Source: Candidatus Baldrarchaeota archaeon (GTDB lineage Archaea > Asgardarchaeota > Baldrarchaeia > Baldrarchaeales > DXJG01). From it: a stretch of 54,962 nucleotides of DNA. Where the stretch lies: contig JAUQZC010000047.1 in assembly GCA_030587435.1 (NCBI GenBank), forward strand, positions 1-54,962, written 5' to 3'. Positions 1 through 54,962 of the stretch are shown one piece after another (the stretch's first letter is position 1; each line of letters opens with the position of its first letter). The position numbers and the translations under genes were made by a program. A model generated the notes under the pieces. That model saw only the letters and a program-made list of their open reading frames with translations, ran no database searches and was not told the origin of the DNA.

Positions 1-307
1 ATATTTTGCAATGTGAGAATTAAAATGGGAGTAATGTGCGAAGCACGGTGCATGGGATGTATTTCGTTTATTTTATAGAAAATTATGTTGAACGATTTTA
101 TGAAGAGTATTTTCCTACAGATACGATACGATGTAATACATTAAAATTTTGTATTTGGTCAATAACCTTGTTTTAAACCATTTATGTTCTTGTTGATTAC
201 TAAATTGCTATATTTGTTAACCTTTGAACTGCGGTTAAATAATGTAAAAAGTAAATTGGTAAAGTTAACTGATGGTTTGCGGTTTTAAAATATAATTTAA
301 GGAAGGT
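1..307. other. Intergenic, nothing recognised
   Basis: This AT-rich stretch holds no open frame with a ribosome binding site that I would defend and no RNA-like GC-rich island. It lies downstream of the leftward tRNA-Trp gene. Confidence 0.5.
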
Positions 308-480
308 TGGTGGGGCCGGAGGGATTTGAACCCTCGACCAACGGGTTTCTTCAATTCACCGCTCCAGAAGTTCTTCATCCCACTTCGGTCAACAAACCCG
401 TCGCATGGGCTTCTGGAGCCCGTCGCCCCTAAGGGGGCCTAGTTTCGTGCTAATCCCTCACCTGGCTAGGCTACGGCCCC
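308..480 (-). tRNA. tRNA-Trp(CCA) with two introns, CCA encoded
   Basis: Read leftward from 480, the acceptor strand GGGGCCG pairs with CGGCCCC, followed by A73 and an encoded CCA (308-310). The T arm is GAGGG-TTCAAAT-CCCTC. The anticodon arm is ACGGG (423-419), loop CTCCAG up to G37 (413), then a 66-nt intron (412-347), then A38 and CCCGT (345-341). This gives anticodon CCA at the canonical 37/38 intron site. A second insertion of about 29 nt lies in the D arm between A21 (458) and C25 (425); flanking G runs leave its exact ends ambiguous. The 37/38 intron contains a box C-like ATGAAGA (378-372), a 10-nt guide CTTCTGGAGC (370-361) complementary to the exon-intron junction, and a D-like GTGA (359-356). 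C34 (416) pairs with the fifth base upstream of GTGA, as in the known haloarchaeal tRNA-Trp intron guide. The identity follows from anticodon and A73; the D-arm splice sites are inferred. Confidence 0.85.
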
Positions 481-706
481 TACATCCTATTTTTATTAGT
501 ATTTTCTCGTTTGATAAATTTTTCGGCTAATATTTAATATTATTATGCATTATAGTTTTTATTAATGAGGGAAGGGTTTTCAGAGTGGCGAGGGCGGGTT
601 ATTAGTGAACAAGCTATCTACCATAATAACTCGTTTTAAACGAATTAATTGATTTTTAATTTGATAGTTACTTTAACATTTTATTTTATAATTTTCTAGG
701 ATAATG

Positions 707-717
707 TTTTTATATGG
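707..717 (+). promoter_or_regulatory. TATA box of the permuted 5S gene
   Basis: TTTTTATATGG is centred about 26 bases before 738, where the terminal helix of the 5S precursor begins. This is the usual archaeal spacing from TATA box to start site. A T run at 906-910 could serve as terminator. Confidence 0.5.
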
Positions 718-737
718 TTGGTGATTGTGATAGAAGT

Positions 738-893
738 GGTGCGGCATCCCGTGAAAGTCAAGCCTCCGCACGTTCCCAGGAGTACTATCCTCCGCGAGGG
801 GATGGGAAACTGGGAAGCTGCCTGCTTCGGCAGGCGGCCATAGTGCGGAGGGAAATACCCGTTCCCATTCCGAACACGGAAGGATGCCGCACC
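738..893 (+). rRNA. Circularly permuted 5S rRNA gene (precursor)
   Basis: All 5S rRNA elements are present but in rotated order. The 3' half comes first: AGTCAAGCC, the helix II strand CCTCCGCAC (763-771), helix V strand TTCCCAG (773-779), loop E and helix IV, helix V strand CTGGGAA (810-816), and helix I strand GCTGCCTGC (817-825). A TTCG loop (826-829) joins it to the 5' half: helix I strand GCAGGCGGC (830-838), CCATA, helix II strand GTGCGGAGG (843-851), and the loop C hairpin TTCC-GAACAC-GGAA (868-881). The new ends are held by an 11-bp helix, GGTGCGGCATC (738-748) with GATGCCGCACC (883-893). Next come CCGTG (749-753) paired with CACGG (875-879), bulge AAA (754-756) and bulge AAG (880-882): a BHB-like motif. 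Cutting in both bulges and joining gives GGAA(A)GTCAAGCC, within one base of the canonical loop C. The mature RNA would be about 125 nt and circular. The order and helices are seen directly; processing is inferred. Confidence 0.9.
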
Positions 894-1151
894 GTTAATT
901 AGCTAGTTTTTCACATTTAATTCCTAATTTATTTATCTTATTGCTGAGGTGGAAATTGCTTTAATTTGATTTTGCACGTTGCTTTTATTTGTTGAACTAG
1001 CAATCGAAGATGTATAGAGTAGTGGCGTTTGTTATTTAAATAACATGCTGTAATTCTTGTTTTCCGTTTTATAAGAAAATTTATTGTTTTTAACTTTAAC
1101 CGTAATGTTCTTATTTATTTTGATTGCTTTTGTGATAGTACATAGATTGAT

Positions 1152-2288
1152 ATGAGGTTGATTGTTGTGCAGTTCCCGTGGCAGCAAGAAAGTTGGAATT
1201 GGATTATAAACTGGATTTGGTTGTTGTTACTTTTGGTATATATGTTCTATGGACAACGCTTGCAAGTAAGTATTTGGGTTAGGCAGATTAAGCGAGCATT
1301 ACAGAAACTTGAATACATGGTTCGCAAGGGAAAGGAAATTACCATTAAAGCGTTTAGAGATGTTGGAAATTCCGATGCAAATATTGTTTCTAGAATAAAT
1401 GATTTTCTAGAATTCTTTATGATAGAGCCTGTTGATAGAGATCCGTCCGGCATTATGTATAAGTTGGAACACTTAGTTAATGTTAGAGATGAGAGGTTTG
1501 AACATATTGTAGCTGAGTTGGCGCCAAATGTAAGTAGGGATCAGGCTGCTAATTTGGAAAATGTGTTGGAGGCAATTATCGCTTTGAATTTCATTTATAG
1601 GATTGTTAGACATTTTCTTATATTAGGGGAAAAAACTAAAAGTTATATTTTAATTCTTCAACTTCAAATGCAGCTTCCAGAAATTATGAAATATGCGAAC
1701 GCTTATTTTGATGCTTTGAAAGCTTTTGTTGATGGAAAGCCGATTGGTGATGGAGCAGGTGTTCTCTCTGTGACCAGATTGCTAAGAGAACATGGTGTAG
1801 TTGGTAAGGAACAGTATGAAGAAATAGTAAAAGACACTGTAATTGCTCAAACAAAGATAGATGATAGAACTGTAATTGCGGTGCGTGCACGAGGACCAGG
1901 AGGTACAGTTGGTAAGCCGGGAGAAGCCATTAGAAGGCTTTTCGAAGAAAGAAAACTTAAAATTGATAGAATAATTATGATAGATGCTGGTATTAAATTG
2001 GAGGGCGAGAAAACTGGAGGAATAATGGAGGGTGTTGGCGCTGCTATTGGAGGGATTGGCGTCGATAAATACAAGATTGAAGAAGTAGCGACAAAATATA
2101 AAGTACCACTGGATGCTATTATTATTAAAGAATCTATTGAAGAAGCCGTTTCCCCGATGAGAAGGGAGATTGCAGAAGCAACTAGAAAAGTTGTAGAAAG
2201 AATAAAGAGGATAATAAATGAGAGAACTAAACCAGGTGATGTTGTTCTCGTAGCGGGTATTGGAAATACCATAGGCATAGGTTACTAA
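1152..2288 (+). CDS. DUF1512 family membrane-anchored protein
   Basis: The 378-residue protein matches the archaeal DUF1512 family in length and layout. A hydrophobic segment at about residues 18-34 (rich in W, L and V) should anchor it in the membrane. A long soluble region follows, ending in a glycine-rich stretch (GEKTGGIMEGVGAAIGG, about residues 280-300) and a C-terminal GDVVLVAGIGNTIGIGY tail. No catalytic motif is evident and the function is unknown. It ends 11 bases before the next gene, a small zinc-ribbon membrane protein, so the two are probably co-transcribed. The ATG at 1152 opens the frame just before the anchor. The antisense frames across this gene are shadows. Confidence 0.75.
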   Translation: MRLIVVQFPWQQESWNWIINWIWLLLLLVYMFYGQRLQVSIWVRQIKRALQKLEYMVRKGKEITIKAFRDVGNSDANIVSRINDFLEFFMIEPVDRDPSGIMYKLEHLVNVRDERFEHIVAELAPNVSRDQAANLENVLEAIIALNFIYRIVRHFLILGEKTKSYILILQLQMQLPEIMKYANAYFDALKAFVDGKPIGDGAGVLSVTRLLREHGVVGKEQYEEIVKDTVIAQTKIDDRTVIAVRARGPGGTVGKPGEAIRRLFEERKLKIDRIIMIDAGIKLEGEKTGGIMEGVGAAIGGIGVDKYKIEEVATKYKVPLDAIIIKESIEEAVSPMRREIAEATRKVVERIKRIINERTKPGDVVLVAGIGNTIGIGY

Positions 2289-2299
2289 AGGGGATAGTC

Positions 2300-2671
2300 T
2301 TGAAAAAATCGAAGACATTAGTGAATTTGGTTATAACAGCAATAACATTCGTTGTATTTCTTGTTTTTTACTTGCTTTACTTGAAATACGGTTTCAAAAA
2401 CTTCTGGTTAGTATACTTATTACTTTTGGTTTTAATTTTTCTCTTCGCGTTGAGAACTCAACCTAGAGAGGAGATGTTAGAAATGGAAAAGTATCACACA
2501 ATAACTGTTATTAAGTGCGAAAAATGTGATTACAAAGAGGAAAGAAAATTTCAACGTGGAGACTACATTTTTAAGCAGGTAGGAACTTGTGGAAAATGCT
2601 CAGGTAATCTTTATATCGACGATATTTATGTTGTACCCCCACGAAAAATGGGAGAAACAAAAGGGAGGTAG
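2300..2671 (+). CDS. Two-TM protein with C-terminal zinc ribbon
   Basis: The 123-residue protein starts with TTG behind AAAGGGG. Two hydrophobic stretches (about residues 8-28 and 33-50) form a membrane hairpin. They are followed by a ribbon with CEKC and CGKC pairs (about residues 74-77 and 95-98), which should bind one metal ion. I do not recognise a named family. Its last bases overlap the ribosome binding site of the UPF0173 hydrolase, so it belongs to the 1152-3347 run. A role in a membrane complex with the DUF1512 protein is possible but rests on adjacency only. Confidence 0.65.
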   Translation: MKKSKTLVNLVITAITFVVFLVFYLLYLKYGFKNFWLVYLLLLVLIFLFALRTQPREEMLEMEKYHTITVIKCEKCDYKEERKFQRGDYIFKQVGTCGKCSGNLYIDDIYVVPPRKMGETKGR

Positions 2672-2675
2672 AAAA

Positions 2676-3347
2676 ATGGGAAAAATAGTATTTTTGGGTC
2701 ATGCCGCATTCAAAATAGAAACTGAAGAAGTGAAAATTCTCATAGACCCTTTTCTAACAGGAAACCCCTTAGCTCCCATTAAAGCTTCCGATATAAAAGA
2801 CTGTGATATTGTACTTGTAACTCATGACCATGGCGACCATGTAGGTGACGCCGTAGATATTTGTAAAAGAACTGGCGCCACTTTGGTTGCGATCTATGAC
2901 CTTGCCGTACATCTTCAAGAACAAGGCGTAGAGAAAGTTGAAGGAATGAACATTGGTGGCACTACAGACATAAAAGGGGTAAAAATCACTATGGTTAAAG
3001 CATTTCACAGCGCTACACGCGGGTCTCCTGTAGGATTTGTCATACATGTCCCAGGCGCATCCATCTACCACGCAGGTGATACACAAGTTTTTGGGGATAT
3101 GAAAATTATAGGAGAATTATATAAGCCAGACTATGCTTTGCTACCTATTTCAGGATATTATACAATGGGACCCAAAGAAGCAGCCTTGGCAACAGAGCTT
3201 TTAAAACCTAAGACAGTAATTCCCATGCACTATGATACGTTTCCTGTAATTAGACAGGACCCCAATAGGTTTGCAGAACTTGTTAAACAAAGAACCCCCG
3301 AGGTAAGAGTTGTTATATTAAAACCTGGCGAGGAACTAGAGTTTTAA
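2676..3347 (+). CDS. UPF0173 metal-dependent hydrolase (metallo-beta-lactamase fold)
   Basis: The 223-residue protein starts at the ATG at 2676, seven bases after GGGAGGT (2663-2669). An upstream ATG at 2589 overlaps the previous gene and lacks family sequence. The fold is shown by MGKIVFLGHAAFKIE at the N terminus, the metal site THDHGDHVGD (about residues 50-59), HAGD near residue 133 and the late histidine in IPMHYDTFP (about 185-193). The UPF0173 family is widespread in archaea and bacteria. Its substrates are not settled, so only hydrolase chemistry on a dinuclear metal centre is claimed. Confidence 0.85.
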   Translation: MGKIVFLGHAAFKIETEEVKILIDPFLTGNPLAPIKASDIKDCDIVLVTHDHGDHVGDAVDICKRTGATLVAIYDLAVHLQEQGVEKVEGMNIGGTTDIKGVKITMVKAFHSATRGSPVGFVIHVPGASIYHAGDTQVFGDMKIIGELYKPDYALLPISGYYTMGPKEAALATELLKPKTVIPMHYDTFPVIRQDPNRFAELVKQRTPEVRVVILKPGEELEF

Positions 3348-3365
3348 TAACCTAATTTCTTTTTA

Positions 3366-3884
3366 ATGGTGTTTAACTTGAAACTGAAACTTGTAGCTGT
3401 TGGAGGAACTTTTGATCGCTTGCATCGTGGTCATAAAAAACTTATTTTGAAGGCTTTTGAAGTCGGTGATGAGGTTATTATTGGCCTAACAACGGATAAT
3501 ATGGTGAAAAATAAGTTTTTAGGAAAGGAAATATTAAGTTTCGATGAAAGACTGAAAGAACTTAAAGAATTTCTAGAGGATAAAGGGTTATTAAGTAGAT
3601 GTAAAATACTTCCTCTTAATGATGTCTATGGCCCTACCACCATAGATGAAAGTATTGAGGGGCTTGTTGTTAGTGAGGAAACCTTAGGAAGAGCTCTTGA
3701 AATTAACAGAATAAGAGTTTCAAAAGGTATGCGTCCTTTAATCATTTTTGTTATACCGTTACTTCTTGCAGAAAATGGAAAACCGATATCTTCTCATAGA
3801 ATTAGAAGTGGTGAAATAAATAGGAATGGTAAAGTCTTAAGAAAAACTTCTCAAAGACAAGTTTATAAACAAATCTCTACTTAG
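3366..3884 (+). CDS. coaD: Phosphopantetheine adenylyltransferase, archaeal CoaD type
   Basis: The 172-residue nucleotidyltransferase would transfer AMP from ATP to 4'-phosphopantetheine, the penultimate step of coenzyme A synthesis. The signature is VAVGGTFDRLHRGHKKLI near residues 10-27, with the HxGH nucleotide-binding motif (HRGH), and a C-terminal ISSHRIRSGEINRNG that matches the ISSTxIR motif. Its length fits the archaeal or eukaryotic-type enzyme rather than bacterial CoaD. The last 25 bases overlap the TATA box of the downstream guide RNA. It sits 19 bases after the UPF0173 hydrolase gene and probably shares its transcript. Confidence 0.88.
   Translation: MVFNLKLKLVAVGGTFDRLHRGHKKLILKAFEVGDEVIIGLTTDNMVKNKFLGKEILSFDERLKELKEFLEDKGLLSRCKILPLNDVYGPTTIDESIEGLVVSEETLGRALEINRIRVSKGMRPLIIFVIPLLLAENGKPISSHRIRSGEINRNGKVLRKTSQRQVYKQIST
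3861..3870 (+). promoter_or_regulatory. TATA box of the H/ACA RNA gene
   Basis: GTTTATAAAC, a perfect palindrome, lies inside the 3' end of coaD. Its centre is 26 bases before 3891, where the structured RNA begins. Confidence 0.5.
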
Positions 3885-3890
3885 GATTAC

Positions 3891-4110
3891 TTGGCCCACC
3901 GGCAATCCGTGCGTGATGGGCTCTGCGCGTGAAGAGCGGTGTGTCACCGCTTACGATGTGCGTGGAGCCAACCCAGGTACGGGACAGGTGGGTCGGAGGT
4001 TGAAGCGCCCTAAGGGCCTGACAAAGAGAGCTCGGCCAAGAAGAGGCGTTTGCCTCTCTATGATGCCGAGTGTTACTGTTCAGGCCACATGCGCTTCAAC
4101 GCATCTTTTT
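3891..4110 (+). ncRNA. Double-hairpin H/ACA guide sRNA
   Basis: A GC-rich island forms two long hairpins with the H/ACA plan. Hairpin 1 has lower stem CCGTGC/GTACGG (3907-3912/3977-3982), pocket GTGATG (3913-3918) and AACCCAG (3970-3976), a 10-bp upper stem (3919-3928/3960-3969), a kink-turn-like loop with GTGA and CGAT, and ACA at 3984-3986, 14 bases from the pocket. Hairpin 2 has lower stem GGCCTGA/TCAGGCC (4015-4021/4080-4086), pocket CAAAGAGAG (4022-4030) and TGTTACTGT (4071-4079), upper stem CTCGGC/GCCGAG, a second kink-turn-like loop, and ACA at 4087-4089, 16 bases from the pocket. The spacings fit the 14-16 nt rule for pseudouridine guides. Both ACA boxes are, unusually, closed by further helices: CCCACC/GGTGGG (3895-3900/3987-3992) and TTGAAGCGC/GCGCTTCAA (4000-4008/4091-4099). 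A T run starts at 4106. I could not assign target uridines. Confidence 0.65.
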
Positions 4111-4131
4111 TTGAAGCTATAGTGTTAAGAA

Positions 4132-5001
4132 GTGGTGTTGCTGTTGATTAAAAAAGTTCCAAAGTTAAAAGATATACTAAGAAAAGAGTTAAATTTATCT
4201 ACAGACGAGTTGAATAAACTGCCAGCAAAGTATAAGGTCTTGGGTGATTTAGCCATTATTAAACTGCCAGATGAATATTCGTACCTAAAGAAGGAGATAG
4301 GCAGGATAATTTTGAAGAATGATCCTCGTGTTAAAAGTGTTTTAAATCTTGTCGAAGGTATACAAGGAATTTTTAGAGAGCCAAAAGTTGAAGTAATTGC
4401 TGGTGACATGAACACGGAGACTATGGTAATTGAGAATGAGTGCCAATTTAAATTAGATGCAAATAGACTTATGTTCTGTCTTGGGAATCAACATGAGCGG
4501 TTAAGAATGTCCAAAATTGTTTTTTCAGATGAGGTAGTCATTGATATGTTTGCTGGTATAGGTCAATTTTCTATTCCTATAGCTGTTCATTGTCAGCCGA
4601 AAAGAATATTTTCTATCGAGCTAAACCCTTTGGCATATAAATACCTATTAGAAAATGTTTTTTTGAATAATGTTGATCGTATAGTTTATCCAATTCAAGG
4701 AGACTCTAAGGAAGTCGTTCCGAAACTTTTGAGACACAAAGCTGATAGAATAGTCATGGGTTATGTGGAGAGAACGCAAGAATTTCTTGAAGCAGCAATG
4801 ATGGGTGTTAAGGCTGAAGGTGGAATTATTCATTACCACAATATTTACAAGACAAATGACATATTTCAAAAACCAATTAGCGAAGTAAAATCTGCTGCTA
4901 TAAAAAGTAACCGTGAAGTCAAACGAATAACTCATAGGCGTGTTGTTAAAAGTTACGGGCCTGGACTTGTTCACGTGGTGGTAGACGTAAAAATTAAATA
5001 A
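4132..5001 (+). CDS. Trm5/Taw2-family tRNA-Phe G37 wyosine-pathway enzyme
   Basis: The 289-residue Rossmann-fold enzyme has an N-terminal Trm5-like domain and a SAM-binding core (DMFAGIGQFSIPIA, about residues 141-154; SIELNPLAYKYLLENV follows). Where Trm5 has an NLP motif, this protein has ADRIVMGYVERT (about 199-210). That favours Taw2, which transfers the aminocarboxypropyl group of SAM to 4-demethylwyosine at G37 of tRNA-Phe. Trm5-type methylation is the alternative. The GTG at 4132 was taken as start; a GTG three bases later is equally possible. It follows the guide RNA by about 20 bases. Confidence 0.8.
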   Translation: MVLLLIKKVPKLKDILRKELNLSTDELNKLPAKYKVLGDLAIIKLPDEYSYLKKEIGRIILKNDPRVKSVLNLVEGIQGIFREPKVEVIAGDMNTETMVIENECQFKLDANRLMFCLGNQHERLRMSKIVFSDEVVIDMFAGIGQFSIPIAVHCQPKRIFSIELNPLAYKYLLENVFLNNVDRIVYPIQGDSKEVVPKLLRHKADRIVMGYVERTQEFLEAAMMGVKAEGGIIHYHNIYKTNDIFQKPISEVKSAAIKSNREVKRITHRRVVKSYGPGLVHVVVDVKIK

Positions 5002-5177
5002 GGGAAAAAACGCTAGCTATCGATATATTTACATTTTAAACATCGATAAATTTGTCAGTCGATACTTTAAATTAGAAGAAATAAAAGTATTAAGTTATAC
5101 TTGTTTAAAGATTAGAGAGTTAATTATAACTTTACTTGTATTCGGAAGCATAAATACCCACAAAAGAGGACATCTCA

Positions 5178-5600
5178 ATGAAAGAAGAAATAGTAGAAAA
5201 AATAGAAAGGACTCTTGAAAAAATAAGAGAGATAGCCAGCGAAGGCATTCCCATACTGGTTGAAGGGAAAAAGGACGAAGAAGTCCTTCGGATTCTTGGA
5301 GTAGAAGGAAGAATAATTAAAGTATCTCAGCAAAGTTTAAACACGTTAATTGACCAATTATATGGCTGTAGAAGAGTTCTTATACTTACAGATTTTGACG
5401 AAAAAGGGGAAAAAATAGCGAAAACCCTTTCATCTCTTCTCGAAATAGAGGGAACCATTCCTTTATATGAAATGAGAAATGAACTTAAACATGCCTTAGC
5501 AGGACAAGTATCTTGCATCGAAGGCATTAGGAAAACTCTTCTGAGACTGAATAGAAGAGATTTAACATTTGGAGGTGTCAAATTTGGTAGGAAAAAGTGA
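5178..5600 (+). CDS. Small Toprim-domain protein
   Basis: The 140-residue protein consists mostly of one Toprim fold: the conserved glutamate in ILVEGKKDEEVLRILG (about residues 26-41) and the acidic DFDEKGE motif (about 75-81). It resembles the UPF0292 group of small primase-like archaeal proteins. The catalytic-site residues appear intact, so a nucleotidyl-transfer or hydrolase role on nucleic acid is plausible. The frame runs 17 bases past the proposed dnaG start, so the two are translationally coupled. Upstream at 5019-5064 are three copies of TCGATA. Confidence 0.75.
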   Translation: MKEEIVEKIERTLEKIREIASEGIPILVEGKKDEEVLRILGVEGRIIKVSQQSLNTLIDQLYGCRRVLILTDFDEKGEKIAKTLSSLLEIEGTIPLYEMRNELKHALAGQVSCIEGIRKTLLRLNRRDLTFGGVKFGRKK

Positions 5601-6786
5601 ATATGACACGATGAAATATGTTATTAAGGCGAGAATAGAAATAGATGGTGTTGTTGAAAAATCTGATGTTGTAGGAGCAATATTTGGTCAAACTGAAGGA
5701 TTATTGGGTGAAGAACTCGATTTAAGAGAATTGCAAAAAACAGGTAGAATAGGTAGAATAAGAGTTAATTTAGAAACTAGAGGAGGAAAATCAACAGGAA
5801 CTATAATAGTTCCATCTAGCCTTGATAGGATAGAAACTGCTATTTTAGCAGCTACACTTGAAACTGTTGATAGAGTGGGTCCGTGCACAGCCAGGGTTAC
5901 TTTAGAGAAAATTGAAGATGTGCGTGAGGAAAAAAGAAAGAGAATTGTAGAAAGAGCTGTGGAAATTTTAAGGAAATGGGAGGAAGAAGTGGTTCCTGAA
6001 AGTCAGGAGATCACAGAACAGGTTATGAGAGCTGTAAGAACTGGTGAGTTAATCAGATACGGTCCCGAAGGTTTGCCGGCTGGGCCGAATATTGATGACG
6101 CGGATACGATCATAGTTGTTGAAGGGAGAGCAGATGTCATTAATCTTCTTAAACATGGTTTTAGGAACGTTATAGCTGTTGAGGGAACTAACATTCCAAA
6201 GACGATAATTGAGCTAAGTCGTAAAAAGAATGTTATAGCTTTTGTTGATGGAGATAGAGGAGGAGAACTTATACTTAAGGAACTTCTACAAGTAGCTGAT
6301 ATCGATTATATTGCAAGGGCCCCTCCAGGAAGAGAAGTGGAGGAATTAACTAGGAAAGAAATAGTTAAGGCGTTAAGAAGTAAACTCCCAGTTGAACAAT
6401 TTACAGTAGAAAGAAGAAAGGAAGAATTAAAGAAAATTCAATCTGTTAAGGTTAGAGTTGAAGAACAGAAAGCTGTTAGAGAAGAAGTGAAAGTAAAAGT
6501 TCCTGAACAAATATTAAAGGGAATAGATGAAGTACGAGGAAAAGGCGAAGCAATAATATATGGAAACGGTTTTAAGGTTGTAAAGAGGACCTCAGTTGGT
6601 GAGCTAGCAGAGACACTACAAAAATTGGACAACGTGAGAGCTATAGTCTTTGATGGCGTTATTACCCAGAGACTTGTAGACGTTGCGGGTGAAAAGGGAG
6701 TCGAGTATATTATTGGTGCTGTTAGAAGAGGCGTAGCCAAGTGTCCAGTCGATCTTTCCGTTCTCACTTTCGAGGAAGTAGGCTAA
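5584..6786 (+). CDS. dnaG: DNA primase DnaG, archaeal type
   Basis: The 400-residue protein has the archaeal DnaG layout: an N-terminal domain with VRVGPCTARVTLEKI-like sequence, then a central Toprim domain with VVEGRADVINLLKHG (about residues 181-195) and FVDGDRGGELI (about 220-230). A charged, coiled region and a C-terminal tail follow. Archaeal DnaG is found with the exosome and can synthesise oligoribonucleotides; either role may apply. The TTG at 5584 lies eight bases after GGAGGT (5571-5576), which decides the start against the earlier TTG at 5569 inside that site. It overlaps the Toprim gene upstream. Confidence 0.9.
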   Translation: MVGKSEYDTMKYVIKARIEIDGVVEKSDVVGAIFGQTEGLLGEELDLRELQKTGRIGRIRVNLETRGGKSTGTIIVPSSLDRIETAILAATLETVDRVGPCTARVTLEKIEDVREEKRKRIVERAVEILRKWEEEVVPESQEITEQVMRAVRTGELIRYGPEGLPAGPNIDDADTIIVVEGRADVINLLKHGFRNVIAVEGTNIPKTIIELSRKKNVIAFVDGDRGGELILKELLQVADIDYIARAPPGREVEELTRKEIVKALRSKLPVEQFTVERRKEELKKIQSVKVRVEEQKAVREEVKVKVPEQILKGIDEVRGKGEAIIYGNGFKVVKRTSVGELAETLQKLDNVRAIVFDGVITQRLVDVAGEKGVEYIIGAVRRGVAKCPVDLSVLTFEEVG

Positions 6787-6797
6787 TATTATAGAAA

Positions 6798-8066
6798 TTA
6801 CGTAGTTTTTAAGAAGAAATCGAGTGTCCCCTTCCTACCTGTATTTTTTCTCTTAGTTATTTCTTTGTTCATCTCATTTATGAGTTTTAGTTCGATTCCT
6901 TTCGGTATGACTCCGGATGCTGCCACTGTGTGTCCATCAGCAAATCCTGAAAGTTTCTTGCAAGCTTCTATCAAAATCACATTTACCGGGACTGCCTCAT
7001 TCCTTTCAATTTTCTGTTTTAAGAGTTGAGGAACTCTAACAGACACTTTCACAAAGTCTCCCCTTAGCTCTCCGTATCCTGGTATTTGTGGCTGCATATT
7101 CATAAATCCTACAAGATATTTGTCTTGCTTTATCCATTTTTGATAACTTAGATAGGAGCAAAATGTACCTATTACTTTAACACCCATCCCTTTGAACTCA
7201 TCTTCAGCATGAAAATATTGAATATGACCAATTTCTTTGAGTCCCTTAATTCTGAGCTTACTTAGAAGTCTCTTATTTACTTGCTTACGTTTGTTTTCTA
7301 ATTCTTTGATTTTATCTAGCGTTTCTGGAGTTATTCCGTGAAGACATGCCCTTACAGCGATTTCAGGACCACCTTTATAGTATCCAACCGATCCCAGTAT
7401 AGTTAGCTTTTTTGATAAATCTGTGTGAGAAAACATGCCTCCATTAAGCTTTACTGAGTATATTTCCTTTTCTCCCCTTTTTGAAACGATTACTTTCCCT
7501 TGTTTGATTGCATCACTGAGAGGAATTCTATTCAATCCGGATAAGTTACCTGGTATTTCAGCACTTCCAACTACGGCTAAATGAGCTAGTTTTGCATTAG
7601 ATTGATCCAAACATTTTGCAAAAAGATACGTAGTAGTAGCTCCTGAGGCATCTCTTTCTCCACTAAAACCGTAGAGTTCAGGGTCCAAATTGTGAATAAG
7701 CGGGTCTTTGGAGGGTACTGCATCGTGATGATCCAATATAATTGCTAAGTTGCGGCTCTTATTTATCTTTGATAAAAACTCTGCATGAGCTGCTGCAATA
7801 TCTACGTAGAAAAAAATTCTACCCCTTTTTGCATGTAAATCTTGAACAACTTGAGGATAAAGTTTTTCTAGGCAAATCGTCCGTACTTCCAAGCCTATAT
7901 TTTTTAAGCTTTCTTTAAGGATGGCTGCTGAAGTTATTCCGTCAGCATCATCATGATAAATAAGAAAGGCCTCTTGAGTGAGATTTTCTCTCAAAGATTC
8001 TATTGCTTTTTTAATATCTTCCATAAATCTGTCAAATTTTTCTTTATCATACGACATTTTATTCAA
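6798..8066 (-). CDS. DHH/DHHA1-family RecJ-like nuclease
   Basis: The 422-residue phosphoesterase carries YHDDADGITSA (about residues 40-50) and LDHHDAVPS (about 109-117), the metal-binding motifs of the DHH family. A C-terminal DHHA1 region includes FADGHTVAASGVI. The layout fits archaeal RecJ or GAN-type nucleases that act on single-stranded DNA and associate with the replisome. It is transcribed 10 bases behind the family B DNA polymerase, which supports a replication or repair role. A tRNA- or oligonucleotide-degrading DHH enzyme is the alternative. Confidence 0.85.
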   Translation of the reverse strand: MNKMSYDKEKFDRFMEDIKKAIESLRENLTQEAFLIYHDDADGITSAAILKESLKNIGLEVRTICLEKLYPQVVQDLHAKRGRIFFYVDIAAAHAEFLSKINKSRNLAIILDHHDAVPSKDPLIHNLDPELYGFSGERDASGATTTYLFAKCLDQSNAKLAHLAVVGSAEIPGNLSGLNRIPLSDAIKQGKVIVSKRGEKEIYSVKLNGGMFSHTDLSKKLTILGSVGYYKGGPEIAVRACLHGITPETLDKIKELENKRKQVNKRLLSKLRIKGLKEIGHIQYFHAEDEFKGMGVKVIGTFCSYLSYQKWIKQDKYLVGFMNMQPQIPGYGELRGDFVKVSVRVPQLLKQKIERNEAVPVNVILIEACKKLSGFADGHTVAASGVIPKGIELKLINEMNKEITKRKNTGRKGTLDFFLKTT

Positions 8067-8076
8067 AGCCTCTATC

Positions 8077-10452
8077 TCATTTTTTCAAAAAATCAAAAAG
8101 CGATACTTGTCTTTCCCCTGTTTTTAATTGCTTTTCATCGTACCCAAAGCCCTCAAGTATTCTAAGCGCTGCTGGAATTATTTGCTTGTTTACATAATAC
8201 TCTATATCTATATCGTCGTAGTCTGCCATGTTGTGTGGTACAGCTTTATCCGCTAATTTGCCTTCGCCCTTAACTATAACGTATCCTATTTTGTCTCCAA
8301 CTTCTAGTGTTCCTCCAGCTTCTAAAAGTTTTTTAGCAGCCATGACATGTGCTGCTTCCACTTTGTATTCTTCAAGCTTTCTGGTTAATGTTTTCCATAT
8401 AACTAGTTGTTCGTAAGGAACCTTTTTCTCTTTCAGTTGTTTAATTACGTCCCTTACATAGTTGGCTGCTTTTTCTGGAGATTTCTCTTTTAAAACTATT
8501 TCTATAACTTTTTCTTGAACTTCTCTAGCTATCTCACTCCAATCCCCTCTAACGACTTCCAGGCCTACAGCATCTATTCTCCCATCTTTTAGAAGACCAG
8601 CATATCGTTTTTTAGCTTCAGTAAAGAAAACACGCTCATAGATTTTGTCCGGCTTGATATCCAAACCTAATTCTTTTTCAACCATTTTTTCAAATTTTTC
8701 GATCTTATCTGGCTCATATTTTAAGAAAACGCTATCGGTATCCCCGTATATTACTGTTAGTCCTAGTTTCTTGGCTATTTCAATAGTTTTCTTTATAGTT
8801 TCTCTTCCCCACGCTGTTGTTGCCTCTGCTACTGGTCTAATGTACCATCTGGCTCCAATCCATCCTGCATAACCATAGGTAGCATTTGCGATAACCTTTA
8901 TGGCTCTTTGACGATTATCAAGTAATTTATATTCTAAGCTTCTTGGATCAAGCTGCTTCATTTTTTGTCTTATTTCTTCTCTTGCCTTTAGGAGTTTTGT
9001 AAGTGCGCGTTTGTATAGTCCAGGCGGACTCTTTAGGAAACGATGATTAACTTCTGGTGCTACATAAACCTCTTCTGGTGGGACGTCTTCGTCGGGTGGA
9101 ACATATGTATCAGGAGAAATATTGTATCTTATCATGAGGTTTGGATAAAGCGAACTGAAGTCATAAACTATAACGTTTTCATGGATCCCCATTTTTGGTT
9201 TTAAAACTAGACCACCTTTGTATGGTGTGTGTTTTCGCTCTACCCGATTAGGTGCTAACTCGCCGTCTAGGTAAGCATGCCGCATTAGATGCCATTCAAC
9301 TCTGAATCCTACTGCTGCAGCTAGCACCTGGTCTAAAGGTAGTCCCACGATAGATGATAGCTGCATAGCAAAGGGTAAAGCTTCTTCCGCTATCCCTAAA
9401 GTACTTTCTGCATCTTCCATGGCATATTTTAACAATTCTTTTCTTTTTTCTTCATTATCCCAGTACTCGGCGATTTTTAGCTTATTTATTATCGTTCTTT
9501 CTTCTGTTTTCATAACACCTAAATATTCGGCAACATTTTCCAGAGTTTTTACTTTCACTTCATATAGTTCCTCAGCATAGTCTAACAAATCTATATTTGC
9601 TCTACCAGCAATGGAAATATGCCCATAAACGGAGGTATGAGGTTCTCCTTTATTCCTTCCGATATCTAGTTTCACGCCAAGTCGTGCTGCTCTCTCCATT
9701 AGATAAGGCCAGTCAAAGCGATTAGAATTGTACCCTACAATTATATCGGGATCAAACTCCTTGATAAAGTTCACAAATTCTGTTATTAAGTTGATATCGC
9801 TGTGGCCTTCTGCCAAAAATTGTTTTTTGATGCCGCTACTTGTAACGACTGATATTATAATAACGGGGTCTCTATCAGGTATTGGTACGCCTTTGGGATT
9901 ATAACATTCAATATCAAAGGACATTATCCTTAGTTCGGGGAAAAATGTTTCCCCAGTGGGGACTGGATTTTTTTTTGCGATGTATATCTTGTCTACTTGG
10001 TATTTTTTGTCATTAGAAATTTCTTCTACATCGACTAGATGCCATCCACAAGGCATTAGCTGATTATCAATAAGATAACGAATAGAGTATCGGATGTCAG
10101 CCTCTAGATATGAATCTATATCACGTATTTTTATAACGGCATCTCGATATCCTGGTACGTCTTTTGGATTCTGGCACATGAGACGTAAGGCAGTTAAAGG
10201 TTTTCCGAAAAATTTTCTCTCCACTCTCTCTATTTTTAGGATTGGCGATTTTGATGTCGATAGTTTTTTAATTTGTTGAATTAACATGTCAATATTAGCG
10301 TCTTTTCGCGGAATTGCGTAAAAGTACGGTCGAAAGATCTTATCTATTATTAATATACGGTTTCCTCTTTCATCTATTCCCCATAATTCGACCTGTGGTT
10401 TTCCCTTTTCAATGGTATAAGCTATGTCTAAAAGCCAAAGTTTAATTTTCAT
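8077..10452 (-). CDS. polB: Family B DNA polymerase
   Basis: The 791-residue enzyme has full exonuclease and polymerase domains. Exo I is MSFDIECYN (about residue 180), Exo II VGYNSNRFDWPYL (about 245) and Exo III YAMEDAEST (about 345). Polymerase motif A is DFSSLYPNLMI (about 435), motif B KVIANATYGYAGW (about 520) and motif C YGDTDSVF (about 570). All catalytic aspartates are present, so it should be a proofreading replicative or repair polymerase. It starts at an ATG at 10452 and is followed after 10 bases by the DHH nuclease. No PolD subunits are seen in the window. Confidence 0.95.
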   Translation of the reverse strand: MKIKLWLLDIAYTIEKGKPQVELWGIDERGNRILIIDKIFRPYFYAIPRKDANIDMLIQQIKKLSTSKSPILKIERVERKFFGKPLTALRLMCQNPKDVPGYRDAVIKIRDIDSYLEADIRYSIRYLIDNQLMPCGWHLVDVEEISNDKKYQVDKIYIAKKNPVPTGETFFPELRIMSFDIECYNPKGVPIPDRDPVIIISVVTSSGIKKQFLAEGHSDINLITEFVNFIKEFDPDIIVGYNSNRFDWPYLMERAARLGVKLDIGRNKGEPHTSVYGHISIAGRANIDLLDYAEELYEVKVKTLENVAEYLGVMKTEERTIINKLKIAEYWDNEEKRKELLKYAMEDAESTLGIAEEALPFAMQLSSIVGLPLDQVLAAAVGFRVEWHLMRHAYLDGELAPNRVERKHTPYKGGLVLKPKMGIHENVIVYDFSSLYPNLMIRYNISPDTYVPPDEDVPPEEVYVAPEVNHRFLKSPPGLYKRALTKLLKAREEIRQKMKQLDPRSLEYKLLDNRQRAIKVIANATYGYAGWIGARWYIRPVAEATTAWGRETIKKTIEIAKKLGLTVIYGDTDSVFLKYEPDKIEKFEKMVEKELGLDIKPDKIYERVFFTEAKKRYAGLLKDGRIDAVGLEVVRGDWSEIAREVQEKVIEIVLKEKSPEKAANYVRDVIKQLKEKKVPYEQLVIWKTLTRKLEEYKVEAAHVMAAKKLLEAGGTLEVGDKIGYVIVKGEGKLADKAVPHNMADYDDIDIEYYVNKQIIPAALRILEGFGYDEKQLKTGERQVSLFDFLKK

Positions 10453-10553
10453 GGTTTATCCTCTTTACGATATCTCTAAATTTAAAATGATTAGTTACTT
10501 CCCTTAAAAATATCGCATATTAAAGTGTAGGAAGGCTTGGTATACAAGCTAAT

Positions 10554-11042
10554 TTATAGTCGTTTTTCCATAAGAAAAGCATCTTCTCCATTTCTATAGT
10601 AATTCTTGATTCGACCAATAGCTCTAAATCCCATTTTCTTATAAAATGTCTGTGCAATCAGATTTGAGACTGCAACTTCTAATCTTATCGTTTTTATACT
10701 TGTTTCCTTGAATTTCTTAATTAAAACATTCATTAAACATTTTCCTACACCCTTTCCTCTATATTGCGAATCTACAGCAATGGAAACTACGTGTCCACGG
10801 TTATTTCTTACATCTCCTATTATGTACCCAACTATTTTCCCATATATTTCGGCAACATAAAAATATTCTTTGTTAAACCAAAATAACGTTTGAAGAGTAA
10901 AGAAAGAGTAAGGCGTTTTAAAGGATTCTATCTCTATTTCGTAAATTCGTCGCAGATCTGTTCTTTGCACTAAACGTATAAATATATTTTTAGATACATC
11001 CCTTTTTGTGTTTTTGTCAAATTCCAAACTCCTCGACCTCAA
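10554..11042 (-). CDS. rimI: RimI-type N-terminal acetyltransferase
   Basis: This GNAT enzyme of about 162 residues would acetylate protein N termini with acetyl-CoA. The acetyl-CoA loop is SIAVDSQYRGKGVGKCLM (about residues 90-107). LEVAVSNLIAQTFYKKMGF (about 120-138) and the C-terminal YYRNGEDAFLMEK are typical of RimI/Ard1 homologues. The frame opens at TTG 11042; an internal TTG at 11027, eight bases after GAGGT, is an equally good start. It is divergent from pelota and upstream of polB. Confidence 0.85.
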   Translation of the reverse strand: MRSRSLEFDKNTKRDVSKNIFIRLVQRTDLRRIYEIEIESFKTPYSFFTLQTLFWFNKEYFYVAEIYGKIVGYIIGDVRNNRGHVVSIAVDSQYRGKGVGKCLMNVLIKKFKETSIKTIRLEVAVSNLIAQTFYKKMGFRAIGRIKNYYRNGEDAFLMEKRL

Positions 11043-11132
11043 TTATTGCATATATTTGCATGCCTTTAAATAGTGATAAGTAAGTTGATATCTTTAATTT
11101 ATTGTACAAAAGGATGTACGAGTGTGCTATCG

Positions 11133-12227
11133 ATGAAAATTGTTCATGAAAATCTAAAGAGAGGTGAAATTACGCTTATTCCAGAGAATTTAGATGATTT
11201 ATGGCATCTTTATAACGTTATTACTCCAGGCGATATTGTTTACGCAAAAACCCTTCGAAAGATAGAAAGAGGTGAAGAAGTTAAAAGAAGAAAAAAGGTT
11301 GAGAAAAAACCTGTTTATTTAGGTTTAAAGGTTGAAAACGTAGATTTTCATGAGTTTACAAATAGATTGAGAATTAAGGGAATAATTATAGAGGCCCCCG
11401 ATAATATAGGAGCACTGGGATCCTATCATACTATTAACGTTAATATTGGGACTCAAATAAAAATAATTAAGGAAGAATGGCCTACTTTTATATTAAATAG
11501 AATCAAAGAAGCTGTAGAAAGTGCTAGAAGACCAAAAGCTCTTATAGTAGCGATAGAAGAAGGCGAAGCAACAATAGCAGTAGTTGGTGACTATGATATT
11601 ACAATAGTGGCTCAAATTATTCAAAGTATTCCAGGTAAGAGATTAAACTCGAAATACCACGATGAAGCAATTAAGAAATTTTTTAGTGACGTTTTTAAAG
11701 TTGTAGAAGAAAACATTAGAAAAGCGAATAATTTTTCGGTAATAGTGGTAGCTGGCCCTGGATTTGTAAAAGACCATTTTTCTAAATATCTGGTTTCAAA
11801 GATGTCTGAACTTTCAGGTAAGGTGGTTGTGGATAGTGCCAGTAGCGGTGGCGAAAACGCTGTATATGAAGTTCTTCGTAGGGGTGTTATCTCAAAAGCC
11901 GCCGAGAAGATGCGTGTTGAAGAGGAACTTGAACTTATAGAAGAATTCTTAAAAAGGCTAGGTCAAGAACGTGGTACCGTGAGTTATGGAATGGAAAATG
12001 TAGAAAAAGCCGTAATTCTGGGGGCGGTAGATACCATATTAATAACTGACAGAAAACTTAGGGAATCATCAAAAGAAGAAAGAAAAAAACTCGATGAAAT
12101 ATTAAGGGAAACGGAGAAAAAAAGAGGAAAGGTGATGATTTTTGCAGCAAATACTCCAGCTGGTAAACAATTAGAAAATTTTGGCGGAATAGCAGCTTTA
12201 CTCAGATACAGGCTCCCAGACAATTAG
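11133..12227 (+). CDS. pelA: Pelota, mRNA surveillance and ribosome rescue factor
   Basis: The 364-residue protein is the archaeal Dom34/pelota homologue that splits stalled ribosomes with ABCE1. The N-terminal domain starts MKIVHENLKRGEITLIPENLDDLWHL. The central domain contains VVVAGPGFVKDHF and VVDSASSGGENAVYEVL, and the C-terminal domain ends with GIAALLRYRLP. The ATG at 11133 begins family sequence; the frame continues upstream for 20 codons without conserved residues. As in other pelota proteins there is no GGQ peptide-release motif. Confidence 0.93.
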   Translation: MKIVHENLKRGEITLIPENLDDLWHLYNVITPGDIVYAKTLRKIERGEEVKRRKKVEKKPVYLGLKVENVDFHEFTNRLRIKGIIIEAPDNIGALGSYHTINVNIGTQIKIIKEEWPTFILNRIKEAVESARRPKALIVAIEEGEATIAVVGDYDITIVAQIIQSIPGKRLNSKYHDEAIKKFFSDVFKVVEENIRKANNFSVIVVAGPGFVKDHFSKYLVSKMSELSGKVVVDSASSGGENAVYEVLRRGVISKAAEKMRVEEELELIEEFLKRLGQERGTVSYGMENVEKAVILGAVDTILITDRKLRESSKEERKKLDEILRETEKKRGKVMIFAANTPAGKQLENFGGIAALLRYRLPDN

Positions 12228-12245
12228 GTGGTTAATTATATAAGA

Positions 12246-13331
12246 TTAAAGGGGTGTATATGAAATTCTAACTCTATCAGCTGTTGGATATTCTTCAACT
12301 ATACCGATTTCAGCATTAAATCTGCGTTTTAATTCTTTTGATAATTTTTCAACGACATACCAAGTTGTTTCAATTACCATATTTTTTTCGTCTATATGTA
12401 ACAGTTTTTGAGGGATGCCATACCGCCTTATTAGAATGAGTTTTAACCGTTTAAGGTCATTTAACCCCTTATTTGGTAACTGGATTATCCCTTTGACAAG
12501 CAGACCTTCCTCTGTAATCTCTTCATAGGGTTTAGCTACTATTTTTGCTCTCCTTAAAAGCCTATTTTTAAGCTGAACGCTGTCTTTAAGACTTGATGGG
12601 CAATAGTGAACTGTTATTTTTAAGTTTCGTGCTGCCCATTTTAAAACATTAAGCGCGGTTTCCTCGCTTCCTTCAGCAGCTGCTAATGTACCGCTTTTGG
12701 GCTTAATGTTTCGTTTTCTAAGCTCTTGAGCATTTGTCTCACTAAACTCTAGTTCATTCAGATTAAGAAATGATGCCCCAATATCATCAAGATACTTTGC
12801 AAACACCTTGATTTTGTCAGCTTTTCCTGGTATTGCGGGAATTTCAGCCCCCACATCCATGTCCGTGTCTAATGCCCATTCTATCTTTTTCCAATCACTT
12901 TTGCTGGGATGAAAACGTATTTCATCCAGTCCTGCCTCAGATAGTTCACGTAAGAGTCTCTTAGTAACCGTTATACCACTGGTGTATAAATGAAGATGAA
13001 AGCTTGGACCAAAAGTTTCCTTAAGTAATTTAATGTATTTAATTGTTCTTTTTGGTTTTATTAAAGGATCTCCTCCAGTTATTCCCGCTCCAAGCGCATT
13101 CATCAGCCTAGCTTCCTTAATTATGTCTTCATCCTTTCTTACTTCTAGTTCGTTAGCAAAAATCACATCTTTCCATCGCCTTTTCTCCGACAACGGACAG
13201 TAAAAACATCTTCTAGGACATAAACCTGTTACAAAAAGAACTAACTTAGCTCCCTCCATACAGAGTTCGCAGCCGCGCGGAAGTTTTCCTACAACTAAGG
13301 ATCTACCTGCAGTTTCTTTTATTTCACGCAT
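12246..13331 (-). CDS. Radical SAM protein related to PflA (COG2108-like)
   Basis: The 361-residue protein carries CPRRCFYCPLS (about residues 38-48), the CxxxCxxC site for the SAM-binding 4Fe-4S cluster, and GGDPL (about 86-90) as the SAM-contacting glycine motif. A preceding CELC pair near residues 21-24 could bind another metal. It matches uncharacterised archaeal radical SAM proteins distantly related to pyruvate formate-lyase activase. The substrate is unknown. The start lies three bases downstream of the stop of the nucleotidyltransferase gene, so the two are surely co-transcribed. Confidence 0.8.
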   Translation of the reverse strand: MREIKETAGRSLVVGKLPRGCELCMEGAKLVLFVTGLCPRRCFYCPLSEKRRWKDVIFANELEVRKDEDIIKEARLMNALGAGITGGDPLIKPKRTIKYIKLLKETFGPSFHLHLYTSGITVTKRLLRELSEAGLDEIRFHPSKSDWKKIEWALDTDMDVGAEIPAIPGKADKIKVFAKYLDDIGASFLNLNELEFSETNAQELRKRNIKPKSGTLAAAEGSEETALNVLKWAARNLKITVHYCPSSLKDSVQLKNRLLRRAKIVAKPYEEITEEGLLVKGIIQLPNKGLNDLKRLKLILIRRYGIPQKLLHIDEKNMVIETTWYVVEKLSKELKRRFNAEIGIVEEYPTADRVRISYTPL

Positions 13332-13334
13332 CTG

Positions 13335-14054
13335 CTATTTCACTCCTTCGTCCTCTAAAATTCTTCTTCTGACAATAGGATCTCTGTCAACAACCTTTTT
13401 TAAGACTTCACCGAAAGTTTCATGTGGTGACAACTCTCTTTTCAGGTAAACCCCAGTTCTCCCTATTTTGTCTCTTCTCAACAGAACATTTATTCTTTCT
13501 TCAATTATATCAACACTAACTCCTAGAATTTTTGCTACTTCAGATTCTCTGCCAATGATAGAACTTTCGATGTGTCCTTTTACTGTGGGTTCAATAAGTA
13601 TTAAACGTTTGTCGACACCTGGGACTCTAATGTTATTTCTGAGTTCATTTATAGTTACTAGGCCACCAAACTTATAGAATTCCCATTCTCTTTTCCTAAG
13701 CTTAACAAGTGGAAATGTCACTACAGTTTTTTCATCTAAACATATATGGGCCTTTAGAGAGTGCCATGGAGTGGCTTGAACTATTTGCCGAGAGTAAAAA
13801 TCGAACCCAGCACTATGCAACACCGATTCCACCTGAAAAGGGGATACTGTTTGAGGTATAACTATGTCTATGTCGCTTTGAGGCGTAACATCTCCCCTTG
13901 CAATGCTGCCATGGGCAATTGTCTGAATATTATATCTTGCCAGCAATTCCATTATTCTTAGGGCTTTTTCTCTAAGCTCTTTTAGAAGTTTCCATCTTTC
14001 CTCTGTGTAAATTACTTCTATCTTGTCCCTCACTCTAATCGGCTTTTTTGCCAT
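13335..14054 (-). CDS. Nucleotidyltransferase-domain protein with C-terminal helix-turn-helix
   Basis: The 239-residue protein has the minimal nucleotidyltransferase signature GSIARGDVTPQSDIDIVI (about residues 48-65), with the catalytic GS and paired aspartates. The C-terminal third (EVAKILGVSVDIIEERINVLLRRDKIG, about 174-200) looks like a winged-helix DNA- or RNA-binding module. Candidate reactions are nucleotidylation of a protein or RNA, but no substrate can be assigned. It is the first gene of a two-gene unit with the radical SAM protein. Confidence 0.75.
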   Translation of the reverse strand: MAKKPIRVRDKIEVIYTEERWKLLKELREKALRIMELLARYNIQTIAHGSIARGDVTPQSDIDIVIPQTVSPFQVESVLHSAGFDFYSRQIVQATPWHSLKAHICLDEKTVVTFPLVKLRKREWEFYKFGGLVTINELRNNIRVPGVDKRLILIEPTVKGHIESSIIGRESEVAKILGVSVDIIEERINVLLRRDKIGRTGVYLKRELSPHETFGEVLKKVVDRDPIVRRRILEDEGVK

Positions 14055-14247
14055 TTAACCTATAACCTCATATTTTTTATACTGAATTTTCAAATACCTC
14101 GCGTTCTAATTTATAAATTCACTTTATATTGGTTACCGATGGCTTTATATTGAAATTTTATCTTTCTCTAGTGAATTATTTTTTCATTTAATTTTGTCAG
14201 ACATAAACTTTTTAGGTAAAAATTCGTTTGACGTGATGGGATGAACT

Positions 14248-15417
14248 ATGAATTCGTTAATTATGACTTTATTGGTTTTCTGGCTTATGATCACACTTAT
14301 TGGCCGATACTTAAACCTTGAGAAATATGGATTAGAGATTTCTCCGTTTGCAATTATGTGGAAAACAAAGAAGTTTAATAATTTTATCAGGAAAATAGCA
14401 AAAAAATTCCCTTGGCTTTGGAAGAGGATATGGCTTATAGGCATACCCTTAGGAATTGCTTCCCTGTTTTACGGATTTTATTTTTTATTTACTAACCTAA
14501 TAAAATTTTTTGTGAACCCCTCAACAGCAGCGTCTGTCGTTCCAGTCTTACCAGGTATTACCATCACAGGCAAAACATTGTATTATTTGTTTTTCGCTCT
14601 TGCTGTATCGGTAACTGCTCATGAACTTGCTCACGGACTTGCAGCAGAAGCCGAAGAAATACCTGTGAGAAGCTCTGGTGTATTATTATTTATCTTAATA
14701 CCAGGTGCATTTGTGGAACTGGACGAGGAAAGAATGAAGAAGCAGGACGTCGTGAAAAGACTTAAGATTTTTAGCGCGGGTTCCATGGCTAATCTAATTG
14801 TTGCAGTTCTTTTTCTTATTTTGCTAATAAACTTTGAATTGCTAATTTTGCCCCTTTATGCAGCCCCTGCTGGTGTCTTAATTACTGATGTTGTAAATGG
14901 AACTCCCGCTTCTAAAGTTTTTACGCCTGGAGTTATTATATTCGAGATAAATGGCACGGTAGTTCATAATGTCGAGGAGTTTCATAATTATCTTGTAAAT
15001 GTTAGTCCAAATCAAACCTTAGTGTTTAATACAAGCGAAGGAGTTCTCAGGTTAACAACGGCGAGACATCCTGCAAATTCTTCTAGAGGCTACATAGGTA
15101 TATACACGTTTAATTATTATCCTTCTAAAAATATATTTGGTAAAATGCTAGGAACCATGGCTCCATATTATCTTTTTGAAGTTGTAAACTGGACTTTTCT
15201 GCTCTCACTTAGCCTTGCAATTTTCAACATGCTACCCATACCCTTTTTTGACGGAGACAGAGTTATCAGTGATTTAGTAAGGGACTGGGCGAAAAAGCGT
15301 AATATCGGTGAAAAACTGCCAAAAACCATTAGAGTGGGATTTGCAGTCTTATCAGTACTACTATTGATTTTAAATTTTGTATTTACCTTTTTGAAAATCG
15401 GGTTTAAAATTCCTTAG
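14248..15417 (+). CDS. Site-2 protease family (M50) membrane metalloprotease
   Basis: The 389-residue protein has several hydrophobic segments. The zinc site is HELAHGLAAEAEE (about residues 130-142, HExxH), and the second metal motif is LPIPFFDGDRV (about 330-340), where the aspartate completes the site. Between them is a PDZ-like region with GVLITDVVNGTPASKVF and an insertion of N-rich sequence. Such enzymes cleave transmembrane segments of regulators or signal peptides. ATG 14248 follows GATGGGATGAACT. The NcsA-like gene starts 15 bases after its stop. Confidence 0.88.
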   Translation: MNSLIMTLLVFWLMITLIGRYLNLEKYGLEISPFAIMWKTKKFNNFIRKIAKKFPWLWKRIWLIGIPLGIASLFYGFYFLFTNLIKFFVNPSTAASVVPVLPGITITGKTLYYLFFALAVSVTAHELAHGLAAEAEEIPVRSSGVLLFILIPGAFVELDEERMKKQDVVKRLKIFSAGSMANLIVAVLFLILLINFELLILPLYAAPAGVLITDVVNGTPASKVFTPGVIIFEINGTVVHNVEEFHNYLVNVSPNQTLVFNTSEGVLRLTTARHPANSSRGYIGIYTFNYYPSKNIFGKMLGTMAPYYLFEVVNWTFLLSLSLAIFNMLPIPFFDGDRVISDLVRDWAKKRNIGEKLPKTIRVGFAVLSVLLLILNFVFTFLKIGFKIP

Positions 15418-15431
15418 GTGGATGAATCTAC

Positions 15432-16379
15432 GTGGGAGGACTTCAAACTATATGTACTAAGTGCAAAAAAAGTCCAGCAATTTTCTTTAGGAAATATTCC
15501 GGTGAAAAATTATGTAAAAAATGTTTTTTAGAATCCGTTGAAAACAGAGTAAAGGGGACTATTTCAAGATTTAAAATGTTTAGAGAAGAAGATCGAATCG
15601 CAGTTGGTGTTTCAGGTGGAAAAGATAGTGTTGCATTACTTTACATTCTTAGTAAAATAGAGAGAAAATTTCCCAAGTCTGAACTAATTGCAATTACTAT
15701 TGATGAGGGAATAAAAGGTTATAGAGAGGAAAGTTTAAGAATTGCTAGAAAAGTTGCAAAGGATCTAGATGTTGAGCACGTTGTGTTTTCTTTTAAAGAT
15801 CTTTTTGGCTATACTTTAGATTCTATATTTGAACGTTCTTTAAAGAAGGAAATAAAGCTTGCTCCATGTACTTATTGTGGAGTTTTAAGGAGGAAAGCAT
15901 TGAATTTAGCTGCTAGAGAAGTTAATGCCAGTAAACTTGCAACTGCGCATAACTTAGATGATGAAGCTCAAACAATTCTCATTAATTTTTTAAGAGGAGA
16001 TGTAGAGAGACTAGCCAGACTCGAACCCGTTCAATCAATCGTGCATCCAAAGTTCGTTCCCAGAGTAAAACCTTTAATGGAAGTCCCGGAAGATGAAGTT
16101 TCTCTTTACGTATATCTTAGAGAATTAGACTTTTTCTCTGCTCCGTGTCCTTATGCAAGATATGCCCTAAGAGGAGATATAAGAGACTTTTTAAACAAAA
16201 TGGAAGAAAAGCGACCCGGAACAAAATTTATTGTCTTAAACACACATCTTAAACTTCTACCATTTCTGAAACAAGCATTACGGGAGAAAGTTTCTCTGCA
16301 AGAATGTATCATTTGTGGGGAACCGACCCCACATAAGATATGTAAGGCGTGCGAGTTACTGCAGAGGATTCAAAATTAA
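15432..16379 (+). CDS. tRNA 2-thiolation enzyme, NcsA/Ctu1/TtuA family
   Basis: The 315-residue protein would activate uridine in tRNA by adenylation and insert sulfur. It starts with a zinc finger (CTKCKKSP and CKKC). Next is the PP-loop VGVSGGKDSVALLYIL (about residues 58-73) and the catalytic cysteines in APCTYCGVLRR (about 140-150) and APCPYARY (about 237-244). It ends with a second zinc finger (ECIICGEPTPHKICKAC). GTG 15432 lies behind AGGTGGATG. Whether it modifies U34 or U54 cannot be told from sequence alone. Confidence 0.88.
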   Translation: MGGLQTICTKCKKSPAIFFRKYSGEKLCKKCFLESVENRVKGTISRFKMFREEDRIAVGVSGGKDSVALLYILSKIERKFPKSELIAITIDEGIKGYREESLRIARKVAKDLDVEHVVFSFKDLFGYTLDSIFERSLKKEIKLAPCTYCGVLRRKALNLAAREVNASKLATAHNLDDEAQTILINFLRGDVERLARLEPVQSIVHPKFVPRVKPLMEVPEDEVSLYVYLRELDFFSAPCPYARYALRGDIRDFLNKMEEKRPGTKFIVLNTHLKLLPFLKQALREKVSLQECIICGEPTPHKICKACELLQRIQN

Positions 16380-16576
16380 AGCATTTTTAAAACTTTTTTA
16401 GAAATATCTTCAACACGTCTTCGATCTGAAAGCGTAATACTGTATGTCTTTTTATTATTTGATATACGAACAATATATTCTGCGTTTTTTTTCTTTATCA
16501 CAAATCTAACAACTTTAGATCCCATTATTAAACTTCTGGCATAGTTCATAAATTCCTCCACTGAAGAAAGTTTCAA
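16376..16576 (-). CDS. rpl38e: Ribosomal protein eL38-like
   Basis: The 66-residue basic protein follows the eL38 pattern: SVEEFMNYARSL, then a VVRFVIKKKNAEYIVRIS strand pair, then YSITLSDRRRVEDISKK in place of the family's LYTLVV(T/D)DxxKAEKLK. The start is TTG 16576 behind GGGGTG. eL38 is known from eukaryotes and a subset of TACK archaea, so it bears on the host's placement. It overlaps the NcsA-like gene tail to tail by four bases and sits about 120 bases from the SRP RNA gene. Low overall similarity keeps this call moderate. Confidence 0.6.
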   Translation of the reverse strand: MKLSSVEEFMNYARSLIMGSKVVRFVIKKKNAEYIVRISNNKKTYSITLSDRRRVEDISKKVLKML

Positions 16577-16664
16577 CAGTTACACCCCCAAAAACAATTC
16601 AAGATAAAACCATACCAACGCACATACTTAATAAAATTTCTTTATCGATTTTAAAACGAAAAGC

Positions 16665-16672
16665 TAATTAAA
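16665..16672 (+). promoter_or_regulatory. TATA box of the SRP RNA gene
   Basis: TAATTAAA is centred about 26 bases upstream of 16694, where helix 1 of the SRP RNA begins. Confidence 0.45.
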
Positions 16673-16693
16673 CCAATAAAACATACTATTTCA

Positions 16694-17042
16694 TGCGGCC
16701 GCGGGTAGGGCCGGGAAGTTACCGGTTTCCTGTGACCGCAAACCCGGTTTATGGCGGGGCCAGTAACCCGAGGGGCGATATCTAACCCCGATCGTAGGAT
16801 CTGGTCTTACAGCAATGAAATCCCGTCCCGTGGGGCCGGCGGTGGCCGGGTCTCCCGCTTAGGCGGGAGTACTACGGCCTTTACCGGGGGAACCAGGCCA
16901 GGCCCGGGAGATGGAAAGTTTGTTGCCACCCGAAGGAGCAACCTAACCCCGGACGTTCGGCGCTCGCGGGGGCGCGGGGTAGAGACTGGAGACCAGAACA
17001 CCGCGATCGGGAACGGTATCCACCCAAGGGAGCCGCGGCCGC
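16694..17042 (+). ncRNA. ffs: SRP (7S) RNA with BHB intron in helix 8
   Basis: The ends pair as helix 1: TGCGGCCGCGG (16694-16704) with CCGCGGCCGCA (17032-17042). The 5' Alu domain has CCTGTGACCG (UGUNR-type turn), a helix 6 hairpin TCTCCCGC/GCGGGAGT lies near 16850-16870, and the S domain shows CCAGGCC...GGAGCAACC. Helix 8 is interrupted. CGGG (16905-16908) pairs with CCCG (16929-16932), flanked by three-base bulges AGA (16909-16911) and AAG (16933-16935), with inner pairs TGG/CCA. This is a textbook BHB. Removing 16911-16934 (24 nt) gives GGCCC-GGGA-GGGAGCAACC, restoring the CCC/GGG stem, a GNRA tetraloop and the AGCA of the SRP54 site. Without the intron the RNA would be about 325 nt. Identity is secure; splicing is inferred from structure. 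Confidence 0.92.
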
Positions 17043-17224
17043 ACTAAATAACTTTTATCTCATTCGGATTAAAAGCCACAGACCCATTTCTTACACTAGA
17101 TGCATATTATTTTGGCTGTATCTCAGAATAAACTATTCTAAGTAGTAACTTCCTTGCTGAATAATTAATATAAGAATTTCTCGAAAACAATAAATAAGGA
17201 AAAATAATATCTATCTAAGGATGT

Positions 17225-17377
17225 GCCGGGGTATCCTAGAGGATAATGGTTTCCGGGGATCCTGGTAGGGAGCGGTCCGTTACGGTTTCCGTCGCGGGCT
17301 CAAGCCTGCTATCCTTAAGGGGCTGATAGCCCGTGGCCGTTGTGCCGCGTGGGTTCAAATCCCACCCCCGGCGCCAT
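17225..17377 (+). tRNA. Intron-rich type II tRNA, best read as Leu(CAA)
   Basis: The ends are clear: GCCGGGG (17225-17231) pairs with CCCCGGC, followed by position 73 G and encoded CCA (17375-17377). The T arm is GTGGG-TTCAAAT-CCCAC. The body is about 75 bases too long. The best reading has anticodon stem GCGGG/CCCGT with loop CTCAAG before a 3' intron (anticodon CAA) and a 14-base variable arm GGCCGTTGTGCCGC, which suggests a Leu-type tRNA. The D arm needs at least one intron between AGAGGATAA and AGGGA, where AGGAT and ATCCT could form a BHB core. A repeated GCGG suggests another insertion before the anticodon stem. G73 is unusual for Leu and fits Ser better, so identity and splice sites are uncertain. 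Confidence 0.75.
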
Positions 17378-17400
17378 ATTGTTTTTTTGAGGTGGAAATT

Positions 17401-18363
17401 GTGTTTAAGGTTTATGATTTATTTTGTGGTGCTGGTGGTTTTTCACGTGGTTTTGTAGAAGAAGGATTTAAGATTATAGGGGCAATTGATAATTTTCCCC
17501 CTGTTGCTGAAACTTATAGATATAATTTCCCAGATGTAACCTTAGTTGTCGAGGATATCAAAGAGGTTCATCCTCTCGTTTTTTTGGAAATTGTAGGGGA
17601 AGAACCCGATGTTATTATAGGCTCCCCTCCATGCGAGCCTTTTACTGCTGCTAACATTAAAAGACTAGAAAACCCTTTAGATAGACTTTATAAAGATCCT
17701 ATTGGAAGACTTACTTTGACTTTTATTCGTTTTGTCGGTGATTTACAGCCGAAAGTTTTTATCATGGAAAATGTGCCTCAGATTACCGAGGGCCCCTTAA
17801 AAGACGCTATAAGAAAAGAATTCGAGCGTGTTGGGTATTCAAAGATATATTTTAATCTATTAAGAGCTGAGAGGTACAGTAACCCTTCTAGACGTTCAAG
17901 AATGTTTATCTCTAACATAAAGCTCTCTCCGAAGCCTGTCAAAAAGAGGGTTACGGTTATTGAAGCTATCGGTGACTTACCAAGCCCTGAGGAGATACAT
18001 GACATCCCTAATCATGAATGGCATCCAATACCCAAACGGAAGAGAAGGAAGATTGTTTCTCTTGGATGGGGTGAATCTCTTGTCTTCTATAGAGGATCTA
18101 AAGGTAAAATTTACACAAATTGGACTAGGTTGCATCCATATAGAGTTGCTCCAACTGTATTGGGCAATTCTCGGTTTATTCATCCATTTGAAGACCGTTT
18201 CCTGACTGTTAGAGAGCATGCTCGCTTAATGAGCTTTCCAGATAACCACATATTTTTTGGAGGCAGATCTGTTCAATACGAAGAAGTTGGTGAAGCTGTT
18301 CCTGTTGTTTTGGCTCGTGTTATTGCTCAAGAAGTCAAAAAATTTTTAGTAGAAAACAATTAA
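17401..18363 (+). CDS. C5-cytosine DNA methyltransferase
   Basis: The 320-residue enzyme would methylate cytosine C5 in DNA using SAM. Motif I is YDLFCGAGGFSRGF (about residues 5-18), and motif IV is GSPPCEPFTAAN (about 76-87), which holds the catalytic cysteine followed by Glu rather than the common Gln. Motif VI is MENVPQI and motif VIII SRRSRMFI; motifs IX-X are near the C terminus (EHARLMSFPDNHIFFGG). GTG 17401 is seven bases after GAGGTG, which decides the start over GTG 17392 inside that site. It begins 23 bases after the tRNA CCA. No restriction endonuclease is adjacent, so it is an orphan here. Confidence 0.9.
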   Translation: MFKVYDLFCGAGGFSRGFVEEGFKIIGAIDNFPPVAETYRYNFPDVTLVVEDIKEVHPLVFLEIVGEEPDVIIGSPPCEPFTAANIKRLENPLDRLYKDPIGRLTLTFIRFVGDLQPKVFIMENVPQITEGPLKDAIRKEFERVGYSKIYFNLLRAERYSNPSRRSRMFISNIKLSPKPVKKRVTVIEAIGDLPSPEEIHDIPNHEWHPIPKRKRRKIVSLGWGESLVFYRGSKGKIYTNWTRLHPYRVAPTVLGNSRFIHPFEDRFLTVREHARLMSFPDNHIFFGGRSVQYEEVGEAVPVVLARVIAQEVKKFLVENN

Positions 18364-18389
18364 ATAGTATTGTTGCCCAAATTTGGAGG

Positions 18390-18872
18390 ATGACCATTGT
18401 GGAACAACTTTTCGTGGTTTTACATAACGTACACAGTACACAAAGGATTAAGGATATGGCTAGACTTGTAATCGGCTTTGGTTTAAAATCTCTTATAGTA
18501 TCTAAAGCTGAAGGGGCTGCTGCTATTTCCGGTATTCCTGAAGCTCAGAAGATCATGTACAAGGAAAAAAGATCCTTATTGTGTTTCCCAGACTTGCCTG
18601 ATGTCATTGAATTGCTGAAACCAGAAGAGATTTGTGTTTTTGTTCCACAGCGATTTGCTAAGGAAACGTACAACCCAAGTAAAATTGCCGCACAATTAAA
18701 GGAAGGGAGAAAAATTTTGTTTGTATTCGGTGGTAGTGAACCAGGGTTATCAAAAAGGGAAATGGATCTCGGCAGGACAATGTCATTGGATGTGGTCGAC
18801 AATATAGGACCCGTAGGAACTGCGGCTATTGTTCTTTATGAACTGATGAAATCTTTTAAATCAAATGAATAG
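18390..18872 (+). CDS. SPOUT-type RNA methyltransferase-like protein (COG4080)
   Basis: The 160-residue protein matches the archaeal COG4080 family, related to SpoU/TrmD-type methylases. The SAM-binding knot is suggested by LFVFGGSEPGLSKREMDLG and DVVDNIGPVGTAAIVLYEL (about residues 110-155). Its target RNA is unknown. ATG 18390 follows TTGGAGGATG and lies 26 bases after the methyltransferase gene. It ends about 35 bases before the tRNA-Val gene. Confidence 0.75.
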   Translation: MTIVEQLFVVLHNVHSTQRIKDMARLVIGFGLKSLIVSKAEGAAAISGIPEAQKIMYKEKRSLLCFPDLPDVIELLKPEEICVFVPQRFAKETYNPSKIAAQLKEGRKILFVFGGSEPGLSKREMDLGRTMSLDVVDNIGPVGTAAIVLYELMKSFKSNE

Positions 18873-18906
18873 AAAGATTTATTTTCCACATTATAAAGGT
18901 AAACTT

Positions 18907-19015
18907 GGGCCCGTGGTCTAGAGTACGGGTGTCTTATTACCCGTTCGGGTAACCCGGCTATGACGCCGCCCTCACACGGCGGAAGTCCCGGGTTCAAATC
19001 CCGGCGGGCCCACCA
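18907..19015 (+). tRNA. tRNA-Val(CAC) with D-loop intron, CCA encoded
   Basis: Acceptor GGGCCCG (18907-18913) pairs with CGGGCCC (19005-19011), then A73 and CCA. The anticodon arm is CCGCC-CTCACAC-GGCGG with CAC at 18973-18975. The variable loop is AAGTC and the T arm CCGGG-TTCAAAT-CCCGG. The D stem GTC/GAC is closed, but the D loop is about 31 bases too long. Removing 18922-18952 leaves AGCCCGGCTA, a standard archaeal D loop. The insert contains TTACCC-GTTC-GGGTAA as a hairpin, and CGGG/CCCG pairing could supply a BHB core. The exact splice points are not settled. Confidence 0.9.
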
Positions 19016-19049
19016 ACATTTTAAAATTTAAAGTATGGAATGTTAGTAC

Positions 19050-19862
19050 CTATCTAACCTTAACAGTTGGTCCCTTTAACATGTCTAATTCTTTTAGCCA
19101 TTTTTTAATTTCTTTTGCTTTAAATGCTTTCATTGGAATTTTTGGTAGGTATTTTCCTATCTCTGCTATCAGTCCTTGAGCTGTAGTACTAGGTTTACAT
19201 ACAATAGCATGTTCTAAGAGGCCTAATCTTTCTATACTTAAAATGTCCCTTAGATGTCCTGACCTTATTATTGCTTTTCTAATCATCTGCCTAGTGGCTC
19301 CACAAACGAATATTCTATCCAGTCCCTGTTTTATCCATTCTTCGTACTTCTTTACTTGGTTTTTACTTAATTCGGATTCTATTGTTTCGAATCTTTCGTC
19401 TACATCCCTTATTTTGACCTCCATAGGCAAATTATTCATAAAAGCGTATTTTTTTATTATTTGTCTTGTGGAAACTATGTGGCCTTTTGCTAATTGTTTC
19501 CTTAAGACATACAAAGGTATTAAAGCGTCCTTTGGACGAGGATCGAGGATACCAATATCTACGTATACGCCATAGCCGTACTCTTCCACATCTACAAGTT
19601 TTCCTTTTATGATATCGCCTTTTTTAAGCTGGTTAATTAGGATGGTTGTGTAAAATTCTTCTGCTAAGTAATTCTTTGCGGCTTCCGCATCTTCTCCATT
19701 TAAAATGACTTTTATCCATTTTTTTTCGGCCCTTTCCAGCTTCACTATTTTTACATTCAGATCCTTTAATAACCTTGATATTATGTGTTTAAATGCTTTA
19801 ATTGCAGCATCTTTGTTAGGTCCGTAAGCCTTCTCCAGTAAAATTACTGATTGAATTGGCAT
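19050..19862 (-). CDS. DUF2110 family protein
   Basis: The 270-residue protein fits the archaeal DUF2110 family. It has an N-terminal alpha/beta region, then a stretch resembling an S1/OB fold (LKKGDIIKGKLVDVEEYGYGVYVDIG, about residues 78-103). A helical C-terminal half includes RSGHLRDILSIERLGLLEHAIVC. RNA or nucleic-acid binding is plausible from the OB-like part. It lies 25 bases behind the gene for transcription factor E in the same direction, a neighbourhood known in other archaea that hints at a transcription or translation role. Confidence 0.75.
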   Translation of the reverse strand: MPIQSVILLEKAYGPNKDAAIKAFKHIISRLLKDLNVKIVKLERAEKKWIKVILNGEDAEAAKNYLAEEFYTTILINQLKKGDIIKGKLVDVEEYGYGVYVDIGILDPRPKDALIPLYVLRKQLAKGHIVSTRQIIKKYAFMNNLPMEVKIRDVDERFETIESELSKNQVKKYEEWIKQGLDRIFVCGATRQMIRKAIIRSGHLRDILSIERLGLLEHAIVCKPSTTAQGLIAEIGKYLPKIPMKAFKAKEIKKWLKELDMLKGPTVKVR

Positions 19863-19886
19863 TTTTTCACTTCCGGTGATTTTCGT

Positions 19887-20459
19887 CTACTTTGATGTAC
19901 TATTTATCTCTTCTTCTAATTCTTTGATTTTTTTCTCCAATACTTTTATTATCTCTGAGTTATCGAAGTGTTGAAGCATACTTCCGCATTTTGGGCATCT
20001 AAAGGAACTTTCCATAGCCTCTTCGAATGTTAGCCTAGTGTCTCCATCGTTTGGACAGTAAAAGAACATTTTACTTTTTTCATATTCTAATCTTTCTTTT
20101 AATTTTTCTAAAACAAGTTTTTTTCTACTTTTTATAAGATCGTAAATCCTTTCTTTATTTATTTTCCAGAAATATGTGAACCAACCTGTGCTATCATCTC
20201 TTATTCGACGGTAAGTAGCTAAATTAAAATTATGAAGTTTATAAAGAATCTTTCTTACATCATTTAGTTTTATTCCTGTTTCTTGTGATATTTCTTCATC
20301 CGTGGCCTCCTTTCTTTCCGAAAGAGCAATAGCTACATGTACCGCATCTTCTCCAACTAGTTCCTCGACTACAGACACAAATACATCGTTCTTTGTTTCT
20401 TTTGGTGGTTTTTGCTGTTTTTCGTGCATCAATTGCACCACTTTGTCCTTTTTCATCAC
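19887..20459 (-). CDS. tfe: Transcription factor E (TFE alpha)
   Basis: The 190-residue protein is the archaeal TFIIE-alpha homologue that helps TBP, TFB and RNA polymerase open promoters. The N-terminal winged helix spans about residues 25-105 (EISQETGIKLNDVRKILYKLHNF). A coiled linker follows, then a zinc ribbon (FFYCPNDG...FRCPKCGSML) with four cysteines. The C terminus is a coiled coil (EIIKVLEKKIKELEEEI). The start is an ATG, with a second ATG in the next codon. The DUF2110 gene follows in the same unit. Confidence 0.92.
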   Translation of the reverse strand: MMKKDKVVQLMHEKQQKPPKETKNDVFVSVVEELVGEDAVHVAIALSERKEATDEEISQETGIKLNDVRKILYKLHNFNLATYRRIRDDSTGWFTYFWKINKERIYDLIKSRKKLVLEKLKERLEYEKSKMFFYCPNDGDTRLTFEEAMESSFRCPKCGSMLQHFDNSEIIKVLEKKIKELEEEINSTSK

Positions 20460-20625
20460 TGTTGCCTACTCCGCTCTCTCTAAGTTTCAAGTTAAATTAG
20501 AAGAGTTCTTAGTATAAATCTTTACATTTATTACATAGGATATAATAAGTGTTAAAAGAATAGAGAAACATTTTTCGGATTAAAACGTGATTGATAATTA
20601 ACGTTTTCAGCGTTACACATGACAC

Positions 20626-21195
20626 ATGGAGGTTGTTTCAAATTTGAAAACCAAAGATTATGCCGTGTATGTTTTACGCTTGGGGCATCGAACTGAGCGA
20701 GATAAAAGAATTACAACACATGTTGGTTTGGTTGGTAGAGCCTTTGGTGCAGATGGAATTTTTATTGCTGGAGAAAGAGATGAAAATGTAAAGAAGTCTT
20801 TAGAAAAAGTTGTAATGGCATGGGGTGGTCCATTTCGTGTGGAAATAGGTGTTTCCGCAAAAAAGCTTATACGCGAATGGAAGTTACGAGGCGGGGAAAT
20901 TATCCATTTAACGATGTATGGTGTACCCCTTCCCGACGTAATAGAAGAAATAAGAAAGTCTAAAAAAGATAAACTTGTTGTGGTTGGCGCAGAGAAAGTA
21001 CCCTCATGGATTTTTGATGCAGCCGATTGGAATGTATCAATTACAAATCAGCCGCACAGCGAAGTAGCAGCCCTAGCTATCTTTCTTCACGAACTTTTTG
21101 AGGGAAGAGAATTTGAATTTGAATTTGAAGATGCAAAAATTAAAGTCATACCGTCTATTAGAGGGAAAAAGATTGTGAAAGTAGAAAAGGTGTAG
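20626..21195 (+). CDS. trm56: tRNA (cytidine(56)-2'-O)-methyltransferase
   Basis: The 189-residue SPOUT enzyme would 2'-O-methylate C56 in the T loop of tRNAs, a modification specific to archaea. The N terminus has YVLRLGHRTERDKRITTHVG, typical of Trm56. The knot region includes LVVVGAEKVPSWIFDAADWNVSITNQPHSEVAALAIFLHEL (about residues 120-160). The start is the ATG at 20626, just after an AT-rich gap. It is convergent with hflX, with only two bases between stops. Confidence 0.92.
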   Translation: MEVVSNLKTKDYAVYVLRLGHRTERDKRITTHVGLVGRAFGADGIFIAGERDENVKKSLEKVVMAWGGPFRVEIGVSAKKLIREWKLRGGEIIHLTMYGVPLPDVIEEIRKSKKDKLVVVGAEKVPSWIFDAADWNVSITNQPHSEVAALAIFLHELFEGREFEFEFEDAKIKVIPSIRGKKIVKVEKV

Positions 21196-21197
21196 AA

Positions 21198-22463
21198 TTA
21201 ATGTATTATTTCTATTGTTCCTCCCGCATTTTCTATTATTCTTCTAAAATACTCAGATGATTGGGGTAGTACTTCAAATTTTACTTCAACTTTGTTATTT
21301 GAGTATATAATATATTTAACGTTTCCCCGATTGTATATATGAGAAACTAAAAAATTGGTATCGGGTTTTAGGGGAAGACGAGCCCTTATTTGGATACATT
21401 TTGGTAGTAACTGTTCCGCCTTAGTACATAATTTGTCAAGATTATAACCATAAAGAGCCGAGATGGGTATTGGATTTGGGGTATACCCCTCTATTTTTGA
21501 TAAGATTTCCTTTATTTCTTTTGAAGACAATCTGTCTATTTTATTTAGGGCTGTGATAATTGGTTTTTCTGCTGCACTAACTTCTTCCAGAACTTTATTA
21601 GCCGTGTTTATTTTCCTTATAATTTCTTGTATCGGTTCGCTTGCATCAACAACTAATATGATTAAATCAGCTAGTGTGATTTCTTCTAATGTGGATTTGA
21701 AGGCTTCAATAACTAGGTGTGGCAGATCTTCGATAAACCCTATTGTGTCGCTTAAAAGAACTTTTCTTCCATTAAATTGTGCAAATCTAGTATAGGTGCC
21801 CAAAGTAGTAAATAATTTATCGTCTACTGGAACATTAGATTTTGTTAGTCTGTTTAATAGCGTAGACTTTCCGGCATTACTATATCCAGCCAGAGCTACG
21901 AGGGAAAATCCTAACTCTCTTCTGATTTTTCTTCTTTCTTCTCTTTCATATCTTATTTTTTCGAGTTCTCTTTCTATTTTAGCTATTCTTTTTCTGATCA
22001 TTCGTTCATATTTAGCCGTTTGATAGTATCCTGGACCGTGAAAGCCTGGAAACTCTTCTCTTTTCGCGTATTTAACGTACATTTTTAGTTTTGGAAGAAG
22101 GTATCTTAGTTGTGCTAATTCTATTTGAAGTTTTGCTTCTTTTGTTCCTGCTCTTTTTGTGAATATTTCAAGAATAAGCTGAATTCTATCAACAACTTCT
22201 TTTTTAGTTAGGTTCTCTAGATTTATTGCTTGATTAGGTCTTAATTCTTTATTGAAGATTATTTTGTCTGGTTTTAAGGCTTCTACCATTTCCACAAGTT
22301 CTTTTACCTTTCCTTTTCCCAAATAGTAAGCCGGATCGGGTGTACAGCGTAATTGCCGTAAAATTCCTACTATTTCATAACCGGCTGCTTTTGCCAGTTC
22401 TATGAACTCTTTTGTTCTGTTATCATCAATAGACTTAACTACTTCGACTAATAGTGCTTTCAT
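21198..22463 (-). CDS. hflX: GTPase HflX
   Basis: The 421-residue protein is a ribosome-associated GTPase. The N-terminal domain (PDKIIFNKELRPNQAINLENL) precedes a coiled linker and the G domain. G1 is GYSNAGKST (about residues 193-201), G3 DTIGFIEDLP and G4 NKID. The C-terminal extension is present (SEYFRRIIENAGGTIEIIH). HflX splits or rescues ribosomes in bacteria; archaeal homologues bind the large subunit. It is followed upstream by the MBF1-like gene, five bases away. Confidence 0.93.
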   Translation of the reverse strand: MKALLVEVVKSIDDNRTKEFIELAKAAGYEIVGILRQLRCTPDPAYYLGKGKVKELVEMVEALKPDKIIFNKELRPNQAINLENLTKKEVVDRIQLILEIFTKRAGTKEAKLQIELAQLRYLLPKLKMYVKYAKREEFPGFHGPGYYQTAKYERMIRKRIAKIERELEKIRYEREERRKIRRELGFSLVALAGYSNAGKSTLLNRLTKSNVPVDDKLFTTLGTYTRFAQFNGRKVLLSDTIGFIEDLPHLVIEAFKSTLEEITLADLIILVVDASEPIQEIIRKINTANKVLEEVSAAEKPIITALNKIDRLSSKEIKEILSKIEGYTPNPIPISALYGYNLDKLCTKAEQLLPKCIQIRARLPLKPDTNFLVSHIYNRGNVKYIIYSNNKVEVKFEVLPQSSEYFRRIIENAGGTIEIIH

Positions 22464-22467
22464 TAGA

Positions 22468-22986
22468 TCACCGTTTACTTTTCTTCTTTTTGAGAACTAT
22501 AGCATCTCCTAAAGTTAAAGGAGTTTCTTTTGGAGGTGGAGGTGGAGTTTCAGGTACTTTTGATATTGGCACTATAAGTTTTATGTTTAGTGCTTTTTCC
22601 AATTTTTTAATGATGTTAAATGATGGTATCATCTCCATGGTTTCAATTTTTCTTATTATTGATTCTCTTTCCTTGATTTCCCTAGCCAAGTCCTCTTGTT
22701 TCCACCCCAACTTCTCTCTTGCTTTTTTAACTTTTTCTCCAAAGTTTTCTACTAATTCATACTCCTCCTCGAAAAATGTAAGTTTAGATACACGTCTCGT
22801 CTCCTTTCTAATAGGTCTTTTAGGAGTTTTTATTGCTTTTTTTGTTAATGTTTTACGTGATATCTGTGGTGTTGGAATTTCTGATCCAAATTTGGCACAG
22901 ATCTGACATACAACTAATTTGGCGCCTTCAACAAATATGTACCTAGGTGTCCCTTGAATTTTTCGTCCACAGATTTCACATCTCAA
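22468..22986 (-). CDS. MBF1-like transcription factor (zinc ribbon plus HTH)
   Basis: The 172-residue protein starts with a zinc ribbon (CEICGRKI and CQICAKFG, four cysteines). It continues with a charged linker and ends in a Cro/C1-type helix-turn-helix (KVKKAREKLGWKQEDLAREIKERESIIRKIE, about residues 87-118). This is the archaeal multiprotein bridging factor 1 layout. The homologue in eukaryotes links regulators to TBP and also senses stalled ribosomes. Its neighbour hflX fits that translational link. It is divergent from pan across about 70 bases. Confidence 0.88.
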   Translation of the reverse strand: MRCEICGRKIQGTPRYIFVEGAKLVVCQICAKFGSEIPTPQISRKTLTKKAIKTPKRPIRKETRRVSKLTFFEEEYELVENFGEKVKKAREKLGWKQEDLAREIKERESIIRKIETMEMIPSFNIIKKLEKALNIKLIVPISKVPETPPPPPKETPLTLGDAIVLKKKKSKR

Positions 22987-23059
22987 ATTTGCGACGCCTC
23001 CAAAACCACGACAAGAATATATAGGGTCTTGAACTTCTTATAACTTCGACGGAGGGACT

Positions 23060-24277
23060 TTGTTGCCCAACTCAACTGAGTCTAAAAAAAGAGTATATGT
23101 TGACGATGAAGATATTTCCTATCTTCTTAGTTATACAAAGCATCTAGAAAGAAAATTGAGGACACTTGAAACTGAGAAACAATTACTGGACGCTGAAAGA
23201 GTACGTCTGGAAAGAGAATTGAATGCTTTGAGAATGGAAATTGAAAGATTAAAATATCCACCTTTAATTGCTGCAACGGTCACTGAAATTTTATCAGATG
23301 GTAGAGTGATAGTTAAGAGTTCTACCGGTCCAAATTTTGTGGTTCATGTATCACCAATGGTTCCCCGTGAAAAAATTTATCCTGGAGTCAGAGTTGCTCT
23401 TAATCAAAGAACTTTTGCTGTTGTTGAAATTCTTCCACCCGCCTACGATCCCTTTGTAAGGGGTATGGAAGTGGAGGAGTCGCCACCGGTAACCTATGAT
23501 GACATCGGAGGGTTACATGAGCAAATAAGAGAGGTAAGGGAATGCGTAGAGCTGCCTTTAACTCGTCCTGAGCTTTTTGAACAAGTTGGGATTGACCCTC
23601 CAAAGGGAGTTCTCTTTTGTGGCCCTCCAGGAACTGGAAAAACATTGGTTGCTAGGGCAGTTGCTCACGAGACTAAAGCCACTTTCATAAGAGTGATAGG
23701 GTCAGAACTTGTCCAAAAGTATATTGGAGAAGGAGCTAGGCTAGTGAGAGAAATATTTCATTTAGCACGTAAAAAGGCGCCAAGCATAGTTTTTATAGAC
23801 GAAATAGATGCAATTGGCTCGAAAAGATACGATGTTACAACTAGTGGTGATAGGGAGGTACAAAGAACATTAATGCAGCTTCTTAGTACCCTGGATGGTT
23901 TTGATGCAAGAGGTGACGTTAGGATTTTAGCTGCAACCAATAGGCCCGATATGCTGGATCCCGCTTTGTTAAGACCCGGTAGATTTGATAGGATAATAGA
24001 ATTCCCCCTTCCGAATAAACAAGGTAGATTTGAAATTTTTCAAATTCACACGAAGCGGATGAATCTTGCTGACGATGTAGATTTAAAAGAGTTAGCAAGA
24101 ATCACGGAAGGAGCTAGCGGAGCGGATATTAAGGCAATCTGTACCGAGGCTGGAGTGTTCGCGATAAGAGAGAGAAGGGTTAAAGTAACTTTTTCCGATT
24201 TTCTAAAAGCAATTGACAAAGTTTTAAAAAGAAAGAGTGAAAAAAGATCTGGAGTCGAGAACGAAATGTATGGTTAG
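23060..24277 (+). CDS. pan: Proteasome-activating nucleotidase PAN
   Basis: The 405-residue AAA ATPase unfolds substrates for the 20S proteasome. It has an N-terminal coiled coil (YLLSYTKHLERKLRTLETEKQ), an OB domain (residues about 75-135), and an AAA module with Walker A CGPPGTGKT (about 191-199), Walker B FIDEIDAIG (about 253-261) and arginine fingers near LLRPGRFDRI. The extreme C terminus is NEMYG, where most PAN proteins end in a HbYX motif; here MYG keeps Y but not the usual final residue order. The start is TTG behind GGAGGG. Confidence 0.93.
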   Translation: MLPNSTESKKRVYVDDEDISYLLSYTKHLERKLRTLETEKQLLDAERVRLERELNALRMEIERLKYPPLIAATVTEILSDGRVIVKSSTGPNFVVHVSPMVPREKIYPGVRVALNQRTFAVVEILPPAYDPFVRGMEVEESPPVTYDDIGGLHEQIREVRECVELPLTRPELFEQVGIDPPKGVLFCGPPGTGKTLVARAVAHETKATFIRVIGSELVQKYIGEGARLVREIFHLARKKAPSIVFIDEIDAIGSKRYDVTTSGDREVQRTLMQLLSTLDGFDARGDVRILAATNRPDMLDPALLRPGRFDRIIEFPLPNKQGRFEIFQIHTKRMNLADDVDLKELARITEGASGADIKAICTEAGVFAIRERRVKVTFSDFLKAIDKVLKRKSEKRSGVENEMYG

Positions 24278-24286
24278 GGGATAATT

Positions 24287-24655
24287 ATGATTCCACGTAG
24301 AATGAGTCCAAAAATGTTAAAAAAACTTATGAAACAAATGGGAATAAAAATACAAGAAGTAGCTGGAGTAAGAGAGGTAATAATAAGACTAAATGACAGC
24401 GAACTCGTTGTCAAGAATCCTCAGGTAACTTTGATGAAAGTTGGTGGGCAAGACCTTTATCAAGTTCTGGGACAAACAGAGAGAAGAGCTATAGATGAAG
24501 AGAAAGAATTAGAAATTCCTATGGAGGATATTCAGCTAGTTGCTGCACAAGCAGGGGTTACTATTGATGAAGCTAAAAAGGCTTTGGAACAAACTGGCGG
24601 AGATTTAGCACAGGCAATTCTATTGCTAAAATCTTCAAAAAATACGAGTAAATAG
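24287..24655 (+). CDS. nac: Nascent polypeptide-associated complex protein
   Basis: The 122-residue protein has a NAC domain (MGIKIQEVAGVREVIIRLNDSELVVKNPQVTLMKV, about residues 18-52) and a C-terminal UBA domain (MEDIQLVAAQAGVTIDEAKKALEQTGGDLAQAILLL, about 80-115). It shields nascent chains at the ribosomal exit as a homodimer. It begins 9 bases after pan and is probably co-transcribed, coupling nascent chain handling with protein turnover. The ATG at 24287 follows AGGGGAT. Confidence 0.93.
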   Translation: MIPRRMSPKMLKKLMKQMGIKIQEVAGVREVIIRLNDSELVVKNPQVTLMKVGGQDLYQVLGQTERRAIDEEKELEIPMEDIQLVAAQAGVTIDEAKKALEQTGGDLAQAILLLKSSKNTSK

Positions 24656-24664
24656 AGAGATAGA

Positions 24665-25291
24665 TTAAATAGCTGCTTCAATCCGTTCCTCCGACCTCTT
24701 TTCTAATAGACTTTTAATTCGTTTAAGTCTGAAAAAGTCCTCTCTTTCCATCTCTTCTAGATAAAATTCTATATATCTTATTGTGTTTTCTATTTTTGGG
24801 ATAATTACATATTTTAAGGCGTTAACTCTTCTTTTCGTTTTCTTTATTTCCTCTGCAAGTCTTCTGACTGCCCCCTCTATTTCAGCGAGTCTAAGAATTG
24901 CTCTTAGTGCTTCTCTAAATTTTTTGATTGCAGTATCGAGCTTAGATGACGTATCGATGAAACTGTAAAGTATGACTTCTTGATCCTGTCGTTCCTTAAC
25001 TTTTAAAAGAGGAACTCTAACTCCCATTATATTTCTCATCTTTACCTCTAATTCTAGCGCTTGAGGAATATTATTTGCAATTTCTTCAAGTATTAGGGGA
25101 CCTATAAGCATTTTTACTTCTGATAACTCTTTAAATGCTTCTTTTAAGCTTTCATTGACTTCTTCCCTTATTTTGTACATTTTCTCAAGTACATCTCGAA
25201 ACTCCATAATTAATGCGTCTCTTTTTTCTTCAAGTAGATCTCTACCCTTCTCTGCAAGTATTTTACGTCTTCTAAGTATGAGGAGTTCCAT
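24665..25291 (-). CDS. atpD: A-type ATP synthase subunit D
   Basis: The 208-residue helical protein is the central-stalk subunit D: LLILRRRKILAEKGRDLLEEKRDALIMEF at the N terminus, GVRVPLLKV in the middle and a long C-terminal coil (RVNALKYVIIPKIENTIRYIEFYLEEMERE). It lies alone, not next to atpB. Five bases before the ATG is a 9-bp hairpin preceded by a 16-codon frame. The gene is convergent with nac. Confidence 0.9.
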   Translation of the reverse strand: MELLILRRRKILAEKGRDLLEEKRDALIMEFRDVLEKMYKIREEVNESLKEAFKELSEVKMLIGPLILEEIANNIPQALELEVKMRNIMGVRVPLLKVKERQDQEVILYSFIDTSSKLDTAIKKFREALRAILRLAEIEGAVRRLAEEIKKTKRRVNALKYVIIPKIENTIRYIEFYLEEMEREDFFRLKRIKSLLEKRSEERIEAAI

Positions 25292-25296
25292 TCTAG

Positions 25297-25371
25297 CTTA
25301 GGGTGCGAAGTTTCCACACCCTAAGTTTCTAGTTGGCGGAACTCCTCGTATGATCTCGGATGCCATTTCAT
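25297..25371 (-). promoter_or_regulatory. Leader of atpD: 16-codon frame and 9-bp hairpin
   Basis: Leftward from 25371, ATG follows GGGGTG and encodes MKWHPRSYEEFRQLET, stopping at 25321. The stop codon lies in the first strand of a perfect 9-bp hairpin, CTTAGGGTG with CACCCTAAG (25317-25325 and 25297-25305 on the + strand), loop 11 bases. It ends five bases before the atpD ATG. A ribosome finishing the short frame would enter the hairpin, so a translational leader is possible. It may instead be a relic. Confidence 0.4.
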
Positions 25372-25484
25372 TATCACCCCGTAAATTTAAATTTCGTTAA
25401 TAGTACGACTCGTTGCAGGATATGTCTTTACTTTTCAAATTGTTTTTTATTAATTTTAAGTTTACTGTTAGCCATGCTGTGATT

Positions 25485-25763
25485 TTACGAAAAAAGAAGA
25501 ATCATTACGAGGAGAATAATCCCGACCATGCAGGCAATAAACCATTCTAATAATATTTTGTCTATATTTTCCTGTTGTTCTTTAACTTTTCCAGCAGTAC
25601 CTAAGGTTATGCCAAAGAGGTAAATAAATATGAGAAACGTTGCGGATGAGAGAGAATCAAGCCCTTTAAACACGATATATATGGCACTTGAAATGAAAAT
25701 CGCAAGAAACGCTATTGAAGTTACGTGCAGCAATTTAGTAATCTTTACAGTAGAAAGATTCAA
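25485..25763 (-). CDS. Small membrane protein, three predicted TM segments
   Basis: The 92-residue protein is mostly hydrophobic: about residues 12-32, 40-57 and 70-90, separated by short charged turns (KVKEQQENIDK between the last two). No family is recognised. It is divergent from the secreted Ig-repeat protein at 25903 and may share its regulatory gap. Confidence 0.55.
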   Translation of the reverse strand: MNLSTVKITKLLHVTSIAFLAIFISSAIYIVFKGLDSLSSATFLIFIYLFGITLGTAGKVKEQQENIDKILLEWFIACMVGIILLVMILLFS

Positions 25764-25902
25764 TTTACACCCCTCTTAAGGTTGTCAGTGTTGTTAACAT
25801 CATACAGCTTTGTATAGATAAATGTGTCTAAAATGTGTGTAGGTTGACACATACTACATTGGAGTTTAAATTTTAGGATAAAATTAATAAAAATGGGTAA
25901 AA

Positions 25903-27912
25903 ATGAAGAAGACCCTTATTATTGGTTCCTTAGCTATTCTAGTTATGTTTATTTGCATTAATTTGCTCTCTACATCTGAAGTTCATGGACAGGAAATAAC
26001 GACTGCTTACAGAGGACAAACAATTATACTTTCTGCAGTTTTAAACGATGATTTAGGAAACCCCGTTCCAAATGAAACAATATATTTCTACGATGAAACT
26101 CACGACATATATTTAGGATGCGCCGTAACGGATGAGAATGGAAACGCGAAAATATTGTGGTCGATACCTAAAAACTATACTCTAGGCCCAATTACATTAA
26201 ATGCGACATTCCAAGGAGACCCAGAAAAGAATTTAAAGCCTTCTTGCCAGGTTTTTCAATTAGTGTTAAAATCGAAAACTTATATTTCAGCAATAGTCGC
26301 TGATGCAACGCTGGATCCTAATGATTACGTAGTAGCTCCAGGAGACGAAGTTACTGTCAATGTTACAGTTGTTGATGATATTGGGCAGCCTGTTGGAATA
26401 ATTAATGTCTCATTGATCGAGGAGGAGGGCAAAATAGTTGACCAAGAATACACTAATGAAAACGGAGAAACAGTACTTAAGTATCAACTTCCCGAAAAAA
26501 TATCTACAAATCAAATTAAATTGCTCATACAAGCTGGTCCCTATCAATATTATGAAAAAAGCGAGTGTTCTATAACACTTTATATTAAGAAGATAAGGAC
26601 TAATATGACCATTTTAAGGGTAGAGCCCAATACAGTTTACAGGAACCAAAGCGTAACAATACTAGGAAAATTAGTTGATGAAGAAGAAAATCCTTTAATA
26701 AATGCTGCAATATATGTCAAAGCTGGAGAGAGGAATATTTCACTAACCTGGACAAATACATCAGGATTTTTTGAAGCCACTTTTCATGTAGCGAATTCCG
26801 TAAAGCCAGGAAAATATGTGTACACTGTTTTATTTATTGGGTCACCGAGATATGAATGTGTCGAAGAAAATGTTACACTTATAGTGAAAAGTAATGCAAC
26901 TATTTGTTTTAATCTTAAGAATGCTACCGTGATTTACGGTCAAATTGCTAGAGTAAACGTAACTCTAGTTGATGATTACGATCAGCCTATACCATCTAAG
27001 AATCTAACAGTTTTCGATGACCAAAATAATTTATTGACAACTGTTCTTACGGATGAAAATGGTCATGCCACTATACAATGGTTTGTGTATCAGAGGAGAG
27101 GATGTAAAAACATTACGGTTGTTTTTTCAGGTAATGAATTCTACAACCCAACTATGCTCAGAATTCCATTAATAATTTTTGAACGTCCACTCCTCATTAT
27201 CGAGAAGGAAAATAACATTACATTAGTTACAAGAAATATGCAAATCTCCGTATTGATCCATCTTAGCTCGTTAGAAAGCCGCCCGCTTCAAAATCAATTT
27301 GTGTGTATATATGATGTTATAAATCATATGTGCATAGGAAATGTGACTACAGATCAGTTTGGAAAAGCTAAATTTATATATACCGTTCCGAGTAACGCCG
27401 CTTTTGGACAATTAATAATAAAAGTGGTGTATTTTGGAAACCTAGAAAAGTATTTTTTACGCGTTGAAAAATACATAGTTTACACCGTTGTTGAGAAAAT
27501 ACCTACCAAGTTGACTTTAAATGTGTCTAAGCAAGTGAAGGCTGATGAAATTGTAACGGGTGAAATTAAGCTACAGACAGTAGAGGGAATGCCAATAGGT
27601 TATGAGAAAGTTATAATATATCTTAACAACTCTCTGTTAGCCATACTAGAGACAAATAAATATGGAAAGGCGTTAGTTAAATTTGAAGCACCATCTGATG
27701 CTTCAATAATTGTTGTTTCACTCAAGTATAATGGTTCGGAATTTTACATGGCATCTAAATATTCTGTACAAATTAAAATAATAACACCTAGGTCTGTCAT
27801 TTTCTTTCTGGAGAATAAAGATGTTTTGAAATTTTTTTGCACATTTTGTCTTTTAGGAATTTTCATAGTGATACGTAGGTGGAAATCCTCCAGTGAAACC
27901 ATAATCATTTAG
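25903..27912 (+). CDS. Secreted Ig-like repeat protein with C-terminal TM anchor
   Basis: The 669-residue protein has an N-terminal signal (LIIGSLAILVMFICINLL, ending near SEVHGQ) and about six repeats of roughly 95 residues. Each repeat contains a pattern like VxVxVVDDxGQPVxxxNVxL...TDENGxAxxxW, typical of bacterial Ig-like or invasin-like beta-sandwiches. A hydrophobic helix near the C terminus (FFCTFCLLGIFIVIRRW) ends in a short basic tail, so it should be displayed on the outer face. Many Asn-X-Ser/Thr sites suggest N-glycosylation. The stop overlaps the start region of the TadC-like gene (27912), indicating one unit. Confidence 0.75.
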   Translation: MKKTLIIGSLAILVMFICINLLSTSEVHGQEITTAYRGQTIILSAVLNDDLGNPVPNETIYFYDETHDIYLGCAVTDENGNAKILWSIPKNYTLGPITLNATFQGDPEKNLKPSCQVFQLVLKSKTYISAIVADATLDPNDYVVAPGDEVTVNVTVVDDIGQPVGIINVSLIEEEGKIVDQEYTNENGETVLKYQLPEKISTNQIKLLIQAGPYQYYEKSECSITLYIKKIRTNMTILRVEPNTVYRNQSVTILGKLVDEEENPLINAAIYVKAGERNISLTWTNTSGFFEATFHVANSVKPGKYVYTVLFIGSPRYECVEENVTLIVKSNATICFNLKNATVIYGQIARVNVTLVDDYDQPIPSKNLTVFDDQNNLLTTVLTDENGHATIQWFVYQRRGCKNITVVFSGNEFYNPTMLRIPLIIFERPLLIIEKENNITLVTRNMQISVLIHLSSLESRPLQNQFVCIYDVINHMCIGNVTTDQFGKAKFIYTVPSNAAFGQLIIKVVYFGNLEKYFLRVEKYIVYTVVEKIPTKLTLNVSKQVKADEIVTGEIKLQTVEGMPIGYEKVIIYLNNSLLAILETNKYGKALVKFEAPSDASIIVVSLKYNGSEFYMASKYSVQIKIITPRSVIFFLENKDVLKFFCTFCLLGIFIVIRRWKSSSETIII

Positions 27913-29390
27913 TGTGTCAAGAGATGAGAAAAGTGAAGAATTTAATTAAGTACATCGCAACAAAGGTTGAGAAACTTAGCTTTCTATTGGAAATTGAAAG
28001 GAAGTTATTTGGAAACCACGATGAAAAGTTATCAAAATATTTAAAAATGCGTTTTGGCTTTTCTTTAGAGGCTTTAATAGCTACTGCCCTGATATTTGGT
28101 TTGCCTTTTGGGATTATTTCCTTTTTACTCTTGGTAAAGAAGAATCTTTTGCTGGCAACCGTACTTTCCATTATTGTATTTTGTATCGTATTTGTTTTGG
28201 TTAAGAACTCTATCACTTCAACATACGAGTTTGAAAGAAGTATTCTAGCTAGTTTAGCTCCCCTCGTATTTTACGAATTTTCACTAAATCTAGAGGTAGG
28301 TTCAGTATTCGAAGCTATTCAAAATATTTCTCGTTCAAAATACCCGATAATCTCTCAGAATTTCAAAGAAATTTTAGATAAGATTTCTTTAGGGCAAAAA
28401 CCGGAAAAACAATTATTGCATTACGCGTCTATACAGCCTTCAAATGATCTTAGAACCGCTCTGTTAACCATCCTAAACGCCGATAAAAAAGCAACTGATA
28501 TCGGAAAATACTTTCAGGAAGCAGAAAATGAGTATGAAAAAACAAATAGAGAAATAGAAGTAAAAATTCTATTGACTATAATTATTTCTACTTTTCTGCC
28601 ACTCTTATTAACTATGATTTATGTATTTTGGGATTGTTCTTGGCTTATTTTTACTGTTCCATTAATCCAACTGATTTTTCACGTATTTTCAAGCAAAGGT
28701 TACCGAATATCCGTATTAGAAGAAACGATTATAGCAGGAAATAAGTTAAGTGAGCTAGAAGAATGTGCCGAACTTTTAGAAGTTTATGGTAAGTTCCTTA
28801 GACTTGGTTACTCCCCGGAGAAGGCTTTAACAAAAACTGTTGAAGTCGTCTCGGAGAAAACAAAAGAAAAATTAAAGAGAATCATTAAGAGAATTTATTC
28901 TGACTTAGTCTCATTAAGGGTTGCATGGGAAGACCTTGTGACGGGCTTTAGGCATCCCTTTGCTATAATTTCACTAAAAACCGTTAATAAAATGGTAGAG
29001 AAGAGTTCAAAAGATGCAGGGGAGAAAGTTTTTAGGATTGCTGCAAAATTAAGAGAAAAAGCAATGCTTGAGAGAAAGAGAGAAACTCTAATAAATGCAC
29101 AGCGGTTAAAGGCAAAGATAATTGCCTTAGCTTCAGCTTTACTACTAGGTTTCGTAGCGTCATTAATTCCGATAATAATTTACTCTTCAGCATTTGTTTT
29201 CGGTAAGCTTTCAACTCCCCCGGTAGACAATCTATCAATTGCGGTGCCCTTACTAATGGCTGTCATCATTATGACGTTTACAAACTGTAAGGTAACTGTT
29301 GATAAAAATATAAAGTTGCAGATGATGATGGCGGTTTTAGCTTTTCTCTTCGCGTACAGCATAAACTCCTTACTTCAACATTTGGTATAA
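27912..29390 (+). CDS. TadC/FlaJ-like pilus assembly membrane protein
   Basis: The 492-residue protein carries two copies of a type II secretion F (T2SSF)-like module. Four or more hydrophobic helices lie near residues 50-95, 215-255, 405-440 and 455-490. Soluble helical blocks include LNLEVGSVFEAIQNISRS and LEVYGKFLRLGYSPEKALTKTVEVV, the characteristic helix-turn of TadC and FlaJ. Such proteins are platforms for pilin or archaellin assembly driven by a FlaI/TadA ATPase. No ATPase is adjacent, so partners must lie elsewhere. It follows the Ig-repeat protein with a one-base overlap. Confidence 0.75.
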   Translation: MCQEMRKVKNLIKYIATKVEKLSFLLEIERKLFGNHDEKLSKYLKMRFGFSLEALIATALIFGLPFGIISFLLLVKKNLLLATVLSIIVFCIVFVLVKNSITSTYEFERSILASLAPLVFYEFSLNLEVGSVFEAIQNISRSKYPIISQNFKEILDKISLGQKPEKQLLHYASIQPSNDLRTALLTILNADKKATDIGKYFQEAENEYEKTNREIEVKILLTIIISTFLPLLLTMIYVFWDCSWLIFTVPLIQLIFHVFSSKGYRISVLEETIIAGNKLSELEECAELLEVYGKFLRLGYSPEKALTKTVEVVSEKTKEKLKRIIKRIYSDLVSLRVAWEDLVTGFRHPFAIISLKTVNKMVEKSSKDAGEKVFRIAAKLREKAMLERKRETLINAQRLKAKIIALASALLLGFVASLIPIIIYSSAFVFGKLSTPPVDNLSIAVPLLMAVIIMTFTNCKVTVDKNIKLQMMMAVLAFLFAYSINSLLQHLV

Positions 29391-29465
29391 CCTGTCATAA
29401 CATTAAATTGTAACGGTAAAGATATGAGTGAAGATATGGTATTAGTAGGTTGAGGTGTTGTTAAT

Positions 29466-29795
29466 TTGTATAAGTATATAGTACAGGTTAAAGGTCTCGA
29501 GTTTCTTGCGGATGAAGAAAAGATTGAGGTAAATGATCTTATTGCCAGACGAGCAAAAAAGTACAACAAACTACTTGATAAGATTAACTACCTAAAAATA
29601 AGTGTACAGGTCCTTCATCAAAAAAGTGAGGGGCCAACTTTGTACTCTATTCAAACACAGTTATCAATACCAGGCAAAACCTTCGAGAGTTCCTCAAAGG
29701 CGTGGGATGCAAGAACTGCACTTATGCACGCATTAGTTAGATTGGAAAGTTCGATTAGAAAGTTCAAAAGTAGAAGAGAGGAGAAAAGAAAATAA
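29466..29795 (+). CDS. Small basic protein, HPF/RaiA-like fold suspected
   Basis: The 109-residue protein has the beta-alpha-beta order and charged surface of the ribosome hibernation factor domain: INYLKISVQVLHQKSEGPTLYSIQTQLSIPGKTF followed by a helix ALMHALVRLESSIRKFKSRREEKRK. The similarity is weak and the call is tentative; another small RNA-binding protein is possible. TTG 29466 follows GAGGTG nine bases upstream. Its stop is one base from the next start. Confidence 0.45.
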   Translation: MYKYIVQVKGLEFLADEEKIEVNDLIARRAKKYNKLLDKINYLKISVQVLHQKSEGPTLYSIQTQLSIPGKTFESSSKAWDARTALMHALVRLESSIRKFKSRREEKRK

Positions 29796-29796
29796 A

Positions 29797-30465
29797 ATGC
29801 AATCCATAAAGGAAGAGCTTTTAAAAGTTAAACATAAAATAAGAGAAGCAAAAAGGTTAGAGAGACAAAAGGAATATAGAAAAGCTGCCAGAGAAGCTTT
29901 AGAAGCTGCAGAAATTCTTACAAATATAGCTAAGAGAGAAGACATCAATGAAAAATTAAAAGAGCAATTATGTGATAGGGCGGAAAAGGTGCTAACTTGG
30001 GTAAGAATACTAAAAGATACTACAGTTCTTAAGACGTCTTTACGAGAAAAACGAGCAAGGAAAGCCATAACCACATTTTGTGAACCAAAAATTAGAAGTG
30101 TGTATTTAATATATGAAGATGGAACCCCGATTTATTTTCACATTCTTGATAATATGCCATCTGATCCATTGCTTGTTTCAGGAGCTCTAGCGGGAATTTC
30201 AACATTAATAAGAGAAATAACACAGACTAAAAATGGTTTAAAGAGAATAGACTACGGTGATGGAGAAATTATATTTGAAAGAGGGAAAAAAATTATAATG
30301 GCTGTATTTACAACTTTATTAACCGAAGAAATGAGAAATAAAATAGCAAAAGCCATAAAAAAGATTGAGACGCGTTATAAGGATATTTTAGAGAATTGGA
30401 ATGGAGACTTATCAAAATTCGGAGATTTACAAAAGGAACTTGAGGAACTTTTAGAGAGCAAATAA
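29797..30465 (+). CDS. MIT-like/longin-roadblock-like protein
   Basis: The 222-residue protein starts with a helical, lysine-rich region (LKVKHKIREAKRLERQKEYRKAAREALEAAEIL) resembling a MIT or TPR-like bundle. It continues with a beta-rich part (RSVYLIYEDGTPIYFHI...GEIIFERGKKIIMAVFTTLL, about residues 100-180) that recalls a longin or roadblock fold. Such folds often act as dimerisation platforms for small GTPases. The ATG directly follows the stop of the HPF-like gene. No experimentally known homologue is recognised. Confidence 0.5.
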   Translation: MQSIKEELLKVKHKIREAKRLERQKEYRKAAREALEAAEILTNIAKREDINEKLKEQLCDRAEKVLTWVRILKDTTVLKTSLREKRARKAITTFCEPKIRSVYLIYEDGTPIYFHILDNMPSDPLLVSGALAGISTLIREITQTKNGLKRIDYGDGEIIFERGKKIIMAVFTTLLTEEMRNKIAKAIKKIETRYKDILENWNGDLSKFGDLQKELEELLESK

Positions 30466-30620
30466 AATAGTCTGCGCATTTTCTATATGCTGTGCATAAG
30501 TGGAAGATTAAAGCAGGTAGAAAGGTTTTTAAGTCTTACAATCATCTAAAGCATACAAGAAAAGTATACTAAATTATCAAATTTTTTTGATAAAATGAGT
30601 CGTGAAGGAGAGGATGCTCT

Positions 30621-32477
30621 GTGAGAAAAGCGTCAATAAGTATAGAAGATCTTGTTGATTCATACTTATTCGAAAGGACTTGGCTTGTAAGAGAGAATGC
30701 AAACACGTTTAAAACATTCAGCGGATTGTTTGGATTCGTTGCCCAAGAAGTTCTCAAAGGATATGCCCTATTTTCGTCAAAAGGTTACCCGAAAGAACAA
30801 GTTGAAGCGCACTTAAGGGGGGATTTACACATCCATGATTTGCCTTTTGCGCGTTTCATAGCTTATTGCGCTGGATGGAGTTTGGAAAAACTTTTTAGAA
30901 AGGGATTAATAACTCCAAATGTTTATGCATCTCCCGCGAAACATATGTCGTCAGCTGTAGATCATATAATAAATTTCATATGTACTTCCCAGCAAGAATG
31001 GGCAGGTGCACAAGCTTTTGGAGATTTTGACCTATACTTAGCTCCCTTTGTGCATATGGATAAATTGAGTCCCAAAGAAGTAGAACAAAATATTCAAAGA
31101 CTAGTTTTTAACTTTAATTTCCCGAGCCGTTTTGGTTCTCAAAGTCCCTTTGTAAATGTAACATTAAACTTTAGTGTGAATGGAAGAAAGCAGGAAAGAC
31201 CTGCCATAATAGGTGGGAAAGAGTGTGGTATGTTAGGGGATTATATAGAAGAGGCAATGATAACGACATACGGGCTAATTAACACATTAAAGGAAGGGGA
31301 CAGCAGGCATAGACCGTTTACGTTTCCCATACCTACAATAGGAGTTGATAAGAACTTTGATTGGAGTGAACGTAAATGGAATATTGGAGATATAGATTTA
31401 ACTTATGAAATATTTGAGTTGACGGCTTTACGTGGCTCCTTCTACTTCTTAAACTACTTAAATGGATATATTGATCCGAATAGTAGGTTTGCTATGTGTT
31501 GTCGTTTACTTCCAGATATAGGCAGGCTGTGTAGGCATGCAGGTGGAATATGGACAGTTCCAGATGAAACTGGAAGCATAGGAGTAGTAACCATCAACCT
31601 GCCGAGACTAGGATATTTAGCAAAAGATGAAGATGACTTTTTCGTGAGACTTGATAAAGTGCTTGAGATAGCAAGGCAGCAACTGATGACTAAGAGAAGA
31701 TTTCTCAACGAAATCTTGGAAAGCAGGTTTTTCGATCTTCCAATTACAAGAGAATACCTTGGAACATATGACAACCACTACAACACCATAGGAATAGTAG
31801 GCATGCACGAATGTCTCATGAACCTTGCAGAGGTACCTATCTACAGTCAAGACGGCATAAGACTAACGAAAAAAATATTGAGACATATATTGGACAAGCT
31901 TCACGAATTTGAGGAAGAAGACGGGGTCCTATATAACCTAGAGCAAACACCAGCAGAATCTACAAGTTATCGCTTAGCCATGTTGGACATCAAAGAGTTT
32001 AGTGCAGAAAATATTTGTGTTCAAGGAGAACCAGGAGCTTACTACTACACAAACAGCACTCATGTACCCTATAATGCGGAAATTCCACTACAGGAACGAA
32101 TAAGGATAGAAGCGGAGTTCCACCCGTATTTCACAGGGGGCTGTGTAACACATATATGGCTTTGGGAAAAGCCAGAGATAGAGGCTCTTAAAAATTTTGT
32201 TCGCCGTGTTCTTACAAATACAAAGATAGCTTATTTGACCATTACTCCAACTGTGACAACCTGTAGAAATTGTGGTGGACTATGGCATGGAATTGTCGAA
32301 AAATGTCCAACATGTGGGCATGTGAACTCTCTTGAAGTATGGAGTAGAATAGTAGGCTACTATAGGCCAGTTCGTCTCTGGAATGAAGGGAAAAGAGCAG
32401 AATTCTTCAGGAGAATACACTATACGTTAGATGGGGAAATTATAAAACCTATTTATCTCAAGCATTCTAAGGCGTAA
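30621..32477 (+). CDS. nrdD: Anaerobic ribonucleotide reductase (class III) catalytic subunit
   Basis: The 618-residue protein reduces ribonucleoside triphosphates using a glycyl radical. Family sequence runs from HIHDLPF (about residue 75) to the C terminus. There a zinc ribbon (CRNCGG and CPTCG, about residues 554-575) precedes RIVGYYRPV, the site of the radical glycine. There is no N-terminal ATP-cone, so allosteric control through it is absent. GTG 30621 follows GGAGAGG. The NrdG activase gene begins three bases after the stop. Confidence 0.93.
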   Translation: MRKASISIEDLVDSYLFERTWLVRENANTFKTFSGLFGFVAQEVLKGYALFSSKGYPKEQVEAHLRGDLHIHDLPFARFIAYCAGWSLEKLFRKGLITPNVYASPAKHMSSAVDHIINFICTSQQEWAGAQAFGDFDLYLAPFVHMDKLSPKEVEQNIQRLVFNFNFPSRFGSQSPFVNVTLNFSVNGRKQERPAIIGGKECGMLGDYIEEAMITTYGLINTLKEGDSRHRPFTFPIPTIGVDKNFDWSERKWNIGDIDLTYEIFELTALRGSFYFLNYLNGYIDPNSRFAMCCRLLPDIGRLCRHAGGIWTVPDETGSIGVVTINLPRLGYLAKDEDDFFVRLDKVLEIARQQLMTKRRFLNEILESRFFDLPITREYLGTYDNHYNTIGIVGMHECLMNLAEVPIYSQDGIRLTKKILRHILDKLHEFEEEDGVLYNLEQTPAESTSYRLAMLDIKEFSAENICVQGEPGAYYYTNSTHVPYNAEIPLQERIRIEAEFHPYFTGGCVTHIWLWEKPEIEALKNFVRRVLTNTKIAYLTITPTVTTCRNCGGLWHGIVEKCPTCGHVNSLEVWSRIVGYYRPVRLWNEGKRAEFFRRIHYTLDGEIIKPIYLKHSKA

Positions 32478-32480
32478 AGC

Positions 32481-33179
32481 ATGAAAACAACACAGTCTTT
32501 ACTTAAAATTTTTTCATACATCCCTCTAAGCCTTATAGATTGCAGAACTGATGCATGCTCTCTTTACTTTCTGTCAAATTGTAATATGCGGTGTATATAT
32601 TGTCAAAATTATCCTCAGTTTACTCAAGAGATTCCTTTAACTAGAAAGGATTTTCTGAATCGAGTGAAAAACAATTGGGCTATTGGAGTAGTAAAATTTA
32701 CTGGCGGTGAACCTACGTTACAAGAAAAAGGATTATTGGAAGCTGCAAAGATTGTTCAAGAATGTGGTAAAAGGATTGCAATAGACACTAATGGTACAAG
32801 GCCTCAAGTAGTAAGGAAACTCCTAAAGTTTGATATAGCAGAAGTAGCGGTCGACTACAAAGCTCCGCAAGAGAAATATCAGTATATAACTGGAATAAAA
32901 GCTCATGAAAGGGTGATAGAAACAATAAATATTTTGAAAGACCAATGTATAAGCTTCGAGGTAAGAACAACGGTAGCAGAACCGATAATAACTTTAGAGG
33001 ACCTACATAAGATTGCTGAAAGATTATCGAAAATAGACCCACCTCTTTGGGTAATACAGTTCTTTAGATCCACGGAGAATACTCCAAAATGGTTAAAGCC
33101 ACCTAAAAATGATGTAATTTACGATCTGGTCGGAAAGTTAAGCGAGATGTATAATTTAAAAATTAAAATAAGATCGTAA
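32481..33179 (+). CDS. nrdG: Anaerobic RNR activating radical SAM protein
   Basis: The 232-residue activase creates the glycyl radical on NrdD with SAM and a 4Fe-4S cluster. The cluster site is CNMRCIYCQNYP (about residues 33-44), and FTGGEPTL (about 72-79) is the SAM-contacting motif. Length and layout fit the NrdG-like family found beside archaeal nrdD. It is the second gene of the nrdDG unit. Confidence 0.9.
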   Translation: MKTTQSLLKIFSYIPLSLIDCRTDACSLYFLSNCNMRCIYCQNYPQFTQEIPLTRKDFLNRVKNNWAIGVVKFTGGEPTLQEKGLLEAAKIVQECGKRIAIDTNGTRPQVVRKLLKFDIAEVAVDYKAPQEKYQYITGIKAHERVIETINILKDQCISFEVRTTVAEPIITLEDLHKIAERLSKIDPPLWVIQFFRSTENTPKWLKPPKNDVIYDLVGKLSEMYNLKIKIRS

Positions 33180-33496
33180 GATGAAAAATTGCGATCTCAC
33201 ATTACTTTTGTATTAAAAGTGTTTCGCTTGCAATTTTATTTTAGGTGATGAAAGCTGATGGCCAAAAAAGAGAAGAAATTATCAATAGTTTTCAAAGTTT
33301 AATCGAGAATGTAGAAAATATAGGTTAAATACCACAATTTAAGGGACGTTTGAATAAAAAAGATTCTAGGAAAAATATTCATCATATGCATGTTAACCAA
33401 ACATATTTATTTATGGTATTGCTAAGAACATTCTGCATGCATATACATAGTTAGGTGGCGTCGAGATTATGTACACATTTATGAGGTGAATCTCCT
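33180..33496. other. Gap before atpB with short frames
   Basis: The 317-base gap holds a 26-codon frame from ATG 33248 (KADGQKREEIINSFQSLIE) and, in another frame, a 14-codon frame starting MAKKEKKLSIVF. Neither resembles a known protein. ATGCAT occurs near 33385 and 33435. The atpB ribosome binding site GAGGTGA is at 33483-33489. Confidence 0.4.
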
Positions 33497-34939
33497 TTGC
33501 CAGAACATAGTCGTAACCTTGCAAAGCAAATAGTTGAAGATCCTCACACAAAGATCGAGTATAAAACCGTGACAGAAGTAGCAGGACCTCTACTCTTTAT
33601 AGAAAAGATTAGAGATGTGGCTTACGGGGAAGTAGTAGAGGTAGAAACTCCAGATGGTGAAAAACGTCGTGGAACTGTATTAGAAGTTACAAAAAACTTT
33701 GCTGTAGTTCAGGTATTCGAAGGAACTCACGGATTGGACACATCTAAAACCACCGTGAGATTCACCGGAACCACACTGAAACTACCAGTCTCTACAGATT
33801 TGCTGGGCCGTGTGCTTGACGGATCAGGTCGACCGTTAGATCATCAGCCACCTCCAATACCAGAAGACTACTGGGATATCCACGGATCACCCATAAATCC
33901 CTATGCAAGAGAATATCCTCGAGAACCAATACAAACAGGTTTGTCGGTAATAGATGGTATGAACACACTAGTAAGAGGACAAAAACTGCCATTATTTTCG
34001 GGCAGTGGATTACCGCACAATAGAATAGCAGCACAAATAACAAGACAAGCAACAGTCCCTGGAAAAGAGGAGGAATTCGCTATAGTATTTGCAGCTATGG
34101 GCATCACCCAAGAAGAAGCAACATACTTCTATCAGAACTTTAAAGAAACTGGAGCATTAGAGCATACAGTATTGTTTTTGAATCTGGCAAACGACCCGGC
34201 CATAGAGAGGCTTATAACTCCACGAATTGCCCTAACGACAGCGGAATATTTAGCATATACCCAAGATTATCATATATTGGTTATATTGACAGATATCACA
34301 AATTATGCAGAGGCACTGCGAGAAATTTCAGCAGCAAGAGAAGAGGTACCCGGGCGTCGTGGTTATCCAGGCTATCTTTATACTGACCTTGCTACGATAT
34401 ATGAAAGAGCAGGAAGAATTCATGGCCGAAAGGGGACAATTACTCAAATGCCGATCCTCACAATGCCGCATGACGACATTACGCATCCCGTAGTTGATCT
34501 TAGTGGTTATATAACAGAAGGGCAACTTATTCTTGATAGAGCTCTCCATCGTAAGGGTATCTATCCGCCAATAGATCCTCGTCCCAGTCTTTCTAGACTA
34601 ATGAAAGAAGGAATAGGCGAAGGCCTTACAAGATTTGACCACAGAGAAGTAAGCGATCAGCTTTACTACGCTTATAGTGAAGGCTGTGACTTACGTGAAC
34701 TTGTCGAAGTAGTGGGTGAAGAAGCTTTGACCGAAAGAGATAGAAAGTTTCTACAATTTGCGGATGAATTTGAAAGACGATTTATAAATCAAGGCGAATT
34801 TGAAAATAGAACATTTGATGACACCCTGGATCTAGCATGGGACTTGCTATCTATGATAGAGCCAGCAGAAATGAAACGAATAGACCCAGAAACTATTGAG
34901 TGGGCCAGAAAAACGGGACGCTACAAGTACACAGGATAA
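33497..34939 (+). CDS. atpB: A-type ATP synthase subunit B
   Basis: The 480-residue protein is the regulatory nucleotide-binding subunit of the A1 head. The N-terminal beta-barrel starts near [16 protein letters not shown]. The non-catalytic P-loop variant is [16 protein letters not shown] (about residues 157-172), and [36 protein letters not shown] is intact. TTG 33497 follows GAGGTGA by seven bases. No other ATP synthase gene adjoins; atpD is 8 kb away on the other strand. Confidence 0.95.
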
Positions 34940-35002
34940 CTACTTTACCATAAATTTACATTTACTTTAAATCGTAAACGGATTATTACATTTAAATTAG
35001 TT

Positions 35003-35390
35003 TTAGATTTTTCTGAAGATTTTGTTCATATCTCCGTGTAGTTTTGTGAGTTTTTTGAATTCCTCCTCATCATAGAACTTACAGTTTCTACTAGTAAACT
35101 CTTTTACTACTTCTATGCAAAAATCTAGTTGCTTGTTCTAATCCTAAGACATAGTTTGCTCCCGTTCTAGGGTGCGGAACAGGAGATCTTGCTGTAGTTG
35201 CAACACCTACGACTGGTGCGCTGGTCATTAGCCAAGGTTGCATTATGCTGTTGATATGATGGATATTGTCAATGTACGGAGTTATATCTTGCATGGTTAT
35301 TGGAACGACGGAGACTATATCTCCTGTTACTCTCTCGTAAATATTAATTAGGTCGTCGCTTACTTTTAATAGAATAATTCTATCACGAAA
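35003..35390 (-). pseudogene. Frameshifted, 5'-truncated protein remnant, family unknown
   Basis: Leftward from 35388 an open frame reads IYERVTGDIVSVVPITMQD...APVVGVATTARSPVPHPRTGANYVLGLEQ, then stops at 35091. In the neighbouring frame the reading continues KQLDFCIEVVKEFTSRN and on to LTKLHGDMNKIFRKI, stopping at 35003. The two parts join naturally near 35140 if one base is added or lost. No start codon with a ribosome site precedes it and the frame is closed upstream by a TAA. I do not recognise the family. A sequencing error cannot be excluded. Confidence 0.55.
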
Positions 35391-35446
35391 TTATTTTGAT
35401 GTTGTGGTTTAAATATTTTAATCCGAACTAGATAAATGGGTTAAAT

Positions 35447-35692
35447 GTGGTAATTGAAAGAGATGCCCAATACTTTATGGAATATATTGCGAATAGGTTT
35501 GAAGAAGTATTAAGAGTTTTAATCTTCATTGGAAACATTGCTGCAATTATAACTATCATTGTTGGTTGCATTATGTGGCTTTCCCGCTTTGACCCAAATG
35601 GAGGTAAACGGTTGCTTCTTTATGGCATTATTTTAGCGATAATAATTAAATTTTTAGCCACCTTAAAGCTTCCATCAATGATCATGCCTTAA
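35447..35692 (+). CDS. Small two-TM protein next to VirB4/HerA ATPase
   Basis: The 81-residue protein has an N-terminal amphipathic segment and two hydrophobic helices (about residues 23-45 and 55-73) separated by SRFDPNGGKR. Its size and topology recall VirB2-like or CedA1/TedC-type subunits of archaeal DNA transfer systems, but sequence identity cannot be judged here. It starts 52 bases before the large ATPase gene ends its leader, in the same direction. A simple membrane protein of other function is possible. Confidence 0.5.
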   Translation: MVIERDAQYFMEYIANRFEEVLRVLIFIGNIAAIITIIVGCIMWLSRFDPNGGKRLLLYGIILAIIIKFLATLKLPSMIMP

Positions 35693-35744
35693 TGATGTCA
35701 TTCAAACTTTTAACTCTATAAAAGCGTAGTTAAGGGTAATATTT

Positions 35745-38700
35745 ATGGCTAGAAGAGAAGTAGAAGATACCACTACTGATATAAGGAAAAAAGTCTTTTT
35801 TATGTTAAGTTTCATTTCAATGCTCCTCATTATGTTATTCAACTCTTTTATAAGAAGAAATACAGTTCTTTCATTATTTGAACTCTTGAATTTACAATTT
35901 AATTTAGAATTAGCTTCAGTTTTTGATTTTTGGTCCATATCTATGACAATTATCATAATTCTCATAGTTCTAACAGTTATTAGGGACTTAAGGACATATA
36001 ATATAAAGACGTTGGAAATCAGAGGGCCATGTGCAATTGTTAGGCGAAGAAAAAGTAAAATAATTCTAACATGTAATGAGGTGGTAAATATGCCAAGAGT
36101 TATTATCAGTGAAGAACAACGACGTGAAATGAACTTAAAACACATCGAGAATATCCACAAGAAAATTTATCAATACTCCTATTTGATGTCGCTGAACAGA
36201 AATCTTTCAGATAAAACTTGCATTGCTTTTGAGATATCATCTAAAAACGGGGTTATAAAACTCAGATTTTATGTTGTTTGTGAGGGAAAGAATACATCTG
36301 AGACAGAAACGATTGTTGAGGGAAGTAAAGTATGTTCGGCTTTTCAATCCGTCTACGGAGAAGTTAAATTCAGAAACTTAAACGATAAGGAACTCGTAGA
36401 AGCCATTTGGAGCCCGGTTGGTGGAAAAATATACGAAATGAAAAAAGAAAAAGAAATGTTGGCAGTTACTAACGAAGACGGAAGGATATACTTGACTGTT
36501 TTGGAAATTTCAGGTATACCTGAAATTAAGGCATTAAGCAAAAAAACTCAGACAGATAATTTAATCCAGTGTCTGATTGAAATGAAAAGTAAAATAACAA
36601 TAATATTCACATTAAGACCAAGTAGAGGATTAAAACAGTTAATAGGGAAAAAAATAGATGAACATAGAATAAGAGCCGCCTATAAGGAACTTAAGGAGAA
36701 AAGTAAAGAAAAAACTGATTTAAAAGCGAAACATGACGCTATTAAGATTGAAGAAGAATATTTAGAAAAAATAGAGATGAGCAAAAAAACAGGAGAATGG
36801 AAGGTACAGGCGTATGCTATAGTTCTAGGCGAAGAAAAAGATAGAGTTTTTATTGAAACACAAAAATTGAAAACAGCACTTCTTAATATCTATGGTGGTC
36901 AAACATCAACGGTGAAAATCAGGGTTTTGAAAGCTAGTGAAGTACAGAAAAATATCGGAAGAATAATTTTTAAATTACCACTCAGAGGTGGTAAAACGAC
37001 TCTAGCATCGAGTTTTCGATTGGCAGCATATCTGCATTTACCAGAAAAACCTTTCCCAACATCTGCAACAAGTGTTGAAACTGCTACCTTCGAGATCCCA
37101 CCTAAATCATTAGTCACAGGACCTTTGATCCTAGGAAAAGTTTTGTACTTAGATAAAGAAATCTTCAATATCGGGATAACTCCCAAAGATTTAACTATGC
37201 ATATGGCGGTAATCGGACAAACTGGGTTTGGAAAAACAAGGTGCATACAAAAGCTACTGTATGAACTATCTAAGTTGAGACCAGACATTGGATGGGTTGT
37301 GTTTGATTGGAAGGGTGAATATGCAGGATTAATAAAGATCATTGACCAACCAATACTTGTTTTAAGACCTTTAACAGATTATGCCCCGCTTTATGTTAAT
37401 TTATTTGATCCTATGGGTGCTGATCCTGAAGAGCACGCACATAAACTTTTTTCAATAATAAGAGAAATTTACTCATCTATGTTCGAAGCCCATGAAACAC
37501 AATTGTCGTTACAAATGGAAAGAGTGCTAAGAGAAGCATTAACAAAGGTTATCATTGATCCGAAAAAGAGAAATTTTAGGGGTCTTTATAGGGAATTAGA
37601 TGTTCTTCAAGATAAATGGCAGAAAAACATACCCACGGTATCTGCAACAATAGAAGCTTTAAAGAATAGGTTAGACAAGTTAACAAAACCCCCTCTTGGG
37701 GAAATTTTCACAAACCCACCTAATGTCAATTTTGATAATTTATTGGATAAGAAAGTAATTATAGATTTAAGTAAGGTTAGACTTAAAGGAACAAGAGATG
37801 ATGCTAGACTGCTTATGAATATTCTTGTTAAATACTTCTTCGATGCAGCGCTACGTAGAGGATTACAAGAAGACTTAAAACATTTAATAGTAGTTGAAGA
37901 AGCACAATTCCTTGTACCACAATTGTTAGTTAAGAAAACTACGATAGAAGGAACGCCCATAGAAGATATGATCATGCTTGAAAGAGCAACTGGTCAGGGA
38001 TTAATATTCTCAGCAGTAAGACCAATAATAAGTGAACACATTCTAGCAAACACTTTAGTAAAAATCGCATTTAGAACCCAAACAGATTCGCACATCGTAG
38101 CTAAATATATGAATCTAAATGAAAATCAGGAAAAGTATTTAAGAATTTTACCGAAAAGAGAAGCTATCATCCTACATCCCAATTTTCCATATCCTTACCG
38201 AATCAGAACATTAGAATTTAGCATACCCAAAGTATCAGTCAGTGAGATTAGAAAAAACAACATAAAACATTTTTCGAACATATATACAAAAAATTTTAAG
38301 CACGTAAACCAGAACGCTATTGAACAAAAACTTACAGGATTACTTGATGAACTTTGCATACCTGATGATAACCCATTTATACTTTCCACAATTAACGAGC
38401 AACATATAACAATAATACACAAGATACAAAGTAAGTATGAGTTTTTAGGTAGGGTTTTAGAATTAGTAAGAGAGGCTAAAAAAAGAGGCGGTAAGGAAGT
38501 AATACTTTTAATGAGTGATAAAAATAAGGAAACAGCTGAAAGATACCTTAATGGCCACCATCTTCCAGTTAGGATCTTTAGTTTAAATGAAGTGGAAAAG
38601 CTAAAAAGGCACATTCAATCACCTACACAAACACACATATTTACAGGACTTCAGGAATTAAAAGTCATTAACCAAATGTCAAAAAATCTAGACAAATCAG

Positions 38701-38993
38701 TTTCTCCGAAAATAGATTTTCCCAAAGATCTAGAAAAAATTAGAAGATCGCCACTGAAATTATTAATATTTCTGAAATTGGCTGAGTACGAGATAGCATC
38801 AGTTAATGAAATAGCAAAAGACTTAAAACTTGTAGAAAATGTTGTAGAAGAGATATGCCAAGAGTTAACGAGAACAGATCTTTGGGAAAAACCACCAGTG
38901 AAAAAAGTTGGTCCGCAAACATATAAAATTACGAAATACGGTCGTGAATTGATTAAAATTACAAATTTCAATATTAACAATATGATTTCTTAA
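35745..38993 (+). CDS. VirB4/HerA-type DNA-translocase ATPase, CedB/TedB-like
   Basis: The 1082-residue protein has two N-terminal hydrophobic helices (about residues 17-33 and 62-82). A long region rich in charged residues follows. The HerA/FtsK-like ATPase core has Walker A AVIGQTGFGKTRCIQ (about 486-500) and Walker B HLIVVEEAQFLVP (about 708-720). A C-terminal winged-helix-like segment (VNEIAKDLKLVENVVEEICQEL) closes it. The anchored VirB4 layout matches the ATPase of the Ced/Ted DNA import apparatus in TACK archaea. With the small two-TM protein upstream it may be part of such a system. A HerA paralogue for repair is less likely because of the anchor. Confidence 0.75.
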   Translation: MARREVEDTTTDIRKKVFFMLSFISMLLIMLFNSFIRRNTVLSLFELLNLQFNLELASVFDFWSISMTIIIILIVLTVIRDLRTYNIKTLEIRGPCAIVRRRKSKIILTCNEVVNMPRVIISEEQRREMNLKHIENIHKKIYQYSYLMSLNRNLSDKTCIAFEISSKNGVIKLRFYVVCEGKNTSETETIVEGSKVCSAFQSVYGEVKFRNLNDKELVEAIWSPVGGKIYEMKKEKEMLAVTNEDGRIYLTVLEISGIPEIKALSKKTQTDNLIQCLIEMKSKITIIFTLRPSRGLKQLIGKKIDEHRIRAAYKELKEKSKEKTDLKAKHDAIKIEEEYLEKIEMSKKTGEWKVQAYAIVLGEEKDRVFIETQKLKTALLNIYGGQTSTVKIRVLKASEVQKNIGRIIFKLPLRGGKTTLASSFRLAAYLHLPEKPFPTSATSVETATFEIPPKSLVTGPLILGKVLYLDKEIFNIGITPKDLTMHMAVIGQTGFGKTRCIQKLLYELSKLRPDIGWVVFDWKGEYAGLIKIIDQPILVLRPLTDYAPLYVNLFDPMGADPEEHAHKLFSIIREIYSSMFEAHETQLSLQMERVLREALTKVIIDPKKRNFRGLYRELDVLQDKWQKNIPTVSATIEALKNRLDKLTKPPLGEIFTNPPNVNFDNLLDKKVIIDLSKVRLKGTRDDARLLMNILVKYFFDAALRRGLQEDLKHLIVVEEAQFLVPQLLVKKTTIEGTPIEDMIMLERATGQGLIFSAVRPIISEHILANTLVKIAFRTQTDSHIVAKYMNLNENQEKYLRILPKREAIILHPNFPYPYRIRTLEFSIPKVSVSEIRKNNIKHFSNIYTKNFKHVNQNAIEQKLTGLLDELCIPDDNPFILSTINEQHITIIHKIQSKYEFLGRVLELVREAKKRGGKEVILLMSDKNKETAERYLNGHHLPVRIFSLNEVEKLKRHIQSPTQTHIFTGLQELKVINQMSKNLDKSVSPKIDFPKDLEKIRRSPLKLLIFLKLAEYEIASVNEIAKDLKLVENVVEEICQELTRTDLWEKPPVKKVGPQTYKITKYGRELIKITNFNINNMIS

Positions 38994-38995
38994 TG

Positions 38996-39994
38996 TTAAT
39001 TTGTTTTTGGAAGGGGATACTTTTGCAGCAATTCTTTGTTAAGCTGGTAACCGCTATACGGATCTCCCGTAATGATACCCGATTTTTTGAGCTCCCTTTT
39101 TATCTTTTGGAATTCATCGGGCTCTATAGGTCTTTTGAAATAGTTTTCAAAGAAAGGAGATATGCATTCTTCGATGAGTTCTATTTCTGAAACTGGTTCA
39201 CTCTTGTTAAATAGATAGTCGATTATTACGTTTTTAAGTTCCTCCTTAGCTTTTTCTTCCTCTCTAATGATAGATGCTATTTTAAGCAAAAAATCCGAAA
39301 TTTTTTTCCCTTCGGGCGTCAAACTATAGAGTAAAGGTTGCTTAAAGCTGTTTATGATCCCCTTTTCCTTAAGACTTTTAAGGCGTTTAAAAACAGTTCT
39401 CGTCTTAAAGGGAGCCTTCTTAATTATCTCAGATGTAGAAATTTCGCCTGCCTCTCTTATAATGTCAAGAACTTTTCTTTCAGAGGGAGAAACATCTCCG
39501 TACAAGGGAGAACTAACAAAGTAATAAACTCTATCTTTACTTCTCATTAGGAACTTCTTTATTCTTCCGATAACTCTGGATATTTCATTTCTAGGTATAA
39601 ATAAGGCTATATCCTTAAAAGTTAGGGGTCCATTATTCAGGGCAATTAATAAAAGTTCTTCATAACATTTTCTTATTTTTGAAAGCTCTGGAGGCCATTC
39701 AAAGCCTTCAATTTCCGTTAAAATTTTCTCGCCAAGAGAAGATAAACTATATAATTGTCCTTTTTTTACAACAAGCTTAGCTCTAATTAAAGGAGACAAA
39801 TAACACGTCTCAATCGTACTTTTACTGTGGTAAAAACCTTTACCTTTTAGCTTATCCTGAATAGTTTCCAGCGTTAAGCCATTATACTCTTTTAAAATGA
39901 GCAAAATTGCTCGCCTTCTCGGATTTTTCACAGAATTTAGAACTTTTCGGAGAGTTTCTCTAATGGGTATTAAGGTTGATAATTCTGTGCTCAT
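38996..39994 (-). CDS. Multi-winged-helix transcriptional regulator
   Basis: The 332-residue protein from ATG 39994 contains at least three winged-helix repeats: near residues 20-90 (RRRAILLILKEYNGLTLETIQDKL), 105-165, and 170-235 (SERKVLDIIREAGEISTSEIIKKAPFKTRTVFKRLKSLKEKGII). A C-terminal domain with EECISPFFENY follows. Residues upstream of MSTEL in the open frame are not conserved in style, so 39994 is preferred over 40051. The stop lies two bases from the ATPase stop, tail to tail. Its target is unknown. Confidence 0.65.
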   Translation of the reverse strand: MSTELSTLIPIRETLRKVLNSVKNPRRRAILLILKEYNGLTLETIQDKLKGKGFYHSKSTIETCYLSPLIRAKLVVKKGQLYSLSSLGEKILTEIEGFEWPPELSKIRKCYEELLLIALNNGPLTFKDIALFIPRNEISRVIGRIKKFLMRSKDRVYYFVSSPLYGDVSPSERKVLDIIREAGEISTSEIIKKAPFKTRTVFKRLKSLKEKGIINSFKQPLLYSLTPEGKKISDFLLKIASIIREEEKAKEELKNVIIDYLFNKSEPVSEIELIEECISPFFENYFKRPIEPDEFQKIKRELKKSGIITGDPYSGYQLNKELLQKYPLPKTN

Positions 39995-40051
39995 TTTTAG
40001 AGCACCGTGTATTTTTAGGAAAAAGCATTTAATAAAATTTTTGTTTAACAA

Positions 40052-40544
40052 AATGAAAAATAAAAGAAATTCACTATTAATTAAAGTATTTGCATACCAC
40101 GTCGAATTTGCTGCAAGAAGAGTTTATTTAGAAAATTTGGAATAATCATAGTGACATACAAGCCGCTGGAGTTAAATTATAACAATTTTTAGTAATTGTC
40201 AAAAATGTCGATGGCAAACACGCCATAGATCCTCTAAGCCGTGTGTAAAAACTCCTCTGTTTCCATAGGAACATCGCAATAAAAATGGACTGCTAATAAA
40301 ATATTTACAAAAGATCGAGGAAACTACGAATATTAACACACAAAGGATAATAATGGTAATTTTGTTCAGGTATCGTTCTATGTAGCACATTTTTGCCAGG
40401 ACGACGTTTAACAAGAGTATAAAAGGCATTCTTCTAGATTATGCAAAATTATAGGTAAAAACAAAGAATATAGTAGAATAGAATAATGCAAAAAGTAAAC
40501 GAGTTTTTCTATTTAATTTTAGCTAGAACATTTTCTTTTTAGAA
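40052..40544. other. Long gap, no convincing gene
   Basis: Nearly 500 AT-rich bases separate the regulator from the zinc-ribbon gene. A leftward frame at 40199-40429 (76 codons, one hydrophobic stretch) lacks a good ribosome site and was not called. A small hairpin ATGGC-AAACAC-GCCAT lies at about 40210-40226. Confidence 0.4.
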
Positions 40545-40907
40545 CTATAAATCCTTTATTTTTTCAAGTTCATATTTTAAATTTATTTCATATACTCCAG
40601 GCCGAGTTGAGACAATGAGAGGTGCGCCCTTGACAATCGCCTCGAAATTTAGCTCAAAAACTCCCTTTTCGCTTTCCCTGATAGTCTCTATCCTATCAAT
40701 ATCACTAACACAGCAACTCAAATTTTTCTTTAAGTTAAAAGAGCTGGGTACCTTAAATTTTAGAAGCAAGAACTCTGCATTTCCACAATTTGTGCAATAT
40801 TTTAAATTAATTCGAGAAACCATTGGATATAACGTGCCACAATATAAGCATTTATAGAATAATTTCACACCATCCTCGTTTACTTGTCGTTGAAACAATT
40901 TGTTCAC
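40545..40907 (-). CDS. OapC/ArvC-type zinc-ribbon protein (DUF2072)
   Basis: The 120-residue protein has one zinc ribbon (CLYCGTLYP and CTNCGNAEF, about residues 20-46) followed by a beta-rich region (VFELNFEAIVKGAPLIVSTRPGVYEINL). It fits the archaeal DUF2072 family, usually a neighbour of the GTPase and DUF2073 genes encoded just downstream on the other strand. That set is called Oap in haloarchaea and has been linked to vesicle formation as Arv. The gene is divergent from them across about 100 bases. Confidence 0.75.
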   Translation of the reverse strand: MNKLFQRQVNEDGVKLFYKCLYCGTLYPMVSRINLKYCTNCGNAEFLLLKFKVPSSFNLKKNLSCCVSDIDRIETIRESEKGVFELNFEAIVKGAPLIVSTRPGVYEINLKYELEKIKDL

Positions 40908-41012
40908 CTTCCATTAATTCATCGACTCAATTACGTGATTGTTTAAATATAAACTAAGGTAATACGTACAAGCTACTGAGGATTTACCCACCTTAAAAGA
41001 AAGGTTACAATA

Positions 41013-41642
41013 ATGTTAGTAGGGGTTCAAAGGTTGAGTTGGCTTTTAAAAATATTCGGAAAGAAAAAAGAGAAAAAGATAACACTGGGTATATATGGAG
41101 CCCCAAACGTCGGAAAAACCACATTAGCAAACAGAATAGCAAAAGATTGCGGTGTTCAACCGCAGGGCGTAGTTTCAGAAATTCCCCACGAGACAAGAGT
41201 TGTAGAGAAAATAGAAAAGCTACATTTAAACATTAATGGCAAAATACTTCAGATAACTATGTTAGATATGCCTGGTTTAGCAACAAAAATAGACTATCGA
41301 GATTTCTTAAAATACGGTTTAACGGAAGAAGAAGCAATTCAAAGAGCCAAGGAAGCTACAAAAGGGGTTATTGAGGCCGTAAAATGGCTAAATAGGGTTG
41401 ACGTAGCTATTGCCGTTGTAGACTCAACAAAAGTACCCTATGATCAGGTCAACATCATGCTAATTGGAACCCTAGAGGCAAAAGGTATACCAATAATTAT
41501 TGCTGCCAACAAAATAGATCTAGCGGAAGCTAGGCCGCATCTAGTAAAGGAAACTTTCCCAAATCATCGAGTAATCCCGATCTCAGCTTTAACAGGAAAA
41601 AACATCGAAAATCTTTACGAAACATTATCAAAGCTTGTGTAA
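41013..41642 (+). CDS. Small Era/Rab-like GTPase (OapA/ArvA type)
   Basis: The 209-residue GTPase has G1 GAPNVGKTTLANRI (about residues 29-42), G3 DMPGLATKI (about 87-95), G4 NKIDLAEA (about 169-176) and G5 ISAL. Its neighbours, DUF2072 and DUF2073, identify it as the archaeal OapA/ArvA group. In haloarchaea this GTPase is reported to drive extracellular vesicle formation. ATG 41013 was taken; a later start near LLKIFGKKKE would also fit. It runs into the DUF2073 gene. Confidence 0.8.
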   Translation: MLVGVQRLSWLLKIFGKKKEKKITLGIYGAPNVGKTTLANRIAKDCGVQPQGVVSEIPHETRVVEKIEKLHLNINGKILQITMLDMPGLATKIDYRDFLKYGLTEEEAIQRAKEATKGVIEAVKWLNRVDVAIAVVDSTKVPYDQVNIMLIGTLEAKGIPIIIAANKIDLAEARPHLVKETFPNHRVIPISALTGKNIENLYETLSKLV

Positions 41643-41653
41643 GGGGATAAAAC

Positions 41654-41977
41654 ATGGAAATAGACTTTATCTCCATAAATGCCACAAAGCATCTTAAAAC
41701 AAAAGATAAAATCCAACTGATATTGAAAATGATAAAAAGAGGTGTAATGATAGTATTAGAAGAAGGATTATCGCCAGAAGAACAAATAGAGCTCTTAAAG
41801 GAAACTATGAAAGAAATAGACCCATTAAGATTCATTGGAATAGATATAATCTCCTTTAATGGATCAATTATGCAGAAAAATATAGGGAAGTTTGCTTCAC
41901 TTACAATAATAGCACCAGGAGGAAAAGTTGAAGTCATCAAAAAGTCACCAAATCAACTCTCTATACAACTTCTGTAA
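41654..41977 (+). CDS. OapB/ArvB-type protein (DUF2073)
   Basis: The 107-residue protein matches DUF2073 in size and in its closing VSVIKKSP-like segment (LTIIAPGGKVEVIKKSPNQLSIQLL). It carries no catalytic motif. ATG 41654 lies eleven bases after the GTPase stop, behind AAGGGGAT. Its standard neighbours support the call; its role with the GTPase is inferred. Confidence 0.75.
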   Translation: MEIDFISINATKHLKTKDKIQLILKMIKRGVMIVLEEGLSPEEQIELLKETMKEIDPLRFIGIDIISFNGSIMQKNIGKFASLTIIAPGGKVEVIKKSPNQLSIQLL

Positions 41978-42027
41978 AGTTATGGTTTTGATTATACAAT
42001 TAAAAGAATTTATTGATAATTTCTGCA

Positions 42028-42397
42028 TTATACCTTATTAATTTTGTTCTTAGTTCTCGAAAAAGATTTTTGGTATGCCGATAGATCTACAAAACCATGC
42101 CCGCTAATGTTGAAAGCTATGACCTTTTCTTCATTGTTTTTCTTGGCTTTTAGTGCTTCATCGATTGCACATGCAATGCTATATGCGCTGTTCAGAAAAC
42201 TCCTGCTCTAAGCATTTGTTTACCATCATTTTAGGCAAGGGTTCAACTCTACTAGGCCCAGTTTCAGGATCTTTTGGTCTGGGTAGTGGCTCAGGGAGAT
42301 CTGGTAAGATATTATACCACTTTTTAGGTAATTCGTCGGGATGTAAAACTATTTGAACATCTTCCCTTCTCCATTTATATCTAACCTCTAGCCCCAT
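42028..42397 (-). pseudogene. trpB2: Collapsed trpB2 (tryptophan synthase beta) pseudogene
   Basis: Leftward from 42397 the frame reads ELPKKWYNILPDLPEPLPRPKDPETG, the N terminus of type 2 tryptophan synthase beta chains. It ends in a stop at about residue 73. Overlapping the last codons in another frame begins [22 protein letters not shown] and continues [15 protein letters not shown], the family's C terminus, ending at 42028. About 300 central residues, with the PLP lysine and substrate loops, are gone, so it cannot function. The deletion also shifted frame. No other trp gene is in the window. Confidence 0.85.
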
Positions 42398-42530
42398 TAA
42401 GTAATTGGTATAAGTTACACCATGTATTATTTTTACTTAAAAAGTGAGAAAATTAACTACGGAGTTATCGTATTAGTAAGTTTTTGTTTAGAAATTAAAA
42501 ATAAGGTTTGAATAGTAAAGAAAACTTAGT

Positions 42531-44963
42531 TTATTCGTCTTCTGGTACGAATTTCCAAAATTCTACTTCGTCCATGAAGTTTTTGCCAACTCTTTTACGG
42601 TATTTGCCAGTTGCTTTCTCCATTAGAATACGTTGTTCGATCATGGCAACCATGCGTCGGGCTTCGATGACAGCATCTGGATTAACAGAAATACTTGTTG
42701 CACCCATACGCACTAGGAACTCTAGGTAGTCTGGATAAACTGATGGAGCTTGACCGCATATACTTGTAGTCACTCCGTATTTCTTACAAATCTTGATAAC
42801 ATATGCTAAGGCTCGTAAAACTGCTAGGTTTCTCTCATCGTAAAGTTCTTGTACAGCGGCATCGTTTCTATCTATTCCCAGTATGAGCATCGTTAGGTCG
42901 TTTGTTCCGAAACTGACTCCCTGAATTCCGGCTTTACAGAATTCTTCTATGAGAAATACTGTGCTGGGTACCTCTACCATTATCCAGAGCTTGAAGTCTG
43001 GGTCTTTTTCCGGATCTAGCCCTTCTTCCTTTATGATTTTCTTTGCTTCCTCAAATTCTTCTAGTGTCCTCACGAAAGGTATCATAAGCCACACGTTTTT
43101 TAATCCATATTCATCTCTTACTTTTTTAATGGCGCGAAGTTCAAGCCTGAATATTTCTGGTTCCTTTATGTATCTGTAACAGCCTCTGTAGCCAATCATA
43201 GGATTTGGTCCGACATGTCCTGCTTCAAGCTCGTATTTTTTTCCGCCTTCAAGTTCTAAGAATTCATCCGGTTTAAAGTCTAGTGCCCTATATACCACTG
43301 GCTTTGGATAGAAAGCTTGTGCCACTTGTCTGATTCCCTCGGCGAATTTATCGATCATTTCTTGTTCTCCGCCTTCTTCTATGAGCTTTCGTGGATGTTT
43401 TCCGATGGATAACATGAGGTGTTCTGCTCTGAGTAAACCAACTCCGTCCGCTTGTGTTTCTTTTGCTACTTTTTCTGCTATCTCCGGGATGGAAATGTTT
43501 ACGTATATTTTTGTTGCTGTCACTGGCTGTGCTATCGCTACAGCTGCTGGTGCTGCTGCAGCTGCCTCAGCTTTTTCTACTTCTTCTTTTATAGCTCCCT
43601 TATATACTATGCCATGTGTTCCGTCCACGGTCACTACTCCGACGTCTTTAAGCACTTGAGTTGCGTTTCCCGTCCCTACAATGCAAGGTACTCCTAGTTC
43701 TCGTGATACTATAGCTGCGTGACACGTGTATCCTCCTTCATCTGTTACTATTGCTGATGCTTTTTTCATCGCTGGAACCCAGTCTGGTGTAGTCATTCTC
43801 GTTACCAAGACTGCGCCTTCTTCCATGGCTTCGACCGCTTCTTTCGCATCAAGGAATACTAATGCTTTTCCTATACCTATTCCCGGCGATACAGGTAATC
43901 CTTTTACTAACACTTGTCTTTCCGTTGTCATAGCTTCTTGTGTTTCGATCGATCTTTCAGGTACTTCTTTTAAAGACCATACTGTTTCTGGTCTTGCCTG
44001 TAAAATAAAGATTTTTCCGGTATGGCGGTCAATTGCCCATTCTATGTCCTGTGGGTGTTGGTAATGGTTTTCAATTTGTATTCCATATTTTGCCAACTCT
44101 ATAATTTCCTCATCAGTTAATGCAGGTATTTTTCTTCTCTCGGGTGGTACTTCCACATGTATTGTCTTTCCTGTTTTTGGATCCCTTATATATTCTACCT
44201 TTTTTTCTACGACATGTTTTTCCAAAATTTTTAGAGTCTTTTTATCTACTATGTATGTGTCTGGTGTCACTGCGCCTGATACAACGGATTCGCCCAATCC
44301 CCAGTTTGCTTCTATCATTATTTTATCTCGGTCTCCTGTGGCTGGATGTAGAGTGAACATGACTCCCGCAGCCTTTGCATCCACCATTTGTTGTACGGCT
44401 ACGCTAATTAGGACCTGTTCATGGCGAAATCCTTTAGATTCTCGGTAGGATATTGCTCTTGGAGTGAATAGGGAGCTCCAGCATTTTTGTACTTTTTCTA
44501 CTACTTCTTTCTCTCCTGATACGTTTAGATATGTCTCCTGTTGGCCTGCGAATGAGGCACCTGGCAGGTCCTCTGCTGTTGCACTGCTTCTTACTGCTAC
44601 ACTTACATTTTCTTGACCTGTTCTTTCACATAGATCTCTGTAGGCATCAATTATTGCTTTTTGGATATATTCTGGCATCGATGTTTCTTCTATTAGTTTC
44701 CGTATTTTTTGTGACGCATTTTCCAGCTGTTCTAGGTCGTTTATGTTTGTTTTTCTTAAAATATGGTAAATTTCATCTGCTATTCCTGTATCTTCCAGGA
44801 ATTTTCTATAGGCTGCGGCAGTTACAGCAAAACCTGGTGGTACTGGTACTTTTGCCTTAGACATGAGTTCTCCTAGGTTTGCATTTTTTCCTCCCACTAT
44901 CTGGGTATCTTCTTTTGTTAGTTCCTCAAACCACAGAATTAATGCTTCTTCCTTATTCTTCAA
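42531..44963 (-). CDS. ppsA: Phosphoenolpyruvate synthase
   Basis: The 810-residue enzyme makes PEP from pyruvate and ATP, feeding gluconeogenesis. The N-terminal ATP-binding domain begins LWFEELTKEDTQIVGGKNANLGELM. The swivelling domain has the phosphohistidine in DEGGYTCHAAIVSRELGVP (about residues 414-432). The C-terminal TIM-barrel ends with ICGQAPSVYPDYLEFLVRMG (about 743-762), holding the catalytic cysteine. An Ala-rich linker (KAEAAAAAPAAVA) lies between. It is a single-gene unit read leftward. Confidence 0.95.
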   Translation of the reverse strand: MKNKEEALILWFEELTKEDTQIVGGKNANLGELMSKAKVPVPPGFAVTAAAYRKFLEDTGIADEIYHILRKTNINDLEQLENASQKIRKLIEETSMPEYIQKAIIDAYRDLCERTGQENVSVAVRSSATAEDLPGASFAGQQETYLNVSGEKEVVEKVQKCWSSLFTPRAISYRESKGFRHEQVLISVAVQQMVDAKAAGVMFTLHPATGDRDKIMIEANWGLGESVVSGAVTPDTYIVDKKTLKILEKHVVEKKVEYIRDPKTGKTIHVEVPPERRKIPALTDEEIIELAKYGIQIENHYQHPQDIEWAIDRHTGKIFILQARPETVWSLKEVPERSIETQEAMTTERQVLVKGLPVSPGIGIGKALVFLDAKEAVEAMEEGAVLVTRMTTPDWVPAMKKASAIVTDEGGYTCHAAIVSRELGVPCIVGTGNATQVLKDVGVVTVDGTHGIVYKGAIKEEVEKAEAAAAAPAAVAIAQPVTATKIYVNISIPEIAEKVAKETQADGVGLLRAEHLMLSIGKHPRKLIEEGGEQEMIDKFAEGIRQVAQAFYPKPVVYRALDFKPDEFLELEGGKKYELEAGHVGPNPMIGYRGCYRYIKEPEIFRLELRAIKKVRDEYGLKNVWLMIPFVRTLEEFEEAKKIIKEEGLDPEKDPDFKLWIMVEVPSTVFLIEEFCKAGIQGVSFGTNDLTMLILGIDRNDAAVQELYDERNLAVLRALAYVIKICKKYGVTTSICGQAPSVYPDYLEFLVRMGATSISVNPDAVIEARRMVAMIEQRILMEKATGKYRKRVGKNFMDEVEFWKFVPEDE

Positions 44964-45194
44964 TTACATGCCTCCATTGAATTGGTGATCTTGAGTTCTT
45001 AATTGTTGAGTTTTTTTACCTATTTAAATTCTTCTCTTTGCTTTTGACATTGTTCAGTCCTTTCATTTATAATGTCGGAGTAAAAGCTCGGAAAAATGTT
45101 AATCTTGTTAGTTTTGCCTTTATAACGATGTTAATAGAAAATGATGAAAGTAAAAGAAAAGTAAAAGATTTGGCGCAATTTATCGCTAAGTATT

Positions 45195-45533
45195 TCAGCA
45201 TGTTAAGTGTAGTGCTGCCACTACTTTATGTTTTTTGTACAATTGGTTGTAAATTTTACAAGCCTCTTTTGTCTTTTCCACTATTAATTTTATGTTCCTT
45301 TTTTCAATTTCTTCCTTGACTTGCTTGGGAACTTCCATAAAACCCGAATATCCGGTTCCTACTATAAGTATCTCCGGTTTATACTCAAGTACTTCCTTTA
45401 TATCTTCTATATGCAACTTATGTCCTTCTTTCCTCCACCAATTTGCACGTATTTTGTCAGGGTATATTATAAGATCTTTAGTATATTCTTTACCATCTAT
45501 AACTATTCGCCCAAAACTGTAATGCTCTATCAT
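45195..45533 (-). CDS. Mth938-like domain protein
   Basis: The 112-residue protein fits the Mth938/NDUFAF3-like fold: HYSFGRIVIDGKEYTKDLIIYPDKIRANWWRKEGH, then LIVGTGYSGFMEVPKQVKEEIE and a C-terminal ACKIYNQL helix. These proteins occur in archaea, bacteria and mitochondrial complex I assembly, but their archaeal role is unknown. The start ATG has weak upstream context. It stands alone between ppsA and a gap of about 280 bases. Confidence 0.8.
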   Translation of the reverse strand: MIEHYSFGRIVIDGKEYTKDLIIYPDKIRANWWRKEGHKLHIEDIKEVLEYKPEILIVGTGYSGFMEVPKQVKEEIEKRNIKLIVEKTKEACKIYNQLYKKHKVVAALHLTC

Positions 45534-45816
45534 TTTACCTTTCTCCTTATAAGTGCGGTTTTATCTCTTAATATCCAATTTTACTATTTATAGCATTTTT
45601 AATTTATTTTTATTGCATTATTAGTATAAAAATGAAAGTTAAATGCCTAGATATGTCACTTATTCGTATTTTAGGGAGGCCATTACACAAAACTGTTATA
45701 AAAGTCCTTCGCAAATGTTTTTAAACCTCTTTCTCAAGTGTTTAAAGCGCGTTGACCACAGTGTTGTAGTACAATCAGAACTCTACGTCAATTAAATGAT
45801 GTTTAAAAATCTATTA

Positions 45817-46767
45817 TTATGGTCTAAATCCGTTAAGTATTGCGACCATAAGGCTTGATGTTGTTAAATCCGCTGTTGTACCGGGGTTAAGCTTGTTGCT
45901 TTTATTTCTTAACATTCTATCAAACTCCCATAGAAGCTTTACCCCCCTTTTAGTTGTTAGCCCTCCCAACTCCAATATTTGTTTTGCCTTTTTAGAAATT
46001 TTTTGGGCTGTATTTAAGTCCGTTTTTCTAACAATCAATGTATCTGGAAACATAGATAAGATTTTTAGAAAAGTATGTACTATCGCTGTATTTACGTCAC
46101 CTGTTTCTTTGTAAATTCTTTGCAAATACGGGTAACCAACTTCAAATGTTACGCTGTAGTTTGTGACCCATTCTCCTGCTATTTTATCGTAGCTAGATGC
46201 CTTTTCAAAAATTTCGTACAGCGATATTTTTTGCTCCGTGATTTGTTTTATGGAGTTAGGATCCGTTACATCTAAATAATCAGTTTTTCCCAATCCTCCT
46301 GGTTTAGCGATATTAATGGCTTCGTAAAGGTCTACAGCATCTATATGCGTTGTTGCAGTAGTAAATAGTCTAATATTCTCTCTAAGCCTCCTTATGTCTT
46401 TATATTTAATAAGTGTATAGGATGAGGCTGCAGTTAGCGGAATTATGAGTATAAGAATTCCTAAATTTGTATTTCCTCCCCTTTGCCATTTCGCCGTTTC
46501 AATTACTCCTCCTTTTATTAAATTACCTATTCTAACTTGAGGAGGATTTACTTTAGTTAAAGCTACTTTTACTCCCATAAGAGCTGCCTTTCGTAAGTGA
46601 GGTAAAACTGCTACCGTTGAAGCTAAAAAATGTTCATATTTCGTGTCACCAAAGTCTGCTGTTCTATGTACGTTCCCTGGTTTTGGATAAGCACTAACTT
46701 CAAGAATCATTGCAAGTTGTGCTGATTGCACTGTTCTGTTAATGATATTTTCGATATTTTTAAACAT
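45817..46767 (-). CDS. CitG-like triphosphoribosyl-dephospho-CoA synthase family protein
   Basis: The 316-residue protein (from ATG 46767, behind GGTG) matches the CitG/MdcB family, which makes the prosthetic-group precursor of citrate or malonate enzymes from ATP and dephospho-CoA. Signatures are AMILEVSAYPKPGNVHR (near residue 15-31), NTNLGILILIIPL and AKPGGLGKTDYLDV. The host has no sign of citrate lyase here, and similar CitG-like genes occur near H4MPT genes in methanogens and methylotrophs. A role in H4MPT or another ribosyl cofactor is plausible. It follows the MptN-like gene by 13 bases. Confidence 0.75.
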   Translation of the reverse strand: MFKNIENIINRTVQSAQLAMILEVSAYPKPGNVHRTADFGDTKYEHFLASTVAVLPHLRKAALMGVKVALTKVNPPQVRIGNLIKGGVIETAKWQRGGNTNLGILILIIPLTAASSYTLIKYKDIRRLRENIRLFTTATTHIDAVDLYEAINIAKPGGLGKTDYLDVTDPNSIKQITEQKISLYEIFEKASSYDKIAGEWVTNYSVTFEVGYPYLQRIYKETGDVNTAIVHTFLKILSMFPDTLIVRKTDLNTAQKISKKAKQILELGGLTTKRGVKLLWEFDRMLRNKSNKLNPGTTADLTTSSLMVAILNGFRP

Positions 46768-46780
46768 TTTTGGGCACCGT

Positions 46781-47662
46781 TCATTTTTTGGCTTTTTCAA
46801 TTACGTACTTTGCTATTGCTTCCGCGATATTTACCTTTGTTACGGTTTGTATTCCACGCCATCCAGGTTGACTATTTATTTCCACCACACGAAGGCCATT
46901 TGGGCCTTCTAGTATATCTACCCCAGCTATTTCGCACCCAACAACTTTTGCGGCCTTTATAGCTATCTCTTCGGCTTCTTCCATTAGTTTTAAGGCTTTT
47001 GGTATCGCTCCTTGGGCCACATTTGTTTTCCAACTTCTTCCCTCTCTATACATGGATGCTATTACCTCTTCATTTACTACAAAGGCTCTAATATCTCTTG
47101 TACCGTGCGGTATAAATTCTTGAATATAAAGAACATTATGTGTAAATTGTAGAGCTCTAAATATTCTCGTTGCTATTTCAGGGTCAGAAACCCTTGTTAT
47201 TCCAACACCTCTTGAACCAAATAAAGGCTTTATTACTACATCTCCTCCTAATTCATGAAATGCTTTTAGTGCTTCTTTAGCGTTTTCCGTTACAACCGTT
47301 CTCGGTACCGGTATATTATGCTCTTCTAAAATGGTTAAAGCATAAAATTTGTCTATGCATTTTTCTATTGCTGACGGATGATTTATTACTGGAAACCCTA
47401 ATCGTGTAAGTCTATGTAAGACGTCCATTCTAAATATGCATTCATCTAGCGACCCTCTTCCTATGGGGCGAATAACTACTGCTCCTAGTTCCTTAAGTAC
47501 ATCAATATCTTCGTGAAGAACCGCCGGTTTGATTCCTACTTTCGCAACAAGTCTTGAAAACCTAAGGCATACTGGTTCTGCCCCCAGTTTTTCGAAGGCC
47601 TTTATGAGGTTCATCGAGCACCATGCTTCCGGGTTCCTGGTTAGTATTCCGATCTTTACCAT
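46781..47662 (-). CDS. mptN: RimK/MptN-like ATP-grasp glutamate ligase
   Basis: The 293-residue ATP-grasp enzyme starts MVKIGILTRNPEAWCSM at ATG 47662, which follows GGGAGG. The frame has another ATG at 47680 inside that site. ATP-grasp features include GGDVVIKPLFGSRGVGITRV (about residues 138-157) and GVDILEGPNGLRVVEINSQPGW (about 250-271), the metal-binding Glu-Asn motif. It is closest in type to MptN, which adds glutamate to tetrahydromethanopterin to make H4SPT, and its place in the C1 region agrees. RimK-like ligation of another substrate, such as F420, is possible. Confidence 0.8.
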   Translation of the reverse strand: MVKIGILTRNPEAWCSMNLIKAFEKLGAEPVCLRFSRLVAKVGIKPAVLHEDIDVLKELGAVVIRPIGRGSLDECIFRMDVLHRLTRLGFPVINHPSAIEKCIDKFYALTILEEHNIPVPRTVVTENAKEALKAFHELGGDVVIKPLFGSRGVGITRVSDPEIATRIFRALQFTHNVLYIQEFIPHGTRDIRAFVVNEEVIASMYREGRSWKTNVAQGAIPKALKLMEEAEEIAIKAAKVVGCEIAGVDILEGPNGLRVVEINSQPGWRGIQTVTKVNIAEAIAKYVIEKAKK

Positions 47663-47824
47663 GTTTTTGATGCCTCCCAAAGAATAGCATACTTTTACTG
47701 TTTATTTTGTTTCCTATTTTAACGGCACTTAACCCATGTAAAAAGATTGGAGGTAGCTAAAAATGGAAACGTCAATAAAAATAAAATATGAATTATGCTC
47801 AAAACTACAAATAAAAAGAGGATT

Positions 47825-48814
47825 TTATAATTTTTGTAATTTTATTGATTGCTGTATAACTTCCGTGTTAACGTATCCAGCTACAAATGTCGACCCTGTT
47901 TTTACGTTGTTTACTATTATTTTTGCCGGTGCAAATAGGTCTGGACTGATTTTGTAGAAGTCGAATTCGGCGGCCTTAAATATGTCATAGAAGGGGCGCC
48001 CATAGTCTTTTGATGTACATGATGGAACTTTTGCTACGTATTCTTTTAATTTTTCATCATCGTCATGTTCTACGATTAATTTAACAACTCCACCGTAGAG
48101 GATCATGTCATTTGTTCTTCCCATAGCCTTTATAGATTTCGGATGTACGGGAGCTATTGGTGCATATCCAGAGGCATATAGAATTTTCTTGGGATCAAAA
48201 CCAACCTCGGAGATTTTATGTATACCTGTCTCGACGACACGGCCAGATATTTGAACTGAACCAGCTATACTGGAAGTCGGTGTTACAACAGCATAAACGT
48301 TCTCTATTGATACATTACATTCCTCTGCAATATATTTCAATGCTTCCTCTGTCGGTTTTTCATCAGACTCTAAAACTATTACAGCTACGTCTGCTTTGTC
48401 CTCGTATTCAATTTCTTCGTAAAGCTTTTTCGGTTTTAATGATAATGCTCTAGCTGGCCCAGAACCCATTCCGAAGTACTTGCCAACCTTTATTCTCCAA
48501 CCTGCGAATTGTGAACCGAGTGTTGAAACAGCTGGATGATCCGTTGCAACAAATATGGTGGGAAGTTCTACATCGCCAAAAGGCATCTGGGTCAATTGAG
48601 CCTCTCCTAGACCTCCCAGACAAACTTCGGTCACAAACTTTCCAGCAAGTAAGCCTCCCTTAACTTCAACTCCCGCATCTATAATTGTCGCTCCTGATGA
48701 TGTCTTTTCGACTTTAATGTTTAACATTTCTCTATTTTCAATCATTTTTTCGATGATTTTTTTCGCTTCCACATTTACGCTTAACTTAGGCACATTAACC
48801 CCCTCATCCATCAT
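47825..48814 (-). CDS. mch: Methenyl-H4MPT cyclohydrolase
   Basis: The 329-residue enzyme interconverts formyl- and methenyl-H4MPT in the reductive C1 path. Family sequence is continuous: LSVNVEAKKIIEKMIE, GKFVTEVCLGGLGEAQLTQMPFG, SGPARALSLKPKKLYEEI and KILYASGYAPIAPVHP. The start overlaps the fwdC stop by four bases, so it is the last gene of the fwdDBAC-mch operon. It is followed by the mptN-like gene after about 160 bases. Confidence 0.95.
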   Translation of the reverse strand: MMDEGVNVPKLSVNVEAKKIIEKMIENREMLNIKVEKTSSGATIIDAGVEVKGGLLAGKFVTEVCLGGLGEAQLTQMPFGDVELPTIFVATDHPAVSTLGSQFAGWRIKVGKYFGMGSGPARALSLKPKKLYEEIEYEDKADVAVIVLESDEKPTEEALKYIAEECNVSIENVYAVVTPTSSIAGSVQISGRVVETGIHKISEVGFDPKKILYASGYAPIAPVHPKSIKAMGRTNDMILYGGVVKLIVEHDDDEKLKEYVAKVPSCTSKDYGRPFYDIFKAAEFDFYKISPDLFAPAKIIVNNVKTGSTFVAGYVNTEVIQQSIKLQKL

Positions 48815-49638
48815 TCTAAATATTTCTCATAAAATTGAAGATGCTTATTCTTCTCTATTGAAACGTACAACTTTCCTGCTCCATTTTCATTTAGATCCCC
48901 AGTAAAGAGATAGAATGGTCCCTTGATCTTCTCTCCCTTTACTTTAAATGATTTTTTGATTTCTTCAAAAGTAAAGCTTGGCAGTACAGATGGAACATAG
49001 CCTAGAATTGCTATTTTGCCGCCTTTCATCATTGCTCCACATCTTCCCGCGCAGTCTCCTTCAACTAGTATAGTACCCTTTTTCATGTGAATTCCAGGGA
49101 AAAGCCCAGCATTGCCTTTTACTATTATTGTTCCTCCTCTCATCCAGCATCCTACTTCATTCCCAGCGTTTCCATGAATTATTATAGTACCCTTTTTCAT
49201 TCCCTTTGTATCACCACGATAAGGCGCTCCAACGTAATCCCCAGCATTGCCTTTAATTTCTATTTGTCCTCCTTTCATTCCTGCTCCAACCCAGGAATCA
49301 GCATCTCCCTCTACGATTATTTTGCCGCCTTCCATTTTCTCACCTAGATACATTCCAACGGCTCCTTTGATCAAAATTTGCCCGTCTGTCATTTTGTAGC
49401 CTATTCTTCGGACTTTCCTTACATCACCCTCGATAATTATTTTTGTATCCGCTGGCGCTTCTCCTGATGACCCGGCGGCTTCAAATAGGTCTCCAAGGGT
49501 TGTTTTTCTGTTCCCCTCCCACATCTCTAACTTCTCTATTTCTTCAATGGGTTTTCCTGCAAAGTTATCTGGAGTTATGGTCTCGGCAATTATTGGTACT
49601 TTAAATGTTACTTTTGGTTTTAGGGTTATTTCTCCCAT
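48811..49638 (-). CDS. fwdC: Formylmethanofuran dehydrogenase subunit C
   Basis: The 275-residue subunit is a beta-helix protein with GltB C-terminal-like repeats. The repeat GGxIxIxGxAG appears about seven times between residues 60 and 210 (GNAGNEVGCWMRGGTIIVKG and related). ATG 49638 begins MGEITLKPKVTF; an upstream ATG at 49647 is also in frame. It helps fix the FwdA and FwdB subunits in the complex. It overlaps mch by four bases and follows fwdA by 11. Confidence 0.92.
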   Translation of the reverse strand: MGEITLKPKVTFKVPIIAETITPDNFAGKPIEEIEKLEMWEGNRKTTLGDLFEAAGSSGEAPADTKIIIEGDVRKVRRIGYKMTDGQILIKGAVGMYLGEKMEGGKIIVEGDADSWVGAGMKGGQIEIKGNAGDYVGAPYRGDTKGMKKGTIIIHGNAGNEVGCWMRGGTIIVKGNAGLFPGIHMKKGTILVEGDCAGRCGAMMKGGKIAILGYVPSVLPSFTFEEIKKSFKVKGEKIKGPFYLFTGDLNENGAGKLYVSIEKNKHLQFYEKYLE

Positions 49639-49649
49639 GTTTTTCACCT

Positions 49650-51341
49650 CTAAAGGTTGGTCTTTACCGCTATTGGTTTTGAAGAAGCTAACTCATTTTC
49701 CCCTATAATGTAGTTTTCAAGCGATACCGTGTAGTATTCCTTGAATTTCTCTGAAACTTCTCTTAGCATATCCTTTTCTAGGTCTTCAGGTATTGCTGGT
49801 TTTACCCAGAAGGTCTCTCCTATGAAGGACTTGACAATCTCCCCGTCTTTAACTATTATTTCTCCTCCCTTTATTGTATATGCTGCTCTCTTAAGTGCCC
49901 TTCTAACCTTCTTATACTCTTTGGACGGGTCTATTTCCATGGGGTTTATGTTGTATATTGCTATGTCCGCATCAGCCCCTACACCTAGATGTCCTTTATT
50001 TGCTAAGTTTAGAGCTTTCGCTGTTGCCGCTCTCGTTACTATAGCAATTTCATAGAAAGTATACTCCCTATCTATGCTGGGCAACGTACTTCGTTTCTTT
50101 GCTCTCCTATTAATTTTATTTAATACTTTTTCTCGCGCAACTTTACTCATTAACCATGTTATTACTCTTGGATACTTCATAAAAGTCCCTGCATTTGGAT
50201 GATCTGTTGTTAGAAACACTCTCCAAGGATCTTTTATCAGAAGAGCTAATTCGAGACCTATTGTCCATTGTACCGCATTTACGAAGTTTTTACGCTTATA
50301 TTTATATGGAACGATTCCTGCACTTCCTTCTGCCTCTACGTCAGCGTTTTTCCACTTGTTTCCAGTTAAGTTTTGCAATATGAATTGGAATGGTCCGTCA
50401 CCTGTCATAGTTGTGGCGTCTCCAAAGACCACCTGTCCTAGATCTATTGTAACGTGGTCGTGATTATTTACGTACTTTGCTATTTCTGGTGCTCCAGATC
50501 TAAGTGTAATCCAAGAATCTCCACCATATCCACAGAATTGTACGTGCGTTACGTGTATATTCGGTTTTCCATCCGCTAGGTCGCTTACAGCGTCCATGGT
50601 CTCTATAGTTGTACGATAGTTACCAGGTTTTCCAAGATTATTTGTGTGGAGATGTATTGTATGGGGTAGGTTGAGCATTTTGTTTATTTTGCATAATCCT
50701 CTGATTATTTCTCGCGGAGTTATATCAAAGGGAGGTACTTGGTCATCTAAGCTTTCTACGTTTTTCCCCCATCCCCAGAGCTCCACTCCACCTGGATTGA
50801 CGATCTTTATGGCATATCCTTTTAATGCTTTAAAGATCCATCCTATGAAAGCTGCACATTTATCGATTTCCCCTTGGCTTAAGTAATCTAAGACAATCCA
50901 ATTGTTATCGAGCACAAGGTAGCAAGATTTGTCTATCAATGGTATATCGTTCAACTCTTCGTGAGTATGTCTCGTTTTTAGCGGAGGTGATGCCGCTTCT
51001 ATTACAGTTGTATATCCAAGTCTTGCATATCGGTAACCTATTGTATATGTTGATGGAACCGTGTGACCGACTTCAGCTCTTGTTATTGCAGTTCTTGGCT
51101 TCACATCTTTATAATGGTCTTCTGGTCTTAGTATTCGTCCCGAATTAACCTTTGACCCTGCAATGTGGGAATGTATATCTACTCCTCCGGGCATTACCAG
51201 CATGTTCGTTGCATCTATCACCTTAGCGTCTGAACTAACTGATTCTACTATTTTCCCATCTTTCACCGCTATATCCATTTTTTCTCCGTTTATCTTGTTT
51301 ATCGGGTCGTAAACATAACCATTTTTTATTAGTAACTCCAA
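49650..51341 (-). CDS. fwdA: Formylmethanofuran dehydrogenase subunit A
   Basis: The 563-residue amidohydrolase-type subunit condenses formate and methanofuran to formylmethanofuran at a dinuclear metal site. HSH in PGGVDIHSHIAGSK (about residues 51-64), the lysine region near GYAIKIVNPGGVELWG, HLHTNN (about 230-235) and TDHPNAGTF (about 376-384) supply the metal ligands. The start lies one base after the fwdB stop. With fwdB it allows CO2 reduction to formyl-MFR or the reverse oxidation. Confidence 0.95.
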   Translation of the reverse strand: MELLIKNGYVYDPINKINGEKMDIAVKDGKIVESVSSDAKVIDATNMLVMPGGVDIHSHIAGSKVNSGRILRPEDHYKDVKPRTAITRAEVGHTVPSTYTIGYRYARLGYTTVIEAASPPLKTRHTHEELNDIPLIDKSCYLVLDNNWIVLDYLSQGEIDKCAAFIGWIFKALKGYAIKIVNPGGVELWGWGKNVESLDDQVPPFDITPREIIRGLCKINKMLNLPHTIHLHTNNLGKPGNYRTTIETMDAVSDLADGKPNIHVTHVQFCGYGGDSWITLRSGAPEIAKYVNNHDHVTIDLGQVVFGDATTMTGDGPFQFILQNLTGNKWKNADVEAEGSAGIVPYKYKRKNFVNAVQWTIGLELALLIKDPWRVFLTTDHPNAGTFMKYPRVITWLMSKVAREKVLNKINRRAKKRSTLPSIDREYTFYEIAIVTRAATAKALNLANKGHLGVGADADIAIYNINPMEIDPSKEYKKVRRALKRAAYTIKGGEIIVKDGEIVKSFIGETFWVKPAIPEDLEKDMLREVSEKFKEYYTVSLENYIIGENELASSKPIAVKTNL

Positions 51342-51342
51342 A

Positions 51343-52626
51343 TTACTTCACCCTCTCCTTTAACTTTTTAAGAATCATTTTTAGAACTTCTTCATCTGAC
51401 AGTATCCCTGGCGGCGGCTCAACAAGTTTCTTAAGTCTTAATGGAACTGCATCCATTCGATACGCTGATCCCTCCGCCTCTATTCCTACGACGGCTGTCG
51501 GTATAACCACCTTTGATATCATTGTTGTCAAAGTTTCATGAGGATCAAGTGTTATTACCGGGATTTTTGCAAGATTTCTTATGGCTTCCGCGGGGAATCC
51601 TGAGACAGGGTCTGATGCTACTATTAATGCGGCATCACAGTCCCCTCGGGTAAGTACATCAACGAAAGTTGTATCCCCAGGGTTATAGAATGGATATCCT
51701 CTACTAAAGTCGACGGCAAACGGGAATCCTGTAGCCCACGCCATAACCTCATTGGCACCAGTGACGTTAAAATGGCCTCTCATGGGCACCATTACGAACT
51801 TTGTATAATTATTTAATTCTCTAACAAGATTTACTGCTGCTTCTATGTTCCTTGCTTTGCCTGCTGACATTGTCAATCCTAATCCGAAAAACAGTGCTCC
51901 AAATCTACATGAAATCAGCATGTCTGCTAGTTCTTCTATCTTTTCTGCAGGTATTCCTGCTATTTCTTCTTGCTCTAATTCTCCGTTTTTCACTGCCCAT
52001 CTAAGAGCTGTTAATAGCTCGAAGTCTGAGTTTGGTTTAATTTGGATAAATATATCTGCTGTTTTCGCTGTATGCGTTTTTCTTACATCAACTACAATTA
52101 CTGTTCTTTCCCTTCTACCTTTTACGAATCTTCCTCTACTTGCTGCGGAGTATCTAGCCATGTGTCTTGGATGAGCATGCGCCGGATTGCATCCCCAATA
52201 TATTATGAGTTCCGCTCTGTTTTTCACCTGCCCTAAAGTACATGTAGATATTCCTGCATCCTGTTCCCCTAGTATAGTAGGCCCGTGACATACAGATGCT
52301 GTGTTATCCATTACCCCTCCTACTAATTCTGCAATTTCTATGCCTATGTTTATTGCCTCCGTCGAAGTACAGCTCCAGCCGTATAAAGCTGGATATTTCG
52401 CATTTGCAAGTATTTCAACTGCTTCATTTATAGCTTCTTCTAAAGAAACTTCCCTTCCGTCAATTCTCGGTTTATATATTCTCTCTTCATTGTACTTCGT
52501 GAATTTTGTCACACTTATTGCGCAGCCTTTTCTCACTTTTACTACTCGGTTGTCCTCTACATCTACCTCTATATCATCGCATAAACTTCCACAGAATGGA
52601 CATACAACATTACGTATGGTCTTCAA
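51343..52626 (-). CDS. fwdB: Formylmethanofuran dehydrogenase subunit B (Cys type)
   Basis: The 427-residue molybdopterin-type subunit carries the N-terminal 4Fe-4S site CPFCGSLCDD with a later CAIS (about residues 9-36). The metal-ligating cysteine is in TASVCHGPTI (about 104-113), so it is Cys-type rather than selenocysteine. DVRKTHTAKTAD and AIIVASDPVSGFP-like sequences bind the two pterin dinucleotides. CO2 is reduced to formate here for FwdA. It overlaps fwdD by four bases. The electron-feeding FwdF/G or Hdr units are not in the window. Confidence 0.95.
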   Translation of the reverse strand: MKTIRNVVCPFCGSLCDDIEVDVEDNRVVKVRKGCAISVTKFTKYNEERIYKPRIDGREVSLEEAINEAVEILANAKYPALYGWSCTSTEAINIGIEIAELVGGVMDNTASVCHGPTILGEQDAGISTCTLGQVKNRAELIIYWGCNPAHAHPRHMARYSAASRGRFVKGRRERTVIVVDVRKTHTAKTADIFIQIKPNSDFELLTALRWAVKNGELEQEEIAGIPAEKIEELADMLISCRFGALFFGLGLTMSAGKARNIEAAVNLVRELNNYTKFVMVPMRGHFNVTGANEVMAWATGFPFAVDFSRGYPFYNPGDTTFVDVLTRGDCDAALIVASDPVSGFPAEAIRNLAKIPVITLDPHETLTTMISKVVIPTAVVGIEAEGSAYRMDAVPLRLKKLVEPPPGILSDEEVLKMILKKLKERVK

Positions 52627-53018
52627 GGCTCTCTCCCCACAACCATTTTTATAAGTTTTTCAGGGTCTAAAATTTCTTCGTCCTTAGCTGGTTCTATTGT
52701 TGCCTCTATTCCTTTAAGCGAAGGCATGCCTGTGCTTTCTGTGGCTGAGGGCATTAAAATACTAGCCCACGGACCGTAGGGTATAAAAGCTATACCTTTG
52801 TGTGGTGCTTGTGTGGACTCGGTAGCTTTAACTACGACCTCTCCATACTTCGTTTTTACCTTGACATTCTGACCTGAACTTACTCCAAGCAACTTTAGAT
52901 CTTCTGGATCAAGTTCGCACACAGCTACTTTTTCCATATATTCTTTGGAGAATTTTCCCAGTTCTTTAGATACTCCTTGATCTAAACTTCTACCTGTTAT
53001 TAAAATTACTTTAATCAT
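52623..53018 (-). CDS. fwdD: Formylmethanofuran dehydrogenase subunit D
   Basis: The 131-residue protein is the molybdopterin dinucleotide-binding domain that in other oxidoreductases is fused to the catalytic subunit. The N terminus is ILITGRSLDQGVSKE and the later GIAFIPYGPWASILMPSATESTGMP is typical. It is the first gene of fwdDBAC-mch, reading away from the shared 310-base gap with mtd. ATG 53018 follows AGAGGGCT. Confidence 0.93.
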   Translation of the reverse strand: MIKVILITGRSLDQGVSKELGKFSKEYMEKVAVCELDPEDLKLLGVSSGQNVKVKTKYGEVVVKATESTQAPHKGIAFIPYGPWASILMPSATESTGMPSLKGIEATIEPAKDEEILDPEKLIKMVVGREP

Positions 53019-53077
53019 GTTTAGCCCTCTCTTTTCCTTAATGAGGTGTCAGAGATAGTAGTTCTTCACTCAGAGTT

Positions 53078-53090
53078 ATGTTAATAACAT
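53078..53090. promoter_or_regulatory. Inverted repeat ATGTTA-A-TAACAT, putative operator
   Basis: A perfect 6-bp inverted repeat with one central base lies 60 bases from the fwdD start, within the gap between the two C1 operons. It could bind a dimeric regulator acting on fwd, mtd or both. Short AT palindromes also arise by chance in such sequence. Confidence 0.3.
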
Positions 53091-53273
53091 ACACATTTAA
53101 CTTTTAAGGTTAAATTTAAGGGGCGAGGAGGACTTTTAATGTATTGATGTATTTTTGTTTGTATAAAAATTTTGGACTTAAAACGGCTGAACTTCAAACC
53201 GTAAAAAGAGTTGACAAAAGATAAGGAGCAGTTACTAACGTTCCTGCAAATCGATATTGTAAGAGGCATATAG

Positions 53274-53282
53274 TTTAAATTA
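53274..53282 (+). promoter_or_regulatory. Probable TATA box for mtd
   Basis: TTTAAATTA lies about 50 bases before the mtd start codon and would put transcription start near 53304. The mtd ribosome site GGGGG is at 53318-53322. Confidence 0.35.
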
Positions 53283-53328
53283 TATTTGTTTAATATTGCA
53301 TGAGAGAAAGATAATATGGGGGATAGTA

Positions 53329-54177
53329 ATGGAAGGGCAAATAGTAAAAATAGGAGTTGTAAAATGTGGCAACATTGGTACGGCGCCCCTTATTGAATTC
53401 TTATTTGATGAGAGGGCTGATAGGGAAGATTTAGATGTTCGCGTGATTGGTAGCGGTGCTAAAATGGGTCCAGAACAAGCAGAAGAAGTCGCGAAAAAGA
53501 TTTTAGATTTTAACCCCGACCTTGTCATAATTATCAGTCCGAATGCAGCTTTACCGGGACCTAGCAAGGCAAGAGAAATATTGGCTCAATCTAACATCCC
53601 TACCATAGTTATCAGCGATCAACCTGGGAAGAAAGCTGTAAAGGACATTGAAGGAAAAAATATGGGCTACTTTATTATTCTCGCAGATGCCATGATTGGT
53701 GCAAGACGAGAGTTTCTCGATCCAATAGAAATGGCCATATTTAATGCTGATCTAATTAAGGTTCTCTCAGTAACTGGAGTTTTTTCGATAGTTTACAGGG
53801 AGATAGCTAGGGTAGTCGAACAGATAAAAAAAGGAGAGAAACCAGAACTTCCAAGAATAATTATCGATAAGGAGACAGCAGTGAAGGCTGCAGGTTTTCA
53901 GAATCCATATGCACTAGCGAAGGCTATGGCTGCCTATGAAATAGCTCGTAATGCTGCAAGTCTCACCGTAGAAGGATGCTTTGTAATAAAAGAAATGGAG
54001 AGATATGTTCCGATTGTAGCGGCTGCACATGAAATGATCCGAATAGCTGCAGCGCTCGCCAGTGAAGCTAGAGAAATAGAAAAGTATGGAGACTACCTAT
54101 TGAGAATGCCGCATCACAAAACCGGAGAAATTCTAACTAAGAGAAAACTCATCGAAAAACCAAAAAGACAAGAATAA
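53329..54177 (+). CDS. mtd: F420-dependent methylene-H4MPT dehydrogenase
   Basis: The 282-residue enzyme reduces methenyl-H4MPT to methylene-H4MPT with reduced F420. The N-terminal signature is VKIGVVKCGNIGTAPLIEFL, and RVIGSGAKMGPEQAEEVA plus SPNAALPGPSKAREIL are intact. ATG 53329 follows GGGGG; the frame extends upstream from 53296 without conserved residues. It heads a rightward unit with an 88-codon gene and mer, next to the divergent fwd-mch operon. Confidence 0.95.
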   Translation: MEGQIVKIGVVKCGNIGTAPLIEFLFDERADREDLDVRVIGSGAKMGPEQAEEVAKKILDFNPDLVIIISPNAALPGPSKAREILAQSNIPTIVISDQPGKKAVKDIEGKNMGYFIILADAMIGARREFLDPIEMAIFNADLIKVLSVTGVFSIVYREIARVVEQIKKGEKPELPRIIIDKETAVKAAGFQNPYALAKAMAAYEIARNAASLTVEGCFVIKEMERYVPIVAAAHEMIRIAAALASEAREIEKYGDYLLRMPHHKTGEILTKRKLIEKPKRQE

Positions 54178-54193
54178 CTAGAGGTGAAGCGCA

Positions 54194-54460
54194 ATGGAGG
54201 TTGTAAAAAAAATCCCTGTCGATAAAAGAGAAAATTTGATGACTTCTCTAATTGATATATTGCTGCGGTCCAACAACGCCACTAAGCTTTCAAGCAGTAC
54301 GGCCAACTTGATTCTTCATTACTGGCAACATGATGAGCTTACATCGGATGAGGGCTTCCAAAAACTACTTGAAGCAGCATATGCAATTGAGCCTGAACAA
54401 ACTACAGAATTATTAAACAACGCCGGTCTAAATGACGTAGCTGAGGAGTTAAAGAAATAA
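54194..54460 (+). CDS. Small acidic/helical protein between mtd and mer
   Basis: The 88-residue protein begins MEVVKKIPVDKREN behind GAGGTGAAG. It is mostly helical, with LLRSNNATKLSSSTANLILHYW in the middle and TTELLNNAGLNDVAEELKK at the end. No catalytic or metal motif is seen and I do not recognise the family. Its position in the mtd-mer unit, with 16- and 27-base gaps, suggests a function in C1 reduction, perhaps as a small regulator or complex partner. Confidence 0.6.
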   Translation: MEVVKKIPVDKRENLMTSLIDILLRSNNATKLSSSTANLILHYWQHDELTSDEGFQKLLEAAYAIEPEQTTELLNNAGLNDVAEELKK

Positions 54461-54487
54461 GTTTAAAGCTTAAAGAGGGTGGTGGAT

Positions 54488-54962
54488 ATGGTAAAATTTG
54501 GAATAGAATTTGTGCCTATGGATTTATATTGGAGGACTACTTTTTACACCATTCAAGCTGAAAAAGCAGGTTTTGACCATGTATGGATAACCGACCATTT
54601 TAACAACAGAAACGTCTACGTAACTTTAACGTGCATAGCTTTACACACGAATAGAATAAAAATGGGGCCTGGTGTCACAAATCCATATTTAGTGAACCCT
54701 GTCATGACTGCACAATCCGTTGCATCAATATCCGAAATAGCTCCAAACAGAGTCACTCTTGGCATCGGTGCTGGAGATAAAACTACACTAAGTCTTTTAG
54801 GGGTAGAAATTAAAAGCCCCCTTAGAGCAATCAGAGAAAGTGTAGAAATAATTAGATCGCTAATAACTACCGGTAAAACAAAATATTCTGGGAAAATTTT
54901 CAGCGTTCAGAAGGCAAAATTCAATTTTAAGCCGAAGGGAGATATCCCTATATATATAGGTG
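54488..54962 (+). CDS. mer: F420-dependent methylene-H4MPT reductase (partial)
   Basis: The first 158 codons are present; the gene runs off the window. It is a bacterial luciferase-like TIM-barrel that reduces methylene-H4MPT to methyl-H4MPT with F420H2. VKFGIEFVPMDLYWRTTFYT, DHVWITDHFNNRN, IKMGPGVTNPYLVNP and VTLGIGAGDK match the family. ATG 54488 lies behind GGTGG. With mtd, mch and fwd it completes a path from formyl-MFR to methyl-H4MPT except for Ftr, which is not in view. Confidence 0.93.
   Translation, partial: MVKFGIEFVPMDLYWRTTFYTIQAEKAGFDHVWITDHFNNRNVYVTLTCIALHTNRIKMGPGVTNPYLVNPVMTAQSVASISEIAPNRVTLGIGAGDKTTLSLLGVEIKSPLRAIRESVEIIRSLITTGKTKYSGKIFSVQKAKFNFKPKGDIPIYIG

Follow-up and report, generated by a model that had tools for sequence, protein, structure and literature searches.

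Permuted tRNA genes are known from algae and Thermoproteales, and their swapped halves are joined through a circular intermediate. The 5S rRNA genes of Halobacterium and Sulfolobus are ordinary linear genes. The permuted SRP RNA of Thermoproteus tenax is cut by the splicing endonuclease and is circular (Plagens 2015, PMC4731332). Permuted 5S rRNA has been described in organelles (Valach 2014, as cited in PMC10085705). In archaeal rRNA, excision at bulge-helix-bulge (BHB) motifs is accompanied by ligation, and circular 23S rRNA has been reported in archaeal ribosomes (PMC7758197, PMC12918454). The known circularisation route, as set out in PMC12918454, covers 16S and 23S rRNA and not 5S rRNA. 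The 5S circRNAs of Halobacterium and Sulfolobus have variable ends and were proposed to be part of degradation (PMC12558985).

5S rRNA is indispensable in cytoplasmic ribosomes (PMC7283268). The same study describes an E. coli strain living with a permuted 5S rRNA that has its native ends connected through 4 nt and is built into the 23S rRNA. 5S designs opened in loop C or D reach polysomes, and the engineered cells grow more slowly and show assembly defects. For the closed Heimdallarchaeum genomes, a paper of 2022 states that the prediction of a 5S gene was unsuccessful (PMC8813620). No permuted archaeal 5S gene was found in the open-access literature, including under the phrases 'permuted 5S rRNA' and 'permuted 5S'; subscription papers and preprints were outside the scope of this search.

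The permuted 5S rRNA gene

The window is the whole stretch of DNA that was analysed, 54,962 nucleotides in length. On its + strand, positions 756-880 form a body of 125 nt, which is a complete archaeal 5S rRNA with its halves in permuted order. The 3' part comes first (756-825) and comprises the end of helix III, the 3' strand of helix II, helices IV and V with loop E, and the 3' strand of helix I, as delimited by a covariance model for the permuted order, R1. A TTCG tetraloop (826-829) on helix I then fuses the natural 3' and 5' ends. It is followed by the 5' part (830-880) with the 5' strands of helices I and II, helix III and loop C, identified from a half match to the Rfam model RF00001, from R1 and from the sequence. 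Helices I to V, loop E and the conserved positions are all present. R1 matches 756-880 at 130.1 bits, the window itself being in the training set, and the fold of 725-905 has a z-score of -6.2.

The linear order, with ends in helix I and one full RF00001 match above 38 bits, is absent. RF00001 yields two half matches only, at 717-826 (23.7 bits) and 856-882 (22.9 bits), with a gathering threshold of 38. With an HMM built on 18 linear Asgard 5S genes, the body scores 26.0 bits as written and 69.7 bits after re-linearisation, which identifies the 5S as complete but permuted. When all 125 rotations of the body were scored with the same HMM, the best seven, within 0.5 bit, started at or just after the tetraloop.

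The new ends of the gene correspond to the two-adenosine bulge of helix III. In the leader, GGTGCGGCATCC (738-749) is the exact reverse complement of the trailer strand (882-893), and both form an outer stem of 12 bp. Next to it lies a central helix of 4 bp, in which CGTG (750-753) pairs with CACG (875-878), and each new end has a bulge of three bases, AAA (754-756) on the 5' side and GAA (879-881) on the 3' side. CACG is also part of helix III in the mature RNA, and CGTG substitutes for the 5' strand of this helix within the precursor. In alignment A3 of permuted genes, pairs 114-117/131-134 lie on one side of the break and pairs 2-3/112-113 on the other. The archaeal splicing endonuclease rule sets the cut position within BHB bulges. 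The cuts are accordingly predicted between bulge bases 2 and 3, at 755/756 and 880/881, and the predicted join gives CACGGA^AGTCAAG in the window sequence, in agreement with the 5S consensus. Upstream, a TATA-box-like TTTATAT is located at 709-715, and a start about 25 bases downstream of it would fall at the 5' stem.

An earlier note on this DNA had described all 5S helices and loop E in permuted order, fused natural ends and a joined product like that of normal 5S RNA, and had proposed a match of the re-linearised gene across the junction as a check. The fold, the tetraloop, the predicted join and the HMM score bear this out. The note had placed the new ends inside loop C, a few bases away from the AA bulge in which they actually lie. 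Its end motif is retained as a BHB with a three-base bulge on each strand, while the proposed 11-bp helix with a CCGTG/CACGG core is replaced by the canonical reading of a 12-bp stem and a 4-bp CGTG/CACG core. The Thermoproteales setting of the note has to be abandoned: the stretch 700-930 shares 230 of its 231 bases with each of the loci L021 and L060, and since L060 is the contig JAEOSG010000002, titled Candidatus Baldrarchaeota archaeon, the window is Asgard.

The window encodes other RNA genes. A gene resembling a tRNA, with long insertions and a CCA end, is found at 308-480 on the - strand and reads as an intron-bearing tRNA-Trp. It was missed by ARAGORN and gives a sub-threshold tmRNA match. 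A similar tRNA sequence adjoins the permuted 5S in loci L013, L014 and L022. The archaeal SRP RNA is encoded in normal order at 16698-17039 on the + strand (165.7 bits).

Covariation and variants of the bulge-helix-bulge motif

All 38 distinct permuted sequences score higher with the linear-5S HMM when re-linearised, the median rising from 22.5 to 51.8 bits. Rotation was examined for six genes, five of which peak at the helix I loop. This peak fails for L015, in which the best rotations are spread over 35-81, with 40.2 bits against a median of 37.3. In A3, which contains 16 sequences, 93.5% of pair cells are standard, and both sides change in 30 of 37 pairs. The covariation amounts to 0.729, against at most 0.170 when the alignment is slid.

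The BHB was analysed in 47 genes with distinct flanks, each in the best of three registers. Six entries were left out, namely L027 and L034 (short flank), L048 (contig end), L031 (false), and L066 and L076 (without the end pattern). In this best register, all four central pairs form in 43 genes and three of four in the other 4. The main group consists of 24 genes with 21 distinct flanks. Its outer 10 bp are 90% paired; 1000 partner swaps gave 48% on average and never more than 60%, and sliding gave 33-43%. The central 4 bp are 95% paired, compared with 67% with swapped partners (maximum 88%), and the central helix on its own is weak evidence of covariation.

Two registers dominate. Register 1 has CGTG/CACG with the bulges AAA or AGA and GAA or GAT (the window, L013, L019, L022, L023 and others), and register 2 has CCGA/TCGG or CTGG/TCAG with the bulges AAG and AAA (L015, L016, L018 and others). 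The cut is offset by one base between them, and both joins give the same two-A bulge in helix III. L054, L055 and L070 fit only a third register, with an outer helix of 0, 3 and 7 bp before a mismatch. Their predicted join leaves a bulge of three bases in helix III instead of two, i.e., one base extra. Heimdallarchaeum-type genes (20 of the 47) keep the core, and their outer stem (GCCTAGTAAGGT/ACCTTACTAGGT and variants) lies at some distance from it without abutting it, the 5' side carrying a hairpin insertion. Their best helix reaches at least 11 in 17 of 19 distinct flanks, with a mean of 7.0 and a maximum of 12 in 200 shuffled controls. The main group has the BHB geometry, from which the Heimdallarchaeum type and L054, L055 and L070 deviate.

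Other break points and possible introns

The permuted 5S genes are opened at three break points, the helix III bulge, loop C and loop B. The break in loop C occurs in five genomes of the Loki family f3 (G136, G137, G142, G143 and G119, with loci L199, L206, L207, L208 and L196). Four of them belong to one genus and have the flanks CTGG AA^C and CCGG TC^A; joining gives ACCCGGTC^CCATCCG, which is loop C of relatives. The flanks in G119 are CTGG AA^A and CCAG AA^T. In G106 (L195), the break is at loop B, where the flanks are CCGA AA^A and TCGG AA^A and the join gives GGAA^ACACCCG. Apart from cutting and joining, little would account for three break points that each carry a motif whose join restores the consensus.

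A different arrangement is present on contig C117 of bin G047 (L225/L211). Here, a linear archaeal 5S is split at the same helix III bond by an insert of 23 nt with the same core (CACG GA^A ... CGTG AA^A), which looks like a BHB intron in 5S. A pattern search, in the register of the window only, found a linear 5S with an intron at this site in one of 392 genomes, G047. On reading, the RNA polymerase genes of C117 include a fused B'/A' frame, and the contig may be foreign to the bin. The gene could show what the precursor of a permuted gene looked like. Such an intron route has been proposed for the permuted SRP RNA (PMC4731332).

Extra bases were also observed at other sites. The Loki permuted 5S genes L197, L198, L194, L053 and L065 contain about 25-30 extra loop C bases ending in CGGGAACCCGG, either an expansion segment or an intron. 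In the Sigynarchaeota-titled permuted 5S L068/L221, a hairpin of about 30 bases is inserted near helix III. The linear 5S L224 of family f4 (G215:C15) has about 32 extra bases after GTTAA, a possible intron.

Distribution among Asgard archaea and other archaea

A DNA pattern for the swapped order was scanned over one genome per species, covering 84,980 species. The scan returned 49 stretches, 48 titled as archaea and one as Bdellovibrionaceae, with two genomes contributing two each. The archaeal stretches are titled Heimdall-, Loki-, Jord-, Odin-, Baldr-, Njord- and Sigynarchaeota or 'Asgard group', with one 'Crenarchaeota' and one 'archaeon', both of which correspond to Asgard genomes of the set of 227 searched with R1. 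The Bdellovibrionaceae stretch was rejected, as it reads as no 5S at that place. As the pattern was derived from Asgard genes, it says little about other groups.

R1 was built from the 16 permuted genes of A3. Over the 227 Asgard genomes, 171 match at E ≤ 0.1, of which 34 with E above 7.1e-7 were left out (7 in family f10, 5 in f18, 2 in f13, 18 in f4, and G055 and G106). A strong match (E ≤ 7.1e-7) is hence present in 137 genomes from 21 families, including the single-contig genomes G007, G042 and G082. Most of the 137 rest on the R1 score. Because a linear 5S can reach an E of about 1e-7, eight weak counted hits (G127, G040, G005, G136, G134, G137, G142 and G143) were read by eye, and all eight are permuted. 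Family f17, which includes Heimdallarchaeota-titled genomes, reaches 97 bits, though no training sequence carries that title. A 5S gene is listed for a Jordarchaeum and a Borrarchaeum bin in PMC9723677; the Jordarchaeum genomes examined here carry the permuted gene, and this is not reconciled with that listing.

RF00001 exceeds its cut-off in 64 of the 227 Asgard genomes, compared with 154 of 165 other archaea. Any 5S over this cut-off is lacking in 132 of the 137 strongly matching genomes, and the remaining five are G129, G072, G152, G063 and G047. The linear 5S of G129, G072 and G152 adjoins a bacterial 23S and is contamination, the RF00001 match in G063 (38.4 bits) overlaps a permuted copy, and G047 has the intron-bearing gene on its odd contig. 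A linear 5S over the cut-off without a strong R1 match is found in 59 Asgard genomes (families f4, f8, f10, f13 and f18). The other 31 fall in neither class, G106 among them being permuted on reading. More of the Asgard genomes searched have the permuted form than any other 5S arrangement, and the gene described in the earlier note is not an isolated case.

Tandem or multiple permuted copies were seen at L056 and in G063 (contigs C77, C90, C106 and C132). In three of the four G063 copies, the gene starts 12 bases away from the end of its contig.

The titled records were for the most part assembled from metagenomes, and foreign 5S does occur in some bins. It is nevertheless hardly credible that the gene is a pseudogene, an assembly artefact or a result of misbinning, with a normal linear 5S elsewhere, in view of the strong matches in 137 genomes, single-contig ones included, the compensatory changes throughout A3 and the nature of the five exceptions. 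The record CP084167, titled as the complete genome of Heimdallarchaeum endolithica, carries two permuted 5S copies and comes near to a closed genome with the permuted gene and without a linear 5S. This record presumably belongs to the study of closed Heimdallarchaeum genomes. A search for a separate linear 5S, as proposed in the earlier note, found none over the Rfam cut-off in G001-G004, the nearest of the genomes searched. A linear copy in the window's own genome is excluded through these near relatives only, and G001, which is 84% complete, is without a permuted match too.

In the 165 other archaeal genomes (G228-G392), R1 reaches at most 57.2 bits. The best matches, G291 (57.2 bits), G349 (53.9) and G352 (46.5), were read as linear and rejected as permuted 5S outside Asgards; the 5S genes of G291 and G349 are tandem linear copies. 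The reading covered these three matches. The 154 genomes over the Rfam cut-off have a linear 5S; permuted genes may still occur in the other 11, or with other break points. Phage records contained nothing resembling a permuted 5S.

Proposed processing of the transcript

The permuted order, the 5S fold, the BHB geometry with its covariation, the consensus across the junction and the tetraloop replacing the natural ends can be read from the sequence, from which the subsequent processing is predicted. With a probability of about 0.78, the window encodes a permuted 5S, the transcript of which would be cut at the BHB by the tRNA splicing endonuclease and ligated, likely by RtcB, to a covalently closed 5S rRNA of the ribosome. 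Transcription would proceed from the TATA-like box. The endonuclease would cut at both predicted sites, RtcB would be the likely enzyme to join 880 to 756 to a ring, and the closed 5S rRNA would then enter the ribosome. Release of the 5S would resemble that of an intron, and the leader and trailer would take the role of exons.

Of 33 distinct upstream regions, 16 have a TATA-like motif between 32 and 66 bases ahead of the mature G, while shuffled sequences give a mean of 3.6 and a maximum of 9. The machinery was checked in 21 of the 227 genomes, relatives of the window's genome, 18 with a permuted and 3 with a linear 5S. The splicing endonuclease (PF01974) is encoded in all 21, in two copies in 20 of them. 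RtcB (PF01139) is likewise found in all 21 and is partial in G016, G026 and G042.

The RNA could also be cut at the BHB and left open. It would then be a linear but permuted 5S that ends in the helix III bulge and functions in the ribosome in the manner of fragmented rRNAs. Permuted 5S rRNA has precedents (Valach 2014, cited in PMC10085705), and the ends would fall in the unpaired AA bulge. This outcome is improbable, as in both dominant registers, and also at the loop B and loop C break points, the bulges keep the bases from which joining recreates the consensus, and as RtcB is encoded in every genome checked. Moreover, archaeal BHB cleavage products are normally ligated.

Transcripts of permuted tRNA genes first form circles, from which cleavage yields the standard form (PMC10085705). 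By analogy, the 5S ring could be short-lived and be opened again at helix I, resulting in an ordinary linear mature 5S. This is unlikely, since there is no spacer between the natural ends and helix I runs into a loop of 4 nt, which is UNCG in 30 of 38 permuted genes (counted as is, with the split misplaced by the script in L020 and L064, helix length 1). With helix I ending in a tetraloop and no spacer left to process, the closed 5S would not be reopened.

Evolution of the gene order

A quick, unrooted RpoA1 tree was calculated for 30 genomes, 21 permuted and 9 linear, with partial rows for G003, G009, G025, G103 and G026 (301-546 of 906 positions). On this tree, the 5S states require at least 4 changes, compared with a shuffled mean of 7.9, and 2 changes are forced by well-supported branches. 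EF-2 was dropped as a marker because of paralogues. The chances are about even that most Asgards build their ribosomes with a covalently closed permuted 5S as their only 5S, and that this form goes back to an intron-bearing 5S early in the history of the phylum, with the break point moving at least twice and some lineages going back to a linear gene. The RpoA1 frames L186, L188 and L189 (G009, G025 and G103) have a long insert at profile position ~447, probably inteins.

Comparison with known systems

The permuted gene likely explains the failure to find 5S in complete Asgard genomes. As this gene scores below the cut-off of the Rfam 5S model, the annotation of Asgard 5S needs a new model. The gene would make 5S another of the RNAs processed by the tRNA splicing machinery and suggests a ribosome with a ring-shaped 5S. 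For the archaea regarded as the closest relatives of eukaryotes, it also provides a character based on gene order.

The organellar permuted 5S is a natural permuted 5S too, but is encoded in organelles, and we know of no BHB/RtcB route for it. In permuted tRNAs, the ring is reopened at the natural ends, whereas in the Asgard 5S a tetraloop replaces these ends. The 5S circRNAs of Halobacterium and Sulfolobus are circular 5S species as well, yet with variable ends. Circular or permuted archaeal 23S rRNA arises by processing, and its genes are not described as permuted in these papers (PMC7758197, PMC12918454), while the Asgard 5S gene is itself permuted. The SRP RNA of Thermoproteus shares with the Asgard 5S the permuted archaeal non-coding RNA gene and the BHB at the new ends, and its canonical gene had likewise not been identified. 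Endonuclease cleavage and a circular functional product have been reported for the SRP RNA, and the counterparts in the Asgard 5S are predicted. It is a different RNA, with two Thermoproteus species named in PMC4731332, compared with strong matches to the Asgard 5S in 21 families.
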